Shown here: positions 1 through 64,000 of the stretch, one piece after another
Layout of the letters: every line of letters begins with the position of its first letter
Position numbering within the stretch: position 1 is the first letter of the stretch
NCBI RefSeq assembly: GCF_009002475.1
Contig: NZ_AP019860.1
Location: forward strand, 1,426,001 to 1,490,000
Origin: Candidatus Uabimicrobium amorphum
GTDB lineage: Bacteria > Planctomycetota > Uabimicrobiia > Uabimicrobiales > Uabimicrobiaceae
Length of the DNA stretch: 64,000 bases
Reading direction: 5' to 3'
Position numbers and translations under genes: made by a program
The notes under the pieces: generated by a model
Database searches by the model: none
What the model was told of the DNA's origin: nothing
What the model saw: the letters and a program-made list of their open reading frames with translations, nothing else

Positions 1-456
1 GACTGGCCACAAATTTGGGAAATTTTACGCGAAGCCTTTGCCACAGAGGCAACGTATGTTTATTCTGCCAATATCAGCGAAGAAGAAGCCCAAAAATTGT
101 GGATGGATCGCACTAAAGCGACTTATGTTGTGCGGCAAGACAATGTTGTTCTCGGAACATATTATATCAAAGAGAATCAACCAGACTTAGGAGCACATAT
201 TTGCAATTGCGGATACATCACTTCAACAAAGGCGCAGGGACGAGGCGTTGGTAAGTTTATGTGCGCGCATTCATTAGAAGTGGCAAAAGAAATGGGATTT
301 TTGGCAATGCAGTATAACCTTGTCGTCAGCAATAATGAGCGTGCTGTACACTTATGGAAAAAATTTGGTTTTGAAATTATTGGAACCATTCCTCAGGCGT
401 TTCACTTTAAAAGGCAACAATTTGTCGACGCCTATATTATGTATAAAAAATTATAA
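1..456 (+). CDS. GNAT-family N-acetyltransferase (5' end outside window)
   Basis: Frame 1 is open from base 1, so the gene begins before the window; a TTG-initiated ORF at 97 would be an artificial start. The 151 visible codons end in YIMYKKL. The acetyl-CoA binding motif A of the GNAT fold is clear (AQGRGVGKFM, from about base 229), followed by the usual C-terminal NNERAVHLWKKFGFEIIGT strand-helix-strand. GNAT enzymes move an acetyl group from acetyl-CoA to an amine; the substrate cannot be read from sequence. The stop lies 12 bases before a methyltransferase start, so the two genes are probably co-transcribed. Family assignment is firm; the specific function is unknown. Confidence 0.85.
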   Translation, partial: DWPQIWEILREAFATEATYVYSANISEEEAQKLWMDRTKATYVVRQDNVVLGTYYIKENQPDLGAHICNCGYITSTKAQGRGVGKFMCAHSLEVAKEMGFLAMQYNLVVSNNERAVHLWKKFGFEIIGTIPQAFHFKRQQFVDAYIMYKKL

Positions 457-468
457 AGGAAATTTACA

Positions 469-1233
469 ATGGAAGTGAAAGACTACGGTGATGTCGCTCA
501 TTATTATGACCCGGCATATGCTGCGAAGACCGATCTTCAAGATGTTTCTTTTTATGTAAAACAAGCCAAAAAATACGGTGGACCTGTTTTAGAAATCGCC
601 TGTGGAACAGGGCGTGTACTTCTCGAAATAGCCAAGTTGGGTCTTGAAACCACAGGAGTAGATTTTTGCGAGAAATTTTTGGAAATTTTACGCAATAAAA
701 CACAAGGCGAAAACGTTTCTCTACACCACGCAGACATGAGAGATTTTTCTTTGGAGAAAAAATTTGCCTTGGTGACAATACCTTTTCGTCCCCTGCAACA
801 CATGTATACTTTCGAAGATCAAGTAAAAGCACTTACATGTGCGCGAAATCACATGGCCGACGATGGAGTGCTTGTCTTTGACGTTTTTTATCCACTGTGG
901 CACAAAATTTTGGAAGATGTAAATACCGAACAATTGGAACTAGAATGGCAAGATCCTAAAAATCCACAGCGGACGATTAAACGCAGTTTTATACGCACAG
1001 AAGCAAACCCCTTTTATCAATTTTTCTGTGGCGAGTTCATATTTCGCACTTTCGAAAATGATCAAATGATTCAGGAAGAACGCTCAAAGTTAAAAATGAG
1101 CTTTTACACATATCCGCAAATGCAAGCATTGATCAAATGCTGTGGCTTTGAAATAATGGAAGAGTATGGTTCGTTTGATGAAACCCCTATTGCCGATGGG
1201 CCAGAAATGATTTTTGTGGTAAAGAAAGCTTAG
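469..1233 (+). CDS. Class I SAM-dependent methyltransferase
   Basis: This 254-residue protein has the SAM-binding motif I VLEIACGTGRVLLEIA near residues 41-56 and motif II acidic residue in TTGVDF about 20 residues later. Together these define the Rossmann-like class I methyltransferase fold. The ATG follows an AAAGGA ribosome site. The C-terminal half holds a mixed beta region ending EMIFVVKK, as in small-molecule methyltransferases annotated only as methyltransferase domain proteins. It follows the acetyltransferase by 12 bases. It converges with the minus-strand gene at 1237 with only 3 bases between the two stop codons, leaving no room for a separate terminator. Substrate unknown. Confidence 0.85.
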   Translation: MEVKDYGDVAHYYDPAYAAKTDLQDVSFYVKQAKKYGGPVLEIACGTGRVLLEIAKLGLETTGVDFCEKFLEILRNKTQGENVSLHHADMRDFSLEKKFALVTIPFRPLQHMYTFEDQVKALTCARNHMADDGVLVFDVFYPLWHKILEDVNTEQLELEWQDPKNPQRTIKRSFIRTEANPFYQFFCGEFIFRTFENDQMIQEERSKLKMSFYTYPQMQALIKCCGFEIMEEYGSFDETPIADGPEMIFVVKKA

Positions 1234-1236
1234 ATA

Positions 1237-2601
1237 TTATTGTGACTTTTGGTGGAAGTATTTTTCCAAATCTTGGATATACAACTTGTATTGCGAAATA
1301 TACACAGATGCAACGGCATTGTCTTGTGTACGAAGTTCATGAACTTTTTCGGTAAAATGAATCATTTGCGCCATGTTACGCCGTAGCTCTGGGAGCTGAG
1401 GAGGAAGTTGTTGCAGTTGTTTTTTTAATTTTTGTAGTGGTAGTTTTTGATCGTTTTTCCACAGAGCCACTTTTGCTTTTTTGTATGCGTCAAACATCGA
1501 GGCATAACGAGCATGTAATTTGTTCAAAGCAAGTTCTCGTGCTTTATGTTTCTCTTCTAGCACAATTTGTATTTTTTGTACAGCTCCCTTGTACTGTTGC
1601 GTTATATTCTGGGCACTTTGTGTGGGAATGTTGTGTAATTTGATTTTTACATCATATTTGCGGCTCAAGTTGGCAAAATGTAGCTGCACAATTTTTTGTA
1701 TGGACAATACAATTTTTTTGAAGTGGCGGTAAATCTTTTTTTGACAAAACGGAGAATTTTTGTATTGATTTTCACGCTTTTGTAAATGTTGAATTTCGAG
1801 AGAGAAGTAGTCGTACATGATTTTTATTTGCTTGTGGCGATGATTTTTATTGTCGATATATCGTTGTAGTGTTTTCATGATGCTGTCGCACCATAAAAGA
1901 TCTTCTTTTACTGAATTGTCGTCAAAAGATTCCTCCGGGACAATTTTTGCGTCGATTTCATGGAGATAATGCTGGATGTTTGCTCGGTATGCCTTGTATC
2001 TACCTCTTTTTTTATTGCGATGGTATTCGAAAGTCATCTGCTTTTGTAGTTGACTAATTTTTTTTGCGTGAAAAATGCTTTGTGGAAAATATGGCGCGAG
2101 TACACTTGAAGACAAAAGGTGAAGCTCTTTTTCTATTGGTTGTAATAACTCTGTGCATTTTGCCGTATCACAGTCCTCTTTGCCGAGGCAATCTTGAATT
2201 TCGCGAATAGTGGCGATGAACTTTTCTAAGAAGTCTATATGGTTTAACTGTTGTTGCTTTTTTTGAAAAGGATTGCCCTGCGAATATGAATAACGATAGT
2301 TTTCGCGTATTTTTTTGTAGGCAAGTAGCATTTGCAGTTCATATGTACCACTTAATGCTTTTTTTGATATGGGACCATAAATAAACGTTGTGCGGTTATT
2401 GCGTATAAGTAGTCTTTGCCGACTCGAGTTGACTTCTCCGCCGGCAAAGACTATTTTTGTGTATAAAAAGCCGCTTTGGTGTGGAAGGTTCTTTATTTCA
2501 AATTTCCAAAATAAGTCATTATTTTTTCTTTGTTCCGAAAAATACACTTCTTGGGCAAAAGTACAATGAAAAACAATCCACAGCAGAAGCAAACTTCTCA
2601 T
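1237..2601 (-). CDS. Exported coiled-coil protein of unknown function
   Basis: This 454-residue protein starts with a typical signal peptide (MRSLLLLWIVFHCTFAQ, cleavage probably after AQ). The rest is Lys/Gln/His-rich and mostly helical, with long heptad-like stretches, for example around residues 340-400, suggesting coiled coil. I do not recognise a family. Its start is 1 base after the stop of the giant GspK-like gene upstream, so the pair is translationally coupled and probably acts together at the envelope. A GGAAAAT ribosome site precedes the ATG. Two Cys pairs near residues 138-150 (DCLGKEDCDTAKC) could form disulfides, consistent with a periplasmic location. Confidence 0.7.
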   Translation of the reverse strand: MRSLLLLWIVFHCTFAQEVYFSEQRKNNDLFWKFEIKNLPHQSGFLYTKIVFAGGEVNSSRQRLLIRNNRTTFIYGPISKKALSGTYELQMLLAYKKIRENYRYSYSQGNPFQKKQQQLNHIDFLEKFIATIREIQDCLGKEDCDTAKCTELLQPIEKELHLLSSSVLAPYFPQSIFHAKKISQLQKQMTFEYHRNKKRGRYKAYRANIQHYLHEIDAKIVPEESFDDNSVKEDLLWCDSIMKTLQRYIDNKNHRHKQIKIMYDYFSLEIQHLQKRENQYKNSPFCQKKIYRHFKKIVLSIQKIVQLHFANLSRKYDVKIKLHNIPTQSAQNITQQYKGAVQKIQIVLEEKHKARELALNKLHARYASMFDAYKKAKVALWKNDQKLPLQKLKKQLQQLPPQLPELRRNMAQMIHFTEKVHELRTQDNAVASVYISQYKLYIQDLEKYFHQKSQ

Positions 2602-2602
2602 A

Positions 2603-5600
2603 TTATTTTCCTATATAGCGATATTCCAAAAGTCGTAAATGGGTAAAATATGCAAAAGTGATCTTGTCGAGAAGCGGTGACTGAAAAATAGGGTTTCGGT
2701 CTTGGCGATTAAATGTAAATTTAATCGATACCGGCTCTCCTGGATTTTGCTGTAACGGTATTAGAACATTGAATTCGGAAATTAAACTACCTACATTAAG
2801 TGGTTCATCAATAAAGGCAAGATAGTCTTGAAGACTCTGTTCTAAAGTTTGCCCAGGAGTCGCTGTAAATTTTTCATGATCATTTTTGAATTTCACTTTG
2901 AATGTCGAATCAATTAAATCTTCTCCGTTACGATCCTTGAGATGCATTTTGATTTCGCGTTTTTTCCTGCCGCGCTTATCCTCTACGACTTCAATGTCTA
3001 GTGTCTCTACTGTTTTATCCAAAAATTCAGAAAGATTAGGTAGTTGACGATTACTAATCCCCAAAACGTCGTTAAAGGTAGCTTCGACATCTGTTGCATT
3101 GTCCACTTGCAAAATCTCGGGTTTCACAAACAGAATATTTGCTCCGTTTGGTGTATCGACAATAACGTCAAACTGTGCAAAGAAGTTACTGTCCGGATCT
3201 TGGTTTAACTCATATCGCGATGGTAGAAAAGAAGGATCTGTCATCCAATCAATATTTCTACTGATGCGAAGATCATCAATGGTAATATCAGGGATCTGAC
3301 CAAAAGTAGGTGCCGGAGGACCGATGAATATTTTATTTTGTAACGTCAAACTGCTGGCCACCGCTTGTGGAGAATCACCTTCGTCTTCCTCTTCTTCCTC
3401 TTCGCTTTCTTCTTCCTCTTCGCTTTCTTCGCCTTCTTCGCTTTCTTCACCTTCTTCACCTTCGCCAATGAATGGTGTACCTAAAGGTGAAAAGTTATTG
3501 GCATCCATATCGAGAGTCGACAAGATGTCTTGTATGAAGTTCAACGGAGAAGCTGTTGTTTGGCCTTCGGAAATTTGAAAATCTGTGAGACTCGACAATA
3601 GTCCTCTTTGAAAAAGTCCACCGTTATTGCGGTAAAATTGCCCGGTGACTTTTATTGCGTCGCCACCATCTCCGAAACTTTCCATCGAAAGACCGTCGCG
3701 CCATCGCACTGCGAGGTGGTAGAATTCTTGGGTGTGAATACCCGCACCATCCACTGCAGGATCAATGGTTAATTGTTTCGTAAAAGTGATGAATTTTCCA
3801 TTTTGGATAACTTGTCCAAAATTAAATTCAGATCCTAATTGCAGTTTATCTTCCACGGAAAGTTCTTCGGGTTGACCGTCTACAAATTTTTGTACAACAA
3901 ATTTATTGGTAACGCGCACATCTAATTTACGTAATGCATCATCACCAGAAGCCTCTGGTTTTATGGCGCGCATTTCGATTTGTCGTTGTACACCTATTTG
4001 AAAACTTCCGCCAGCATTGGCATCTTTTTTCAATGTGGAGTTACTAAAAAATACGGTGCGAAATTGTTCCGCGTTGTCATCGTCTTCACTTCCCCAGTCG
4101 TCGTTGATCTTAAACCAAAACATGATAGATCCGCTGTTACTGGAAATATTTCCTTGATTATCAATGCTGTCTGTGGCATTTCCGTTCAAGAGAGCAGGTA
4201 GATTTCCATCCTCTTCCAAGTTTGCGATATTTGGGGCAGGAAAAGAATCGAATGATAGCAAACTCCTCTCGTCGTCTTTTTTGAGAACAAAACCGTCGGC
4301 GGCCAAGTTGATTTTTTGCAAATTATTGGCTCTTCTCTTTATCTCAAAAACGCCAAGTACCGGAGGAAGTTCCTCATTGATAAGAGCATTGTCTAGACCT
4401 GTCGTCGATTTGTTTGGTGTAACACTTCCGTTAAAATCAGCACGAAATAAATAATTTCCTCCCCTGTCTTCTGGGTTTGGTGACTCATCTAAACCAACGA
4501 AACCTGTTACGGCATCGAATTGAACGGGATCAAAAAAACCCGAAATATCACTGGATTTTAAAAAGGAATTGTCGAAGTTGTCAACTTGTAAATTGTTCGG
4601 TGCTGTAAACGAATTTTGTTCGATTTTTTCATCCACATTTTGTCGTCTACGTGCCACTTCAAAATCTTCCTGACTATCGTATTGATCAATTTCAAAAATT
4701 TGTGCGGTCGTACAATATTTTTGCGAAACTACCATTCCCAATGTGGGAGAAGATCTTTGTACAAGAGCCGTAATCTCAAAGTGCCCACCAGGGAAAAAAC
4801 ATAGGTTCGCTGTGTGGTACACTAGATCGGATCTATTAGGATTTTGAAATTTCAAACGATTGCCGTTTTGTTTTTTTAGTGACACATCGGGATTGAAATT
4901 GGCATCCAACATCTTCGCCTTGTCGCGTTCAAAATCGTCGAAAATTTTATTGCGTTTACTATCTACCAGTTTGATAAAAGTGTCAAAGTCTGGAAATATG
5001 TCTTGTTGACGACGCACGCAAACTAAATTTGCAAGGCGAATAGCCTCGTCTTGTGTTACTTCTACGAGAATTGTTTCGCCTCTGCGCCTTTTCTCCATGG
5101 AGATACCTTTTGTGAGCGCATAGAGAACAGGCCACGCTGCGGTGTTAATGTTGATGGGCGCTACCGATTTTGTTTCGAGATTATCTTCGTTTCCAATGGT
5201 ACGAAAAGTAATCTGCTGAAAAAATACACCTTCGTCCATTTCCGAACGATCGGGGAATACAGTGATGAAGTCCTGTATCGCTTCAAAGTCACTTTTCGAA
5301 ATAGTGGTTTGGCCATCTGTAAGACCAATAATACTGTCTTTAGAACGATAGCCCACGCCATCATTGGGACGACTAGAAACAATAATGTTGCCTATTTGTG
5401 TAATATCAACATCAAAAGTATATGGTGGCACAGAAGGATCATCTGTTGGGCCAAAATGCTTCATCTCGACGGCCTCTGCTAGATTCGACAGAATTTGTCC
5501 TAAAGAAGCCAGGTCGCTATTGATGTTAATTTGCGATGTACTGTCAAAAACTTTCAGCGTGTACATATGCTCGGCGTCGTTCATAAAGCTCGATATGTTG

Positions 5601-5986
5601 CGTCCTTCAAAGATTTCATTCGTCGAGTATGAAGGTTCGTTGACATTGTTGTCAAAAGTTTTTTGCAAATCGTTTATGTTTAAACCTGCGGCAGTTTCAT
5701 CGTCCGCAATATCAATACCATTAAACTGTGTGGGGGCATCTTCGGTAAAACAAAGATAATCGCGATAATAAATATTATCTTTAAAACCATCAATGAGATT
5801 TGCAACGGCAATATCAATGGAGCCAAAACCATGCATATCAGCAGTTACTCCGTCGGTATAACTAACGGAAACCCCCCTTTGTAAAACAGCAACACGAGTG
5901 AACGTCACTGCCATGGTACTGAGAAGTAATAGTACGGATGTACATAGGATTAGTGCAAAAGCTTTTTCTTTTTTTCTTTTTTGCAT
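2603..5986 (-). CDS. Giant GspK/PilX-like protein with LamG-like region and acidic tract
   Basis: The 1127-residue product opens with a short basic segment and one hydrophobic helix (KAFALILCTSVLLLLSTMAV), the arrangement of type II secretion minor pseudopilin GspK and PilX. About residues 275-340 carry the GspK-type signature ININTAAWPVLYAL followed by a helical segment ending in FPDFDTFIKLVD. This resembles the helix-hairpin-helix-like part of T2SSK. Further on, GSIMFWFKIND and FYHLAVRWRDG look like a concanavalin A/LamG-type beta sandwich. They are followed by an almost pure Glu/Ser/Gly tract encoded near 3385-3465. GspK is normally 300-350 residues, so this is about three times longer. 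A strong AAGGAGG site lies 7 bases before the ATG. GspK relation is probable; the role of the C-terminal two thirds is unknown. Confidence 0.7.
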   Translation of the reverse strand: MQKRKKEKAFALILCTSVLLLLSTMAVTFTRVAVLQRGVSVSYTDGVTADMHGFGSIDIAVANLIDGFKDNIYYRDYLCFTEDAPTQFNGIDIADDETAAGLNINDLQKTFDNNVNEPSYSTNEIFEGRNISSFMNDAEHMYTLKVFDSTSQININSDLASLGQILSNLAEAVEMKHFGPTDDPSVPPYTFDVDITQIGNIIVSSRPNDGVGYRSKDSIIGLTDGQTTISKSDFEAIQDFITVFPDRSEMDEGVFFQQITFRTIGNEDNLETKSVAPININTAAWPVLYALTKGISMEKRRRGETILVEVTQDEAIRLANLVCVRRQQDIFPDFDTFIKLVDSKRNKIFDDFERDKAKMLDANFNPDVSLKKQNGNRLKFQNPNRSDLVYHTANLCFFPGGHFEITALVQRSSPTLGMVVSQKYCTTAQIFEIDQYDSQEDFEVARRRQNVDEKIEQNSFTAPNNLQVDNFDNSFLKSSDISGFFDPVQFDAVTGFVGLDESPNPEDRGGNYLFRADFNGSVTPNKSTTGLDNALINEELPPVLGVFEIKRRANNLQKINLAADGFVLKKDDERSLLSFDSFPAPNIANLEEDGNLPALLNGNATDSIDNQGNISSNSGSIMFWFKINDDWGSEDDDNAEQFRTVFFSNSTLKKDANAGGSFQIGVQRQIEMRAIKPEASGDDALRKLDVRVTNKFVVQKFVDGQPEELSVEDKLQLGSEFNFGQVIQNGKFITFTKQLTIDPAVDGAGIHTQEFYHLAVRWRDGLSMESFGDGGDAIKVTGQFYRNNGGLFQRGLLSSLTDFQISEGQTTASPLNFIQDILSTLDMDANNFSPLGTPFIGEGEEGEESEEGEESEEEEESEEEEEEDEGDSPQAVASSLTLQNKIFIGPPAPTFGQIPDITIDDLRISRNIDWMTDPSFLPSRYELNQDPDSNFFAQFDVIVDTPNGANILFVKPEILQVDNATDVEATFNDVLGISNRQLPNLSEFLDKTVETLDIEVVEDKRGRKKREIKMHLKDRNGEDLIDSTFKVKFKNDHEKFTATPGQTLEQSLQDYLAFIDEPLNVGSLISEFNVLIPLQQNPGEPVSIKFTFNRQDRNPIFQSPLLDKITFAYFTHLRLLEYRYIGK

Positions 5987-6069
5987 ACCCCCTCCTTAAT
6001 GAAGTGGTAATTTGGCGAAAAATCTTGAACTATTTTTAACTTATTGTATTTATTTTTGCGCTTTTTCTT

Positions 6070-6098
6070 AGTATAATAAAAGTGATTAGTGCTTCCAA
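6070..6098 (-). promoter_or_regulatory. Candidate sigma70-type promoter for the GspK-like operon
   Basis: On the minus strand TTGGAA (6098-6093) and TATACT (6075-6070) are separated by exactly 17 bases. They lie about 85 bases before the ATG at 5986. The match is 4/6 and 5/6 to the consensus. No start-site data are available. Confidence 0.4.
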
Positions 6099-6130
6099 AT
6101 AAAAAAATGGTAAGTGCTTACAAAATAGTG

Positions 6131-6583
6131 TTACTGATAAATACTCTGTATCACTTCATTGTTTGCTAAAATTCCCATGTGTGCGTCTTCGATAAGCAAT
6201 TCGATATTCGCTCTTTCTTCAGCATCGGTAATATCCTGTAGATGGTTTTGCGCACTTTGCACAAAAAAATCCAGACACTGCCGTGAAACTTCGTACTTAT
6301 CTAAATGAAAATAAACTTTTCCTAAATACAAACAAACATAAGCATATTCGTAAGAATCCGCTCCGTACATAGGTTGCAGAATTTGGCCAGCTTTAATTGC
6401 TGTTTTTCCGGCATCTTTGTAATTTTCCTGTTTCATTAAAACATCTGCGACGTTGAGTAAGCACCACGCTTTTCTTTCACCGTCGGTTATGTCTACAGCT
6501 TTGTGAGCTAACTCTAATGCCAAATGGTAATCTTCTTCGTCTACCGCCATCATCATTTTTGATTGGATTTGCTCTAGATTCAT
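6131..6583 (-). CDS. Small TPR-like helical repeat protein
   Basis: I place the start at the ATG at 6583 (MNLEQIQSKM), giving 150 residues. The longer ORF to 6628 would add a hydrophobic stretch and overlap the divergent gene at 6614. A GGA lies about 10 bases before 6583. The protein shows two or three TPR-like helix pairs (DYHLALELAHKAVDITDGE; ENYKDAGKTAIKAGQIL; YVCLYLGKVYFHLDKYEVS). TPR proteins act as binding scaffolds; no enzyme motif is visible. The gene is divergent from the pRiA4b-domain gene, with about 30 bases between starts, so both promoters must lie inside or overlap the genes. Confidence 0.7.
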   Translation of the reverse strand: MNLEQIQSKMMMAVDEEDYHLALELAHKAVDITDGERKAWCLLNVADVLMKQENYKDAGKTAIKAGQILQPMYGADSYEYAYVCLYLGKVYFHLDKYEVSRQCLDFFVQSAQNHLQDITDAEERANIELLIEDAHMGILANNEVIQSIYQ

Positions 6584-6613
6584 AATGTTGTTCCAAAAAT
6601 AAAGGTTGAAAAA

Positions 6614-8668
6614 ATGACCGAAGTTCATAATAAAATGTCGCTGGAAAAGGCACTAGACCAGTTTATAGAAAATACAAAAAGACCATATCGTTTAGAAAAG
6701 GTAATTCAGTTTATTGTGCCAATACTCAAAAAAATTCCAAAAAACTTATATATTTCGGTGGATAGAATGCTTCGCCGTGATCGACGTTTTTTTTATGATA
6801 GTTTCAAAGAATTGTATGTTCCTAGATCTTATTTTTTTAAGAATACACAATTTTTAATTAAACCCACGCTTGAAGAAATTAACGAAGGAATTTTATATCC
6901 AGGACATCGATTTATACCTTTTTGTCATTGGGAGATTTTTCCCACAGCCTGTCAACTACGGTGGGGGAGGCGCAAAATAAAAGCAATTTCAGTGAAAAAA
7001 AGGTTCCAAGATATTTTAGTGTATCACACCTTACTTGGCAAGGAGAATATTATCAGTTATCTTCTTGTCGACCATGAAGATAATGCTGATATTCTTTCCA
7101 AACCCAATATAATGATCGAAAATGTACTGCTACATGCTTTTGATATGAAAGAATTTTATGCACAGCATAACTTCAAAGAAGGGGACTATATTTTAACCAC
7201 GGTAAAAGATTGGGCACAGGGAAAATATACGGTAGAATACAGAGAAACCATAAACAGCGATTTAGACTATCACAACAACAAAAAACAGTGGATCAAAGAT
7301 TTTGAAACAAGTATGTTGGAAACATTTAAAGATGAGGGAACACTCACGAGCATTTACGAACAACTTGCCATCGCTTTTTTTAAAGGCGGCAAAAACATGC
7401 TCAAAAATCCACTGGCGCATATAGGCGGTATGTTAGCGATCAGTGAACAAATGGAGATCGCTCCACTGGGGATGACAAGTATATTGTGGCATAAAGGGCA
7501 GTCTCCAGAAGATGCCATCGATTTTGATTCTGTGGAATATCAAATTGGTATGACGGGAAACACCGACAGTATTGATGGTATACTTCAAGATTTGGGGGTC
7601 GCATTAAATGAGCAGGTTGTGGAAGCTTTCATGCGCGATGAGTTTTACACCAAGCGCAACAGCCTTACAAACGCTTTAGAGCGTTGCCTACCAATGCAAA
7701 TTATAGAGTTTTATGATGAGGACCAAGAAAAGTCCTTTCATAAACTCATCAAAAAACTGTGGAATAAAACTCAAAAAAGCTATAATGTATTTTGCGATAA
7801 ATACGCAGGAAAATACCGCAATAAAGCGCTAGCCACTTTGGAAGAGTATTACACTTGGTTGTACAGCTTGGAAAAAAAAGGTATTGAAGAAAAAAATTGC
7901 CCGAAACGCGAAACCCTTGCCTTAGGGGAAATGCAGGTAATGCTAATGCACCTTGTGGCAGGCTTTAACAGTGGAGACAGTGAAGATTTAGCAAAGCAGA
8001 AAGACATGATGCTTGCTTTAGAAGATATCGAACAATCTAGCAAAGCTTTTATGGAAGTCATAGAGCGTGAGGCTAAAGTGGCAATGCGTCCTATTTTAAA
8101 AATAGTAAATAATCACATTACCTCTTTAGAGCAAGATTCGACAGTCTACTACCTCAAAATTTCATTAAAAAAATCAAAACCACTTATTTGGCGGCGCATA
8201 TGTGTACCAGGGAACGTTAGTTTAGCGGCGCTGCATAATATTATTCAAATTGTTATGGGGTGGGAAAACAACCATGAACATTGCTTCACGATTGATGAGG
8301 TTGTTTACGGTGACATGAATAGTGATTATCATATGAAGGATGAACACCAACATACCTTAAACCAATTAATCCAAGAAAATAAAAAGTCATTCTTTTATGA
8401 ATATGATTTTCAAGACTCGTGGGAGCACAAAATCGTTGTTGAAAAAATTGTCACCCACAAAGACAAAGAAGTAAAAATTAAATGTCTTGCGGGAAAAAAT
8501 GCCTGCCCGCCCGAAAATTGTGGCGGTATTTACGGGTACGAAGAGATGTTACAAATCTTGAAGGACTCCTCTGACCCTGAATATTTAGATTTGCAAGATT
8601 GGCTAGAGGGATTTGATCCTAAATTTTTTAGCGTGAAAGAAGTCAACAAGTATTTAGAAAATTTATAA
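6614..8668 (+). CDS. Protein with C-terminal pRiA4b ORF-3-like domain
   Basis: Residues about 510-684 of this 684-residue protein match the plasmid pRiA4b ORF-3-like family. The match includes a start like YYLKISLKKSKPLIWRRI, then LAALHNIIQIVMGWENNHEHCF, YDFQDSWEHKIVVEKI, a Cys-containing ACPPENCGGIYGY and a final DPEYLDLQDWLEGFDP. The domain is common in bacteria and often sits in otherwise uncharacterised proteins; its biochemical role is unknown. The N-terminal 500 residues are helical and not recognised. ATG at 6614 has only a weak AAAGG site; M8 at 6635 is an alternative start. The gene stands alone, 125 bases before the pilus motor block. Confidence 0.8.
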   Translation: MTEVHNKMSLEKALDQFIENTKRPYRLEKVIQFIVPILKKIPKNLYISVDRMLRRDRRFFYDSFKELYVPRSYFFKNTQFLIKPTLEEINEGILYPGHRFIPFCHWEIFPTACQLRWGRRKIKAISVKKRFQDILVYHTLLGKENIISYLLVDHEDNADILSKPNIMIENVLLHAFDMKEFYAQHNFKEGDYILTTVKDWAQGKYTVEYRETINSDLDYHNNKKQWIKDFETSMLETFKDEGTLTSIYEQLAIAFFKGGKNMLKNPLAHIGGMLAISEQMEIAPLGMTSILWHKGQSPEDAIDFDSVEYQIGMTGNTDSIDGILQDLGVALNEQVVEAFMRDEFYTKRNSLTNALERCLPMQIIEFYDEDQEKSFHKLIKKLWNKTQKSYNVFCDKYAGKYRNKALATLEEYYTWLYSLEKKGIEEKNCPKRETLALGEMQVMLMHLVAGFNSGDSEDLAKQKDMMLALEDIEQSSKAFMEVIEREAKVAMRPILKIVNNHITSLEQDSTVYYLKISLKKSKPLIWRRICVPGNVSLAALHNIIQIVMGWENNHEHCFTIDEVVYGDMNSDYHMKDEHQHTLNQLIQENKKSFFYEYDFQDSWEHKIVVEKIVTHKDKEVKIKCLAGKNACPPENCGGIYGYEEMLQILKDSSDPEYLDLQDWLEGFDPKFFSVKEVNKYLENL

Positions 8669-8793
8669 TCTACAAGGTATCGTTGAAAAAATCTTGAAAA
8701 AAACTTCGAAATCCAGTTAAAATATCAAGATGAATATAAACAGTCGTTGGTTTACAAATTTATGCAAGAATACTTCAATATAGAAAGTTGAAA

Positions 8794-10500
8794 ATGGCTG
8801 AACAAAAACGAAGAAGGTTAGGCTCTATTCTTCGAGCACTCGGAATTATAAACGATGGGCAACTGAAAAAAGCTCTTGCATACCAACAAGAGCACGGGGT
8901 TAAACTTGGCGAAGCGCTAATCCAAATGCAGTTTGCAACAACTGTTCAAGTTACTCAAGCATTAGCAAGACAGTTTAGTTTACCGTTTGTTGACGTAGCG
9001 CAGGGAAATATTCCGATGGAAGTAATAGAATGTATTCCTAGGCAAATAGTAGAAGAGAAGCAAATTCTTCCTGTGAAAAAAACCGCACGTTCGGTAATTG
9101 TGGCAATGACAGATCCATTGGACCTAGCCACTTTAGAAGATTTACGTTTCTTACTCGCATGTGATGTCGACTGCGCACTAACAACCCCAGCATCCATGCA
9201 AGAAGCTATTGCGAAATACTACAACATCGAAAAAAGTAATCTGGAAGATTTTTATGAACAAGTAACGGCAGCTGATCTAGACTATACCGTAGATCAAGTG
9301 GAAGAGGAAGATGTCGAAGAAGAAGATGATGACGCTCCTGTAATTCGCTTAGTGACGCTAATTATCAACGAAGCGTTGAAAAATAGAGCTTCCGATATCC
9401 ACATTGAGCCATTGGCAAACAGAATCCGCGTACGTTATCGTATTGACGGTGTTTGTCAAGAGGTGGACTCACCGCCGAAAAAATTGCAAGGTCCGATTTT
9501 GAGTCGTTTAAAAATTATGTCGGATATGAACATTGCCGAAAAAAGAATTCCTCAAGACGGTCGTATAAAACTAACTCTACAAGGTCGCGGAATCGACTTG
9601 CGTGTTTCTTCTCTACCGTGCTACCATGGCGAAAGTGTGGTTATGCGTATACTTGACAAAGAGAAAGCGCTGGTAAGTCTAGATATCCTCGGTTTTCACG
9701 AATCTGACTTCGAGCGATTTCAACGCATTATCAAAAAACCGAATGGTATCTTTCTAGTAACAGGACCTACGGGAAGTGGTAAAACGACGACTCTATACGC
9801 GGCACTGCAAGAACTCAATCGTCCAGACGTAAAGATTATTACCGCAGAAAACCCTGTGGAATACAATATTACTGGTATTAACCAATGCCAAGTACGCCAC
9901 GATATTGGCCTAAATTTTGCCACAATTCTCAAAGCGATGTTACGTCAGGCGCCCAACGTAGTACTTGTTGGGGAGATTCGTGACCAAGAAACAGCTGAAA
10001 TTGCGATACAAGCGGCGCTTACTGGGCACTTAGTATTTTCAACGCTGCACACCAACGACGCCCCAAGTTCCTTAACTCGTATTATTGACATGAACGTAAA
10101 ACCGTTCCTTGTTTCTTCCGCGGTACAGGCAGTACTTGCGCAACGACTTATTCGTAAAATATGTCCTCACTGTAAAGAACAATATGTTCCTGACGATGCG
10201 GAACTTATTTCCGTAGGTTTAAACCCTGATGCGACACGTCATACGCGAATCTACAGAGCTGTCGGTTGTGATCAATGCAAAGGCGTTGGCTACCGAGGAC
10301 GTATGGGAGTGTACGAAATGCTGGAGATGTCTCCTCAATTACGTGAACTGGTATTCCACCAAGCATCTACCATCAAAATACGCGATGAAGCAAAGCTCTC
10401 AGGTGGAATGGCTACCCTACAAGAAGATGGGGTACGCAAAATTTTAGCAGGAACAACAACAATTGATGAAGTACTACGTGTTACACACGCAAAACATTAA
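8794..10500 (+). CDS. PilB/GspE-type secretion/pilus assembly ATPase (copy 1)
   Basis: Residues 1-150 form the MshEN/GspE N-terminal domain (GSILRALGIINDGQLKKAL, GEALIQMQFATTVQVTQAL). An acidic linker rich in Glu/Asp follows, then the hexameric ATPase domain. Walker A GPTGSGKTTTL is near residue 323, the Asp box and Walker B segment VVLVGEIRDQETAEIA follow, and the zinc-binding CxxC pairs are ICPHCKEQY (about 456) and CDQCKGVGYRG (about 491). Such ATPases power pilus or pseudopilus extension at the inner membrane. I favour ATG 8794; an in-frame TTG lies two codons upstream and neither has a strong ribosome site. The gene is followed 11 bases later by pilT. Whether it serves pili or type II secretion cannot be decided here. 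Confidence 0.9.
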   Translation: MAEQKRRRLGSILRALGIINDGQLKKALAYQQEHGVKLGEALIQMQFATTVQVTQALARQFSLPFVDVAQGNIPMEVIECIPRQIVEEKQILPVKKTARSVIVAMTDPLDLATLEDLRFLLACDVDCALTTPASMQEAIAKYYNIEKSNLEDFYEQVTAADLDYTVDQVEEEDVEEEDDDAPVIRLVTLIINEALKNRASDIHIEPLANRIRVRYRIDGVCQEVDSPPKKLQGPILSRLKIMSDMNIAEKRIPQDGRIKLTLQGRGIDLRVSSLPCYHGESVVMRILDKEKALVSLDILGFHESDFERFQRIIKKPNGIFLVTGPTGSGKTTTLYAALQELNRPDVKIITAENPVEYNITGINQCQVRHDIGLNFATILKAMLRQAPNVVLVGEIRDQETAEIAIQAALTGHLVFSTLHTNDAPSSLTRIIDMNVKPFLVSSAVQAVLAQRLIRKICPHCKEQYVPDDAELISVGLNPDATRHTRIYRAVGCDQCKGVGYRGRMGVYEMLEMSPQLRELVFHQASTIKIRDEAKLSGGMATLQEDGVRKILAGTTTIDEVLRVTHAKH

Positions 10501-10511
10501 GGAGAGAAAAA

Positions 10512-11594
10512 TTGCCTGATATGAATCAACTGTTACAGTTAGTAATTGACAAAGGTGGCTCTGACTTACATCTTACGGTTGGGCGTCCTCCTGTTGTGCG
10601 TTTACACGGAAGAATGCGAACTCTAAATACCCCTCCTTTGACACCAGAAGATACTAATGACTTAATGAAAAGTATCACTGGGGAACGTTATCAACAAGAG
10701 TTGGACGAATTGGGAAGCACTGACTTCGGTTTTGCGTTTGGTGAGCAGGCTCGTTTTCGTTCGGCTGTTTTTAAACAAAGAGGTAACATTGGATTAGTGT
10801 TGCGCCAAATATCCAATACACTCCTGACAATGGAACAAATCGGTTTGTCGCATAACATTAAAAGTTTATTGGCGAAACCTCGAGGAATGATACTTGTAAC
10901 CGGTCCTACAGGAAGTGGGAAGTCGACGACTTTGGCTTCGATGATTAACTTTATCAACGAAGAGCATGATCATCACATTATTACTATTGAAGATCCTATT
11001 GAGTTTTATCACGAACACAAGAAATCTATTATCACCCAGCGTGAAGTAGGTGTAGATGTTGATTCGTTTTCCGAGGCATTGCGACGTGCTTTGCGTATGG
11101 ACCCCGATGTAATTCTCGTTGGTGAGATGCGCGACCTAGAAACAATCAGTGCTGCCATTACCGCAGCGGAAACAGGACACCTTGTTTTTGGGACACTTCA
11201 CACCACGGGAGCAGCAAAAACAATCGACCGTGTTATCGATGCTTTCCCTCAAGCACAACAGGAACAAGTTCGGGTACAGTTGGCAGGATCTCTCGTCGCT
11301 GTAATATCGCAGTTACTAGTACCACGATGTGATAAGCAAGGAGTTATCGCTGCTCATGAGATTATGATCGTAACCTCAGCTATTTCAAACTTAATCCGTG
11401 AAAATAAAACATTTCGTATAGACTCTTCTATACAAACGGGTAAAAAATATGGTATGAAACTGCTTGATGATACATTGTTTCGTTACTTTGCCGAAAAGAA
11501 GATAAAGTACTCGGATGCAATGCAACGAGCGCAAGATCCTATCGCTCTACAGGAACGAATCAAGCAGGCAAGTGAACAGGCTCAGTCTCAATAA
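10512..11594 (+). CDS. pilT: Type IV pilus retraction ATPase PilT
   Basis: This 360-residue protein has the PilT layout: an N-terminal PAS-like domain starting MNQLLQLVIDKGGSDLHLTVGRPP, Walker A GPTGSGKSTTL near residue 130, and His/Asp boxes in HHIITIEDPIEF. Walker B is in DPDVILVGEMRDLETI, and the PilT hallmark near the C-terminus reads AISNLIRE (usually AIRNLIRE). PilT depolymerises type IV pili for twitching. The start is probably the TTG at 10512: GGAGAG at 10501-10506 leaves the expected 5-base gap, whereas ATG 10521 would be 14 bases away. Its presence between two PilB/GspE copies indicates that at least one of them drives a retractable type IV pilus. Confidence 0.93.
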   Translation: MPDMNQLLQLVIDKGGSDLHLTVGRPPVVRLHGRMRTLNTPPLTPEDTNDLMKSITGERYQQELDELGSTDFGFAFGEQARFRSAVFKQRGNIGLVLRQISNTLLTMEQIGLSHNIKSLLAKPRGMILVTGPTGSGKSTTLASMINFINEEHDHHIITIEDPIEFYHEHKKSIITQREVGVDVDSFSEALRRALRMDPDVILVGEMRDLETISAAITAAETGHLVFGTLHTTGAAKTIDRVIDAFPQAQQEQVRVQLAGSLVAVISQLLVPRCDKQGVIAAHEIMIVTSAISNLIRENKTFRIDSSIQTGKKYGMKLLDDTLFRYFAEKKIKYSDAMQRAQDPIALQERIKQASEQAQSQ

Positions 11595-11612
11595 CTTAGA
11601 AGGTACTAAAAT

Positions 11613-13316
11613 ATGGCGAGAAGATTATTAGGACAAATATTAAAAGATAAAAACTTAATAACAGAACCGCAAATTCAGCAAGCACTTTCCATCCAAAAAA
11701 ATCAAGGTGGTGCTATTGGGAAAATTTTTATTGACCAAGGATGGGTGTCAGACCAAGAGGTACTGTTTGCTCTTGGTGAACAGTTTGGCATGAGTGCGAT
11801 CAATCTCGATGAAAAAGAACTCGATACAGACATTATTAAAAAAGTGCCTTATTCCATGGCCAATATCTATCGTGTAATACCTGTTTCTTTTAAAGATGAT
11901 ATGTTGACCATCGCGATGGCTGATCCTATGAATGTACAAGTTCTTGACGACTTGCGTATGATGCTACACTGTGAAGTGCAAGGGGCTGTATCCAACGAAG
12001 AGCAAATTCAACGTGCTATCGACAAATACTACAGTGATGATGGTGGTGGAAACTTCGACGAACTCATCAACGAGTTCAAACAAGAAGAAGAAATGGTGGA
12101 AGTTTCCGAGGCAAAAGAGGGCTACGACTTAGATGATGTTAACCGCATGGCGGAGTCGGCTCCGGTAATTAAACTACTCAACCTGATACTTATGCAGGCG
12201 ATTAAAGACAAGGGATCTGACATTCACTTTGAGCCTTTTGAACGTGACTTTAAAATTCGCTACCGTGTGGATGGTGTACTATACGAAATGATGCCACCAC
12301 CGCAAAACTTAGCTTTAGCACTTATCTCGCGTATTAAGGTAATGAGTAACCTTGACATTTCTGAAACGCGACTTCCTCAAGATGGTCGTATCGAATTAAC
12401 CATTGGTGGTCGTCCGGTTGACCTTCGTGTATCGACTTTACCAACAATGTTCGGTGAAAGTTGTGTAATGCGTATTCTTGACCGTACTGTCGTAAACCTT
12501 GACCTCGAAAGTGTAGGGCTACGTGAACGTGAACTAGAAACTATGCGCAACTTTATCGCAAAACCGAATGGAATTGTCTTGGTAACCGGCCCAACAGGAT
12601 CTGGAAAGACAACCACTTTATATTCAGCGCTAAGTGAAGCAAATAAAATTGAAGTGAAAATTATTACGACGGAAGATCCTGTCGAATATGACATCGATGG
12701 AATTATGCAGTGTCAGGTGAATCATGATGTGGGTTTGACATATGCAGCAGCACTCCGTAGTATTTTGCGTCAAGACCCTGATAAAGTGTTAGTGGGTGAG
12801 ATTCGCGATAAAGAAACTGCGGGTATCGCAATCGAAGCCGCCCTGACAGGACACTTAGTATTTTCGACTCTTCACACCAACGACTCCGCTGGTTCTGTAG
12901 CGCGTTTGGTCGACATGGGAATAGAGCCATTCTTGATTGCAGCGACTGTGCAGGGGGTAATTGCCCAACGTCTTGTTCGTCGAATATGCACAAACTGCAA
13001 AGTAGAATATAGCCCTGCTCTGGAAGAAGTTCACGAGCTAGGTATGGAACCTGAGAATATTGGTTCTAAGAAGTTTGCCTACGGAAAAGGATGTGCAAAC
13101 TGTAATAAGTCCGGATATCGTGGACGAACAGCCTTATATGAAATTTTAGTTGCGAATGATAATATTGCGCAGATGATTCTCGAAAGAGGTTCTACAGGAC
13201 AAATACGCGATTTAGCGCGAGAACAAGGTATGCGAACACTACGCGAAAGTGGTTTACTCGCTATTTTTGATGGTATAACCACCGTGGAAGAGGTTGTGCG
13301 AGAAACGTTGTTTTAG
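11613..13316 (+). CDS. PilB/GspE-type secretion/pilus assembly ATPase (copy 2)
   Basis: This is a second full-length PilB/GspE paralogue (567 residues). It has an N-terminal MshEN domain (GQILKDKNLITEPQIQQAL), Walker A GPTGSGKTTTLYSAL near residue 325, Walker B KVLVGEIRDKETAGIA, and CxxC pairs ICTNCKVEY and CANCNKSGYRGRTALYEIL. AGAAGG precedes the ATG by 9 bases. The gene lies 18 bases after pilT and about 70 bases before the PilC/GspF gene, its natural membrane partner. The two copies share the ATPase core but differ in linker and N-terminal sequence, so they look like old paralogues rather than a recent duplication. The closeness to pilC makes this copy the better candidate for PilB. Confidence 0.9.
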   Translation: MARRLLGQILKDKNLITEPQIQQALSIQKNQGGAIGKIFIDQGWVSDQEVLFALGEQFGMSAINLDEKELDTDIIKKVPYSMANIYRVIPVSFKDDMLTIAMADPMNVQVLDDLRMMLHCEVQGAVSNEEQIQRAIDKYYSDDGGGNFDELINEFKQEEEMVEVSEAKEGYDLDDVNRMAESAPVIKLLNLILMQAIKDKGSDIHFEPFERDFKIRYRVDGVLYEMMPPPQNLALALISRIKVMSNLDISETRLPQDGRIELTIGGRPVDLRVSTLPTMFGESCVMRILDRTVVNLDLESVGLRERELETMRNFIAKPNGIVLVTGPTGSGKTTTLYSALSEANKIEVKIITTEDPVEYDIDGIMQCQVNHDVGLTYAAALRSILRQDPDKVLVGEIRDKETAGIAIEAALTGHLVFSTLHTNDSAGSVARLVDMGIEPFLIAATVQGVIAQRLVRRICTNCKVEYSPALEEVHELGMEPENIGSKKFAYGKGCANCNKSGYRGRTALYEILVANDNIAQMILERGSTGQIRDLAREQGMRTLRESGLLAIFDGITTVEEVVRETLF

Positions 13317-13386
13317 AAGATCTATGTTTGCTTTTGTAAAAACAGAATTATTGGCATGCCAGTAGTTCGATAAGAAAGGATTTGTT

Positions 13387-14481
13387 ATGGCTAATGCTGG
13401 TGAAGCAAAAAAAGGTAAATCACTATCTTTGAGTTTTAGTAAAGGAGTTAGTTCAAAAGAACTAACAACTTTCACCACTCAGCTTTCTACTCTACAAGAC
13501 GCGGGGCTTCCCATTGTGCGAAGTTTAAAAATTCTAGCGGGCCAGTTAAAACCAGGGACCTTGCAACGTACTATTTACACTGTTGCTGACGATGTTGAAG
13601 GCGGTAGTACGTTTTCAGAAGCGTTGTCTAAACACCCCAAAATTTTTGACCGTTTATTTGTAAACATGATTAAAGCTGGTGAGATGGGGGGGGTACTAGA
13701 CACCATTCTCCGTCGTTTGTCAGACTTCATGGAGAAGTCCGAAAAACTGAAAAAGAAAATTATCGGAGCGGCGGTTTACCCGATTGCGGTACTTACTGTT
13801 GCGGGTGGTATCTTGGCAATCATTATGATTCTCGTTGTACCACAGTTTAAAGAAATTTTTAGAGACATGGGAGTTGATCTACCATTTATCACTCAACTTC
13901 TTATCAACATGAGTGACAACATGGCCTCTTTATGGTGGGTAGCTCTACTTGTTATTTTTGCTGTCATGACTATATTCCGACTTATTGCTAGTAACAAACG
14001 CGGAAAACTGATGCTTGACACAATTGTCTTGCGTTTACCGGTGTTTGGCGACATCGTTCGTAAATCTAGTATCAGTCGTTTTACCCGAACACTAGGAACG
14101 TTGATTACTTCTGGTGTAGCGATCTTAGAAGCGTTACAAATTGTAAAAAATGCGATTGGTAACCAAATCATTGCTAGGGCAATTCAAGCTGTTCAAGATA
14201 GTATTCGCGAAGGGGAAAGTATTGCAGAACCTCTGGCGAATAGTGGTGAATTTGACGACATCGTTGTAAATATGATCGATGTAGGTGAAGAAACCGGTGA
14301 ACTGGATAAGATGCTTATCAAGGTTGCAGACAACTACGACGAAGAGGTAGATGTACTCGTTACTTCCATGGTAAGTTTGATGGAACCAGCGCTTATTATC
14401 GGAATGGGTTTGGTCATTGGTTTTATTGTAATCGCCCTATTCTTACCGCTAATCAAACTAGTACAAGATATGGGACAATAA
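13387..14481 (+). CDS. PilC/GspF inner-membrane platform protein
   Basis: The 364-residue product has two copies of the T2SSF domain. The first contains FTTQLSTLQDAGLPIVRSL and VNMIKAGEMGGVLDTILRRL; the second contains FTRTLGTLITSGVAILEAL and VNMIDVGEETGELDKML. Transmembrane helices lie near residues 125-150, 178-196 and 337-357. This polytopic protein is the platform on which the PilB or GspE motor acts. It is somewhat shorter than the usual 400 residues because the N-terminal cytoplasmic extension is short. The ribosome site AGAAAGGA precedes ATG 13387. It is the last gene of the motor block and is followed by a strong stem-loop. Confidence 0.92.
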   Translation: MANAGEAKKGKSLSLSFSKGVSSKELTTFTTQLSTLQDAGLPIVRSLKILAGQLKPGTLQRTIYTVADDVEGGSTFSEALSKHPKIFDRLFVNMIKAGEMGGVLDTILRRLSDFMEKSEKLKKKIIGAAVYPIAVLTVAGGILAIIMILVVPQFKEIFRDMGVDLPFITQLLINMSDNMASLWWVALLVIFAVMTIFRLIASNKRGKLMLDTIVLRLPVFGDIVRKSSISRFTRTLGTLITSGVAILEALQIVKNAIGNQIIARAIQAVQDSIREGESIAEPLANSGEFDDIVVNMIDVGEETGELDKMLIKVADNYDEEVDVLVTSMVSLMEPALIIGMGLVIGFIVIALFLPLIKLVQDMGQ

Positions 14482-14516
14482 CCACAGCTTTAAAACCAGC
14501 TTTAGCAAACCGTTGA

Positions 14517-14556
14517 AATGTTATTCCTGCAATAGGCAGGAATAACATTTTCTATT
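14517..14556 (+). terminator. Stem-loop terminator after the pilus motor block
   Basis: Bases 14517-14530 and 14536-14549 form a perfect 14-bp stem with a 5-base loop (AATAG), followed by TTCTATT. It sits 35 bases past the pilC/gspF stop. The T tract is imperfect, but stem length and position support termination. Confidence 0.7.
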
Positions 14557-14643
14557 AATAACTCCGACACACAACATTTCGCATTATCTATACCTTTCAC
14601 ATAAATCAGAAAGGAGATGCGGGGGCAACCTCGTAATAACCAT

Positions 14644-15813
14644 ATGAAAGTTTTTGTTTGGATATTCTTATTTGTCACTTCTCTACATGCCATTGAATTT
14701 TCCGAAACTTTAGCCAAAAATATTCAATCGTATATAAAACCTCTCCTCGAAAAAAACTTAGCGCAAAAAACTCAGCGATCTCAACCGCGTCTAGGGATTG
14801 AATTTTCTGTAAGTGAAAATCAGATGAATTTCTTTTTGTCGCGAAGAAGTCAACGCGATACTTTATTTAGCGTTGTTGTACGAAAAGAGCAACAAACTCT
14901 GGACACAAATGCAGTGGTTCTTTACCCTGAAGAAAAACAAATTATAAAAAGTGCTCTGCGTATTTTTATAAGTGAGTACAATGCAAATGAAACTATAATC
15001 GTTGGTCCTATTGCTTGGGGAATTTCGAAGAAGGGTGTCTGTAATTTATATGTAGAACCGCGAGACGAGGCTGGGGACAACTTGGCTAGTCAGTTGGCAT
15101 TTGGTACACCTTTGCTCATTTTGGAGAGTAACGAAGACAACACTTTTTTCCGTGTACAAGGTTGTAGTGACGGCTACTTGGGGTGGATAAATAGCCGCGA
15201 CTTTCGTTTTGTAACACAGGACCACTGGGATGAATGGAATGCTAGTGTTGTGACTTGTAACACCAAAGAAATCATGTTGAAAAATATGGCAATTCCAGCA
15301 GGCGGACGATTCGCGCTGCTGTCCTACAAGGGTAAAACCATTCATGTTCGCGATTTTGCAAACAATAAATGGGAGTTTGCGAAAGAAGATTTCAGCATGT
15401 ACCTTAGTCAACAAGAGAAAATAATCGACACAGCGCGTAAATTCCTCCCCAAATCGCTGTTGGCAACACAAAAGTATTTGTGGGGTGGAACAACAACGCC
15501 ACAAACCGACTGTAGTGGATTTGTACAACTAACCTATCGCATGCATAATATACTTTTGCCTCGCGATTCAGATCAACAATATCAATACAGCAAAAAAATA
15601 AAATTAGAAAATGCGCAATCGGGTGATCTAATTTTTTTCAGTAAACACGGTAAACATCCTACCCATGTAGGTTTACATATCGATAATGATTTATTTATTC
15701 ACTGCTCAGCTTCTGGCCCTTACTCAGGAGTGAAAATCAATAGTTTAAGCGGTGAAAGTGATTATGAAAAATATTTAAGAAAGATTTATTATGCTTCGGG
15801 ACGTATTAAATAA
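14644..15813 (+). CDS. Secreted NlpC/P60 cysteine peptidase with SH3-like domain
   Basis: I start at ATG 14644 because it begins a signal peptide (MKVFVWIFLFVTSLHA). The upstream ATG at 14617 directly abuts its AGGAG and adds nine polar residues. The 389-residue protein has a bacterial SH3-like segment around residues 130-200 (VCNLYVEPRDEAG to YLGWINSRDFRFV). A C-terminal NlpC/P60 domain follows, with catalytic Cys in TDCSGF (about residue 290) and His in HPTHVGLH (about residue 341). These enzymes cut peptidoglycan stem peptides, so the cell probably has a peptide-crosslinked wall. The 3' end overlaps the next gene by 23 bases, which suggests coupled translation. Confidence 0.9.
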   Translation: MKVFVWIFLFVTSLHAIEFSETLAKNIQSYIKPLLEKNLAQKTQRSQPRLGIEFSVSENQMNFFLSRRSQRDTLFSVVVRKEQQTLDTNAVVLYPEEKQIIKSALRIFISEYNANETIIVGPIAWGISKKGVCNLYVEPRDEAGDNLASQLAFGTPLLILESNEDNTFFRVQGCSDGYLGWINSRDFRFVTQDHWDEWNASVVTCNTKEIMLKNMAIPAGGRFALLSYKGKTIHVRDFANNKWEFAKEDFSMYLSQQEKIIDTARKFLPKSLLATQKYLWGGTTTPQTDCSGFVQLTYRMHNILLPRDSDQQYQYSKKIKLENAQSGDLIFFSKHGKHPTHVGLHIDNDLFIHCSASGPYSGVKINSLSGESDYEKYLRKIYYASGRIK

Positions 15814-16294
15814 ATTCGCTATAATGAGTTGTATGATCGTTATTGCTTGCTCTCCATCGCAAATTAACTTGAATGAAGCACGTAGTACGGATGCCACAGC
15901 GCAAGATATGGAAGGCTATGCGCAAAGTGATGATCCTCTTCTACGTGAGTCTACGGCGGGAAATCCCAACACTCCTGTTTCGATTTTAGAGAAATTGGCG
16001 AAAGATCAGGATGAAGCAGTGCGTAGAGCAGTTGCCGAAAACCCCAACACCACCGCCGCAATATTACAACAGTTGGCTTCCGATGAAAGTTGGATTGTGC
16101 GCGATGTTGTGGCATTTCATGAAAATACCGATGAAAACACATTGCGAAAATTAGCGGAAGATTCGCAATACGAGGTAAGATTGACAGTTGCAGATAACTC
16201 CAAAACTCCTACGGACACACTTGAGAAACTTTCTCAAGATGGCAATGAAGAAGTACAGAGCCTCGCGACAAAAAATTTACAAATGCGAAAATAG
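15791..16294 (+). CDS. Lipoprotein with leucine-rich variant (LRV) repeats
   Basis: The N-terminus has a hydrophobic segment ending in the lipobox IVIAC (Cys 20). The mature part carries about four 24-residue units of the type NPNT..AILQQLASDE.W.VR..VA, typical of LRV repeats, near residues 50-165. LRV solenoids usually bind partners; the function here is unknown. The start overlaps the NlpC/P60 gene by 23 bases. A second in-frame ATG at 15824 would shorten the signal but keep the lipobox. Location is probably the periplasmic face of a membrane. Co-expression with a wall hydrolase suggests, without proof, an envelope role. Confidence 0.75.
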   Translation: MLRDVLNKFAIMSCMIVIACSPSQINLNEARSTDATAQDMEGYAQSDDPLLRESTAGNPNTPVSILEKLAKDQDEAVRRAVAENPNTTAAILQQLASDESWIVRDVVAFHENTDENTLRKLAEDSQYEVRLTVADNSKTPTDTLEKLSQDGNEEVQSLATKNLQMRK

Positions 16295-16298
16295 ATAC

Positions 16299-16326
16299 TT
16301 GCAAGCGTAAATATTTTCTGTATAGT
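16299..16326 (+). promoter_or_regulatory. Candidate promoter of the superoxide dismutase gene
   Basis: TTGCAA (16299-16304) and TATAGT (16321-16326) are 16 bases apart and lie about 80 bases before the sod start codon. This fits a sigma70-type promoter in the short gap after the LRV gene. Confidence 0.4.
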
Positions 16327-16349
16327 AACAGAATTAAATTAAATGTTGT

Positions 16350-16367
16350 TCCCCAGTTCTCTGGGGA
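16350..16367 (+). promoter_or_regulatory. Leader hairpin of the superoxide dismutase mRNA
   Basis: TCCCCAG and CTGGGGA (16350-16356 and 16361-16367) form a 7-bp GC-rich stem with a TTCT loop. It lies inside the predicted 5' leader, about 40 bases before the start codon. It is not followed by T residues, so it is more likely an mRNA stability or control element than a terminator. Confidence 0.45.
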
Positions 16368-16405
16368 GAAAAAATATACTTGATTTCAAAAGAGGGAGTA
16401 CAATC

Positions 16406-17017
16406 ATGGGATTTTCAATACCAGATCTACCATATGATTACAACGCATTGGAACCTCACATTGATGCACGCACAATGGAAATTCATCACAGCAAACACCA
16501 TGCAGGATATGCGAAGAAATTGAACGCAGCTCTTGAAGGTGCAAATCATGCTGCGGATGATGCTGAGGCTCTACTCAAAGATTTAAATGCTGTTCCAGAA
16601 TCAATAAGAACAGCTGTTCGTAACAATGGTGGTGGTTATGTAAACCATAATTTATTCTGGGAAGTTATGGCTCCTAATGCTGGTGGCGAACCAGAAGGTG
16701 ATTTAGCTACCGCAATTAATGAAACCTTTGGTAGTTTTGCTGCTTTCCAAGAAAAATTCACAACAGCTGCTGGTACACGTTTTGGAAGTGGCTGGGCATG
16801 GCTGAGTGTGAAAGATGGAAAACTTGCTGTTAGCAGTACTGCAAACCAAGACAACCCTCTTAGTGAAGGTGCAACCCCTATTCTTGGACTAGATGTGTGG
16901 GAGCATGCTTATTATTTAAATTACCAAAATCGTCGTCCAGACTATGTTAAGTCATGGTGGAACGTCGTTAATTGGAAAGCTGTTGCAGAAAAATACGCAA
17001 AAGCCATGGGCAAATAA
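16406..17017 (+). CDS. sodA: Manganese-type superoxide dismutase
   Basis: From ATG 16406, behind GAGGGAG, the protein is 203 residues ([20 protein letters not shown]), the usual SOD length. An ORF start at 16343 would lie before the leader hairpin. Metal ligands are visible: His in [12 protein letters not shown], His in NHNLFWEVM, and Asp and His in [14 protein letters not shown]. The segment STANQDNPL has the Gln typical of Mn-type enzymes; Fe types usually carry that Gln elsewhere. The enzyme converts superoxide to oxygen and hydrogen peroxide in the cytoplasm. It has its own promoter, leader hairpin and terminator, so it is a single-gene unit. Metal preference by sequence alone is probable, not certain. 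Confidence 0.93.
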
Positions 17018-17044
17018 CAGTTTTAAGATATAATTAATCTACTG

Positions 17045-17082
17045 GGCGATAGTTGGTTTCATGCCATCTATCGCCTTGTTTT
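17045..17082 (+). terminator. Terminator after superoxide dismutase gene
   Basis: GGCGATAG (17045-17052) pairs with CTATCGCC (17068-17075), with further TGG/CCA pairing inside, and is followed by TTGTTTTAT. It lies 28 bases past the sod stop and before the start of the next gene. Confidence 0.65.
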
Positions 17083-17109
17083 ATACCATGCCCTTTATCG
17101 GAGAAAAAT

Positions 17110-18642
17110 ATGAGCATAGATACAGCAAAAGTTTTAGAAAACTTAGGTATTCAGTCGCAAAACTATGGTGCTTTTAACGGCGAATGGTTTGGAAGCGGCG
17201 AAGTGTTAGAGAGTATCTCTCCTATCGATGGTAAAAAAATAGCAACTGTAGTACAGGCAACCACAGAAGAATATGAAAAAGTCTATAGTGAAGCAGAGAA
17301 AGCGTTTAAAGAATGGCGAATGGTGCCCGGCCCTAAACGCGGCGAAATTGTACGGCAAATCGGCGAAGGACTTCGCGCTCACAAAGATGACCTAGGAGCA
17401 TTAGTCACTCTGGAAATGGGAAAGATTTGGGCAGAGGGAAAAGGTGAAGTTCAGGAAATGATCGATATCGCTGACTTTGCTGTGGGACTATCGCGACAAA
17501 TGTATGGACGCACTATGCACAGTGAACGTCCTTTACACCGCATGTACGAACAGTGGCATCCTCTGGGTGTAATTGGTATCATCAGCGCTTTTAATTTTCC
17601 TGTTGCTGTATGGTCATGGAATGCGATGATCGCAGCCGTTTGTGGAGACACGATGATTTGGAAACCTTCTCCGAAAACGCCACTAACCGCAATTGCCTGC
17701 CAAAAAATTGCCGCGAAAGTTTTTGTGGACAACGGTCTTTCTCCTGCTGTGATGTCTCTAGTCATTGGGGAAACAGAAACTGTAGGTGAAAAAATGATCC
17801 ACGATAAACGACTGCCACTCATTAGTGCCACAGGCAGCACGCGTATGGGAAAACGAGTGGGCGAAGTTGTCGGCGGACGTCTTGGACGTACGATCCTAGA
17901 GTTAGGTGGTAACAATGCGATCATTGTGAGTAATAACAGCGATATGAAAATGGTGACGCGCGCTATTTTGTTTGGCGCAGTAGGAACTGCGGGACAACGT
18001 TGCACATCAACGCGCCGTGTTTTCATTCATGAAGACATTTATGATGAATTAAAAGAAAAGCTCGTGAGTGCATATCAGCAAGTTTCGATTGGTAATCCTT
18101 TGGATGAAGGAACGTTAATGGGGCCTCTCATCGACAACCTTGCTGTTCAATCGATGCAAGATGCGATTACAGAAGCAAAATCACAAGGAGGTACCGTCCT
18201 TTGTGGTGGAGAAGTTCTCCAGGAAGATTTCCCCTGTGGGAATTATGTAAAGCCTTGTATTATTGAAATGCCAAACCAATCACAAATCGTCCAAGACGAA
18301 ACATTTGCTCCGATTCTTTACTTACTCAAGTTCAACAATATAGAAGAGGCACTTCATAGTCACAATGCCGTTCCTCAAGGTTTATCATCGGCTATGTTCA
18401 CCACAAACGTACTGGAAGCAGAAACCTTCTTGAGTCATATGGGAAGCGATTGTGGAATCGCCAATATCAATATCGGTACCTCTGGTGCAGAAATTGGCGG
18501 AGCCTTCGGCGGGGAAAAAGAAACCGGCGGCGGAAGAGAAGCTGGGTCTGACTCATGGAAAGCATACATGCGACGCCAGACGAATACGATAAATTGGTCA
18601 AAGGAATTGCCACTCGCACAAGGTATAAAATTCGGAGATTAG
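17110..18642 (+). CDS. ALDH7-family aldehyde dehydrogenase (antiquitin-like)
   Basis: The ATG at 17110 follows TCGGAGA and gives 510 residues; the longer ORF to 17053 would run through the terminator. The protein is close to the antiquitin/ALDH7 group. It has the substrate-side Asn in FNFPVAVWSWN, the NAD-binding GSTRMGKRVGEVV, the general base Glu in ILELGGNNAI, the catalytic Cys in GTAGQRCTSTRR, and the C-terminal GGAFGGEKETGGGREAGSD. Members oxidise alpha-aminoadipic semialdehyde (lysine breakdown) and related aldehydes with NAD+. The gene is 1 base from the RdgC-type gene downstream. The family is firm; lysine catabolism as the role is inferred from the family. Confidence 0.9.
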   Translation: MSIDTAKVLENLGIQSQNYGAFNGEWFGSGEVLESISPIDGKKIATVVQATTEEYEKVYSEAEKAFKEWRMVPGPKRGEIVRQIGEGLRAHKDDLGALVTLEMGKIWAEGKGEVQEMIDIADFAVGLSRQMYGRTMHSERPLHRMYEQWHPLGVIGIISAFNFPVAVWSWNAMIAAVCGDTMIWKPSPKTPLTAIACQKIAAKVFVDNGLSPAVMSLVIGETETVGEKMIHDKRLPLISATGSTRMGKRVGEVVGGRLGRTILELGGNNAIIVSNNSDMKMVTRAILFGAVGTAGQRCTSTRRVFIHEDIYDELKEKLVSAYQQVSIGNPLDEGTLMGPLIDNLAVQSMQDAITEAKSQGGTVLCGGEVLQEDFPCGNYVKPCIIEMPNQSQIVQDETFAPILYLLKFNNIEEALHSHNAVPQGLSSAMFTTNVLEAETFLSHMGSDCGIANINIGTSGAEIGGAFGGEKETGGGREAGSDSWKAYMRRQTNTINWSKELPLAQGIKFGD

Positions 18643-18643
18643 A

Positions 18644-19252
18644 ATGCATTTTTTAAAAAGTTCTCTGAGCTTTACTCGTTTTAAAGTAATTGGAAATTTC
18701 TCATTTGCTCATGAAGAATTCCAAAACTCATTGGTACAAAACTCTTTTGTGGATCTATCCGAGCTACCCGATCATGAAGAATCCATTGGTTGGGTTTCTC
18801 ATGAAAACTGTCTTGAAGAACCCGACTTGTCGCTTATGTTGATGGAACCTTATATTCGTTTGACTTTTCGCATCGATAAAAGAAAAATTCCCGCCGCTCT
18901 TCTCGAAGCACATTTTGCCATTGAAGAACGCGCAACTCTAGCCGCAGAAGGCAAGGAGAGACTTTCTCTTAATCGTCGCCGAGAGCTAAAACGTCAGGTG
19001 AAAACCATGTTAATGATGCGAACTAGCCCTAACAGCAGTTTATATCGCGCGCTATGGAATTTCAAGACACAACATTGTTTATTATTTGCCACTGGAAAAG
19101 GTTTACGCAACAAATTTGATAAGCTATTTCTAGAGACTTTTGGTTTAGAATTAATGCCTCTCACTCCTTGGTCGTTAGCTGATATATGGGCAGAAAAAAA
19201 TAATTTAGATGAGCTTTTGCAAGAAACAGAACCAGCAGAATTTAATGAATAA
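18644..19252 (+). CDS. RdgC-like protein, N-terminal part of a split RdgC
   Basis: The 202 residues follow the N-terminal plan of recombination-associated protein RdgC. An opening beta strand and EESIGWVSHEN come first, then PYIRLTFRIDKRKIPAALL, a charged helix EERATLAAEGKERLSLNRRRELK, and a segment ending TPWSLADIW. Bacterial RdgC is a DNA-binding ring protein of about 300 residues that modulates RecA. Here the first two thirds form one gene and the rest is in the next. GGAG precedes the ATG by 6 bases, and the gene follows the aldehyde dehydrogenase by 1 base. Sequence identity to E. coli RdgC is low by eye, so I call it RdgC-like. Confidence 0.65.
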   Translation: MHFLKSSLSFTRFKVIGNFSFAHEEFQNSLVQNSFVDLSELPDHEESIGWVSHENCLEEPDLSLMLMEPYIRLTFRIDKRKIPAALLEAHFAIEERATLAAEGKERLSLNRRRELKRQVKTMLMMRTSPNSSLYRALWNFKTQHCLLFATGKGLRNKFDKLFLETFGLELMPLTPWSLADIWAEKNNLDELLQETEPAEFNE

Positions 19253-19260
19253 GGATGCAT

Positions 19261-19782
19261 ATGTTACTTCCTGAAGGCGAAACAAAAGATTTTTTAGGCC
19301 GTGAATTTTTGACATGGCTGTGGTTTTACGGAGAACAGAATAACTGGCACTTCAGCTTTAGTGATGGCGACAGTATGGAATATGGAATGGATGAACTTCT
19401 TGTCATGCAAGGTGACGATGCCAATTGTATGCAGAAGTTATCAGGTCCAGTTCCCATCAAAGCCCCTGAAGCACAAGTGGCTTTACTAGAAGGAAAAAAA
19501 GTTTCTACGACACGTGTTGTTTTTGTTCATGGTCAACAAGAATGGACATTCACCATTAGTGGAGACAATTTTAACATTTCTTCTTTAAAACTCATATCTC
19601 CCACAACGTCGGACATTGAAGAACGCTTTGCCGAACTTTCTGACGATTTAGAACAAGTAACGTTGTTATTTGACAAGGTATACACCACTTTTCTACAACT
19701 ACGCATTTCGGAAGAGTGGCACAAAGATATCTTGCCACAAATGAAAGAATGGGTCGCACAAAAAGCGGAAAACGCCGATTAG
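19261..19782 (+). CDS. RdgC-like protein, C-terminal part of a split RdgC
   Basis: The product begins LLPEGETKDFLGREFLTWLWF and continues with KVSTTRVVFVHGQQEWTFTISGDNFNISSLKL. This matches the C-terminal RdgC region (FLTWLW motif, beta hairpin that closes the ring). AAGG at 19251-19254 overlaps the upstream stop region and is 6 bases from ATG 19261; the earlier ATG at 19255 touches it. The two halves lie in different frames with an intact stop, start and ribosome site between them. A true gene split is therefore more likely than a sequencing frameshift. The pair presumably assembles into one RdgC-type DNA-binding unit. Confidence 0.65.
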   Translation: MLLPEGETKDFLGREFLTWLWFYGEQNNWHFSFSDGDSMEYGMDELLVMQGDDANCMQKLSGPVPIKAPEAQVALLEGKKVSTTRVVFVHGQQEWTFTISGDNFNISSLKLISPTTSDIEERFAELSDDLEQVTLLFDKVYTTFLQLRISEEWHKDILPQMKEWVAQKAENAD

Positions 19783-19802
19783 TGCTTTGGCATTATTTTT
19801 GG

Positions 19803-19841
19803 TATGTGATGCCTTTGGTCTCAAACGACCGGTATCACATA
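19803..19841. terminator. Intergenic stem-loop, possible terminator
   Basis: TATGTGATGCC (19803-19813) pairs with GGTATCACATA (19831-19841) with one G-U pair, and an inner GGTC/GACC stem adds four pairs. It lies 20 bases past the RdgC C-terminal gene. No T run follows, so termination is uncertain. Confidence 0.4.
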
Positions 19842-19974
19842 TCAAAGTATTGCCTAATTACGATGGAAAATCATCTTGTCGTAAAAAACAGCGGTGTAAT
19901 ATCGTTTATTTTTCATGTTTTTGAAAAATCTGTTTTACAAAAACCAAGCATAGGATAAAATTAGGAGTAGAGGT

Positions 19975-20631
19975 ATGGAAAAGTGGGGAGCGGGAATATA
20001 TCTATTGGGGCAGTATCATCGCTACCAAACTGGTTTGTGGTTGCTAAAACATCAAGATGAAGCAGCAATCCTAGAAATGCCACCGTATTTTAAGAGTGAA
20101 GTCCCTCCGTATAAACTTTGTAAAACACTATGCGAAGATTATAATTTAAAGATAAAATACTTTTTATGTTCCCATGCTCACGGAGATCACTTTTGGCAAA
20201 AAACATACGACGAGATCAAGAAAAACTTTCCACAGGCGAAAATTTATTTACAAAACGGTTTTAAAAAACGAATAAAAAATAAGGCGCGCACAAAATTTTT
20301 TGAAGACGAACAACGCCTTTATCTCGCAAACGAACCTCTAATATTGATCCATGCTCCCAAGCACAGTCCCACTGATACAATGGTTGCCTTTCGCGGAACT
20401 ATGTTTACGGGTGACTGGGAACTAAATACAATTCGCAGTGTACATGATGGTAAAAAATACGCCGTCCCTATGGAAACGCGTTTGCAATCCGTGCAAAAGA
20501 TGGAAACATTTGAAGAGCGTTACAATTACAACATCCATCGTGTCTTTTCCGTACACGCAAACGATCGGCGCGAAAATGTAAACTTTACGGAATTAATGGC
20601 TGATACAAAAAACAACAGACAATTGTGGTAG
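19975..20631 (+). CDS. Metallo-beta-lactamase-fold hydrolase
   Basis: This 218-residue protein has the MBL-fold metal-binding set: SHAHGDHFW (HxHxDH, near residue 67), the next His in APKHSPTDTM, the bridging Asp in MFTGDWEL and the last His in VFSVHANDRR. All ligands are kept, so it should bind two metal ions. The group includes hydrolases of thioesters, phosphodiesters and lactones. There is no RNase beta-CASP insert and no lactamase signature, so the substrate is open. TAGGAG precedes the ATG. It is the first of three close genes (8 bases to the TPR gene, then none to the zinc-ribbon gene). Confidence 0.85.
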   Translation: MEKWGAGIYLLGQYHRYQTGLWLLKHQDEAAILEMPPYFKSEVPPYKLCKTLCEDYNLKIKYFLCSHAHGDHFWQKTYDEIKKNFPQAKIYLQNGFKKRIKNKARTKFFEDEQRLYLANEPLILIHAPKHSPTDTMVAFRGTMFTGDWELNTIRSVHDGKKYAVPMETRLQSVQKMETFEERYNYNIHRVFSVHANDRRENVNFTELMADTKNNRQLW

Positions 20632-20639
20632 GAACCAAA

Positions 20640-21668
20640 ATGTTTGGATTTGGTAAACGCAAAAAGAAAAAAGAAGACGAAGTCAAAGCAAATGAAGAGC
20701 TGAATCAAGACATTAACATTGACGATTCAGAAGGTGACCAAGTCGACGAAGTGGATGAGGATGTCAGCGAAGTTGACGATGATGTTAGCGAGGTTGACGA
20801 AGATATTAGCGATGTTGATGAACTCGATGATATAGATGAAATTGACGAACTCGACGATGACATTGACGAAATTGACGACGTTGACGATGATATTGAAGAC
20901 GTGCAAGACGCTAAAAGTGAGAATATAGCTAGCCAAAAGGACTTTGAAGAGGTAAGTTCTCCGACAATAAAACCCGCCAATATTTCTTCTAGCCACAATA
21001 TATCCACAGAAGACATAAAAAGATCGATGGAAGCCAACAATAACGGAATTCGCTGCAAGAAAAATAGAGATTTCGCCAAAGCGTTAGAGATGTACAACGA
21101 AGCCATCATGGTCTATCCCGGTTATGCAATGGCGTATTACAACCGCGCTATATTGTATACCGAGCAACAACAATTCGATAAGGCCATTGAAGATTACAGC
21201 ACCGCGATCAGCATTAACCCAAGAGCACCAGAGTTTTACAATAATCGTGGTAATCTGTTTTTTGAAGCAAAAAAATACGACAAGGCAGAAGAGGATTACA
21301 ACAAGTCACTAGAGCTAGCTCCGAACTACTCTGAAGCTTTTCATAACAGAGGTATGTTGTATTTCTGCCAAAGCAAACTACAAGAAGCTCTACAAAACTT
21401 TACGCGTGCTATAGAACTCAACGCAGATCTTTCGATTAACTACTACAACATTGCATGTATACATTCGCGTTTAGAAGAGCAAGACCAAGCGTTGGTATTT
21501 TTAGAAAAAGCTTTCCGCGAAGGTTTTTTTGATCGCGAAAAACTAAACAGCGATAGCGACTTAGACAACATTCGCAGTCTGCCAGCTTTCCAAGACCTCA
21601 CAGATCGCGGCGGAAGTATGTCTCCCTACACCATGGCGATGAAGAATTTTTCAACGAGGAGAAAGTAA
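20640..21668 (+). CDS. TPR protein with basic N-terminus and acidic repeat tract
   Basis: I start at ATG 20640 (MFGFGKRKKKK), 6 bases after TAGGA. The 342-residue protein opens with a strongly basic patch. It continues with about 55 residues of Asp/Glu/Val/Ile repeats of the form VDEDVSEVDDD, and then has at least four classical TPR units from about residue 125 (KALEMYNEAIMVYPGYAMAYYNRA, KAIEDYSTAISINPRAPEFYNNRG, KAEEDYNKSLELAPNYSEAFHNRG). It is a probable cytoplasmic scaffold. The DNA under the acidic tract is itself repetitive, so length may vary between strains. No catalytic domain is seen. Confidence 0.8.
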   Translation: MFGFGKRKKKKEDEVKANEELNQDINIDDSEGDQVDEVDEDVSEVDDDVSEVDEDISDVDELDDIDEIDELDDDIDEIDDVDDDIEDVQDAKSENIASQKDFEEVSSPTIKPANISSSHNISTEDIKRSMEANNNGIRCKKNRDFAKALEMYNEAIMVYPGYAMAYYNRAILYTEQQQFDKAIEDYSTAISINPRAPEFYNNRGNLFFEAKKYDKAEEDYNKSLELAPNYSEAFHNRGMLYFCQSKLQEALQNFTRAIELNADLSINYYNIACIHSRLEEQDQALVFLEKAFREGFFDREKLNSDSDLDNIRSLPAFQDLTDRGGSMSPYTMAMKNFSTRRK

Positions 21669-21884
21669 TTGCAACACGCAAAGCAACCGTGCGATTGGGA
21701 AGGGGAAAAAAGAGAGTGCCCGTATATACTTGACGATTACAAGTATTCCTTTTGGGGATGGACTCTTCTCTCCATCGGGATTAGCGCAAAACCCGTAAGA
21801 CTCATTCGCACTTGCAGTAAATGCCACGAAGAGATCGAAGACATCACCGATCATAAACAACTCATGGAGCATATTGGCCGTTAG
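21669..21884 (+). CDS. Small zinc-ribbon-like protein
   Basis: This 71-residue ORF begins at a TTG directly after the TPR gene stop, with GAGGAGAAAG just upstream. It has Cys in CDWEGEKREC and a CxxC in RTCSKCHEEI, followed by two His. That spacing suggests a treble-clef or ribbon zinc site. The C-terminal part ends in an amphipathic helix (DHKQLMEHIGR). No family is recognised. It is the last gene of the MBL-TPR unit and faces the minus-strand selW gene across the inverted-repeat region. Confidence 0.5.
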   Translation: MQHAKQPCDWEGEKRECPYILDDYKYSFWGWTLLSIGISAKPVRLIRTCSKCHEEIEDITDHKQLMEHIGR

Positions 21885-21973
21885 TGAATTGACTATTGTG
21901 TTAGAAAATTGAGATGGGGATTTCTCACCATCGAAATAGCGGGTTCATTTAAGGTGATAGGTTCTGTTTCCTG

Positions 21974-22244
21974 ATTGGTGCCCTCACCATCGAATTAGCA
22001 GTTACAGCTGCGCTGTAAGCTGCTATTCTCATACCTCTCCCACAGGGAGAGGTATAATGCTTCTCTTTTGTAAAAAACTAAATTCGTTTGAGTTGCGGGA
22101 CAATTGCGGTTGTGCATGCGGCAGCACAAAATAACGCAAATGGAAGCAAATTAAGACGTGTTACGCCTCTCCCTGTGGGAGAGGCATGAGAATTAAGGCT
22201 TTTAGCGAAGCTAAAACCTTAAATTCGATGGTGAGGGCACCAAT
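21974..22244. repeat. MITE-like element with 23-bp perfect terminal inverted repeats
   Basis: Bases 21974-21996 and 22222-22244 are exact reverse complements over 23 bases (ends ATTGGTGCCC and GGGCACCAAT). Inside lie hairpins at 22031-22055 (loop ACA) and 22165-22185 (loop TGT), plus an AAGGCTTTTAGC/GCTAAAACCTT stem at about 22195-22220. There is no transposase ORF within its 271 bases, so if mobile it depends on another element. No clear target-site duplication is visible. Confidence 0.65.
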
Positions 22245-22320
22245 ACGGAAAAAGAATCCCTAATCGAAAGCGAACCCACACAAAACAATAGTGAGAACAC
22301 CAATCCGGAAAAAGAATCCC
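22231..22320 (+). repeat. Direct repeat pair of about 30 bases
   Basis: Bases 22231-22260 and 22291-22320 are near-identical, both ending CGGAAAAAGAATCCC, with 3 differences and an exact 60-base period. The first copy overlaps the right end of the inverted-repeat element. Confidence 0.65.
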
Positions 22321-22332
22321 GAATCCGAACCA

Positions 22333-22551
22333 CTACCCTTTAATCAAATTCACTACCTCATTCTCTTCCGCGTGGCGTCCTAACTTCTTTTTGGAAAAAA
22401 TCAGTTCGCCGTCTTTTACCACCTCAAAAACTCCGCCTCCTGAGGCGATAAGTTCTGCGTCTATCGAAAAATGCTTCTTCAATTCTTCTGCCAAACCGGC
22501 AGCTATGGGATAGTAGTCTCACTTCTGGCAATACTCAATCGACACTTTCAT
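22333..22551 (-). CDS. selW: SelW/Rdx-family selenoprotein with in-frame UGA (Sec)
   Basis: Read from ATG 22551, behind AGGAGAG, the frame gives MKVSIEYCQK, then TGA (22521-22519), then DYYPIAAGLAEELKKHFSID and onward through GGGVFEVVKDGELIFSKKKLG to TAG at 22333. With UGA as selenocysteine this is a 72-residue Rdx/SelW-like thioredoxin-fold protein. The UGA falls exactly on the second position of the CxxC/CxxU redox motif (Cys8, Sec11), as in known SelW proteins. The rest matches the family, including the GGxFEV and IFSKK segments. A hairpin of bacterial SECIS type lies just downstream of UGA. It is the last gene of the M29-thioesterase-UbiA operon, 9 bases after the UbiA stop. It is probably a cytoplasmic redox protein. 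A nonsense mutation is the alternative, but unlikely at this exact codon with the whole downstream frame conserved. Confidence 0.85.
22488..22521 (-). promoter_or_regulatory. Putative bacterial SECIS element of selW
   Basis: In the mRNA, 16 bases after UGA, CUGCC (22502-22498) pairs with GGCAG (22492-22488) around the loop GGUUU. The loop opens with G residues and starts 21 bases after UGA, within the range described for bacterial SECIS hairpins read by SelB. The stem is only 5 bp, so this is a candidate. Confidence 0.6.
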
Positions 22552-22560
22552 TTTTCTCTC

Positions 22561-23454
22561 CTATATAAAATATGCTACTCCAAGCACGACTTGTGCGTAA
22601 ACCATCATCATGTACATGTGTCGCCACGAAGGATGGTTTTCGGTTGTTGTTAGCGAATGTGGATCTTTTAGAATTAAATATACGACATAGCTTCCCCATA
22701 TGCACATCGATACTCCCAGAAAGATCAGTAACAAAGGGTTACCGTGCAAAACTTTCAAATACACCCCTAGGGGAAACAATAGAAAAGGTACGATAAACGA
22801 TGGAGCGATCATCAGAGCGCTCTTTTTTACCCCAAAAGCGATGGGGAGAGTGATACAGTTATTGCGTTTGTCGCCTTCCATATCGGCGTAATCTTTCGTT
22901 GACGTAGCGCCCAATAAGAAAAGACCGAAAATAAGGCCTATGTACCAAGCTTCGGTATACCAAATGGGCAAAAGTACTCCCCAGCCAGCAACTTTCATCA
23001 GTAAGCCTCGTGGAATAACGATGGTAAGGGTTGCCGACCACCAATAGCGTTTGGTACGCAGTGGTGGCACAGAGTAGATGATGGTACAAAAAGCGGCGAT
23101 AAATACCATAATCGCAAATTCATAGCTCAAGGCAAATGCGATCAGTAACGACGCTACATATAACACAACAGAAATTATCCATGCGCTGCGCATGGACACT
23201 TTACCTGAGGGAAGAGGTCGCTGTGGTTTGTTGATGCAATCTATCTCATAATCGTAGATTTGGTTTATGGCATTGCTCGCACCATTTAAAATGGCTCCGG
23301 TAAAGCCACCTAGCAGTACTTTGCACAAAATCCACCACTGTGGATCGTGAAATTCATGATAGCCGACACCCCAAGCGACAAAAGAGCCGCTCATGATCCC
23401 TATGGCGGGTGCTAATAAAGTAAATGGACGTAAGAGTACAATATACGCTTTCAT
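22561..23454 (-). CDS. UbiA-family prenyltransferase
   Basis: This 297-residue integral membrane protein has about eight or nine hydrophobic helices. It has both Asp-rich motifs of the UbiA superfamily: NAINQIYDYEIDCINKPQRP (NxxxDxxxD type) near residue 60 and KDYADMEGDKRN near residue 185. These bind the Mg-diphosphate of the prenyl donor. The second motif with EGDK resembles the chlorophyll synthase/geranylgeranylglyceryl phosphate synthase branch more than menaquinone MenA. The acceptor cannot be deduced. It starts 1 base after the thioesterase stop and is followed 9 bases later by selW. Confidence 0.88.
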   Translation of the reverse strand: MKAYIVLLRPFTLLAPAIGIMSGSFVAWGVGYHEFHDPQWWILCKVLLGGFTGAILNGASNAINQIYDYEIDCINKPQRPLPSGKVSMRSAWIISVVLYVASLLIAFALSYEFAIMVFIAAFCTIIYSVPPLRTKRYWWSATLTIVIPRGLLMKVAGWGVLLPIWYTEAWYIGLIFGLFLLGATSTKDYADMEGDKRNNCITLPIAFGVKKSALMIAPSFIVPFLLFPLGVYLKVLHGNPLLLIFLGVSMCIWGSYVVYLILKDPHSLTTTENHPSWRHMYMMMVYAQVVLGVAYFI

Positions 23455-23455
23455 C

Positions 23456-23833
23456 TTAATTCCGAATGGAAATAGGCTTGTTGTTCTCGTCTACGGCAAC
23501 ATAAACCACGGTAGCTTCTGTCACGTTTAGAGTGGTTTGGTAGCCGTCTTTCCAACGATCTACGACTACGCGAACTTCTACAGTGATGGAGGTATTTCCG
23601 ACTTTCGTGGTTTGCGTGTAGAAGCTCACGATATCTCCGACAAATACCGGAGATAAAAACTTGACCTCTTTCACAGACACCGTCACTACTTTTTTGGCAG
23701 TGTGACGTCGCACTTCCACAGCTCCGGCTAGGTCTATGTTGCTCAAAATAACACCACCAAAAATGGTACCGACACCATTGGTGTCTTTTGGTAACATTGT
23801 TAAACGTATACTGGGTTGTTGATTAGTTTCCAT
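23456..23833 (-). CDS. Hotdog-fold acyl-CoA thioesterase (YciA-like)
   Basis: The 125-residue protein has the YciA/BFIT-type signature PKDTNGVGTIFGGVILSNIDLAGA at residues 15-38 (Asn and Asp are the active-site residues), then VSVKEVKFLSPVFVGDIVSFY, typical of the acyl-CoA thioesterase hotdog fold. It hydrolyses acyl-CoA to free acid and CoA in the cytoplasm, usually as a hexamer. Its start overlaps the end of the upstream M29 peptidase gene by 11 bases and it ends 1 base before the UbiA start, so the three are translationally coupled. Chain-length preference is not readable. Confidence 0.9.
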   Translation of the reverse strand: METNQQPSIRLTMLPKDTNGVGTIFGGVILSNIDLAGAVEVRRHTAKKVVTVSVKEVKFLSPVFVGDIVSFYTQTTKVGNTSITVEVRVVVDRWKDGYQTTLNVTEATVVYVAVDENNKPISIRN

Positions 23834-24941
23834 GTGTTAGCTCCAATTTACCATTTTGCATAATCGTGCGTCCATCTGCGGTTACAGTGGGATGCATTGC
23901 CACTAAGTCCCAGTGCAGAGACGATTTATTAATTCCACCATACATCGTATTCTTTCCTATCGCGATGTGAATAGAACCCACGACTTTTTCGTCGAGTAGT
24001 ATGTTACCTATTGTTTCGGGGACGTTGGGGTTTAATCCAATGCCTAGCTCAGCGATACAGTCTTTATCTCCACTGTGCATGCCGAGTACTTCTTCAAATA
24101 TTTCCTCGCCTTCGTCGGCGTTTACTTGTGTTACGCGACCTTCTTCAAAGGTGAGTTCTAGATTGCGAATCCAATTGCCATTGTAGAAAACTTTTTGGAA
24201 CAGCACCGTTCCATTTGCCGAATCTTCTATCGGAGAGCAGTACACCTCACCACACGGTAAATTTTTTGTTAGGTCCCCCGCAGCGACTAATTCTTCGGTA
24301 AAGCACCCCGTATCAATCCAAATAGGGCGTTCACCAATCGCAAACTCTAGGGTTTTTCCGTTTTCTGAAGTCACCACCACTTTTTTTGCACCTTGCAATT
24401 TTTCTTTTATTGTGGCCGCTTCTGCGGTGAGTTTATCTAAGTCCACCCAAAATGCGCGCCAAAAGATTTCTTGCAATTGCTCCAGACTCATTCCGTAAGT
24501 TTTTGCTTTGGGTATGGTGGGCCATTCCATGATGAGAGCGCGGGATGTTCTTTCTCTATCATATTGCGCAATGCGTTTATTGCGCAGAGCGTTCTTTTGT
24601 GTATCTTTGCGTTTTTCTACTTCCAAGGAATAGTTAGGATGCAAAATAAAATCAACATCAATGTGGTCTTGCAAATTGCGGACGGCTTCGGGAATTTTCC
24701 CGACGTAATCATCTCCGACATCGTTGACTAAAGATACGGTGGTCTCATCATCGCGGATATCCAAAATGCCATAACCACCACTTTTATGGACATAAACCTG
24801 TATTTTTGCCAAAAGTGGATATTGGTGTATTCCACCACGGATGTTGACTATTTCGTTCTCTTTTACCCTAAGGCATTTATTAACAATGTGTTTTGCAACT
24901 TTGTCTAATTCACAGATGTTTGGAAAATCTATATTGTTCAT
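23823..24941 (-). CDS. M29-family metallo-aminopeptidase
   Basis: The 372-residue sequence matches thermophilic-type M29 aminopeptidases (AmpS/PepS/AP-T). N-terminal VAKHIVNKCLRVKENEIVNI comes first, then the metal-site Glu in LPCGEVYCSPIEDSANGT, Glu in LELTFEEGRV, and the C-terminal ELGIGLNPN and SSLHWDLV (His and Asp ligands). These broad enzymes remove N-terminal residues using two metal ions. It is slightly shorter than the 400-410 residue norm. It is the first gene of the minus-strand operon that ends with selW; the ribosome site before the ATG is weak. Confidence 0.88.
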   Translation of the reverse strand: MNNIDFPNICELDKVAKHIVNKCLRVKENEIVNIRGGIHQYPLLAKIQVYVHKSGGYGILDIRDDETTVSLVNDVGDDYVGKIPEAVRNLQDHIDVDFILHPNYSLEVEKRKDTQKNALRNKRIAQYDRERTSRALIMEWPTIPKAKTYGMSLEQLQEIFWRAFWVDLDKLTAEAATIKEKLQGAKKVVVTSENGKTLEFAIGERPIWIDTGCFTEELVAAGDLTKNLPCGEVYCSPIEDSANGTVLFQKVFYNGNWIRNLELTFEEGRVTQVNADEGEEIFEEVLGMHSGDKDCIAELGIGLNPNVPETIGNILLDEKVVGSIHIAIGKNTMYGGINKSSLHWDLVAMHPTVTADGRTIMQNGKLELTHGN

Positions 24942-24978
24942 TTTTTTCGTGAGCCTTTGTACAAGAACAGCTTTTTAA

Positions 24979-25008
24979 TTGTATATTAACTTGCGTTTGT
25001 GTTATGAT
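24979..25008 (+). promoter_or_regulatory. Candidate promoter for the tandem kinase genes
   Basis: TTGTAT (24979-24984) and TATGAT (25003-25008) lie 18 bases apart in the 146-base divergent gap, about 80 bases before the kinase start. Match to consensus is moderate. Confidence 0.3.
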
Positions 25009-25087
25009 TATATAGAAGAAATCATATCAAAACAAAAGATGTTACAGAAAATATTTCTAACAAATTTGGCAATGAAATTTAACTATT

Positions 25088-26434
25088 ATGCATATAGGCA
25101 ACTACAACAATCGAGAATTGCTGGAAGTCAACTTACATTATTTGCATTCTCAGGGAAAATTAACAGAAGAAACTGGCTTTTTTTTACGACGAATGTACAA
25201 CTACCCACATAACATATATTCTTTTATAAAAGAAGTGTGGGAAGCACAGGGCTCGAAAGAAATACATACGAATACTCAATATATTGATAATCGCTATACT
25301 CTTGTTTGTAAAACTCCTATAGGTAGTGGTGGAATGGGAGAAGTATACCCATTCTGGGATGCACAAGAACAGAAAGTAGTGGCCTTTAAAATAGCCAAAT
25401 TAGTGTGTAGCGCCAGTGGTGAAAATAGGCGTTTATTACGCGAAGGAGAGGTACTTAAGAGACTTCATGAGGTTCATCCGAATATCGTTAAGTATCAGGA
25501 CCTGCGTATTGAAAAATTTGGCGACCTATTTAGTGAAGACGCGATATGCCTCGTCATGGAATATGTCGAAGGGCGTTCGCTAAAAGAATTTGCACTACGC
25601 AAAGGATTGTATTGGTACGATATGTGCCGTAGGGAAAATAGAAAACTCGATCAACTCTTACAAAGTAATATTGGTTATATTTGTACAATAGCAAAAGCAC
25701 TACAAACTTTACATAAAAAAGGTTTAGTTCACCGCGATGTGAAACCAACAAATATCATCATTAGCGATGATGTCCCCATTCTTATTGATTTTGGCATCGC
25801 ACAACGAATAGAGGCCGAAGGCTATCTTCGCACAATATGTAGTATGGCCTCAAATATCGGAACTCCACCGTTTATGGATCCAGGAACCGCGCTATCGTTT
25901 ATAGATCTTCTACACTTACAAAAAGATATTCAGGACAAGTCTTGGGAGGAGTTTTTGCGAAATGTTAAGAAACCTTTATTGGAATACCCTACAAAAATGA
26001 AACCACTGAAGAAAAAGATAAAACAAATAAAAACCAAATTATTTGTTGATAAGTGGTTGTACAATAAACCTCCAAAAATTGATGAAGTCGCCTGGGAAGA
26101 AGTGGAGCAAATTATTAACGAAATACGTTTTTGCTCTGACCCCAAAGAAGATGTTTATTCATTGGGAGCGACTCTATATTGGTGTTTAACAGGAGAAACT
26201 CTTTTCTCCACACCTGAGCAAGCAAGAATGTATTATCACAACCCTTCCAAAATACATTTGGTAAGGCGTATGAACATTGTTGACTTTGCCCAACCCAAAA
26301 AAATCACCAAGGTGATCAAAAAACTAGAAAAAATAATTCAACATACTCTTAATCCCGACCCCGTAAAGCGTTGGTCGTGTGAAAAATTGATCAAAGCTTT
26401 GGAACCTTTCGCCAATAATTTGTATGCTCGGTGA
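25088..26434 (+). CDS. Hanks-type Ser/Thr protein kinase
   Basis: After about 70 N-terminal residues the kinase domain shows the Gly loop IGSGGMGEVY (79-88), Lys in VAFKIAK (about 101), catalytic loop HRDVKPTN (about 215) and DFG (about 234). The domain has an unusual Lys-rich insertion after GTPPFMDPG (about residues 285-340) before the conserved DVYSLGATLYWCLTGE. All catalytic residues are present, so it should be active. There is no transmembrane segment. It ends 5 bases before the next kinase gene. Start ATG 25088 lacks an obvious ribosome site. Substrates are unknown; the neighbouring kinase-HEAT protein is an obvious candidate partner. Confidence 0.88.
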   Translation: MHIGNYNNRELLEVNLHYLHSQGKLTEETGFFLRRMYNYPHNIYSFIKEVWEAQGSKEIHTNTQYIDNRYTLVCKTPIGSGGMGEVYPFWDAQEQKVVAFKIAKLVCSASGENRRLLREGEVLKRLHEVHPNIVKYQDLRIEKFGDLFSEDAICLVMEYVEGRSLKEFALRKGLYWYDMCRRENRKLDQLLQSNIGYICTIAKALQTLHKKGLVHRDVKPTNIIISDDVPILIDFGIAQRIEAEGYLRTICSMASNIGTPPFMDPGTALSFIDLLHLQKDIQDKSWEEFLRNVKKPLLEYPTKMKPLKKKIKQIKTKLFVDKWLYNKPPKIDEVAWEEVEQIINEIRFCSDPKEDVYSLGATLYWCLTGETLFSTPEQARMYYHNPSKIHLVRRMNIVDFAQPKKITKVIKKLEKIIQHTLNPDPVKRWSCEKLIKALEPFANNLYAR

Positions 26435-26439
26435 TAACT

Positions 26440-29400
26440 ATGCTATTCGAACATGAACTACATCCAGAAGATATACTTGCATACCTACCGTCTTGTTACC
26501 AAAAGGCGCAAGTTTTGGCTCAAGGTGGCATGGGATGGGTCTACGAAGCCATTTATGAAGGTAAGAAGGTTTGTGTCAAAATTCCTTCGTTGTCCTCCAA
26601 AAACAAAATGGCCGAATTTATGATGCGTTTCCAGGTAGAAAGAGATGTTCTATTTAATTTAAGTCACCCACGAATCATTAAGGGAATTTCTCGCGGAGAA
26701 ATAGAATACTGCAAAGATTTAACCATTCCATATTACAGTATGGAATTTTGCAGTGGAGGAACTCTACGTGACAAACTCAACGACAAGCTGCGTTTAGGCA
26801 AACACGAAGCGTTGAGTATTGTCCTCGAAATAGCGGGTGCTTTAGATTACTTCCATAAAACAGGTTGCATATACCGTGATTTAAAACCAGAGAATATATT
26901 TTTTGACGCACATGGCAAACCCAAATTAGGCGATTTTGGAACGATAAAAGATCCTGAGATATTCTTAACTCAAAAAGGTGATATCATTGGCTCGTTCTAT
27001 TATTGTGCCCCAGAACAATTGTTAAACCAAAAACTTGATAAGCGCGTGGATATATTCGCATTGGGTCTTATTCTGTTTGAAATGATCACGGGACGAAAAA
27101 TTGGCGACCAGATAACGGACTTTTGGAAAAAACAAAATGCTCTCTCGGCATTGGAATACGATCCATTTTTGTGGGAATTATGCTCTTCAATGCTTGCAGA
27201 AAAAGAGCATCGAATTCCTGTAATGTCAAAAGTTGTTGATAAGATATATGAAAGTCATGGTGGTGCAAAGAAAAAGCTGAGCGTACTCAAGTACTACGCC
27301 AAAGATTGGTGGTATGGCAAACATTTTCATCGAAATTCACTGCACCGTAGTGAGATAGTGAATGCCCTACAAAAAATAACGGATCTTATTGAGCAGTACT
27401 CTATCGAGGATATTACGCTAGAAATAATGCGTAAGTTAAAACCGTTTCCCGTGCATTTAATTGCCAATGAAATACCTGGTTTTTTAACGGCATTACCACT
27501 TTCCTCGAACGAAAAATTGGCAAAGGCCTTGTGTAGTGTACGTAATCGCAAATGGTTGAGTTATCTCATTACCCATTTGGTGATACACTCTGCCCATGAT
27601 GATACGGCAATACTCATGACTTATATGCTGGCCATTGATCCACAAAATCAAATGCTACGCAAAAAGATATCTAAAGCTCTACAACAAATCTGGAGTGAAG
27701 AACAAATAGAAATGCTGTCGCAACTCATCGATGAGAACTATGCGAATCTCAACACGTTTTACGGTGAAAATCATTACGCAGCCTTTCCTATTGTTTTAAA
27801 TATACTTCATAAAAGTGACGATTTAGCCATTCAAAAAAAGTGCTTAGAAATTCTTAGTTCTATTTCACGAGCATTAGAGAGCACTGCTGTTGTTTTTGCC
27901 AAATTTTTTAATTCGGATGACCAAGATATTCGTGAAATGTGCGCAGTGGCTCTTGGAAAGATGTTGCCTTACAGCAGCGAAGTACTTCCGTACTTACTAT
28001 CCGGACTTTTAGATCCTTCGCATACCGTACGTTGTGCCTGTGCATTGGCATTGGGAACAAAAAACAGAGGTATTACCGAGGTATCTGCTTTGACGACAGG
28101 CCTATATGATCCGAATGCTATGGTACGTAAAGCTTGTGCGAAATCTCTAGGAAAAATTGGACAGGCAATTCCGCAAGTGATTGAAAATCTTGTCGAATGT
28201 TTGGCAGACCGCGATAGTTCTGTACGCAAAAGTTGTGCACAAGCACTAGATTCTTTGAAGTGGGTACCAGTGAACGGTCAGCAAATGTTATGGTGGCAAG
28301 CAGCAAAAGAAAATTGGTCATATTTGGCAGATCGTTACCAACACGCACGCGATATTATTGAATATTTACTTCTCGACACCGATAATAACATACGTATTTC
28401 CTGTGTTAAAATCGCGGAAAAAGATGTGGAATATTTAGACGTTTATATACCACTTTTAATTCTTGGGTTAAAGAACACCCGTAGTAAGAAATACCGTCGT
28501 GCTTGCGCAAAAGCACTTGAAAATTTGAAGTGGCAAGCAAATACTCGTGAAAATTACGCGTGGTTTTTAGTAGAGAATAAAGAATGGGATTTGCTGCCTT
28601 TACTTGGGATTAATTGTATACCGGCGATTTATCAAAATCTAAAAGATGGCGATGCCCAAACTCGGGTAGAAATACTACGCGCTCTTACAAAAATCGAGGG
28701 TGTTGATAACAAAACCATTGAATTGATTAGCTGTGGATACTCTGAAAAGTATCGCGATGTTCGTATGGAATATGCCAACTGCTTGGCTTTAATGGACAAT
28801 TTTACCACGGAAGATGCGCTACATTTCATGAAGCGCATTGACAATTTCGATGAAAACGCCCAACAGTTTTGGAGTATTGTTTTAGAAAATAAATCCAAAA
28901 CAATACAAACTCTTACACAAATACAACAAGAAAATGCGAATATGCGCATTTCTTATGTGAGTTCTATTACTCCGGAACAACTAGACGAAGCGCATATATA
29001 TTTCTTGCTAAAACAATTACAGAGCCGTTATGTACGCTTTCAGTTGATTTGCTTGAAGGCTCTTGCACAAGTGTCAACTTCGCAACGCAAGATAGTCAAA
29101 AAAATCGTTGCGCGGGTGCTGCAACTTATCAAAGGTGACAATCCACAACTGCAAGTTGCTAGCGCGCAGATTATCAGCACTTTTGCTTATGTCGACAAAC
29201 ATGTGGTTGCGGCTTTAACTTCCAAGTTAGACAGTAAAAATAATTCGGTGAATCAGTCGGTCAATCTTGCATTGGTACGTCTAAAAGACAAAGCGATTCC
29301 ATTTTTGTTTAGCGAGATTACCACTTGCAATAACAAAGAAGTTTTAAAGGCAATACTTCTCATCGTAAAGAAGACGTATTCAAATAATTTATTGTGCATA

Positions 29401-30186
29401 GGACTACGACACAATCATCCACGGTTGCGTTTAATTTGCGCAAAAAGATTGCGTGATACGGTACGTAATAAACAAGATGCCCTAGCTGTGATACCTAATT
29501 TAATTGATGGAATTGACAACATGGACTTGTCATTTTCTGACATTTGTTTAGATACATTACAACACATAAGTCATCGCGTAGAAGAAGATATTGATATATT
29601 TATTCAATCACTATCTCATCATAATCGTAAAGTGCGTAAAGTGTGCAAATCAATCGTTACACGTAAAGGAAAAAAAGCCACAGACAAACTCATACATTAC
29701 TTTGTCAATGGTCCCTCTTCTATTAGTTATCGTTGCGCCGAAATATTAGAACAACTTGGTTCAAAAGCTATTTATAATTTGATGCATTCTGTCGCCAAAG
29801 ACTTTAACGTTCGTGAAATTAATAAGAAAATCACGAGCTCGTACCTAAGTATTTCGCCAGACAAAAAACTTGAGCTGAAAAAAGAAGATCTCAACAATCG
29901 TCATTTGGCAATTTCTAATAAGGCCACTTCTTCTTTTAAAATGACTTCGCGTATCGATCTAAAAGGTGTCAAAGATTTGCCTATTACCATCGACAAAAAT
30001 TTGCGCAAAACGACTCCAGAATATAATTCTAACTTTTACAATGAAAGTTGCAGTGGATTGCGGTTAGCGAATAAGGATCGTTCTCTGGGAGAAACAATCA
30101 ACGACATTGGTTTGTCTCCCAAATCTTCAAACAACGAAGAACCTAGCCGTAAGAATTCACCACAGATACGTATTGGGAAAAAGTAA
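26440..30186 (+). CDS. Ser/Thr protein kinase fused to a long HEAT-repeat array
   Basis: Residues 15-270 are a kinase domain with Gly loop AQGGMGWVY, Lys in CVKIPS (about 47), YRDLKPEN (about 145-152) and DFG (about 165). The catalytic-loop HRD is YRD here; Asp is kept, so activity is plausible. From about residue 400 to 1130 run some twenty HEAT-like units, best near 490-620 (IREMCAVALGKMLPYSSEVLPYL, VRCACALALGTKNRGI, VRKACAKSLGKIGQAIPQVI). The last 120 residues look disordered. GGTGATAACT places a ribosome site before ATG 26440; a GTG at 26431 overlapping the upstream stop is the alternative. No membrane helix is visible, so it is a cytoplasmic kinase-scaffold of 1248 residues. Confidence 0.88.
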   Translation: MLFEHELHPEDILAYLPSCYQKAQVLAQGGMGWVYEAIYEGKKVCVKIPSLSSKNKMAEFMMRFQVERDVLFNLSHPRIIKGISRGEIEYCKDLTIPYYSMEFCSGGTLRDKLNDKLRLGKHEALSIVLEIAGALDYFHKTGCIYRDLKPENIFFDAHGKPKLGDFGTIKDPEIFLTQKGDIIGSFYYCAPEQLLNQKLDKRVDIFALGLILFEMITGRKIGDQITDFWKKQNALSALEYDPFLWELCSSMLAEKEHRIPVMSKVVDKIYESHGGAKKKLSVLKYYAKDWWYGKHFHRNSLHRSEIVNALQKITDLIEQYSIEDITLEIMRKLKPFPVHLIANEIPGFLTALPLSSNEKLAKALCSVRNRKWLSYLITHLVIHSAHDDTAILMTYMLAIDPQNQMLRKKISKALQQIWSEEQIEMLSQLIDENYANLNTFYGENHYAAFPIVLNILHKSDDLAIQKKCLEILSSISRALESTAVVFAKFFNSDDQDIREMCAVALGKMLPYSSEVLPYLLSGLLDPSHTVRCACALALGTKNRGITEVSALTTGLYDPNAMVRKACAKSLGKIGQAIPQVIENLVECLADRDSSVRKSCAQALDSLKWVPVNGQQMLWWQAAKENWSYLADRYQHARDIIEYLLLDTDNNIRISCVKIAEKDVEYLDVYIPLLILGLKNTRSKKYRRACAKALENLKWQANTRENYAWFLVENKEWDLLPLLGINCIPAIYQNLKDGDAQTRVEILRALTKIEGVDNKTIELISCGYSEKYRDVRMEYANCLALMDNFTTEDALHFMKRIDNFDENAQQFWSIVLENKSKTIQTLTQIQQENANMRISYVSSITPEQLDEAHIYFLLKQLQSRYVRFQLICLKALAQVSTSQRKIVKKIVARVLQLIKGDNPQLQVASAQIISTFAYVDKHVVAALTSKLDSKNNSVNQSVNLALVRLKDKAIPFLFSEITTCNNKEVLKAILLIVKKTYSNNLLCIGLRHNHPRLRLICAKRLRDTVRNKQDALAVIPNLIDGIDNMDLSFSDICLDTLQHISHRVEEDIDIFIQSLSHHNRKVRKVCKSIVTRKGKKATDKLIHYFVNGPSSISYRCAEILEQLGSKAIYNLMHSVAKDFNVREINKKITSSYLSISPDKKLELKKEDLNNRHLAISNKATSSFKMTSRIDLKGVKDLPITIDKNLRKTTPEYNSNFYNESCSGLRLANKDRSLGETINDIGLSPKSSNNEEPSRKNSPQIRIGKK

Positions 30187-30201
30187 TTTTTTTGACTTCG
30201 A

Positions 30202-30249
30202 TTAGGGCGTGCCATCAATTAAAGTTTGTTAATTGATGGCACGCCCTAA
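30202..30249. repeat. 21-bp perfect palindrome after the kinase-HEAT gene
   Basis: Bases 30202-30222 and 30229-30249 are exact reverse complements around a 6-base loop (AGTTTG). The stem includes GGGCGTGCCATCAATT. It lies 15 bases past the stop. No T run follows on either strand, so it is a strong RNA or cruciform stem but not a standard intrinsic terminator. Confidence 0.75.
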
Positions 30250-30289
30250 AGTACAATAATTCGCTAGTTTGCCTTACCTACAATCGGGC

Positions 30290-30312
30290 CGGTTACTCCA
30301 CAGGAGTAACCG
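30290..30312. repeat. Hairpin of the CC-ACA-GG family
   Basis: CGGTTACTCC (30290-30299) and GGAGTAACCG (30303-30312) pair perfectly around loop ACA. Flanking GCTAGT and ACTAGC at about 30262 and 30315 give an outer 6-bp stem. The tip matches hairpins at 22031 and 34571. Confidence 0.65.
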
Positions 30313-30386
30313 TACACTAGCAAATTCCAACCAACAAACAGTTTTAAAATTTAGTTTTTATAGATTATGTAACGGAAATGGAAACT

Positions 30387-31832
30387 ATGCTCTTCTCAGA
30401 TTTTCAACCTGCGTCCCATCAACAATGGAAAGATAAAATTTCACAAGAATTAAAAGAACGCGATTTCTCCGAAATCGTCTCACAAACAGATGAAAACTTC
30501 GATATCCTTCCATTTTACCAACAAGCAGATACTGCTCATCTAGACATGAATTGTTTTTCACATAGCAAAGAATGTTTTTATCCTCAAAATACTTGGAAAT
30601 CATTCCTGCCGATCAATAACAATTCATTAGAACATGGCACGCAAAACTTAGAACTTATTTTTGATAATTTTCAAGGTAATTCGGGGATTTCTATCGAGCA
30701 AGATTTAGATCTTGTGCTCAAAAATATCCAGGTACAAAATGTTGATTTGTGTTTTACAGCTGGATTGCAATCCATCGCGACACTTGAACTCATCAAGAAA
30801 TACAATCAAAAGCACAATACCACGATTCGTGGTAGTATAGACAACGATCCTATTATCGAACTTTTTATTCGTGGTCAAATAGCCTCATCGGATGATATAA
30901 CACGCTGTAAAAATGTTGTCGAAAGTTGTGCGAAACTTGAAAATTTTACCGGCCTGAGTGTACAGGGACAGAATTTTCAGGAATTAGGTGCCAATAAAGT
31001 GCAAGAATTGGCATTCACTTTCACAGCAGCTATCGAATACTGCGACAAACTGACAGATTTAGGATTGTCATATGAAACAATCGTGAGCAATATGCAGTTT
31101 AGTTTTGGAATTTCAGGGAATTATTTCTTAGAAATAGCCAAGTTGCGCGCCGCAAAATTGTTGTGGGCAAATATAGCATCGCAATTGAACATGTCGCAAT
31201 GTTTTCCTATTTTACTACATGGAAAAACCAGCATATATAACAAATCGCTGCAGGATAGTCATAACAATATTATTCGTGCGACGATTGAAGCAATGGCAGC
31301 AATTAGTGGTGGATGTCACGGACTGACAATTTATCCCTATGATTACCCTACTTCATCGAAACAAGGCCTTCGCATCGCAAAAAATATACACCATATACTC
31401 AAAGAAGAGGCTTTTTTTGATCAATGCTTAAATGCTGCTTCAGGAGCATATTATATTGAACAGCTTACCCAACAACTCGCAAACAGTGCTTGGAAACTAA
31501 TACAACAGGTAGAAGAAAAAGGTGGCTTTTTACAAGCGACGGATTTTATTCGCGAATCCATCACAGCACAACGCCAGAAGAAAGAACAAGATTTTTTACA
31601 AAAAAAGGCGATCTTGGTTGGCGTCAATAAATACGAGATGGACAACAAGCCTGAAAAAGTAAGTCAACCTGTAGAAGAAACGACAACAACATATGGTAAG
31701 CCGCTAATTACTCCACAGCAAGTAAAAGAGGCATTGAAAATGCATGACTATAACACTATTGCCAAATCGTTGTGCTCTTATTCCATAGAAAATTCACTAC
31801 CGAAATATGCACCAACAACACTAGCGGAATAA
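30387..31832 (+). CDS. mutA: Methylmalonyl-CoA mutase small (beta) subunit-like protein
   Basis: ATG 30387 gives MLFSDFQPASHQQWKDKIS, the usual MutA opening; the ORF also allows ATG 30378. The sequence follows the mutase TIM-barrel of the non-catalytic subunit (TWKSFLPI, ELAFTFTAAIEYCDKLTDLGL, IRATIEAMAAISGGCHGLTIYPYD, ASGAYYIEQLTQQLANSAW). It ends after the barrel at about 480 residues, so the C-terminal B12-binding-type domain is missing, as in several shorter beta subunits. The catalytic MutB partner is not in the window. The gene is followed after 5 bases by a kinase-phosphoesterase gene, an unusual pairing. MutA with MutB interconverts succinyl-CoA and methylmalonyl-CoA. Confidence 0.85.
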   Translation: MLFSDFQPASHQQWKDKISQELKERDFSEIVSQTDENFDILPFYQQADTAHLDMNCFSHSKECFYPQNTWKSFLPINNNSLEHGTQNLELIFDNFQGNSGISIEQDLDLVLKNIQVQNVDLCFTAGLQSIATLELIKKYNQKHNTTIRGSIDNDPIIELFIRGQIASSDDITRCKNVVESCAKLENFTGLSVQGQNFQELGANKVQELAFTFTAAIEYCDKLTDLGLSYETIVSNMQFSFGISGNYFLEIAKLRAAKLLWANIASQLNMSQCFPILLHGKTSIYNKSLQDSHNNIIRATIEAMAAISGGCHGLTIYPYDYPTSSKQGLRIAKNIHHILKEEAFFDQCLNAASGAYYIEQLTQQLANSAWKLIQQVEEKGGFLQATDFIRESITAQRQKKEQDFLQKKAILVGVNKYEMDNKPEKVSQPVEETTTTYGKPLITPQQVKEALKMHDYNTIAKSLCSYSIENSLPKYAPTTLAE

Positions 31833-31837
31833 GAGGT

Positions 31838-33091
31838 ATGAACTTCAAATACGAAGTAGAAAACGTCGCCGTACATCACAATTCGCTGATGATACTTGTT
31901 GGCCCTTCGGGATCTGGAAAATCGACATTTGTGGGAAAAAATTTTTCCGAAAGTATGCGCGTTTCTACAGATGAATGTCGGCGCATGATTTGTGGATCGC
32001 ATCTAAATCAAAGAGTATCGGAAGACGCCTTTGATATTTTTTATACCATTATTGAAAAAAGACTTAAAAATGGCAATCCTACAGTGGCCGACTCGACGGC
32101 ATTAAAAAGAAAATATCGCCAACGTTTGGTAAAAATAGCGCAAAAGTATAAATTCAAAACGGTACTCATACTTTTTGATCTGCCACTTCACATTTGTATG
32201 AATCAAGACAAAAAACGCAAGCAATACGCTGTTGGTGAGAAAGTGATCGAGCAGCAATACAAAAATTTACAAAAAACCAAAATGCAAATACATGAAGAAA
32301 AATACGATCAGGTAATTATATTTAATAGTTCCCAACAAGCGCGCTCTATGCATTTTCGTTTTACGCATCCCGATGTAGAAAAAAAGGATCTCGGACCGTT
32401 TGACATCATAAGCAGTATCAATGGCTGTTACGATGAATTGCAAGTACTGTTGCGTAAATTGGGTTACCAACAAAACGGGAAAAGCGAGTATTACCACCCA
32501 GAACGTAGGAAGCTCGTTGTTTTAGGTGATATTTGCAACAAAGGTCCATGCAATGCCGAAACATTGCAGTTGATATACAACATGTGGCAAAATAATTGCG
32601 CCTATTATGTGCCAGGTGATGAGTGCGAAAAATTATACAATTTTCTAAAGGGCGATAGGGTTATAAAATCACGTAGTTTGCAATCTACCCAATGCGAACT
32701 TGAAGATCTATCACAACAACAAATATGCGAGTTCACCACACAGTTTAAAGAATTATATGAAAGGTCGTCCCCATACTTGATACTTGCAGATGGAAATCTC
32801 GTTGTATCTCATGGTGGAATCCTCGGAAAATGGATCGGCCAACTTAATAAAAAAATCAAATCTTTCTGTATGCATGGTGATGTAAAACGCAGTCCTTGGT
32901 ACAAGAATTATCATGGCAAAGCACATATTGTTTATGGCCATCCACACACAAAAGTTGCGCATTGGAAAAACCGCACAATGAACATCAACCTAGACGTTGC
33001 CTGTGGCGGGCAGCTATGCGCTCTACGTTATCCAGAAAAAAATGTAGTTACAGTAAACGCAAATAAAAACTACTATAAGACAAAAAATTAA
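31838..33091 (+). CDS. Pnkp-like protein: P-loop kinase plus degenerate calcineurin-like phosphoesterase
   Basis: ATG 31838 follows AAGAGG at the MutA stop; the longer ORF from 31772 lies inside MutA. The 417 residues contain a polynucleotide-kinase-like P-loop domain (GPSGSGKST at 23-31, STDECRRM near 43, VADSTALKRKYRQRL near 83). From residue 187 a PrpE/Pnkp-type phosphoesterase follows. Its metal motifs are altered: GDxHG reads SSING, GDxxDRG reads GDICNKG, GNHE reads GDEC, while SHGG and GHPH remain. So the kinase half looks intact and the phosphatase half probably inactive. The ligase domain of full Pnkp is absent, and no Hen1 gene is nearby. It could act in nucleic acid end-processing; this is inference. 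Confidence 0.75.
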   Translation: MNFKYEVENVAVHHNSLMILVGPSGSGKSTFVGKNFSESMRVSTDECRRMICGSHLNQRVSEDAFDIFYTIIEKRLKNGNPTVADSTALKRKYRQRLVKIAQKYKFKTVLILFDLPLHICMNQDKKRKQYAVGEKVIEQQYKNLQKTKMQIHEEKYDQVIIFNSSQQARSMHFRFTHPDVEKKDLGPFDIISSINGCYDELQVLLRKLGYQQNGKSEYYHPERRKLVVLGDICNKGPCNAETLQLIYNMWQNNCAYYVPGDECEKLYNFLKGDRVIKSRSLQSTQCELEDLSQQQICEFTTQFKELYERSSPYLILADGNLVVSHGGILGKWIGQLNKKIKSFCMHGDVKRSPWYKNYHGKAHIVYGHPHTKVAHWKNRTMNINLDVACGGQLCALRYPEKNVVTVNANKNYYKTKN

Positions 33092-33105
33092 GTTGAGCAT
33101 TATTT

Positions 33106-34461
33106 ATGAGTACTTTTAATCCAAAAACCGTTGAGGAGTTTCGCTTTCTCGACTGGCAGTTCGACGAAAAAACCTACACGGCGTCCTTGCGATATGCTTT
33201 CGACAATGACTATATTTTTACAGAAAAGTTTATCTTTCCTACCCCAACATTTGCTTTAACAGACGAAAAACGCGGCGCACTGGAAATGTGTTTGCAAAAT
33301 TTGCACCTCGCGGCGGGCATTAGCTACTATAAAGCAGCGATTCCCAGTAAAATTTCCATTGAGAATTATGTCATTTCACCAGAAACAGCACGTTTTTTTA
33401 ATAAGTTGTATTTGTATGGCTTGGGAGAATTTGCCTATAAGAATAAAGTAGATTTACAAGGCCATATATCGTTTCCATATGTAAATGAACCATTTCCTTC
33501 CGCTTCCAAAATAGAGCTAGGACATCGTACGGCAATACCTGTTGGCGGTGGAAAGGATTCTATTGTCACTATTGAAATGTTGAAAAAACTTTCTATACCA
33601 CTTTTACTCATATCCATAGGTAACGCATCTCCCATCGCAAAAACGGCTGAAATTGCTCAACTTCCCCATGTAGCCATCAAACGCGAACTATCTCCACTAC
33701 TTTTGGAACTAAATGAAAAAGGGGCTTTGAACGGCCACGTACCTATTTCTGCTATTATTTCTTTTGCCATTTCTGTTGCTGCTGTTCTCTATGACTTTAA
33801 TTATATTGTGATGTCAAATGAAAGATCTGCGAATATTGGAAATCTATGGCATGATGGCCTAGAAATTAACCATCAGTATAGTAAAAGTTTAGAGTTTGAA
33901 AAAGACATCTCTCGTTATTTACACAATCATGTATTAGATAACTTGCGATACTTTTCCTTTTTGCGTCCACTATCAGAGCTGATGATATCAAAAGTGTTCT
34001 GTGACAACTGTCAACCATATCACGATATTTTTGCCAGTTGCAGCATGGCATTTCGCCTTACGAAGTCCTTAGAAGGACGCTGGTGTTTAAATTGTGCGAA
34101 ATGTCGTTTTGTATTTGCAATGATGGCCCCGTTTATGCCCAAAGAAAAGCTTGTGCAAATTTTTGGTAAAAACTTATTAGACGACAGCGAACAGATCTCT
34201 GGATTTCGCGAGATTATGGGACTTGGAAAACATAAGCCTTTTTCCTGCATTGGCGAATCAGAAGAAACGATCGCCGCATTTGTTATTTTGAGTAGTAACA
34301 ACGAATGGAAAGACAATGTGGTCGTTGCACATTTTACCGAAGAGATTCTTCCCACGTTAACTTTACCGGAAACATATGTCGAGAATGCATTACTTTTTTC
34401 CGAAAACCACTTACTCGAAAAAAATGAAAAAGATTTGCTTCTTGAGAATATGAATATTTGA
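33106..34461 (+). CDS. murL: MurL-type UDP-MurNAc-L-Ala-L-Glu epimerase
   Basis: The 451-residue protein matches the MurL family along its length: HLAAGISYYKAAIP, LYLYGLGEFAYKNKVDL, the PP-loop-like IPVGGGKDSIV (near residue 145), GHVPISAIISFA, SNERSANIGN, NHQYSKSLEFE, the Cys-rich CLNCAKCRFVFAMMAPFMPK and HKPFSCIGE. MurL, first described in Xanthomonas, converts the terminal L-Glu of UDP-MurNAc-L-Ala-L-Glu to D-Glu using ATP, in place of glutamate racemase. It normally works with MurD2, which is not in this window. The gene follows the Pnkp-like gene by 14 bases and has a hairpin with T run after it. Its presence implies peptidoglycan with D-Glu. Confidence 0.85.
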   Translation: MSTFNPKTVEEFRFLDWQFDEKTYTASLRYAFDNDYIFTEKFIFPTPTFALTDEKRGALEMCLQNLHLAAGISYYKAAIPSKISIENYVISPETARFFNKLYLYGLGEFAYKNKVDLQGHISFPYVNEPFPSASKIELGHRTAIPVGGGKDSIVTIEMLKKLSIPLLLISIGNASPIAKTAEIAQLPHVAIKRELSPLLLELNEKGALNGHVPISAIISFAISVAAVLYDFNYIVMSNERSANIGNLWHDGLEINHQYSKSLEFEKDISRYLHNHVLDNLRYFSFLRPLSELMISKVFCDNCQPYHDIFASCSMAFRLTKSLEGRWCLNCAKCRFVFAMMAPFMPKEKLVQIFGKNLLDDSEQISGFREIMGLGKHKPFSCIGESEETIAAFVILSSNNEWKDNVVVAHFTEEILPTLTLPETYVENALLFSENHLLEKNEKDLLLENMNI

Positions 34462-34499
34462 GGGTTTGAATTTTTTATTAACAATGTTAACCCTTTTTT
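34461..34499 (+). terminator. Terminator after murL
   Basis: AGGGTT (34461-34466) pairs with AACCCT (34489-34494), with an inner TTAACAATGTTAA palindrome, and TTTTTT follows (34494-34499). The first base overlaps the stop codon. Confidence 0.6.
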
Positions 34500-34762
34500 C
34501 TGCGGGCATTCAAAAAGTATAGAAATTTTATTGGTGTGCGATGCCCCCACATCACTGCAAAGTAGCGATTGCTCCCCCACAGGGGGAGCCTAATACATCT
34601 AACGTGTACAGGAAAAGATGAAAGTGGTATGCGTTACAAACCTTTATTGACTGCAGGCATCGACAAATTCTGCACTTCAACTCATCCCCAAGGCATATAT
34701 TTTGCTCTAACATTACATGTGATGACAAATGAATTGCTGATTTAACAAAAGGGGATATTTTC
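34500..34762. other. Gap before the small secreted protein; no gene seen
   Basis: Apart from the terminator and the 34571 hairpin, this stretch shows no convincing reading frame or RNA gene. The last 20 bases hold the ribosome site of the next gene. Confidence 0.6.
34571..34589. repeat. Hairpin of the CC-ACA-GG family
   Basis: GCTCCCCC (34571-34578) and GGGGGAGC (34582-34589) pair fully around loop ACA. The tip is the same as in the hairpins at 22031 and 30290, in a similar intergenic setting. Confidence 0.65.
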
Positions 34763-35311
34763 ATGAAAAAATTACTCGTGTGTATGATTTGTGCGTTTCT
34801 TGTAATGAACGTTTCTGCGGATAATAAACTAAAACTTAAAAACGTGGATAAAAGAAAATTCAAGAATGCATCTACTGAAATTCAATCAGCCATTAATTGG
34901 TTAAAAAAGCCAACGCCTGGTTATAAACACCAAGTATTTTTCCATTTGGCGTATATGGAAACGCCTGCAAAGTGGGTAGGCTTTTGCGAAGGACAATTAC
35001 TCTTGAATAAAAGCAAAACAAAACTAAGTACCAGAGGTGGCTCTGCAAAAGTATATTTCAGTGACCGCCGCTGGGACCCCAAAAAATCTGGTGGCCTGCT
35101 ACCGACAAAACCACAACTTTTTGACTATCGCAAAGCAGAAAAATGGAATATTGAACTACACAGCAACGGCAAGATGTTTCTGCATATGATTACGTGGAAG
35201 CAAAAATTTACGATTGCTTTATCATTGAGAGGTGGAGTGCTTTATGGTAGCGTTGGTAGAAATGTGGTGATTGTTAGTTTGAAAAAAAGTAAATATATGA
35301 TACCAAAATAA
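34763..35311 (+). CDS. Small secreted protein of unknown function
   Basis: The 182-residue product has a clear signal peptide (MKKLLVCMICAFLVMNVSA, cleavage likely after SA) and a basic, beta-rich mature region. AAAGGGGAT precedes the ATG. Internal features are a Trp-rich segment (SDRRWDPKKSGG) and several beta strands near the C-terminus (FTIALSLRGGVLYGSV). I do not recognise the family. It is a single-gene unit between the murL terminator and a bidirectional terminator, and is probably periplasmic or surface-exposed. Confidence 0.7.
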   Translation: MKKLLVCMICAFLVMNVSADNKLKLKNVDKRKFKNASTEIQSAINWLKKPTPGYKHQVFFHLAYMETPAKWVGFCEGQLLLNKSKTKLSTRGGSAKVYFSDRRWDPKKSGGLLPTKPQLFDYRKAEKWNIELHSNGKMFLHMITWKQKFTIALSLRGGVLYGSVGRNVVIVSLKKSKYMIPK

Positions 35312-35320
35312 GTGGTGTAA

Positions 35321-35370
35321 AGAGGCGGGCAAGATACATGCATTTTGCCCGCTTCTTTGTATTTATTTTT
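35321..35370. terminator. Bidirectional terminator between convergent genes
   Basis: AGAGGCGGGCAA (35321-35332) pairs with TTGCCCGCTTCT (35345-35356) with one G-U pair and a 12-base loop, followed by TTGTATTTATTTTTT. It lies between the small secreted protein and ygeY stops and can serve both. Confidence 0.75.
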
Positions 35371-35390
35371 TGTCGTCTGACGACAGGTGA

Positions 35391-36779
35391 TTACTCATCG
35401 AGGAAACTATTTATGAAGGCCACATAATACATGGTGGCATGATCTAGTGAATTCACAGGGCAGTACTCATCTTGTCGGTGAGCTTCCTCTTCAATACCCG
35501 ATCCTAAACCAAAGTAAGCAATATCAGGTATATCAGTTCCTTCTTTTTGTGCACGACGAATCATCTGTGCCAACCCTGTCAAATCTGTTGAAAAATTATA
35601 ATAGTCACGTACGGAGCAATCTCCCTCATCGGGATTTCCACCATCGCTTGCCACATCGCGTTTGTCATACGGAGGTGTGGAAAACAAACTGGTGTAGACA
35701 TCCATAACCCTCTTATATATAGGGTGCGTTGGAGCAAGCCATGGCCCCGGCAATTCCTGAAGCGCAACAAAGTTATAACCATTGTAGGTTTGGTCTTCAG
35801 GCGCTACCACTGAAAATGCGACTTGCGGCATCTCTTCAACAGTAACATTTTTTTCTTTTGCAACTTCATGGGTAACCTCTTCGGCCACTTTGCGCATATC
35901 TTTGAGTATATGTTCTGGATCTGAAGTAGGCGCGATGCGCAAATCTATATTCCAGGCAGCTACTTCGGTATGAGCATTTCCCGATGGTGAAGTTATCTTT
36001 CCTGTGGTAAAGGCATAAGTGTCTCGCCCAAATTTGGGAGAATTTGGTCCTGTGACTTTTTGGAAGATATTGTGGATGGTTCTCGAAAATACCTCGGCTA
36101 CGGGAACTTTCACTGGAATGGAACCATGCCCTGTTTCTCCTTGCATGCGAATTTCATAGAGATAACGACCACGATGTCCAAAATATGGTCTAGGCATTCC
36201 ATCACGTGTTGAAGTTGGTTCTGTTGTTACCATGATATTGGGAAGTTTTTGCATCCAATCAGGGTATTCACGCGATGTATTGGCAATATTTTTCAGCATA
36301 TATTTTATATTTTCGCCTTCGCATTCCTCTTCATGAGGATTTGCGGTAACGACAAAACGTACGCCTTTTTCGATAAGCTTTTCTTCCGATTCTTTTAGTA
36401 TTTTCATGGCAGCAATCGAAGAAACAACACCCGCAAGTTGGTCCGAAGATCCACGACCATAAAGTTTATCGCCATCCAGTTTAGGAGTATAAGCCTCTTT
36501 CCACTCTCCTGGTCCAACAGTGTCAAAATGTCCAATTAACCAAACAATTGTTTGTGGATTTTTACCTTCACCAATCGCAGCGCAAATATTACCAAATTTG
36601 TCTTTACAGACAAGGTCGGTCATTGTTTTGAACTCACGTTCGATGATGTCACCTCGAGGACCTTCTTTGCCACTTATACCACCATCGCCAGCCCCTGCGG
36701 CGATTAGTTCAGAAAGTAGTTTAACCGAATACTCGTGTAATCCTCTTGATTTTGTTTTTATCTCTTCGTGTGTCGGCAT
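35391..36779 (-). CDS. ygeY: YgeY-like M20-family hydrolase
   Basis: This 462-residue M20 metallohydrolase follows YgeY closely in its core. It has GHFDTVGPG (metal His, Asp), YGRGSSDQLAGVV (bridging Asp, with the SDQ typical of YgeY), the Glu pair in ANPHEEECEGEN, and VTTEPTS, HRGRYLYEIRMQGETGHGSIP. The C-terminal His is in EEEAHRQDEY. YgeY relatives lie in selenium-linked purine degradation clusters with YgeW and act on a small amide or ureido substrate. The protein is about 60 residues longer than E. coli YgeY, owing to N-terminal and central extensions. It is divergent from ygeW across 276 bases, so the pair is probably co-regulated. Confidence 0.8.
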   Translation of the reverse strand: MPTHEEIKTKSRGLHEYSVKLLSELIAAGAGDGGISGKEGPRGDIIEREFKTMTDLVCKDKFGNICAAIGEGKNPQTIVWLIGHFDTVGPGEWKEAYTPKLDGDKLYGRGSSDQLAGVVSSIAAMKILKESEEKLIEKGVRFVVTANPHEEECEGENIKYMLKNIANTSREYPDWMQKLPNIMVTTEPTSTRDGMPRPYFGHRGRYLYEIRMQGETGHGSIPVKVPVAEVFSRTIHNIFQKVTGPNSPKFGRDTYAFTTGKITSPSGNAHTEVAAWNIDLRIAPTSDPEHILKDMRKVAEEVTHEVAKEKNVTVEEMPQVAFSVVAPEDQTYNGYNFVALQELPGPWLAPTHPIYKRVMDVYTSLFSTPPYDKRDVASDGGNPDEGDCSVRDYYNFSTDLTGLAQMIRRAQKEGTDIPDIAYFGLGSGIEEEAHRQDEYCPVNSLDHATMYYVAFINSFLDE

Positions 36780-37055
36780 ATGATTCCTTTAATTAAAATT
36801 GTAATAGGCTTTTTCTTAAATAGCTAAATCTTTTCGCCTTTCATTATAAGGAAAAAAACGTTACAAAACTATACGAAACACCTTGTGTATGAAAAAAAAT
36901 TTTACGGAAATGCAAATAGACAACGACAATACATACAAGGTTCGAAATTTTCGTAGTAAATGGGCAGTGAAACGCGTTTAATTTACATTTACATTTTTCG
37001 AGAAATTTGAAATAATAGCGGCTTGTTTATATACGTTTTTGTAAAGTGAGAAAAA

Positions 37056-38240
37056 ATGCACAAAGATATTGAAAATTTAATTGAAAACCTTGGAAGCACC
37101 TTTAGTAGTAATTATGGACACGATTTTTTACAATCATGGGATAAAAGTGATTCTGACATAAAAGCAACTCTTCTTGCGACAAAGATATTACGACAAATGC
37201 ACAAGCATGGTATTTCGGCAAAAGCATTTGCAAGTGGTACAGCTATTTCTATTTTTAAAGATCAGTCAACGCGCACCAGATATAGTTTTGATAGCGCGAC
37301 AAATTTCTTGGGTTTAAATCCTATTGAATTGGATTTAGGCAAGTCGCAAGTCGCTCATGGGGAAACCACTAAGGAAACTGTTAATATGGTTTCGTTTTTG
37401 ACACGAACTATTGGTATTCGCGATGACATATATCTCGGAATTGGACATAACTATATTTCAGAGGTAGCACAGTTTGTTCAACAAGGTTTTGATGAAGGAG
37501 TTCTACATAATAGACCTGCCGTCATCAATCTACAGAGTGACCGTGATCACCCTACACAAAGTATGGCAGACCTTGCGCATTTGGAAGAGCACTTTGGTGG
37601 TTTAGAGAATTTGCGTGGAAAAAAAATTGCCATGACTTGGGCATATTCTCCTAGCTATGGCAAACCGTTGTCTGTTCCACAGGGAATTATTGGACTGATG
37701 ACGCGTTTTGGGGCAAATGTGACTCTGGCGCATCCACAAAATTTTGACTTGATTCCTGATATTGTGGAGACTTCAAAAAACAACGCACAACAGTCGGGTG
37801 GAACGTTTCACATGACAAATTCAATGGAAGAAGCGTTTAAAGATGCCGATATCGTGTATCCTAAGTCTTGGGCTTCATATTCTATTATGGAAAAAAGAAC
37901 AGAGCTTTTAAACAGTGGTGACAAGAATGCCTATGAGAATTTAGAAAAAGAAGCTCTGGCAGAAAATGCAAGTCACAAAGACTGGGAATGTACAGAAAAA
38001 ATGATGTCCTTAACCAACAACGCTTTGTATATGCACTGTTTACCAGCAGACATAACAGGTGTTAGCTGCAAAGAAGGTGAAGTGGAAAGTTCTGTATTTG
38101 ATCGCTATCGCAAAGAACTATACCAAGAGGCAAGCTATAAACCTTTTGTCATTGCCGCGATGATTCTACTCGGACAAAGTAAAGATCCTGCGAAAACACT
38201 GCATAAATTATTGCAATGTAATTCTGCACTTTTGTCGTAA
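37056..38240 (+). CDS. ygeW: YgeW-type knotted carbamoyltransferase
   Basis: The 394-residue length and sequence fit YgeW. The carbamoyl-phosphate loop is FKDQSTRTRYSF (near residue 70), the second phosphate-contact segment is DRDHPTQSMADLAHLEEHFGG, and KKIAMTWAYSPSYGKPLSVPQG and the C-terminal HCLPADITG follow. These mark the aspartate/ornithine carbamoyltransferase superfamily, and the AYSPSYGKP block and length point to YgeW rather than OTCase. YgeW's natural reaction in purine or ureido-compound breakdown is not fully settled. A possible promoter (TTGAAA at 37007, TATACG at 37030, 17-base spacer) precedes the gene, and the ribosome site is weak. It is divergent from ygeY. Confidence 0.85.
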   Translation: MHKDIENLIENLGSTFSSNYGHDFLQSWDKSDSDIKATLLATKILRQMHKHGISAKAFASGTAISIFKDQSTRTRYSFDSATNFLGLNPIELDLGKSQVAHGETTKETVNMVSFLTRTIGIRDDIYLGIGHNYISEVAQFVQQGFDEGVLHNRPAVINLQSDRDHPTQSMADLAHLEEHFGGLENLRGKKIAMTWAYSPSYGKPLSVPQGIIGLMTRFGANVTLAHPQNFDLIPDIVETSKNNAQQSGGTFHMTNSMEEAFKDADIVYPKSWASYSIMEKRTELLNSGDKNAYENLEKEALAENASHKDWECTEKMMSLTNNALYMHCLPADITGVSCKEGEVESSVFDRYRKELYQEASYKPFVIAAMILLGQSKDPAKTLHKLLQCNSALLS

Positions 38241-38616
38241 ATGAGACGCAGTAAATTGCTACGCTCAAAATTGCAACACCATTTCGTTCAAAACCAGCTA
38301 CAGACAAGTAGTAATGCGTTTTGATACGTTGTATTTATTTAAAATATTGTATGTAAGGGCGTTTTGTAGCACCTTGCATACAATACAAATCTCCGAATTG
38401 GGTTCAGGATCAATTTGAAAATTTAAATGTCAACATTCCCTAAAAAAATAAATCTTTAAATTGAAAAAATCTGGTAAAATTACGTTTTTAATTACGTATG
38501 GAGAATGTTATAATTTATAATGTAATTAAGTAATACACTCGTCGATATTGCAACACTTCATGGTTTTGATTACGCGAAAAACACTGGTAAATTTTAGCTG
38601 TTTGTGAGGAATATAT
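38241..38616. other. Intergenic region with a 14-bp stem-loop
   Basis: This 376-base AT-rich gap has no plausible gene. Bases 38345-38358 and 38372-38385 form a 14-bp stem with one G-U pair and a 13-base loop, possibly ending the ygeW transcript, though without a T run. A TATAAT at 38509-38514 lies about 100 bases before the LRR gene and may be its -10 box, but no good -35 precedes it. Confidence 0.5.
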
Positions 38617-39774
38617 ATGATAACTATAAACAGGGAAAATATAACTCAAATAGCTAGTAATACCAAATATATGGCCTGCGCTTTATACATAGAAGAAATC
38701 TACGATAAAACGAACTGTTTTTTTGATAATTGTAGTTTTCGAAAAAATTTAGAAATCAACTACTGCTCAAATTTCTCATTTTTAAACTGCAATTTTCGTA
38801 CGATCAAAATTGGCTATGGGGTTAAAGATTTTGATTTGAGTGGCTACATCGAAGTCTTGAGACTTTTCGAGCAAAGTATTTCCTGCCTAAAAAAAATTCA
38901 GTTTTTAAATACACTAGAACTGATCGGTTCCCGATACTCATCTATCAAAAAAGAACAATGGCGCAATTTGTATCAGTTATCACAATTGAAGGAACTGTCG
39001 ATAAAAGGTACAGGAATACGCAATAAAGACTTTCGAAATTTACTCGCACAAATACCTTCTATCGAATCTCTTATATTTAAATACGAAAATATCAATAACA
39101 CTGGATTTTCAGGTGTGAGAAGCCTTCCTAATTTAAAAAAGTTGATGTTTTTCAAATCGAAAATGCGCAGTCGTTGGCTAAAATACATAGAGAGTCTTCG
39201 TCATCTTGAAGATTTGTATTTGGGGGATGGAGTCACTTCTCATGGATTACAATATTTACAGTCTTTGCCCAAGCTGGTCAAACTTGCTTTACCAAGAACC
39301 AAGGTCGATAATGATGGATTAAAGTATCTACGCAACTTGGAGAGTCTACAGCAACTCAATTTAGAACGCTCGATGATTACCGACGAAGGTCTGCGCTACT
39401 TGATTTCCAACACTGAAATTAACGAACTCAATTTATCGCATCTTGCCGGAATCGGAGATAAAGGCTTAAAATATATTAAACATTTTCCACAACTAAGCAT
39501 CCTTAGCCTACGTGGAACAAAAATAACGGACAATGCACTACGCTATCACATAAAAGATATGCACAGTCTTAAACGACTTGATTTATCAGAAACACGCGTA
39601 AGTGACAAAGGATTAAAGTACTTTGAGCAACTTACTCACTTAGAGTATGTAAATATTTGCGGTACAGAAATCTGTAATATAGCACAGCTACAAAGTATTC
39701 TTCCACACACATGTAAGATTGAATATTTGGATGATGACTGGAAGATACGCAAAGTAAATGGATTGGCAAATTAG
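38617..39774 (+). CDS. Leucine-rich repeat protein
   Basis: The 385-residue protein has an atypical N-terminal 90 residues rich in Asn, Cys and Phe. From about residue 90 it has some ten LRR units of 22-25 residues with the pattern LxxLxLxxTxIxDxGLxYL (for example LKELSIKGTGI, LVKLALPRTKVDNDGLKYL, LQQLNLERSMITDEGLRYL, LSILSLRGTKITDNALRYH, LKRLDLSETRVSDKGLKYF). This cysteine-containing or GALA-like class is common in planctomycetes and resembles eukaryotic F-box LRRs. There is no signal peptide or kinase domain. It is probably a cytoplasmic interaction module. GTGAGGA precedes the ATG. Confidence 0.82.
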   Translation: MITINRENITQIASNTKYMACALYIEEIYDKTNCFFDNCSFRKNLEINYCSNFSFLNCNFRTIKIGYGVKDFDLSGYIEVLRLFEQSISCLKKIQFLNTLELIGSRYSSIKKEQWRNLYQLSQLKELSIKGTGIRNKDFRNLLAQIPSIESLIFKYENINNTGFSGVRSLPNLKKLMFFKSKMRSRWLKYIESLRHLEDLYLGDGVTSHGLQYLQSLPKLVKLALPRTKVDNDGLKYLRNLESLQQLNLERSMITDEGLRYLISNTEINELNLSHLAGIGDKGLKYIKHFPQLSILSLRGTKITDNALRYHIKDMHSLKRLDLSETRVSDKGLKYFEQLTHLEYVNICGTEICNIAQLQSILPHTCKIEYLDDDWKIRKVNGLAN

Positions 39775-39775
39775 G

Positions 39776-39843
39776 AAGTGTTGTATGACACAAAACAAAA
39801 TGGTTTTGTAATTTTGACCATAAGTGATAATTATACAACACTT
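39776..39843. other. Structured intergenic element with nested stems
   Basis: An outer 11-bp perfect stem (39776-39786 with 39833-39843, AAGTGTTGTAT and its complement) encloses a second stem, ACAAAAC/GTTTTGT (39790-39796 with 39803-39809). An AATT/AATT pairing may close the remaining arm. It could be a small RNA structure, a cruciform or the remains of a small inverted-repeat element. A further stem AAAAAAC/GTTTTTT at 39889-39909 lies 15 bases before the next start codon and resembles an attenuator. Confidence 0.45.
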
Positions 39844-39923
39844 TATACGACCAAGTTGTACAGCGAACTGTTGGGCACGGTCATCCCTAAAAAACTCCAA
39901 GCGTTTTTTGAAAAGGTAAGCGA

Positions 39924-40376
39924 ATGACAAATAGTGGAAATATAAGCGAAATACTATTTCAAGTAGATCATGCTTCACTTAAGAGCACTCTAAAAAACTT
40001 GTGGATAGAACATTCAGGAAAAATGCAACTTGATAAAAGTTTTGAAGAAGTAAAGTTTTTTGCCAAGACATTGGAAAATTTTATCCGTTCCCCTTTGGGA
40101 GGCGATGTTCTCACGTTATTGCGAATCACTGGTTATCAAATTGTGTTGGCAACACAAAGAGTCGATAATAAAGAAAAGCTGTGGGCAATTACCGGTAAAG
40201 GACCTGCCATTATTTATGCCAATACCGGTAATCAAGAAGAGGTTTTTTATATTCGTTATCCATTTGAGTTTATCGAATTTGTCGAGCAAGTGTTGGCCGT
40301 ATCGGAGCTAAGTCCTTCTGATGTTATGGAGACGATTGTTAACAGCACCAACAAGATTATCTCGACCATCAACTAG
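39924..40376 (+). CDS. Small conserved-looking protein of unknown function
   Basis: This 150-residue soluble protein has a helical N-terminus (SLKSTLKNLWIEHSGKM), a central alpha-beta part (GYQIVLATQRVDNKEKLWAITGKG) and a C-terminal helix. It has no signal, membrane segment or known motif. AAAAGGTAAGCG precedes the ATG. Codon use matches its neighbours, supporting a real gene. Its stop overlaps the bidirectional terminator shared with mutS. Function unknown. Confidence 0.65.
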   Translation: MTNSGNISEILFQVDHASLKSTLKNLWIEHSGKMQLDKSFEEVKFFAKTLENFIRSPLGGDVLTLLRITGYQIVLATQRVDNKEKLWAITGKGPAIIYANTGNQEEVFYIRYPFEFIEFVEQVLAVSELSPSDVMETIVNSTNKIISTIN

Positions 40377-40403
40377 GCACATCATCATAACGATGATATG
40401 CCT
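40375..40403. terminator. Compact terminator overlapping both convergent stop codons
   Basis: AGGCACATCATC (40375-40386) pairs with GATGATATGCCT (40392-40403) with one C-A mismatch and a 5-base loop. The stem covers the stop codons of both the small protein and mutS, which are only 25 bases apart. Confidence 0.6.
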
Positions 40404-42996
40404 ATAAATTTTGTGCTTCTACTTGCAACTCTTTCAAAAGATTTAGTGCATCGATCGGGGTTAAAGCCTCAATATTCAAATTAGATAGTGTATCTATCAA
40501 ATCCTCACCAACCATGGAAAAAAGGTTTTCCCCACTATCACGACAGGCCTTACCTGTAAAATTGCGAACGTCAATGGCATGTCTTTCCAAGCGTGTTAAA
40601 ATTTTACGAGAATTATGAATGACTTGTTGCGGAATACCGGCGAGTTTGGCAACCTCGATTCCGTAACTACGGTCAGCGCTTCCTTCCAATATTTTATGTA
40701 AAAAAGCGACCTGTCCATTCCACTCTTGGATGGCAACGTTGTAATTGAGAACATTAGGATAAATATCCGCCAAATCGGCCATTTCATGATAATGGGTGGC
40801 GAACAATGTACGCGCGCCTATTTTTTTCTGTATGTGCTCAATAATCGACCAAGCCAATGACACACCATCAAATGTACTTGTGCCTCGTCCTACCTCATCT
40901 AAAGCAATGAAACTAGATGCCTTAGCGTTATTGAGTATATTTGCTGTTTCAATCATCTCGACCATAAACGTACTGCGACCTTTGGCAATTTCATCTGCCG
41001 AGCCTATTCGCGTAAAAATGCGATCAGCGATCCCTATTTTTACTTTTTTTGCTGGAACAAAAGAACCGATTTGAGCCAGTAAAACAATCAAGGCATTTTG
41101 GCGAATGTATGTCGATTTTCCTGCCATATTCGGCCCGGTGATAATCATAATTTCGCGACCAGGCCCCATGTGTAAATTATTTGCAATAAAGGGCGTATCC
41201 AATGTGGCCTCTAATACAGGGTGGCGACCTTCTTCAATTTCAAGAGTGTTATTGTTTAGTAGTTGTGGACAAACATAATTGCGCTGTTTTGCAACAGTGG
41301 CCATAGAACACAAAACATCAAGGCACGCAATTGCCTCGGCAACATTGCGCAATTCACGCAGATATTTCTGTACTTCATCGCGAACTTCTTGAAATAATTT
41401 GTACTCTAAATCTTTGCTGCGATCATTTGCCGACAATACATCGCTTTCATACTCCTTGAGTTCGGCTGTAATATAGCGTTCTGCATTTTTGAGAGTTTGT
41501 TTGCGTATATAGTGTTGTGGTACGCGGTGACTATGGGTATGTGTTACTTCGATGTAGTAATTAAAAACTTTGTTAAAGCTTACCTTTAACGAAGGAATAC
41601 CCGTGCTTTCGACTTCGCGTTTTTGAAAATCTTCTAACCATTTGTCCCCTGAGGATTGCACTTGGCGCAATTTATCGAGTTCTTCGTTGTAGCCATCGCG
41701 TATAATTTCTCCATCTTTTAGTGTTGGCTTTGGTTGTGGGTGAATGGCTTTTTCGAGAAGATCAGTTAAAGAAGCAAGAGAAACCAAATTTTGTAGGATG
41801 TTGTTTATGATAAGTGATGAAAATGAATGTAGCTCTTGTTGTAAGTTTGGTAGTACTTGTAGCGAGTTTTTCAATGAAAGAAGGTCGCGTGCGTCAGCTC
41901 TCTTACTGGCAATACGCGCACACAGTCTCTCAATGTCTTGTATAGAGGTAAGGACTTTGCAAATATTTTGATGCTGATCGGAATGTTCGATCAGCTCAAG
42001 TACACCTTCTTGTCGCGCACGAATCTTTTCGAGAACAATCAACGGAGAGGTTATCCAGTCACTTAAAAGTCGTCCTCCCATTGCCGTTTGCGTTTTATCG
42101 ATGACATGCAAAAGAGTGTTTTTTTTAGATGAACGCAGTGACTTTGTCAATTCTAAGCAATTACGTGTCGCAGCATCTAGAAGCATTTTTTCTTGGGCAT
42201 TGTAACGTACTATTTTTGTAATGTGTGGGAGAGTGCTTTTTTGTGTTTCCTTTACATAATGGAATAAAGCACCAGCAGCTCCTAAGCCTACGGTCATATC
42301 TTCGCAACCAAACCCTTCCAAGGAACTTACTTGCAAATGCTCTTCTAAAGTACGTTTTGCGTTACTTTTTGCAAAAAACCAATCTGGACGATAGGTCAGA
42401 GCCGCTTTTTGGTGTTTGATGATCTCGGTGATTGTTAAATCACTTTCCCAAACACGTATGAGAGTGTCGCGTTTCTTATCAGGAACGAGACATTCCGCCG
42501 GATCAATGCGTGCGATCTCATCCGCCAAGAATTCACTGGGAACTTCGTGAACTTCAAATGTCCCCGTAGATATATCCACCCATGCCAAACCAATGAGTTT
42601 TTTTTGGGGAGCGATGGCAAGTAAAAAGTTGTGACTTTTTTCATTGAGAACCGCTTCTTCTGTCACAGTACCAGGTGTGATCACCCGAACTACATCGCGT
42701 TCTACTAGCCCTTGGGCCTCTGATGCATCTTGGATCTGCTCGCAAATGGCAACACGATACCCTTGATGAATAAGTTTTGTAAGGTAAGTATCCAGAGATT
42801 TCACTGGTACCCCGGCCATTGGTACAGCTTTCTCTCCTTTATTGCGCGCGGTAAGAGCAATTCCCAAAACCCGTGAACACAACTCTGCGTCCTCATAAAA
42901 TACTTCGTAAAAATCCCCCATACGAAAAAATAAAATAGAATCCTGATGGTTTTTTTTCGCAGTGTGATACTGCTTCATCATTGGAGTTTCAGACAT
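40402..42996 (-). CDS. mutS: DNA mismatch repair protein MutS
   Basis: The 864-residue protein shows the full MutS plan. The mismatch-binding domain has the Phe-x-Glu motif in FFRMGDFYEVFYEDA (FYE near residue 31), followed by connector, lever and clamp. Walker A GPNMAGKSTYIRQ is near residue 605, Walker B is ALDEVGRGTSTFDG, and a helix-turn-helix dimer region follows. MutS detects base mismatches and recruits MutL. Length is normal. It starts MSETPMMKQYHTAKK; the upstream cysteine desulfurase stop is 1 base away, so the two are co-transcribed. MutL is not in the window. Confidence 0.97.
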   Translation of the reverse strand: MSETPMMKQYHTAKKNHQDSILFFRMGDFYEVFYEDAELCSRVLGIALTARNKGEKAVPMAGVPVKSLDTYLTKLIHQGYRVAICEQIQDASEAQGLVERDVVRVITPGTVTEEAVLNEKSHNFLLAIAPQKKLIGLAWVDISTGTFEVHEVPSEFLADEIARIDPAECLVPDKKRDTLIRVWESDLTITEIIKHQKAALTYRPDWFFAKSNAKRTLEEHLQVSSLEGFGCEDMTVGLGAAGALFHYVKETQKSTLPHITKIVRYNAQEKMLLDAATRNCLELTKSLRSSKKNTLLHVIDKTQTAMGGRLLSDWITSPLIVLEKIRARQEGVLELIEHSDQHQNICKVLTSIQDIERLCARIASKRADARDLLSLKNSLQVLPNLQQELHSFSSLIINNILQNLVSLASLTDLLEKAIHPQPKPTLKDGEIIRDGYNEELDKLRQVQSSGDKWLEDFQKREVESTGIPSLKVSFNKVFNYYIEVTHTHSHRVPQHYIRKQTLKNAERYITAELKEYESDVLSANDRSKDLEYKLFQEVRDEVQKYLRELRNVAEAIACLDVLCSMATVAKQRNYVCPQLLNNNTLEIEEGRHPVLEATLDTPFIANNLHMGPGREIMIITGPNMAGKSTYIRQNALIVLLAQIGSFVPAKKVKIGIADRIFTRIGSADEIAKGRSTFMVEMIETANILNNAKASSFIALDEVGRGTSTFDGVSLAWSIIEHIQKKIGARTLFATHYHEMADLADIYPNVLNYNVAIQEWNGQVAFLHKILEGSADRSYGIEVAKLAGIPQQVIHNSRKILTRLERHAIDVRNFTGKACRDSGENLFSMVGEDLIDTLSNLNIEALTPIDALNLLKELQVEAQNL

Positions 42997-42997
42997 A

Positions 42998-44122
42998 TTA
43001 TTCCTTATTTTGTAACTTTTTTACTGCGGTAACGATTTGTTCGCTGGCAACGAGCACTTCGTCTTGTGTATTGTACTTACTCAAACTAAAACGTATTGCC
43101 CCACGTGCAACTTCATCTTCAATTCCCATTGCACGCAATACGAAAGATCCTGGTTTTTTTGTACATGCAGCACCTGTGGATGCGGCGATATCGGGAGCTA
43201 GTGACAAAACTTCGGCACCGATTAATCCAGGAAACGAAAGATTGACGGTATTTGATAGACGTTGTTGCCCGCCATTTATCACTGCATCGGGGCAACTGTG
43301 GTGAATGGTATTCCATAGTAAGTCGCGCATTTCACACAAACGTTCGCGGTAACTCTCCATTGTATTTTCGATAATCGCACATGCCTTGCCCAGTGCGATA
43401 CAAAACGGAAGATTTTCTGTACCAGCGCGCTTGCCTCTTTCATGTCCTGTTCCATGTATTAAAGGTTCTATTTCAACATCGCGTTTTAAGTAGAAAGCAC
43501 CAATTCCTTTCGGTGCATGGAACTTATGGCCTGCGATCGTAAGCATATGGACCCCCAAGTCCTTTACACTTACTTTTTCTTTGCCAACACTTTGTGCCGC
43601 ATCACTATGAAATAAAATTCCTTTTTGCGCCGCCAGTGCACTCATTGGGGCAATATCTTGAATAGTACCGACTTCATTATTGGCATGCATGATGGATATT
43701 AGTATGGTATCGGGACGTATGCTCTTCTCCAAATCTTCGAGACTCACCTGACCATCCCTACTTACGGGTAAGTACGTTACTTCATAACCATTTTTTTCTA
43801 AATACGCGCAACTGCGTAGCACACTGGGGTGTTCAAAACTCGAAGTGATAAGGTGCTTACCTTTATGCTTATGGCTATGAGCAATTCCCTTTATCAAAGT
43901 ATTGTTTGCCTCTGAGGCACAACCGGTAAAGTATATCTCATCGGCTTCACATTCAAGTAAACTCGCTACTTGTTGTCGTGCTTCTTCAATCGCATGGCGA
44001 TTTTTTTGTCCCCACTGATGACTACTGGAGGGATTTGCAAAATTCCCTTGTAAAAAAGGTAGCATGTGTGAAAATACTTCTTCGGATACTGCTGTTGTCG
44101 CATTGTTATCAAAATAAATCAC
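42998..44122 (-). CDS. nifS: NifS/IscS-family cysteine desulfurase
   Basis: The 374-residue PLP enzyme has N-terminal YFDNNATTAVSEEV, then CASEANNTLIKG, ISIMHANNEVGTIQ and DAAQSVGKEKVSV. The PLP Lys is in AGHKFHAPKGIGA, then GTGHERGKRAGTEN, and the active Cys is in ASTGAACTKKPGS. It removes sulfur from cysteine for Fe-S clusters, thio-modified tRNA and, in some bacteria, selenium delivery. The short active-site loop resembles NifS/class I enzymes rather than SufS. No iscU, nifU or sufE gene is adjacent. It is 1 base upstream of mutS and about 10 bases downstream of a TolC-family gene. The specific sulfur acceptor is unknown. Confidence 0.92.
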   Translation of the reverse strand: MIYFDNNATTAVSEEVFSHMLPFLQGNFANPSSSHQWGQKNRHAIEEARQQVASLLECEADEIYFTGCASEANNTLIKGIAHSHKHKGKHLITSSFEHPSVLRSCAYLEKNGYEVTYLPVSRDGQVSLEDLEKSIRPDTILISIMHANNEVGTIQDIAPMSALAAQKGILFHSDAAQSVGKEKVSVKDLGVHMLTIAGHKFHAPKGIGAFYLKRDVEIEPLIHGTGHERGKRAGTENLPFCIALGKACAIIENTMESYRERLCEMRDLLWNTIHHSCPDAVINGGQQRLSNTVNLSFPGLIGAEVLSLAPDIAASTGAACTKKPGSFVLRAMGIEDEVARGAIRFSLSKYNTQDEVLVASEQIVTAVKKLQNKE

Positions 44123-44132
44123 GGTGTTTCCT

Positions 44133-45614
44133 TTACTTGGGAGATATGCGAATATTATATTTGTTTAATACTCTATCTAATGCGCCTTCTGCTTGGTCTA
44201 AGGCATATATTGCTTTTTGATAAGTGATAATTGTATTGATCTCATTGATACGCGCAGATGTTAGATCTTGTTCTGTTTCTTGTACTTGAAACAGAGGTAT
44301 AATACCCGCACGAAATTTATTCTCTTCGTTGGCCAATTGCTTTTCAGCCAATTCTCTAGTTTTACGCGCTGTGTATACGCGGCGTGAAGCAATATTCAAA
44401 TTGAGAATTGCACGGCGTAAGTCCCAAATAATTTGACTTTGTATTTGGTTATGTTGCAATTCTAGTTGCTTTCTTTGCATGAGCGCTTGTTGATAGCGCG
44501 AGCGCGCAGCGCGGTTTCCAAGAGGCACCTCTAGCTGTAACTGGACAGACCACGTGGGAAAATCGCCATCAAAAACATCATCTAACGCGTCGGGATGATT
44601 TTCTTGTACCCCTGTAAAGTTGATGCTTCCTGTTAGATCTAAAGTAGGGAGTAACTGATTTTTTTGGAAATCAACATTTAGCGTTGAATTTTCAATCGCC
44701 AACAAATTTTGTTTTAAATCTTGGCGATGTTTTAATGCATAGCGCAGGCTACTGTCGAAATTCGTTTCTATGGGGGTAAAATATGGACGCTCCACAGGTA
44801 TCAATCTTACATTGGCGTAGTAACGGGTGTCTAGAGGACGAATAAATCGTTTTAGTTGATCCTCGGCCAAGAGAACCTGTTGCTCCGCGACAATGAGACT
44901 GTCACGCACTTGTGCCACATTTCGCTCTGCATTTAAAATATCTGCGGCAGCGAGAGAACCTGCTTTGATACGCGCCTGGGTAATTTTGTACAGATTTTGT
45001 GTTTGCCGTAGCGATTGGCGTTGTAATTCGTAGTTTTCTCGTGCATTGATCAGATCCCAATACGCTTGTTGTACACTGGTGACTAAGTTAAGCGACTGTT
45101 GCTCAAAAGCATAGTAAGAAGACTTAAGGTCATTCTCTGCGGTGCGAATACCGGTTGTATTTGTACCAACTCCAAAGTTACGTAGCAACGGCTGAGTAAG
45201 TGTCAGGGTCAAGGTTCCCGACCAAGCCGTATCAATGGCAAAGATTCCATTTGCCTCAAGATCTTTGTTGTAATTTAGTTGATAGTCGATCGATGCCACC
45301 CCGCCCAGTGTATTCGCTTTTCGCAAGCCAAGATTAAAGCGTCCAGCGAGGTTTTCATTGGAGGCAAAGTTGTTGAGGGCCGCACGATTAGAACTTGTAT
45401 ACGAGAAACCACTAGTGAAAGTGGTGTCAAAATTACTTTTGGCAATAGTGAGGTCAAACTCACTAAGTTTTGGATTATAACTTTCTATTTTTAATTCAAT
45501 ATTATTGCGAAGCGCTTGAATTAAGCTGTCTTTCATTGTGATAGATTCTACATGTTGTTGGGCATTCGCCAAACATAGAAATAACAAAGTTGTAGTAAAC
45601 AACATTACGCGCAT
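44133..45614 (-). CDS. TolC-family outer membrane efflux protein
   Basis: A signal peptide (MRVMLFTTTLLFLCLANA) precedes 475 residues typical of outer-membrane factors: SLIQALRNNIELKIESYNPKL at the mature start and two helical hairpins with repeated Gln/Asn/Leu, such as QQSLNLVTSVQQAYWDLINARENYEL near residue 165 and its second copy near 385. Such trimeric channels export drugs, peptides or polysaccharides with an inner-membrane pump and adaptor. Neither partner is in the window, but an outer membrane is implied. It lies just before the nifS-mutS genes on the minus strand. Confidence 0.88.
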   Translation of the reverse strand: MRVMLFTTTLLFLCLANAQQHVESITMKDSLIQALRNNIELKIESYNPKLSEFDLTIAKSNFDTTFTSGFSYTSSNRAALNNFASNENLAGRFNLGLRKANTLGGVASIDYQLNYNKDLEANGIFAIDTAWSGTLTLTLTQPLLRNFGVGTNTTGIRTAENDLKSSYYAFEQQSLNLVTSVQQAYWDLINARENYELQRQSLRQTQNLYKITQARIKAGSLAAADILNAERNVAQVRDSLIVAEQQVLLAEDQLKRFIRPLDTRYYANVRLIPVERPYFTPIETNFDSSLRYALKHRQDLKQNLLAIENSTLNVDFQKNQLLPTLDLTGSINFTGVQENHPDALDDVFDGDFPTWSVQLQLEVPLGNRAARSRYQQALMQRKQLELQHNQIQSQIIWDLRRAILNLNIASRRVYTARKTRELAEKQLANEENKFRAGIIPLFQVQETEQDLTSARINEINTIITYQKAIYALDQAEGALDRVLNKYNIRISPK

Positions 45615-45655
45615 AATAACACCTCTGTATTTTGTTTAAGGCTAAAAAAACATGT

Positions 45656-48166
45656 CTATTTCCATTTAGTTGCTAACTCTTGGGCTAATTCCTTTCGTTG
45701 TGTCGGGCTCATTTGCGGGTGATACGTCTGTAATAACTCAAAATCGTTGGTACGTACTCGCAAAATTTGTACGATGTAGTTGTAGTAGCTAATATTTTGT
45801 GTATCTTTCGCCAAACCCTTTGCCAAAACCAAATTTACCCCTGTATCTTTCGCATCAATTAAAGTCTGACGCGCGCGGTTGCGAATGTCATAATTTTCGT
45901 CATCAAGAACAGAGACGAGTATGTTTATTTTATCCGAAATATCGACAAATGGCAATAAATTAAGAGCCTCCTCTCTTACTTTGACATACGAGTCAGAAAA
46001 TAACTTTGTAAAATTTGTAATGCGATAATATTTTTGTTTTTTCAGCGCTGTTAGTGCTAGGTGGCGAACATACTTGTTCGAATGAAAAAGTAGACCATTT
46101 AAAAACTCAGGTGTCGTTTCATCTTGCCACACAATCAGGTTTTCTAAAGCGTGAATTTTAACCTTTTCACTTTTGCCATGCAAAACTAATTTTTTGAGTA
46201 CGGGAATTTGCTCTTTTCCCAATGCCAAGTTCATTTTTTCGATAATCGCGTATTGTTTTTTAGCATCAGAGTTAATATCTTCCACAAATGAAGGGATTTT
46301 TTGCACAACGACGTTTGTTGCCCCCCAGAATAAATCGCGAAAATTTTGCGAAATTTCTTTGCGTCTTTGCGAGGAAACATCTTGAAACTCTTGTTCAATA
46401 ATCGTTTCTAACTCTAGGATAGGGATGCCGATGTTTGCAAGAGCAATAAAAATTTGCGTGTCATATTCTTTTTGTGAACGCAAGGTACTCAACAATAGCG
46501 AGATACCTTTCGGCGATTGTATATCGGCTATACATTCAATAAAGTCTGCTAGTACGTCTTGGCTATCTTTATATATACTTTCTAAACATGGTAGTGCTAT
46601 TTGGCCGATATGACCCAAGTCACGTAGTGTTTCTTGTTTTTGATTTTTCGTCAGTGTCGCGAAATTTTGTGCTGTTTCTTGCAAATGTTGACGTAATTTT
46701 GCGGAGGGTTCTTGTTCTTCTAGACTTCTAATTCTCTGTATGGATTGTTGTGCAAGACGTTTAATTTTATCATCGGTATCAAGTTGTTTTAACTCAGCAA
46801 ACAAAACTTTTGCACGTTGATATCTTTCCATTTGCAAGTACAAATACGCCATTTTTTCCACGACAACTGCACGACGATAGTGCTGTGGGTAGTCGCGAAT
46901 AAAGTCTTCAAAATGGTAAATAGCGCGCTCCGATTGATTGTTGGCTAAAAAACTTTGTGCTTGAAAAAATAAAGCGCTCCCCACAAACTTGGTTTCCCAG
47001 GGAAAATCACGTCGAAAATCAGCAAAAATATCAATGGCTACCGAGAGTTTTTGCAAACGATACAAAGACATGGCATGACGATAGTTTGCCAGGGACAGGT
47101 TGTGGCAAAAATAACGTTTGTCGGAAAAAATATTTTGTAACTGTTCCAGACATTGCGTGTAGTTTTTTAATTCGTAATAGCACATGGCCATCCAGAAGTG
47201 CATGTCGTATACCAACACACTGTCATGGTAGTTTAAAATAAAGGTTTGTCCCTTAGAGATCGCGGCGCCATAGTTTTCCGCTAAGTATTCCTTTAGCGCA
47301 CCGTTGTATTTAGAGATTAAACTACGATAACGACTGATGAGATATTGTTTCGCAAACAGTACCACTTTTTGCGAAAAAGTGGAAAAGTCCTCTCCGGATG
47401 ACAAAGCTAATTGCTCTTCCCAGTTTTTTTTGTTGAAGAGCACGTTGTAAGTAAAGTCCTTTACCGCATTTTTTGCCCCGTATTTTTCTTCCAGAAAAAT
47501 CAGAAGAAACAATGACTCTAGTTGAGGAAAAGGTTGAACATTACTATCAAGACCCACGATCGCGTTTTCAAGAAAAACTTTGTTGCCATTTACAATACGC
47601 AATAAAGCCTTCTTTACTGTGTATTCTTCTAACCCGCATCCGTAATGTACAAGACTTTGCCATAAAAAATCAGGGATTTCTCCATAATGATCTCCCACAG
47701 CATCGCGCAGTAAAATCTGTGCAATCGCTGTTTTGTAAATAATGGAAAGAGGGACACTACCATTTTGCAGATGTTCAGAAACATAGGTAATACGCCATAT
47801 TTCTTGCCCTTCTTTTACCAACGGAGCAATCACAAAAGGTTTTTTTTCATACTCGCTTTCCCAATCGCGGTACTCGATTTCTATAAACAACGAGTCATTT
47901 TGCAAATAGCCCAGCTTGTCAGCAAGTGCAAGCTCTATATCTTTCTTTATTTTGGTGATTTTAGACAAATTCCAAAAACGGTTGCGTAGAGAGTATTTCC
48001 CATCGTATGGAAGAATTTTTATTTCTTCCTCAAGTGGTTGATCATCGTCTAGCGTTTTAATAACAATATCCTGCGGAGAACGATTTTGAACGTTCTCATG
48101 TGGTTGGTCTTTTACGGCCCAATCACATGAAGTAAGTAGCACAAGCAAAATGATGTATTTCTTCAT
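45656..48166 (-). CDS. Lipoprotein with pseudo-peptidase-like, TPR and HEAT regions
   Basis: ATG 48166 sits behind GGAGAGAG and gives a lipoprotein signal (MKKYIILLVLLTSC, lipobox Cys 14); an upstream GTG at 48181 is less likely. Residues 100-290 resemble peptidase MA-like domains, with PDFLWQSLVHYGCGLEEY and LESLFLLIFLEEKYG, but the HExxH position reads YKTAIAQILL, so the zinc site is lost. Residues 310-500 carry TPR-like pairs (AIYHFEDFIRDYPQHYRRAV). Residues 540-830 carry HEAT-like units (EVKIHALENLIVW, YVRHLALTALKKQ, KVREEALNLLPFV). It is probably an envelope scaffold. Peptidase homology is tentative. Confidence 0.7.
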   Translation of the reverse strand: MKKYIILLVLLTSCDWAVKDQPHENVQNRSPQDIVIKTLDDDQPLEEEIKILPYDGKYSLRNRFWNLSKITKIKKDIELALADKLGYLQNDSLFIEIEYRDWESEYEKKPFVIAPLVKEGQEIWRITYVSEHLQNGSVPLSIIYKTAIAQILLRDAVGDHYGEIPDFLWQSLVHYGCGLEEYTVKKALLRIVNGNKVFLENAIVGLDSNVQPFPQLESLFLLIFLEEKYGAKNAVKDFTYNVLFNKKNWEEQLALSSGEDFSTFSQKVVLFAKQYLISRYRSLISKYNGALKEYLAENYGAAISKGQTFILNYHDSVLVYDMHFWMAMCYYELKNYTQCLEQLQNIFSDKRYFCHNLSLANYRHAMSLYRLQKLSVAIDIFADFRRDFPWETKFVGSALFFQAQSFLANNQSERAIYHFEDFIRDYPQHYRRAVVVEKMAYLYLQMERYQRAKVLFAELKQLDTDDKIKRLAQQSIQRIRSLEEQEPSAKLRQHLQETAQNFATLTKNQKQETLRDLGHIGQIALPCLESIYKDSQDVLADFIECIADIQSPKGISLLLSTLRSQKEYDTQIFIALANIGIPILELETIIEQEFQDVSSQRRKEISQNFRDLFWGATNVVVQKIPSFVEDINSDAKKQYAIIEKMNLALGKEQIPVLKKLVLHGKSEKVKIHALENLIVWQDETTPEFLNGLLFHSNKYVRHLALTALKKQKYYRITNFTKLFSDSYVKVREEALNLLPFVDISDKINILVSVLDDENYDIRNRARQTLIDAKDTGVNLVLAKGLAKDTQNISYYNYIVQILRVRTNDFELLQTYHPQMSPTQRKELAQELATKWK

Positions 48167-48322
48167 TGTATCTCTCTCCACAAAACCTGAGTTGTTACGC
48201 GAAAAACGTTTTATCTATGATAGATTCTATGTTATAAAGAAATAATATACTACTAGTACGACCGCAGTTTGACAACAAAAATATCATATAAAAACTTATG
48301 TGACAAACACTTGAGGCAAAAA

Positions 48323-49465
48323 ATGAAAAAAATAGCAGTGTTGGGCGCTGGAAGTTATGGAACAGCAACAGCATATCATCTAGCAAAGAAATATGAAAAC
48401 GACGCAAATTATAGCATTTGTATCTATGCACGCGACAAAAAAATCGTAGAAGAAATCAATCGCGATCACACCAATAAAAAATATACCCAAACTCCTTTAC
48501 CACATAATCTAGTTGCGCATGACAATTTACAGCAGGCTGTGGATAAGGCCGACTACACAATTATGGGTGTACCAGCACAATCTATGCGTAGCGTAGCGAA
48601 AGAGTTGGCTCCCATTATTCGTCATAAAACCATCATCATTAATTTGGCGAAAGGCTTGGAGGTGGGATCTTTCAAGCGAATGTCTCAAATAATTAGCGAA
48701 GAGTTACAAGCGGTCAAACATTTGTGTAGTATAACTTCTTTGGGAGGTCCCGCATTCTCTAAGGATATATTTGCTCACCATCCTATTGGAGTAGCGCTCG
48801 GTGGAAAAAATAATAAAATTCTCCATGAAATTCGTCTTCTTTTTGATACCGAAACGTTTGATGTAAAAATTACCAAAGATGTTATTGGCGTCGAATTGGG
48901 CGGAGCACTCAAAAACGTTTTTGGTATTATGGCGGGAATTATGTCGGGTACAGATATGGGAAGTAGCATTAACGGTGATTACCTGACGCGAAGTATTGTC
49001 GATATGAAAGCCATCGCTTCGTTTATGGGCGCAAGGCGTGCGACACTAGATGGTCGTGCTGGTTTGGGAGACTTGGCGATTACCTGTACCGAAGGTAGTC
49101 GGAACTTTCGTTTTGGTCGAGAATTTGCCAAGCAACACCAAAAAAATAGTAGTTTACCCATAGACGAATTGCTACAAAATACTCTAGAAGCCCTCAACAT
49201 TAAAACTGTAGAAGGATTTTATACTCTAGATCCTTTGTATCAATTGTGTGAGTCGATCAATATGTTTGTTCCGATTGTCAATAATTTATATAAGATGCTG
49301 TACAAAAACGATTGTTCGCCAGAAGAGGCGGTACATCGTTATCGCATACGCGATAAAATTCGGTCACGTGAAGCACGCCTAACTATTTCGCGCGTGTTGT
49401 CTTTTTTGTTTCCGCGAATATGGTATCGCCGCGAGCGCGGTTTTTTTGGAGTCAAAAATTTATAG
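48323..49465 (+). CDS. gpsA: NAD(P)-dependent glycerol-3-phosphate dehydrogenase
   Basis: From ATG 48323, behind TTGAGG, the 380-residue protein begins MKKIAVLGAGSYGTATAYHLA, the GpsA dinucleotide-binding fold. YTIMGVPAQSMRSV, INLAKGLEVG, the catalytic Lys in VELGGALKNVFGIMAG, and GRAGLGDLAITCT and SRNFRFG all match GpsA. It reduces dihydroxyacetone phosphate to sn-glycerol-3-phosphate for phospholipid synthesis. It is about 40 residues longer than E. coli GpsA owing to a basic C-terminal extension (RIRDKIRSREARLT). It stands alone and faces the aminopeptidase gene. Confidence 0.93.
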   Translation: MKKIAVLGAGSYGTATAYHLAKKYENDANYSICIYARDKKIVEEINRDHTNKKYTQTPLPHNLVAHDNLQQAVDKADYTIMGVPAQSMRSVAKELAPIIRHKTIIINLAKGLEVGSFKRMSQIISEELQAVKHLCSITSLGGPAFSKDIFAHHPIGVALGGKNNKILHEIRLLFDTETFDVKITKDVIGVELGGALKNVFGIMAGIMSGTDMGSSINGDYLTRSIVDMKAIASFMGARRATLDGRAGLGDLAITCTEGSRNFRFGREFAKQHQKNSSLPIDELLQNTLEALNIKTVEGFYTLDPLYQLCESINMFVPIVNNLYKMLYKNDCSPEEAVHRYRIRDKIRSREARLTISRVLSFLFPRIWYRRERGFFGVKNL

Positions 49466-49475
49466 CATTTCCATG

Positions 49476-49518
49476 TTGCGCAGCAATTTGTTGCTCGATT
49501 GAATGATTAGCTGCGCAA
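49476..49518. terminator. Stem-loop between convergent gpsA and aminopeptidase genes
   Basis: TTGCGCAGC (49476-49484) pairs perfectly with GCTGCGCAA (49510-49518) around a 25-base loop, between the two convergent stop codons. No T run is present. Confidence 0.45.
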
Positions 49519-49542
49519 TATAGATGAAACGCCTCTCTAGTA

Positions 49543-50901
49543 TTATTTGGCCATCAATTCTTCTATTTCTGTCACTGCTTTGGGAATACCGGTTGACAAC
49601 ACCACTGGTCCATTTTCGCTCATCCAAATGTCGTCTTCAATGCGCACACATGTGTTCATGTATTCTTTCACCTTCGAAGCTATTTTCATTGCAAAATCAT
49701 CACCATAAAACATACGTGCCATGGTGATGGTATTCGGACCAATGTATATGCCTGGCTCTATCGTAAATACGCTTCCCACAGAAATTGTCTTAATGTCTCC
49801 GGCGACGTCATGCGTGTCTAGTCCTAACCAGTGGCAAGTTCCATGCATAAAAAAGATGCGGTATTGGTCACTATCTCTTTTGGTGGTTAGGCCCAATTCG
49901 TAAAGCCCGTTTTTGATTGTTTTTACAGCTCGACGATGTATATCATAAAGCGAAGCTCCCAACTTGACCGCCTGTAGAGCATCTATATTCGCTTGCAACA
50001 CCAGTTCGTATATTTGCTTTTGCCTTACGGTGAATTTCCCACTCGCTGGCACAGTCCTGGTAATGTCAGCGCTGTAGTATTTATATGCGGCCCCCACATC
50101 CATTAATACCAAGTCATTTGCTTCGAGAACCCCTTGACTTTTTGTATAGTGTAGTATCGCGGCATTTTCCCCTGCGGCAACAATAGAAGGAAATCCCCAA
50201 TCGGCATTGTTTTCTTTGTAAGCATATTCAATTTGTGCTTCGATTTGATATTCATACATACCAGGGGTCATCATTTTAACGGCTTTTCGTAAACCGCTTT
50301 CGGTAATAACAATGGCTTTACGTAAACAATCTATCTCGTACTTTGATTTCAGAAAACGCAGGTTGGCAACTAGGCTTTTACAGCTCGTCGTGTCTTTTTT
50401 TAGGAGTATAGCACTTCCATTATATTTGTCATAGAGTTTGCGCGAAATCCATGCGGCGTCTTCGATTTCGAGATACAGTTGTGAGGTAGCATGCAGTGTT
50501 TGGGTAAAAGAGGAGAATTTTTTGTGGGAGTGTACCGATGAAATCCCACTAATATTCTGTGCCTGTTGAGGTGTTAGCCTTTTTCCTTCCCACATTTCAT
50601 CGTACCAATCTTTGGGCGCAATAAATAAATGTTCAATCACTTTTTGTGGTTGTTTTTCAATAATGAGAATTGTTTGCGGCTGTGTAATTCCCGTTAAGTA
50701 ATATAAATTACTCGAAGTACGATACTCATAATGTATGTCACTGTTTTTGTGTTTCACTTCTGGACTAAAAATCATCAGTACGCTGTTATTTTGCATTTGT
50801 GCAGCCAGGCGTGAACGCCGTTTTTTTCTTTCGCTTGTTATTTCGTTTTGTTGCGCGAATAGGAAAGTCGAACATATTACCATAATGGTGAGTAGTCTCA
50901 T
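49543..50901 (-). CDS. Exported Xaa-Pro aminopeptidase (M24B)
   Basis: The 452-residue protein matches PepP. Its N-terminal domain contains DIHYEYRTSSNLYYLTG. A pita-bread catalytic domain follows, with metal ligands Asp in VLMDVGAAY and SADITRTV, His in HGTCHWLGLDTHDV, Glu in FTIEPGIY and Glu in CVRIEDDIWM. It removes N-terminal residues before proline. It opens with a signal-like segment (MRLLTIMVICSTFLFAQ), which cytoplasmic PepP lacks, so it is probably periplasmic. It is a single gene, convergent with gpsA and divergent from the kinase receptor at 51055. Confidence 0.9.
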   Translation of the reverse strand: MRLLTIMVICSTFLFAQQNEITSERKKRRSRLAAQMQNNSVLMIFSPEVKHKNSDIHYEYRTSSNLYYLTGITQPQTILIIEKQPQKVIEHLFIAPKDWYDEMWEGKRLTPQQAQNISGISSVHSHKKFSSFTQTLHATSQLYLEIEDAAWISRKLYDKYNGSAILLKKDTTSCKSLVANLRFLKSKYEIDCLRKAIVITESGLRKAVKMMTPGMYEYQIEAQIEYAYKENNADWGFPSIVAAGENAAILHYTKSQGVLEANDLVLMDVGAAYKYYSADITRTVPASGKFTVRQKQIYELVLQANIDALQAVKLGASLYDIHRRAVKTIKNGLYELGLTTKRDSDQYRIFFMHGTCHWLGLDTHDVAGDIKTISVGSVFTIEPGIYIGPNTITMARMFYGDDFAMKIASKVKEYMNTCVRIEDDIWMSENGPVVLSTGIPKAVTEIEELMAK

Positions 50902-51054
50902 GGAGTTCTCCCAAGTAAAAATCAGAGTAATTCATCGATAAAAAACATCATTGCTGGGAATCAATTTGACAAATTGTAACATTTGGTTTTTACTAAAGTC
51001 AAAGCTAGAAAGTTTTTATGTTATTTTTTGGGCAAATGGCAATGGAGCGGTACT

Positions 51055-54000
51055 ATGATTGAGAACGATGATCTTGATGACTCTTTCTTCGAAACACCTA
51101 AAAATGTCGAAGAACAACAAGAACAACAAGAAAACACAAATGATAAATATACAATTATTAAAGAGTTAGGCCGTGGAGGTATGGGGGTTGTTTACCTTGC
51201 ACGAAATAACGATCTGATGCGCAATATTGCAATAAAATTCGTTCTCGACGCCACATCTCAAAAACGTTTTTTGCGCGAAGCCAAGGCAATCGCACGTCTT
51301 TCTCATCCGAATATTACCAAAATACACCATCTCGATTTCGAAGATGAAAACCCTTACATTGAAATGGAATATGTTGACGGCTGTGATTTAACAGACTACA
51401 TAGATCACAGCTCGATGGCTTTCGATGACCGAGTACGTTTATTCCTTTCCATCGTGGATGCGGTGGCCTACGCGCATAGCCACAACGTCATTCACCGCGA
51501 TATAAAACCATCGAACATTTTAGTGAGTCGCGAAGGGACTCCTTACTTGATGGATTTTGGGTTGGCAAAAATTACCAATGTCGCCGATAAGTCACTTACC
51601 AAAACTGGGGTAACAATAGGTAGTCCTGGTTATATGTCACCAGAACAAGCGGAAGGACTACGTCGCAAAATCAATACCCTATCTGACGTATACTCTTTAG
51701 GTGGGGTGCTGTACTTCATGTGTTGCGGACAACCTCCGATTCGTGGTGGAAGTGCTGTGGAGATTTTATGGAATTCCGTAGAGGCCCAAGTGGAACCCCC
51801 GCGAAACATATGTCCTGAAATGCCTGAACCGCTGGAGAGAATCTGTTTAAAAGCGTTACAAAAAAATCCCGAAAATCGTTATCAAAGTGCACAACAACTG
51901 GGCGATGACTTACGTTCCTATTTAAAAAGCGGTAACATTTCCGTTGGGCGCAAGCATTTGTGGTGGATACGCCACAGGCGTAAAGTTATCTCTTGGCTAT
52001 TGATTTGCTGTTTTGCCGTGAGCTTTGTTACGTGGAAATTAGGTAATCGTCGTCAGGAGCTGGCGATTAGTATAACACAAAAAGAAAGCGCATTAAAATC
52101 CATACGCAACGGTTTTTATGATGAAGCTGTGCGAGAATTGCATCTTGCACATAAAAGTGAACAACTTTCTGTAAACGATTACAACATGTACATGGCCTTT
52201 GTTTATGCAAGACTACGCAATACAAAACTATTTCACAAACATTACGCAAACATCAATTTATCGCAAAAAAACGCGATGATGATGCGGCTGGCAAAGGGAG
52301 AGGTCTTATACCACGAAAAAAATGCACAAGGGGCTCGTGATCAATTCTTATTCGTATGGAAAAACGCACGCGAAGAAATCCAACAAGCATACGCCGGTTA
52401 CTATCTCGGACAATTGTATTTACATGAGCAAGACTACCAGCAGGCTTTTGATATCTTGTTAAAAACCAAACAAAAAATACAAAATGAAAGTTTCCTATTT
52501 CACCACCAATTGTTGTTTTTCTTAGGGAAAACGGAGTTTCATTTAGGTAAAAACAACCTGAAAAATTTGCAAGAAGCGTTACCAAAGCTGCCTAATTTTG
52601 CGCCACTCTATTTGTATTTAGGACGAATGCATTCGCGGAATAGCAATGATGAGAAAGCCTTAGATTTTTTACAAAAATGTTTGAGTATAAACGAACGAGA
52701 TGATCGCGCATATGTTTGTGTTGCCGATATTTTACAGCGCCAAGGGAGATATGCCCAAGCGTTATCAACATATCACAAAGCACGCCGTATCAACAATAAA
52801 AACATTGAGGCTATGAATGGTATTGCGCAAGTGGTGTCAAAAAATATGCCACAGATGGAACGTTACTACGCGATGATCCTCCAAGAATTAGAAGGTGCAT
52901 CATTTACCCCTCCGAAGATACTCGAAAAATACTTCGTTTCCAAACGTGGAAAGTACGCAAGCGACTACAAACTTCAGCAAAAACTTTTGCATTACGATGT
53001 CGATTTAAAACAATTGCTTATAAAATTGGAATCTAAAGACCGTAATATCCTTGATAGTGCTGAAAAAGCTTTGTTTTTATCGCGCTATAATCCAAGGCTA
53101 CAAGAAGTATTGGGGAAAAAAAATAGCGCCTTATGCAATAAGATTTTGGATTTCAAAAAACAAGAGCAACAAAAAGTTTTGCGTTATATGCTCCTAGAAG
53201 CACATTTCCAATCGCATATGTTAGAGAAGATCTCACAGCAAACTCTTGTTGCCACCGTTGAGAACGCCCAAGAGCTTGTGATGTATCGTTACTTAGCTGC
53301 TCTGGCATTAATTCGTAAATTACAATTCCAAAAAGTAAAAATGTTGGCAACCGAAGGCATACAAAAGATCATATGTTGCGCCGCATTGCAATATGCAGAT
53401 ATTCAAATAAAAACAGACATCCCACCGCAAAAATTTAGCGATGAATTTTCTCAAATTCTCTCTGTGAAAACTCTGTCTAGTGATTCGCAATATGCACAAA
53501 AAGTCTTAGAGAGCCGTAGCGAAGAAAAGGCCTTTTTTATCGCCAGATCTCTTGTGAATACTTCCCATTCATTGGCCGAAAAAGCTAGAAAAAAATTAGT
53601 GGCTCTCACCAAAAGTCGCAATCCCCAAATACGCAGTAATGCTTACTATTGCCTATTTTCGCATTTTTGGCAACCTCAAAAGGACGCGCTACCATTGTTA
53701 GAAGAATTATGGTTACATGGAATGCAAGACCCTGACGAAAATGTACGTCTTGCCATCATGGAAAAAACACCTAAATATTTAATAACGAATAAGATAAGAG
53801 CTTTGCTAAATGATTTAAAACCCAATAGAAATTTAGCCACACTCGAAAAAATTAAAATTATCAAGACATTGGCGGACAAGTATTGTCTTGAGTCTTTGAA
53901 CTTGTATTACGAAGACAAACAGGAAGACCCGATTATCCGTATGTACGCACTCGATAAGCAAGTGGTGACACTTATGCGTATGGCTCTATTGTCCAACAAA

Positions 54001-55011
54001 AAAATCATGCAAGAATTTGTTCGCGAAAATTTTGTGGATATTGATGTCTTTTTGCAAAGTGACAATATATTTTTACGTGCGTATGGATATATGATATACA
54101 GTGCGATGTTGGGAGAGGTACTCAACTTTATCGACAAAGAGCAGGACAACAATGTTCGAGGGGCCATTATACTGAGTTCTTCTATTGGTGAAGGGGCCTC
54201 TGGTTCCTCATTTCTCAAATTGGCACAAAATTTTGTACGTAGGTTTTTCAAACGCAAAGTTGCACCACGCAAACACCAACAAGAAAAAATGGAAATCATC
54301 AAGAAATTCTTAGATTCTAGTTCAGCGAATTTGAATCTAAGCGCTCATTTTGGATGTGCATACTACGGTAGTAACGCCCTACGCAAAAAGATCTACCAAA
54401 AGGTAAAAGATTCACGCAATGATAACGGAAAAAAAGGAGTCGCCATGGCTCTTTTTTATCGCATTCGTGACAAAATAGAACATCTTGACCTACGCGCACA
54501 ATTTGAATTTTATTTGGGAATCATTAGTTTTGCCAAAAAAGACTACTTGTTTTCACGTATATACAAAAAACAACTAAAAAATAAACAAAGACTTGCATAC
54601 TATCAACAAGGCCTATCGAGAATTTTAATGTTAGACCCCAACTACCCCAGTGCCAATTATTACATGGCTCTCGTACATCTGGCACAGGGAAATTCACAAG
54701 ATGCAGAAAAATATTTGTACAAAGCCATCGACAAAGAAGATCGCTTTCTCTTTTTTGTTGAATTGGTGAACATTTTGTGGAAAAGAGATCGGAAAATCCC
54801 TAAAGAAATAACTTCTAAAATGTTGGAAATCGTCAAACAACGCAAAGTTTATCCTGGAATGCTAGGAGAACTTTTGCATATTACGACTCCCGAAATACAC
54901 CGTATCTTGCGCCAGAATTATTTGTTTTATACATTATTGAATAACCAGAAATTCGCGTTAGACAAAAAGATCGCTTACGACAATCTTATTTCTTTCGAAA
55001 AAAGTAAATAA
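51055..55011 (+). CDS. Transmembrane Ser/Thr kinase with TPR and HEAT repeats
   Basis: I use ATG 51055 behind GGAGCGG; the ORF extends upstream without a ribosome site. The 1318-residue protein has a kinase domain from about residue 31 to 290: Gly loop GRGGMGVVY, Lys61, HRDIKPSN near 147, DFG near 167 and SPEQAEG. A transmembrane helix follows at 311-327, flanked by basic residues. The long C-terminal part has TPR-like units (AQGARDQFLFVW, YLYLGRMHSRNSNDEKALDFL) and HEAT-like units, with a final TPR pair near 1200. The kinase faces the cytoplasm and the repeats the periplasm. Its end overlaps the convergent glycosyltransferase gene by 26 bases. Confidence 0.88.
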   Translation: MIENDDLDDSFFETPKNVEEQQEQQENTNDKYTIIKELGRGGMGVVYLARNNDLMRNIAIKFVLDATSQKRFLREAKAIARLSHPNITKIHHLDFEDENPYIEMEYVDGCDLTDYIDHSSMAFDDRVRLFLSIVDAVAYAHSHNVIHRDIKPSNILVSREGTPYLMDFGLAKITNVADKSLTKTGVTIGSPGYMSPEQAEGLRRKINTLSDVYSLGGVLYFMCCGQPPIRGGSAVEILWNSVEAQVEPPRNICPEMPEPLERICLKALQKNPENRYQSAQQLGDDLRSYLKSGNISVGRKHLWWIRHRRKVISWLLICCFAVSFVTWKLGNRRQELAISITQKESALKSIRNGFYDEAVRELHLAHKSEQLSVNDYNMYMAFVYARLRNTKLFHKHYANINLSQKNAMMMRLAKGEVLYHEKNAQGARDQFLFVWKNAREEIQQAYAGYYLGQLYLHEQDYQQAFDILLKTKQKIQNESFLFHHQLLFFLGKTEFHLGKNNLKNLQEALPKLPNFAPLYLYLGRMHSRNSNDEKALDFLQKCLSINERDDRAYVCVADILQRQGRYAQALSTYHKARRINNKNIEAMNGIAQVVSKNMPQMERYYAMILQELEGASFTPPKILEKYFVSKRGKYASDYKLQQKLLHYDVDLKQLLIKLESKDRNILDSAEKALFLSRYNPRLQEVLGKKNSALCNKILDFKKQEQQKVLRYMLLEAHFQSHMLEKISQQTLVATVENAQELVMYRYLAALALIRKLQFQKVKMLATEGIQKIICCAALQYADIQIKTDIPPQKFSDEFSQILSVKTLSSDSQYAQKVLESRSEEKAFFIARSLVNTSHSLAEKARKKLVALTKSRNPQIRSNAYYCLFSHFWQPQKDALPLLEELWLHGMQDPDENVRLAIMEKTPKYLITNKIRALLNDLKPNRNLATLEKIKIIKTLADKYCLESLNLYYEDKQEDPIIRMYALDKQVVTLMRMALLSNKKIMQEFVRENFVDIDVFLQSDNIFLRAYGYMIYSAMLGEVLNFIDKEQDNNVRGAIILSSSIGEGASGSSFLKLAQNFVRRFFKRKVAPRKHQQEKMEIIKKFLDSSSANLNLSAHFGCAYYGSNALRKKIYQKVKDSRNDNGKKGVAMALFYRIRDKIEHLDLRAQFEFYLGIISFAKKDYLFSRIYKKQLKNKQRLAYYQQGLSRILMLDPNYPSANYYMALVHLAQGNSQDAEKYLYKAIDKEDRFLFFVELVNILWKRDRKIPKEITSKMLEIVKQRKVYPGMLGELLHITTPEIHRILRQNYLFYTLLNNQKFALDKKIAYDNLISFEKSK

Positions 55012-56578
55012 GCAGCGAACCTTTTTCATATTGATAAATCAATTGATAGTTGTTTTGTAGATACTCTTTGAGCGGGGAGGACGTGTTGAGCCAGGCGTTG
55101 TTTTTACGAGAATGATAGTAAAAATAACGGCAGTTAGGGTATGCTTTTTCTAAGAATTGGTAATCCTCTACGGTAACTGGTAGCCATAGTGCAAAACGTT
55201 GTGTCCTCCAAGATAATTCAAAAGGAACATTTGTGGCGATGCAATCAGTTTCCTGTGTACTCGATTTGACGAAATCCATGGATTGTTGCGTTGGTTGTTG
55301 CCATGCCGGCGATGCGCTTCTTGTACCCATCATCACGACGAAGGAAAAAGTGACAAACACCGCAATCATCAGTCTTAGCTTTCCCCACGAGATTTTCTGT
55401 AGGTATTCACCACAAACAAAAACAGTACAGAGTAACACAAAAGGAATGCAATGTCTCATAACTGGATGAACAAAAGACAGCACCAAAACTTGTAATAAAA
55501 TTCCCATGATGATTAGAGCATAAAATATACGCTTCTTACTGTAAAAAAGTAAAGAAAACGCAGCAACGATAAATACCAATGCATGTAAAGAGAATTGACG
55601 ACTTTGAACGCGAAAAAAATCACCCCATGTTGCTGTTTTTAGTTCCGCAAACTCCAGGCTTTTTGGAAAAAAATATCGGGGAATATTCTGCGTATGTAAA
55701 GGTCCTATTCCCAACGCTTGAGGCCAATAGTATAGTGCACTGTAATAAAGACCTTTCTCTAATACATCGTCATGGTTGTTTACTGTGTATTCAAGTGGTT
55801 GTGGTACGTGAACATGTCGATATACAGTATAGTGAGGATAGTCCTTGGTGAACAACGAGACTTCATAGCGCTGTAATGTAAAAAAAGGGGAGAGTCCACA
55901 ACTTATATTGCGTACACACCACGGGCTAAGAGTAATGAAAAAGGCCATCGCTACCTTTAAAATAAACGCCTTATTTATATCTTTGCGTTTATATTTTACC
56001 AGCAAATATATCGCAAAAGACGGTAGCAAAAATAAAAAGTTATAGCGGGTTAGATATGTCGTTGCGCAAAGAATCCCCAAAATGTAAGCATTGCGACACG
56101 TATATAAACAGTAAATGCTACCTACTAGGAAAGCGCAAAAAACCGGTTCACGTAAGCAATTGAGTGTGTACCAGCAAATTTCAGGAGAAAATCCAACAAA
56201 GATCAGCGAAAGAATAGCGGCTTTTTCATTATACATGTGTTTCGCTAGGATATAGACCATCACCAAAAAAATGCAATATGCTGTGACACACATGACCAAA
56301 ATGGTGACTTCTGAGGTACCTAGCAAAAGAAAAAAAGCGGCTATCATCAAAGGAAATACAGGAGGACGCCACATATCATGGTTGTTTGAGGTTGTCTGTT
56401 TTTCTACAGTAAGGGGTATGATCACATGGCTGTGAAAAAAATTACCATCATTTATGTTTCGCGCCATTTGAGCATAGTCATAACCATCTTGGACTCGCAA
56501 ACCACTGTATTTAAAGAAGATGCAAAGTGTCATAAATATCAAAACCGCCGTGGCCAGGTACACAAACTTTTTTCTCAT
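54986..56578 (-). CDS. GT-C glycosyltransferase of the ArnT/PMT type
   Basis: This 530-residue polytopic protein has about 11 hydrophobic helices. The first loop contains the acidic pair RVQDGYDYAQMARNI, expected for the catalytic Asp of GT39/GT83 enzymes. Later come PPVFPLMIAAF and LTRYNFLFLLP. Such enzymes transfer a sugar from a lipid-phosphate carrier on the periplasmic face to protein or lipid A. The C-terminal soluble part (WLPVTVEDYQFLEKAYPNCRYFYYHS) is periplasmic. The 3' end overlaps the convergent kinase gene by 26 bases. Acceptor unknown. Confidence 0.82.
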   Translation of the reverse strand: MRKKFVYLATAVLIFMTLCIFFKYSGLRVQDGYDYAQMARNINDGNFFHSHVIIPLTVEKQTTSNNHDMWRPPVFPLMIAAFFLLLGTSEVTILVMCVTAYCIFLVMVYILAKHMYNEKAAILSLIFVGFSPEICWYTLNCLREPVFCAFLVGSIYCLYTCRNAYILGILCATTYLTRYNFLFLLPSFAIYLLVKYKRKDINKAFILKVAMAFFITLSPWCVRNISCGLSPFFTLQRYEVSLFTKDYPHYTVYRHVHVPQPLEYTVNNHDDVLEKGLYYSALYYWPQALGIGPLHTQNIPRYFFPKSLEFAELKTATWGDFFRVQSRQFSLHALVFIVAAFSLLFYSKKRIFYALIIMGILLQVLVLSFVHPVMRHCIPFVLLCTVFVCGEYLQKISWGKLRLMIAVFVTFSFVVMMGTRSASPAWQQPTQQSMDFVKSSTQETDCIATNVPFELSWRTQRFALWLPVTVEDYQFLEKAYPNCRYFYYHSRKNNAWLNTSSPLKEYLQNNYQLIYQYEKGSLLIYFFRKK

Positions 56579-56602
56579 ATAAGAGGCATTTCCATTGGTG
56601 AT

Positions 56603-57592
56603 TTATGTTAGGCGATGGTCCTGGTACTTTTTGCCGCCACTGGGCACTTTGTGTTCTGAGACATCGTAGATGCGATGATCTTGGTATTTTTTGCCGCCGC
56701 TGGCTACTTTGTGTTCTGAGACATCGTATATGCGATGGTCTTGGTACTTTTTTCCCTTGTTAGGTACTTTGTGTTCTGAGACATCGTAGATGCGATGGTC
56801 TTGATACTTTTTGCCGCCGCCGACTACTTTGTGTTCTGAGACATCGTATATGCGATGGTCTTGGTACTTATTTTTTGCTTTTTTGTTTGAAGAGTCTACT
56901 TCTTTTACCTTTGCCGTTTGCGTTTGAGACACTTGATTCGAAGTTTGTTGACCTGTTTTCACTTGCAAATTTTGTGATGGTTGTGTTTTTTGAGGCAACT
57001 TCACTTGTGAGGACTGTCCCGAATTGGTTTGTGGTGTTCTTTTTACTTGCGAGTTTTGCGCAGAGTTGGGCTGTGTTGTTGTTTTCGCTTGATGAACTTG
57101 CCCAGAGTTGGATCGCGGTATTGTCTTCACTTGAGAAGATTGTCCGGAGTTAGGTCGTGGTATTGTCTTCACTTGAGGAGCTTGTCCGGAGTTAGGTCGT
57201 GGTATTGTCTTCACTTGAGGGACTTGTCCAGAGTTAGGTCGTGGTATTGTCTTCACTTGAGGGACTTGTCCAGAGTTAGGTCGCGGAATTGTCTTCACTT
57301 GAGGGACTTGTCCAGAGTTAGGTCGTGGTATTGTCTTCACTTGAGGAACTTGTCCAGAGTTAGGTCGTGGAATTGTCTTCACTTGAGGGACTTGTCCAGA
57401 GTTAGGGCGTGGTATTGTCTTTACTTTGGGAACCTGCCCAGAATTGATACCTTGGTTGGGAGAAACTGAAGTAGGAGATTTACTTCCCTTGTCTACTCCA
57501 GAATCTTGTGAGGATAAAGTATTTTTTTTCAGCGCTTTAGAAAGCTGTTTGCGATTAACACCAAAAATACTTTTTTTTTCTTTATCCATCAT
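56603..57592 (-). CDS. Two-array tandem-repeat protein downstream of a kinase
   Basis: The product is about 329 residues and almost wholly repeats. An N-terminal basic segment (KKSIFGVNRKQLSKALKKN) is followed by about eleven 14-residue units NSGQVPQVKTIPRP, later ones degenerate. Then come four 20-residue units KYQDHRIYDVSEHKV plus a five-residue spacer and a truncated fifth unit KYQDHRLT. There is no signal or membrane segment. It is 14 bases after the kinase gene stop in the same operon. Ser, Thr and Tyr recur at fixed positions in each unit, which would suit a phosphorylation substrate; this is inference. Start may be ATG 57592 or 57589; TTAGG lies just upstream. Confidence 0.75.
   Translation of the reverse strand: MMDKEKKSIFGVNRKQLSKALKKNTLSSQDSGVDKGSKSPTSVSPNQGINSGQVPKVKTIPRPNSGQVPQVKTIPRPNSGQVPQVKTIPRPNSGQVPQVKTIPRPNSGQVPQVKTIPRPNSGQVPQVKTIPRPNSGQAPQVKTIPRPNSGQSSQVKTIPRSNSGQVHQAKTTTQPNSAQNSQVKRTPQTNSGQSSQVKLPQKTQPSQNLQVKTGQQTSNQVSQTQTAKVKEVDSSNKKAKNKYQDHRIYDVSEHKVVGGGKKYQDHRIYDVSEHKVPNKGKKYQDHRIYDVSEHKVASGGKKYQDHRIYDVSEHKVPSGGKKYQDHRLT
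56606..56869 (-). repeat. 60-bp tandem repeat array (four units plus partial)
   Basis: The repeats encode KYQDHRIYDVSEHKV units in the repeat protein. They are near-identical at DNA level, with changes mainly in the five spacer codons (VGGGK, PNKGK, ASGGK, PSGGK), so expansion by slippage or recombination is recent. Confidence 0.85.
56984..57445 (-). repeat. 42-bp tandem repeat array (about eleven units)
   Basis: The units encode NSGQVPQVKTIPRP. The first seven are almost identical in DNA; the three or four at the protein's C-terminal side have drifted. The period is exactly 42 bases. Copy number is likely to vary between strains. Confidence 0.85.
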
Positions 57593-57609
57593 CACACCTA
57601 AGGAATTTT

Positions 57610-59121
57610 TTATAGAATTCGTTTTTCTTGAATGTATTTTGTCGCGGGCTGTCCAGTAATCATACTACGTCGAACTCCACGTAGTAATGCCTGAAAATCG
57701 TTAGCGTGTAGATACTCTTTTTCTACTAGAATTTGCCCGACAGAACGATATTTCCCCATTACAATGGTATTCGAATAAATACGCGATGTTCTCTCTATTT
57801 GCGTTTGTGTCAGTACTTTATTATCTAATGCGCACTTCAGAACCATTTTTCCTTCTTCACTCATAAGTAGCATTTTGATGTTCGCGTGTATTTTTTGTCG
57901 TTTGTCTTCTGAGATTTTACCTTGAGATAACAAAAAGGCACCAACCCCTTTGTGTCCACTTGCCTTAAATGTTTTTGCTTCGTTAATCTCTATAGGAGAC
58001 AAAAGATTATTGGATTCACATGATTTAAAAAAGCACTCATCAAAACGATCTAAAAGAAATTGAATTTTCGCTTTGTGTAGTAAACTTCGCTGTTGGTTGG
58101 AAATAATTTTTTGTTCAACCATAATATCGGATATATCGAGTTCTACGCCCATTAGGTATAGATTTTCCTGCCGATTGAGGCATGCTTCCATTTTTGCAGG
58201 TACTGTGACTTTATTGTGCACAGCTATTTGTCCCAATAGAACATCACTCTGACTTGGAACATAACATTCATAAAATTTTGCGGGGATAACGCGCTTTTTC
58301 ACTGGTTCGCTAATACGCTTCTTCAGATCTTTGACTAGCTCGGCAAAACTTTGGTAGCGTTCATTTTTATTCTTTTTCATCATCATGTCAACAACTTGAC
58401 ATGTTTCATTCGATACCTTTGGGTTTCGCTCTTGTATGTGTGGCGGAGACGATTCTAAAAGTCTAGTCATGATGGTGATCGGATCTGGTCCATCAAAAGG
58501 AGGCGAGCCTGTTAACATATGATAGAAAGTGGCACCCAGACTAAAAATATCACTTCTCTCGTCTAGATTATCTTCCCCTTGTGCTTGTTCAGGTGACATG
58601 TAGTGGGGAGTTCCCAACACTGTACCCATTACAGTAAGCTTGTTATCACTTTCTGTAGATTTTGCAAGTCCAAGATCGCAAAGTTTTGCTTTGCTATCTA
58701 CAGTGATCATAATATTATCAGGTTTTATATCACGGTGGATAATACCAAATTTAGCTGCGTATTCCAAAGCACTGGCTATCTGCAAAATAATCTCAAGGGC
58801 TTTTTGTTCTTCGTAAGAGCCATTGGTGATAATTTTCTTTTTTACGGTTGTACCATCAATAAATTCCATCACATAGTACAGGCGTCCCTTAAATTCTCCG
58901 GCAGCACATGCAGAGATGATATTGGGGTGATTTAGCTGTATTGTTTGACGAATTTCTCTTTTAAAACGATCTACAGCACGTGGGTTACCAGATAAGTCAT
59001 CCGACAATATCTTAATAGCAACCAGGTTATCATTTTTTATATCGCGTCCTTTGAAGACGTCACCCATTGCTCCACTACCGATTTTTTCAACTACCTCGTA
59101 GTCTCCAATCCTGTATGGCAT
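57610..59121 (-). CDS. Ser/Thr protein kinase with GspE-N-like C-terminal domains
   Basis: The 503-residue protein has an N-terminal kinase domain (Gly loop IGSGAMGDVF at 14-23, Lys37, HRDIKPDN near 129, DLG in place of DFG near 149, SPEQAQG). DLG is common in active kinases. From residue 290 come repeated helical units such as LLGQIAVHNKVTVPAKMEACL, MVEQKIISNQQ, GAFLLSQGKISEDKRQKIHA and GQILVEKEYLHANDF. These resemble the MshEN domain seen in PilB/GspE and c-di-GMP-binding proteins. There is no transmembrane helix. It heads the operon with the tandem-repeat protein, a candidate substrate. Confidence 0.85.
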   Translation of the reverse strand: MPYRIGDYEVVEKIGSGAMGDVFKGRDIKNDNLVAIKILSDDLSGNPRAVDRFKREIRQTIQLNHPNIISACAAGEFKGRLYYVMEFIDGTTVKKKIITNGSYEEQKALEIILQIASALEYAAKFGIIHRDIKPDNIMITVDSKAKLCDLGLAKSTESDNKLTVMGTVLGTPHYMSPEQAQGEDNLDERSDIFSLGATFYHMLTGSPPFDGPDPITIMTRLLESSPPHIQERNPKVSNETCQVVDMMMKKNKNERYQSFAELVKDLKKRISEPVKKRVIPAKFYECYVPSQSDVLLGQIAVHNKVTVPAKMEACLNRQENLYLMGVELDISDIMVEQKIISNQQRSLLHKAKIQFLLDRFDECFFKSCESNNLLSPIEINEAKTFKASGHKGVGAFLLSQGKISEDKRQKIHANIKMLLMSEEGKMVLKCALDNKVLTQTQIERTSRIYSNTIVMGKYRSVGQILVEKEYLHANDFQALLRGVRRSMITGQPATKYIQEKRIL

Positions 59122-59549
59122 ACGACTAACTTTCCATAAAGATGTATAGTGATTTGTTATTATTGATTAGATTTAATGAGTCTGTATCTAAATTGTACAG
59201 ATATACAATCCAATATCAAAATATTTTAGACTTTACTTGAAAAGAATGTTTACATAAGTAAAAGTTTAAGAAGATAATATGATCTTAATTCAAAGATAGC
59301 TTTAGCATACTATACTATAACATTCTTAATCATAAATGTAAATAATGTTTTTTGGTAAGAAAATTCCATTTAAGTATGGTACTATAGGAATCTCAAACAA
59401 TTTGTCAAGTTTAAAATGCAAAACAAAGCGATACTTAATTTCGTTCGCGCCAAATATTATTGAATCTCAGAAGGGAGATGAGGGACCTAGATGTTCTTTC
59501 TCTACAGAATAGGCAATATCATACATTACAATCCCTCGCTATAAAAACG
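59122..59549. other. Divergent intergenic region, AT-rich
   Basis: This 428-base gap separates the kinase and NPCBM genes. On the plus strand TTCAAA (59289) and TATACT (59311) are 16 bases apart and could be a promoter. An AAGGGAG at 59471 abuts an in-frame ATG at 59478 that would lengthen the next protein. No RNA gene or stable long stem is seen. Confidence 0.45.
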
Positions 59550-60746
59550 ATGAAGTATACACTATTTTTTGTCATGTCGTGCTTGTGCATTGTACAACTA
59601 AATGCCAATTTTGAAATTTCTACCTTGGGCAACAAAACCTATACAGGAAATATTATAAAGTTTGATAAAAATAGACAACAAATATCTTTCTCTACCACGG
59701 GTAACCAAGTGGTGAATATTTTTTGCCAAGATATTATAAAAATAGAGAACACCGCTAGTTTGACAAAAGTCAACGGTACTGAAAAAATAGTATTGAGTGA
59801 TTCGTCTGTACTTTACGGTAAAATTACAGACGGCTCCTCTCAAGCAATCGGTGTTCAGACAAATCTACTTGAATTCAAAGATATTGACCTAATGTATATA
59901 AAAGATATCTACTTTGACGGTTCTGCAACACAAGGACCTGCCAACTCCTCAGAAAATGACGTTTTATACTTCAAGTCTGGTGACGTCATGAGAGGCATTA
60001 TTGAACAATTTGGTCAAGACTTTGTTGAAATTGAGCACGAGCAACTCGGAAAACGTAAAGAATTATTTAGCAAACTAAACAGAGTAAGTTTTGCGGCATT
60101 AGAGCCTTTAGAAAAACAAGAATTTTCAACGAACATTGTTGGGTTTGACAATAGTAACCTTTCTGGAAACATTGAAGACATCAATGGTGGTATTATTTCC
60201 CTAAAAACGGTCATGCAAGACACTTTACGTATTCCCCTTAGCAAAGTACGCTTTATGTTTTTTAAAAACGGACGTTTTGTTTATGTTTCGGACCTACCCG
60301 AAAAGAAACTGCGAACAAGATATGTTCCCTATTTTCCAAACATGAAAATAGACAACGTGGTCAAGCGCGACCAAAGTTATGGTGGTAAACCACTGCGCAT
60401 TCGTGGGCAACGTTTTTTCAAGGGTTTAGGGGTTATATCAAAAACAGAAATTAACCTACGCCTAAACGGTAAATTTAAAAAATTCCGTTGTTATGCCGGT
60501 GTTGATGATGAAATTGCGGAACGCTATAAAAAACAGAGTAACTTTCTTGGGGGAAGCGTGGTATTCCGTATTCTTCTCGATGGAAAAACCGCTTACCAGA
60601 GCAATATAGTGTATCACTTTTCAAAACCAATATCCATTGACCTGAATGTTGCCAATAAGAATAGCATGACTCTCGTTGTCGATTTTGGTGACAATGCACA
60701 CGTAAATGACTATGCGAATTGGGGAGATGCCATACTGGTGCGCTAA
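59550..60746 (+). CDS. Secreted NPCBM-domain protein
   Basis: I start at ATG 59550 because it opens a signal peptide (MKYTLFFVMSCLCIVQLNA). The ORF continues upstream to 59460 and ATG 59478 has a nearer ribosome site, so the start is uncertain. The mature protein has repeated small beta units of the type SGDVMRGIIEQFGQDFVEIE. A C-terminal NPCBM module (about residues 260-398) follows, with RIRGQRFFKGLGVISKTEINLRL, FRCYAGVDDEI, VVFRILLDGK and WGDAILVR. NPCBM is a putative carbohydrate-binding module frequent in planctomycetes. It is probably periplasmic or on the surface. The stop overlaps the next start (TAATG). Confidence 0.82.
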   Translation: MKYTLFFVMSCLCIVQLNANFEISTLGNKTYTGNIIKFDKNRQQISFSTTGNQVVNIFCQDIIKIENTASLTKVNGTEKIVLSDSSVLYGKITDGSSQAIGVQTNLLEFKDIDLMYIKDIYFDGSATQGPANSSENDVLYFKSGDVMRGIIEQFGQDFVEIEHEQLGKRKELFSKLNRVSFAALEPLEKQEFSTNIVGFDNSNLSGNIEDINGGIISLKTVMQDTLRIPLSKVRFMFFKNGRFVYVSDLPEKKLRTRYVPYFPNMKIDNVVKRDQSYGGKPLRIRGQRFFKGLGVISKTEINLRLNGKFKKFRCYAGVDDEIAERYKKQSNFLGGSVVFRILLDGKTAYQSNIVYHFSKPISIDLNVANKNSMTLVVDFGDNAHVNDYANWGDAILVR

Positions 60747-61048
60747 TGACAGTAGAAAAATGGATACAACTCATCACCGGTTTTATTTCGGGAATCATGC
60801 TCGCATGTATTTTTTTAGCGATACAAGGGGTGTTTTTCTATCTAACGAATACTTTCATGTCTAGCGACTACCTTGTGATACGAATTTTATCGTGGTTGTT
60901 GGATATCTGTAATGGATTGTTGTATTTGTTGGTCTTTTTTGTGGTATTTCATAGTTTACGCAAAAACAAAAAGCTGGCAGTTGTTGTTGCAAATGTGGTT
61001 TTGCTTGGAACTAGTCTTTTGTATTTATCATGGTGGATTTTTTACTGA
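60746..61048 (+). CDS. Small membrane protein coupled to the NPCBM gene
   Basis: The ATG at 60746 shares its A with the TAA stop of the NPCBM gene, so translation is coupled. The 100-residue product has three hydrophobic helices (LITGFISGIMLACIFLAIQG, IRILSWLLDICNGLLYLLVF, VVVANVVLLGTSLLYLSWWI) separated by a basic loop RKNKK. No family is recognised. The longer frame from 60719 lies within the upstream gene. Confidence 0.7.
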   Translation: MTVEKWIQLITGFISGIMLACIFLAIQGVFFYLTNTFMSSDYLVIRILSWLLDICNGLLYLLVFFVVFHSLRKNKKLAVVVANVVLLGTSLLYLSWWIFY

Positions 61049-61063
61049 TCCTGAACCGATCCT

Positions 61064-61089
61064 GATCCCGAAAAGTCGTGAGCGGGATC
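61064..61089. terminator. Short stem-loop between convergent genes
   Basis: GATCCCG (61064-61070) pairs with CGGGATC (61083-61089). It lies between the small membrane protein and DUF1990 stops. There is no T run, so termination is a guess from position. Confidence 0.4.
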
Positions 61090-61112
61090 GGATTCGAGAT
61101 CGAAATAGAGCA

Positions 61113-61700
61113 CTAATCCACTTTGCTATTGCGCAATATTGATTGAAGAGTATCACGAAAAAAACGTTTTTGTAAACAACGCATTACTGGGTAACCACAC
61201 TTTGTCAAAAAATGGCCCGATCGAGAAATGGCACAAACCTCGTAGTAAACACTATCGCTATTATGATCCCACTCTATGAGAAATTTTTCTTCACCTATTT
61301 CTGGGTGGTCTTGTACGGTGCCAAAACCAAATCCAAATAGACTTTTGTTGTTGTTAGTTTCGTCTATGGTGTAAACAATACGACATGGAATGGCGCTAAA
61401 CCATATACCGAATAGCTTAATAAATGTAACGCTAACCTCTCCTTCTTGTATAGGAGCAACAGGCCGGTGTACATCCATCCATCCTAAATCGTACATCTTC
61501 CAATTTTGTATCGCGCACTTTGCTTTGTCAAATGTACTTTCTCCCTTGCCCAACAATATACGATGCTTGTCTTTGTTGTAACCGGGAGGTACTTGCTCAA
61601 AACGCGTGCAACCAATCTCTGTATAGGTAAGTGGTTTACTGCGCCATTCTTCAATAAGTTTTGGCATTTTTTTCGCACTAGGGCGTAGTATATGTAACAT
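61113..61700 (-). CDS. DUF1990 family protein
   Basis: The 195 residues follow the DUF1990 pattern: KPLTYTEIGCTRFEQVPPGY, RILLGKGESTFDKAKCAIQNWKMYDLGWMDV, a central CRIVYTIDE, FGFGFGTVQDHPEIGEEKFLIEW, and a C-terminal GYPVMRCLQKRF. The family's function is unknown. The gene follows the small anchored protein by 15 bases on the minus strand. Length is typical for the family. Confidence 0.85.
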   Translation of the reverse strand: MLHILRPSAKKMPKLIEEWRSKPLTYTEIGCTRFEQVPPGYNKDKHRILLGKGESTFDKAKCAIQNWKMYDLGWMDVHRPVAPIQEGEVSVTFIKLFGIWFSAIPCRIVYTIDETNNNKSLFGFGFGTVQDHPEIGEEKFLIEWDHNSDSVYYEVCAISRSGHFLTKCGYPVMRCLQKRFFRDTLQSILRNSKVD

Positions 61701-61715
61701 TTTTATTTTGTGAGA

Positions 61716-61910
61716 TTACAGCCACACAACCTCTCCATATTCGTCTACATAGTAATTTCCTACAATAACATGACCTTGATCTTTTTTGGAAATCAATGAA
61801 TAGACTTGATGATTTTTGGCATTCTGTGCCTGATCAAAACGTTTTTTCTCGTTAAGTAAGAATAGTCCACTTATGAATATTAGTATTGCGATAATAAACT
61901 TATGAAACAT
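61716..61910 (-). CDS. Small membrane-anchored protein
   Basis: This 64-residue ORF begins with a membrane helix (FHKFIIAILIFISGLFLL) followed by a charged segment and a beta-rich tail (GHVIVGNYYVDEYGEVVWL). AAGGAAG precedes the ATG at proper distance, and it is 15 bases before the DUF1990 start, so a coupled pair is likely. No family is known. Confidence 0.6.
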   Translation of the reverse strand: MFHKFIIAILIFISGLFLLNEKKRFDQAQNAKNHQVYSLISKKDQGHVIVGNYYVDEYGEVVWL

Positions 61911-62029
61911 AATTTTCTTCCTTAGTTAATATGAAATGTTTAGTATTGCGATTAAAAAATTAGGATTATGTATAGGAGTACGTATTTCTATCAAAAATGT
62001 TTGCTAAAATAACTACGAATGGAAAAAAA

Positions 62030-64000
62030 ATGCAAAAAATACTGATGATAGTTTTTTTACTGTTGGGTGGCTGTTACCACAACGTGAAAAACACAATGAA
62101 TGAAATGCCCGTTGTTGGAGCGATTACTCACAGTAGTTTTTCACTGACTTCAGATATATACGAAGGTACGCAATATTTACTGGATGTTCCCTATGAGTTT
62201 GTTCGCGATATGATTACGGCGATGGGTATAGAAGCATATGTTCGTACGTTACCACTAAAAAAAGATGTTGTAACGCGTATCGTCACACGCTTGCGCAATC
62301 CGCGGTATTCCGCAAAGCTTTTGGCGTTTATATTATTTCTAAAAGATCAATATACATCACAAAATGATATCCAAAAATTTTCGCAGTACGCGAAACAATA
62401 TGAGTTTGACAAAATAGTTGGTAGTGCTTCTACTACAGAAGTTGCTCATCAAGGAGAGAAAGAAGAAAAAGAAGAGAAAAAAAATACACTCACACAGACA
62501 GAGCTTATCGTAAAAGGATTACAAATATACGACAGTATATTTTTGCAAAATGAAAGTATCATCGATGAAAAATTACAGAGTACATACTCATATCTCACCA
62601 AGAAAGATCAAAAATTAATTACGCGTACGCAAACGTTTATTATTGATTTATTGACTAAGGTCGCAAATGCTATGGAGGAGGGGGAATACAAAGAATTGGT
62701 ACTGAGTATTCTTCGTCATAAAAATAAACGCGAAGCATTGACAATTTCGGTGATAGATTTACTACGGATGATGGTACTGAAAAACTACCGGATGTTTACA
62801 CAGAAATATCATCGTAAAGAGCGTTTTCATAAGTGGTTGACTCAAGCATTGACCGAAGAAATGAAGTCGTCCACAGACGGTGCGTTGATTCAATTTTTGC
62901 AAAACGAGAATACGAATAAGCGCTACGCGATGCACATTGTTGTGGATGGTTTACAGGGACTACTGATGAAAAGTCTGGTCGAAGCTCATTCATCGCAAAA
63001 CCCATTTATTCAATCGTTGTATGACATGCACAAAAATCAACAACAATACAAATACCCTCAAGAAAATTTGCAACCAATCACCACAGAACAAAATTTTAAA
63101 TTTTTATATCATATTGCCAAAAAAGATTTTAGTGAACCACGCTATTTACCATTTTTTCGTTCGCTGTATAAAGAAAAAACCATTTCACTCCAAGGGCTAG
63201 CAACAACACCAACCATTAGCGTTCGCAACCTTCCTATGGTTAAAACGGGCGCAGAGGTTGCGGGCAAAAAAGCAACGGGAATGCCCAACTTTCATTTTGT
63301 CGATCGTAAGATAGACCGCGGATACTACTTTTATGGCAACGATGCTTTGCTACTGGAAAAAATTACCAGTGACAACGGTCTGCAAACGATGTTTCAACGT
63401 CTAAGTTCTTTGAATAACATAAATTATTATGCTCAATATGATTGGTGGACACAAACCTCTTATGACTCATTCGTAAATCTTGCAAAAGGCGAGATTGATC
63501 GCGATTTTGGGGAAGTATTGCTTTTGGGGGATTTACAAAAACGCGCCGAAGCAGAGCGCGAACTTCGAAAAATACGCACCACAATTATTGAAAGTATACG
63601 TAAGTTGAAAAAACAATTGCAAATAAACGTTTTAAAGCAATATGGTCTTAAAAGTGATCTGCGGCGTTTATTGTTAACACTTGCAACAAAAAATGATGAA
63701 GGTATCCCACAATACGCACTCTACTACAATCCGTGGCCAGACCATTTCGCACATTTTGTGGGACCGTTTAGCGATGAGATTCTTTCGATGACCGGAGAAC
63801 TCAATCGACTCGATTATTGGCTGGGAAAGATTTCAGATGTTTACAAGGATTTGGGGATATACGAGCGTACGTTGTTTGCAATGGCCGGAGATCATGGTCT
63901 TACACCTGTATTCTACTTCTTAAATCCCGAAAAGGAAGTTTTTGAGAAACTCGCCAGTGATTTACAGACATCCATTCGCGTAAAAAAGCTTTCTTCTGAT
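62030..64000 (+). CDS. Lipoprotein of the type I phosphodiesterase/alkaline phosphatase superfamily (3' end outside window)
   Basis: The frame opens at ATG 62030 with a lipoprotein signal (MQKILMIVFLLLGGC) and stays open to the window end (657 codons), so the C-terminus is missing. The first 290 residues are helical and unrecognised. From about residue 300 HIVVDGLQGLLM provides the first metal-site Asp of the type I phosphodiesterase/nucleotide pyrophosphatase fold. MPNFHFVDRK follows near 418, PDHFAHFVGPFSDEI near 568 and AGDHGLTPV near 621, the last two holding further metal ligands. It may act on phosphodiesters or sulfates at the cell surface. No ribosome site is strong; GGA lies 7 bases upstream. 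Confidence 0.8.
   Translation, partial: MQKILMIVFLLLGGCYHNVKNTMNEMPVVGAITHSSFSLTSDIYEGTQYLLDVPYEFVRDMITAMGIEAYVRTLPLKKDVVTRIVTRLRNPRYSAKLLAFILFLKDQYTSQNDIQKFSQYAKQYEFDKIVGSASTTEVAHQGEKEEKEEKKNTLTQTELIVKGLQIYDSIFLQNESIIDEKLQSTYSYLTKKDQKLITRTQTFIIDLLTKVANAMEEGEYKELVLSILRHKNKREALTISVIDLLRMMVLKNYRMFTQKYHRKERFHKWLTQALTEEMKSSTDGALIQFLQNENTNKRYAMHIVVDGLQGLLMKSLVEAHSSQNPFIQSLYDMHKNQQQYKYPQENLQPITTEQNFKFLYHIAKKDFSEPRYLPFFRSLYKEKTISLQGLATTPTISVRNLPMVKTGAEVAGKKATGMPNFHFVDRKIDRGYYFYGNDALLLEKITSDNGLQTMFQRLSSLNNINYYAQYDWWTQTSYDSFVNLAKGEIDRDFGEVLLLGDLQKRAEAERELRKIRTTIIESIRKLKKQLQINVLKQYGLKSDLRRLLLTLATKNDEGIPQYALYYNPWPDHFAHFVGPFSDEILSMTGELNRLDYWLGKISDVYKDLGIYERTLFAMAGDHGLTPVFYFLNPEKEVFEKLASDLQTSIRVKKLSSD

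Follow-up and report, generated by a model that had tools for sequence, protein, structure and literature searches.

Which protein, if any, is encoded on the minus strand between positions 22333 and 22551, where the standard ORF list holds no minus-strand ORF of at least 60 amino acids? The window considered here is the whole stretch of DNA that was analysed, 64,000 nucleotides corresponding to positions 1426001-1490000 of a 9.5 Mb planctomycete genome that forms a single contig. The first-pass annotation of this window had proposed that a selenoprotein of the SelW/Rdx family is hidden there by an in-frame UGA, and re-reading the strand from 22551 to 22333 confirmed the frame, its sole UGA and its TAG, as well as the silence of standard ORF calling. 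Translation from the ATG at 22551 gives MKVSIEYCQK-U-DYYPIAAGLAEELKKHFSIDAELIASGGGVFEVVKDGELIFSKKKLGRHAEENEVVNLIKG and then the TAG (22335-22333), so that the selW-like coding sequence, stop included, spans 22333-22551 and specifies 72 amino acids. The only internal stop is the UGA of codon 11 (22519-22521, minus strand), which is followed by 61 sense codons up to the TAG. This UGA does occupy, as had been claimed, the second redox position of the CxxC/CxxU motif, which reads Cys8-Gln-Lys-Sec11 (C8-Q-K-U11). Ordinary gene callers overlook the gene because what would be its active-site selenocysteine is written as a stop codon.

The membership in the SelW/Rdx family was examined with profiles, with the UGA translated as Cys for these searches. 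Residues 2-71 align with positions 1-73 of the 74 positions of the Pfam Rdx profile PF10262 (E 2.3e-18, 66.6 bits for a cut-off of 22.6). The protein also scores above the cut-offs of NCBIfam NF041051, the model of the SelT/SelW/SelH family (seleno)protein (E 9.2e-27, 93.1 bits, cut-off 88), and of TIGR02174 (E 1.3e-13, 51 bits, cut-off 34.2). With the three profiles all matching, the sequence evidence is that the gene is real and not a chance frame. In an alignment of 25 sequences, the CxxC/CxxU motif follows the first beta strand and both of its columns are invariant when U is read as C. The profile derived from these 25 sequences retrieves the solved SelW-related proteins 2fa8, 3dex, 2oka and 2p0g, together with mouse SelW (2npb). 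The predicted structure (pLDDT 93.5) has a thioredoxin-like fold of the Rdx type, and its best matches in the PDB are SelW-related proteins, most entries having a TM of about 0.9 (0.90 for 2fa8). Alignment, profiles and predicted fold all fit the family assignment.

We then come to the signal that could allow the UGA to be read as selenocysteine. A hairpin of the bacterial SECIS type, CTGCC-GGTTT-GGCAG, is found 16 nt after the UGA (22488-22502, minus strand), with a GU in its apical loop. Its stem corresponds to positions 20-24 and 30-34 counted from the U of the UGA and encloses the 5-nt loop GGTTT, and this location relative to the UGA is the spacing expected of a bacterial SECIS. Taken alone, the hairpin of the window is unremarkable: the stability of its single-sequence fold is ordinary (z 0.06) and about 4% of the synonymous redraws of the window sequence yield a similar one. 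The case for a SECIS therefore rests on the comparison of relatives. In an unselected set of 58 distinct Sec sequences, 255 of the 290 stem cells are paired, to be compared with 212 +/- 4 when the 3' arms are shuffled. Among 31 that we picked from these 58, 95.5% of the cells are paired and 22 two-sided changes are counted, against 4.7 in the shuffles; sliding the stem partner by 1 to 3 columns in this 31-sequence set destroys the pairing signal. An Rfam scan of the window gave no matches.

It could be argued that this hairpin is a mere by-product of the codons of the conserved AA[GS]LA stretch and that there is no SECIS at all, a proposal that fits both the conservation of the protein at this place and the ordinary single-sequence fold. 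However, a stem of 5 or more perfect pairs whose loop contains GU is present in 41 of 59 sequences, while synonymous redraws give 6.6 +/- 2.4, and compensatory changes in the stem are many. Moreover, when the loop codon encodes Ser it is always AGT or AGC, despite TCN making up most of the Ser codons in the pool, and the stem is mostly incomplete in the Cys homologues. An origin of the hairpin in protein conservation alone is thus very improbable. The position of the SECIS-type hairpin is not the same throughout the planctomycetes. In seven sequences (L047, L055, L056, L059, L062, L065 and L067), the stem is 4 nt nearer the UGA, as exemplified by CCAGGC-CGTGG-GCCTGG, and these sequences pair poorly in the majority register. 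The two registers might conceivably form a natural series in which the SECIS moved while the protein was kept, but we regard this as unlikely. The same-family relative (L044, from genome G001) has no hairpin in which 5 or more perfect pairs close a loop containing GU.

The conservation of the UGA itself is extensive. A relative was found in 45 of the 99 genomes of the phylum that were searched, and in all but one of these 45 a copy has exactly one internal stop, which is UGA. Among the extracted relatives, the UGA stands at the CxxU position and most of the few others have Cys, the frames being free of decay. Sixteen loci were found outside the phylum, among Zixiibacteriota, KSB1, Desulfobacterota, Chloroflexota and others; UGA stands in 14 of them and Cys in the remaining two. 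A tblastn search against plasmids gave no matches. The distribution of the UGA-type gene also follows that of the decoding machinery: SelB is over the cut-off in 43 of the 44 genomes with a UGA-type SelW versus 26 of the 55 others (Fisher p 9e-9). The sole UGA-type genome in which no SelB passes the cut-off is G064, perhaps because it is an incomplete draft; in G009, whose only copy is of the CxxC type, no SelB passes it either. A tRNA-Sec of at least 57 bits, a level well above the scores of other tRNA matches, was found in 38 of the 44 UGA-type genomes, and the misses are draft genomes. Sec-type SelW is hence widespread in Planctomycetota. As an aside, genome G067 (L042, L064, L069) carries, besides a UGA-type SelW, two non-UGA Rdx paralogues, one with CxxC and one devoid of the motif.

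This conservation bears directly on the idea that the locus is a pseudogene, left behind when a Cys-type Rdx gene decayed and its TGC or TGT codon became a premature TGA stop. The silence of standard ORF calling and the single base that separates TGA from TGC or TGT are in line with it, but the rest of the frame is intact and a UGA shared by nearly every genome that has a relative effectively refutes it. Together with the covariation of the hairpin and the full Sec machinery of the host, this led us to reject the pseudogene, to which we leave almost no probability.

The selenoprotein reading implied a SelA/SelB/SelC/SelD set in this organism, and a search of the genome did find selA (494 bits), selB (364 bits), selD (394 bits) and a tRNA-Sec (67.5 bits), which ARAGORN calls tRNA-SeC with the anticodon tca. 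The translated frame of SelD (L075 / L023, G000:C1:8531822-8532745, minus strand) has an in-frame UGA at GAG-U-ACK, and three further redox ORFs of the genome, Prx-, Trx- and AhpD-like, have a UGA at the expected site. The planctomycete host is thus endowed with a full selenocysteine machinery and at least five candidate selenoproteins. A decoding of UGA as Trp or Cys, through a change of code or through suppression, would agree with the presence of UGA inside several apparently functional frames of the genome, but it has a negligible chance of being correct and was rejected, since UGA terminates a normal kinase ORF in the window (25088-26434), the internal UGAs followed up in the genome are all at known Sec/Cys redox sites, and both a SECIS-type hairpin and a tRNA-Sec are present.

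The selenoprotein interpretation is therefore supported by the machinery, by the UGA or Cys of the homologues, by the alignment and by the fold, to which the covarying hairpin adds. We are highly confident that 22333-22551 is the gene of a selenoprotein of the SelW/Rdx family that combines a CxxU motif with a thioredoxin-like fold, and whose UGA would be read as Sec by means of SelB and the hairpin. Mechanistically, SelB carrying Sec-tRNA-Sec would recognise the hairpin just 3' of the UGA, and selenocysteine would be inserted there in place of termination. Homology, the conservation of the UGA, the covarying SECIS-like hairpin and the selA, selB, selC and selD genes all point to such an insertion at residue 11. 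The mature protein of 72 residues would probably be a small thiol/selenol oxidoreductase. We infer a redox chemistry in which Sec11 and Cys8 would form a selenenylsulfide that cellular thiols would reduce, and its physiological role probably lies in oxidative stress or in thiol homeostasis.

Concerning its expression, the first-pass annotation had relied on a ribosome binding site and on an operon position after UbiA. Both elements are present: a Shine-Dalgarno-like AGGAGAG (22556-22562, minus strand) overlaps the TAG stop codon of a UbiA-family prenyltransferase gene (22561-23454, minus strand), which is located upstream, 9 nt before the SelW start. The UbiA neighbour, however, is not conserved in relatives; tblastn found neither ubiA nor the thioesterase or M29 peptidase near SelW in about 60 loci, and the operon argument is weak because of this absence of ubiA. 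A scan for promoters and terminators returned nothing above chance that is relevant to the selW-like gene. In this genome, ubiA and the selW-like gene are probably co-transcribed, and a weaker possibility is that this co-transcription ties SelW to isoprenoid/quinone metabolism in the host lineage. The window is rich in kinases, and elsewhere in it (20625-21668, plus strand) we noted a TPR-like protein with a long acidic and repetitive N-terminal stretch (DEVDEDVSEVDDD...).

The planctomycete gene joins the well-known family of bacterial SelW-like selenoproteins. SelW-like proteins were among the known bacterial selenoproteins by 2005, in the study of the Sargasso Sea set (PMC1088965), and in 2006 they were listed in Desulfotalea, Geobacter, Symbiobacterium and others, where it was noted that organisms using Sec have very few Cys homologues of them (PMC1794560). 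The protein shares with them its short Rdx-family sequence, its CxxU motif and a SECIS just 3' of the UGA; the differences are limited to the lineage of the host, Planctomycetota, and to the genes next to it. Their omission from annotation also has precedents, as SelW genes were reported to have been missed entirely in Epsilonproteobacteria (PMC4607533). The SelW of C. jejuni (CJnc60), for which read-through was shown by Ribo-seq and by proteomics/MS (PMC11955535), likewise has about 80 amino acids, was unannotated owing to its UGA, and is related to the model NF041051, whose cut-off is passed here. It belongs to another phylum and has other neighbours, and the read-through experiments concern C. 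jejuni. The Cys-type Rdx structures (2fa8, which is Atu0228, 3dex, 2oka and 2p0g) share its fold and the position of the motif (TM ~0.84-0.90, 29-36% identity) but have Cys where it has Sec, and need no SECIS. Mouse SelW (2npb) shares the fold and the CxxU motif, but it is longer (a 96-residue chain in 2npb), and in eukaryotes the SECIS is located in the 3' UTR. The Sec machinery and selenoproteins of planctomycetes were described in 2016 (PMC4807772), and the Uabimicrobium literature that we searched does not mention selenocysteine or selenium. The selW-like gene, left out by standard annotation, corrects the annotation more than it changes our understanding.

Three other loci of the genome deserve a brief description, each being likely to encode a selenoprotein. 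A peroxiredoxin-like (AhpC-TSA) ORF (L093, G000:C1:3652600-3654200, plus strand) has its UGA at YRGHW-U-PFC and a second UGA close to its end, which is probably the true stop. An AhpD/CMD-like ORF (L095, G000:C1:6779500-6780900, minus strand) has a UGA at NHCHY-U-VQHH. Finally, a thioredoxin-like ORF (L094, G000:C1:5026100-5027600, plus strand) has a UGA at ATT-U-GPC, with a hairpin immediately 3' of it.
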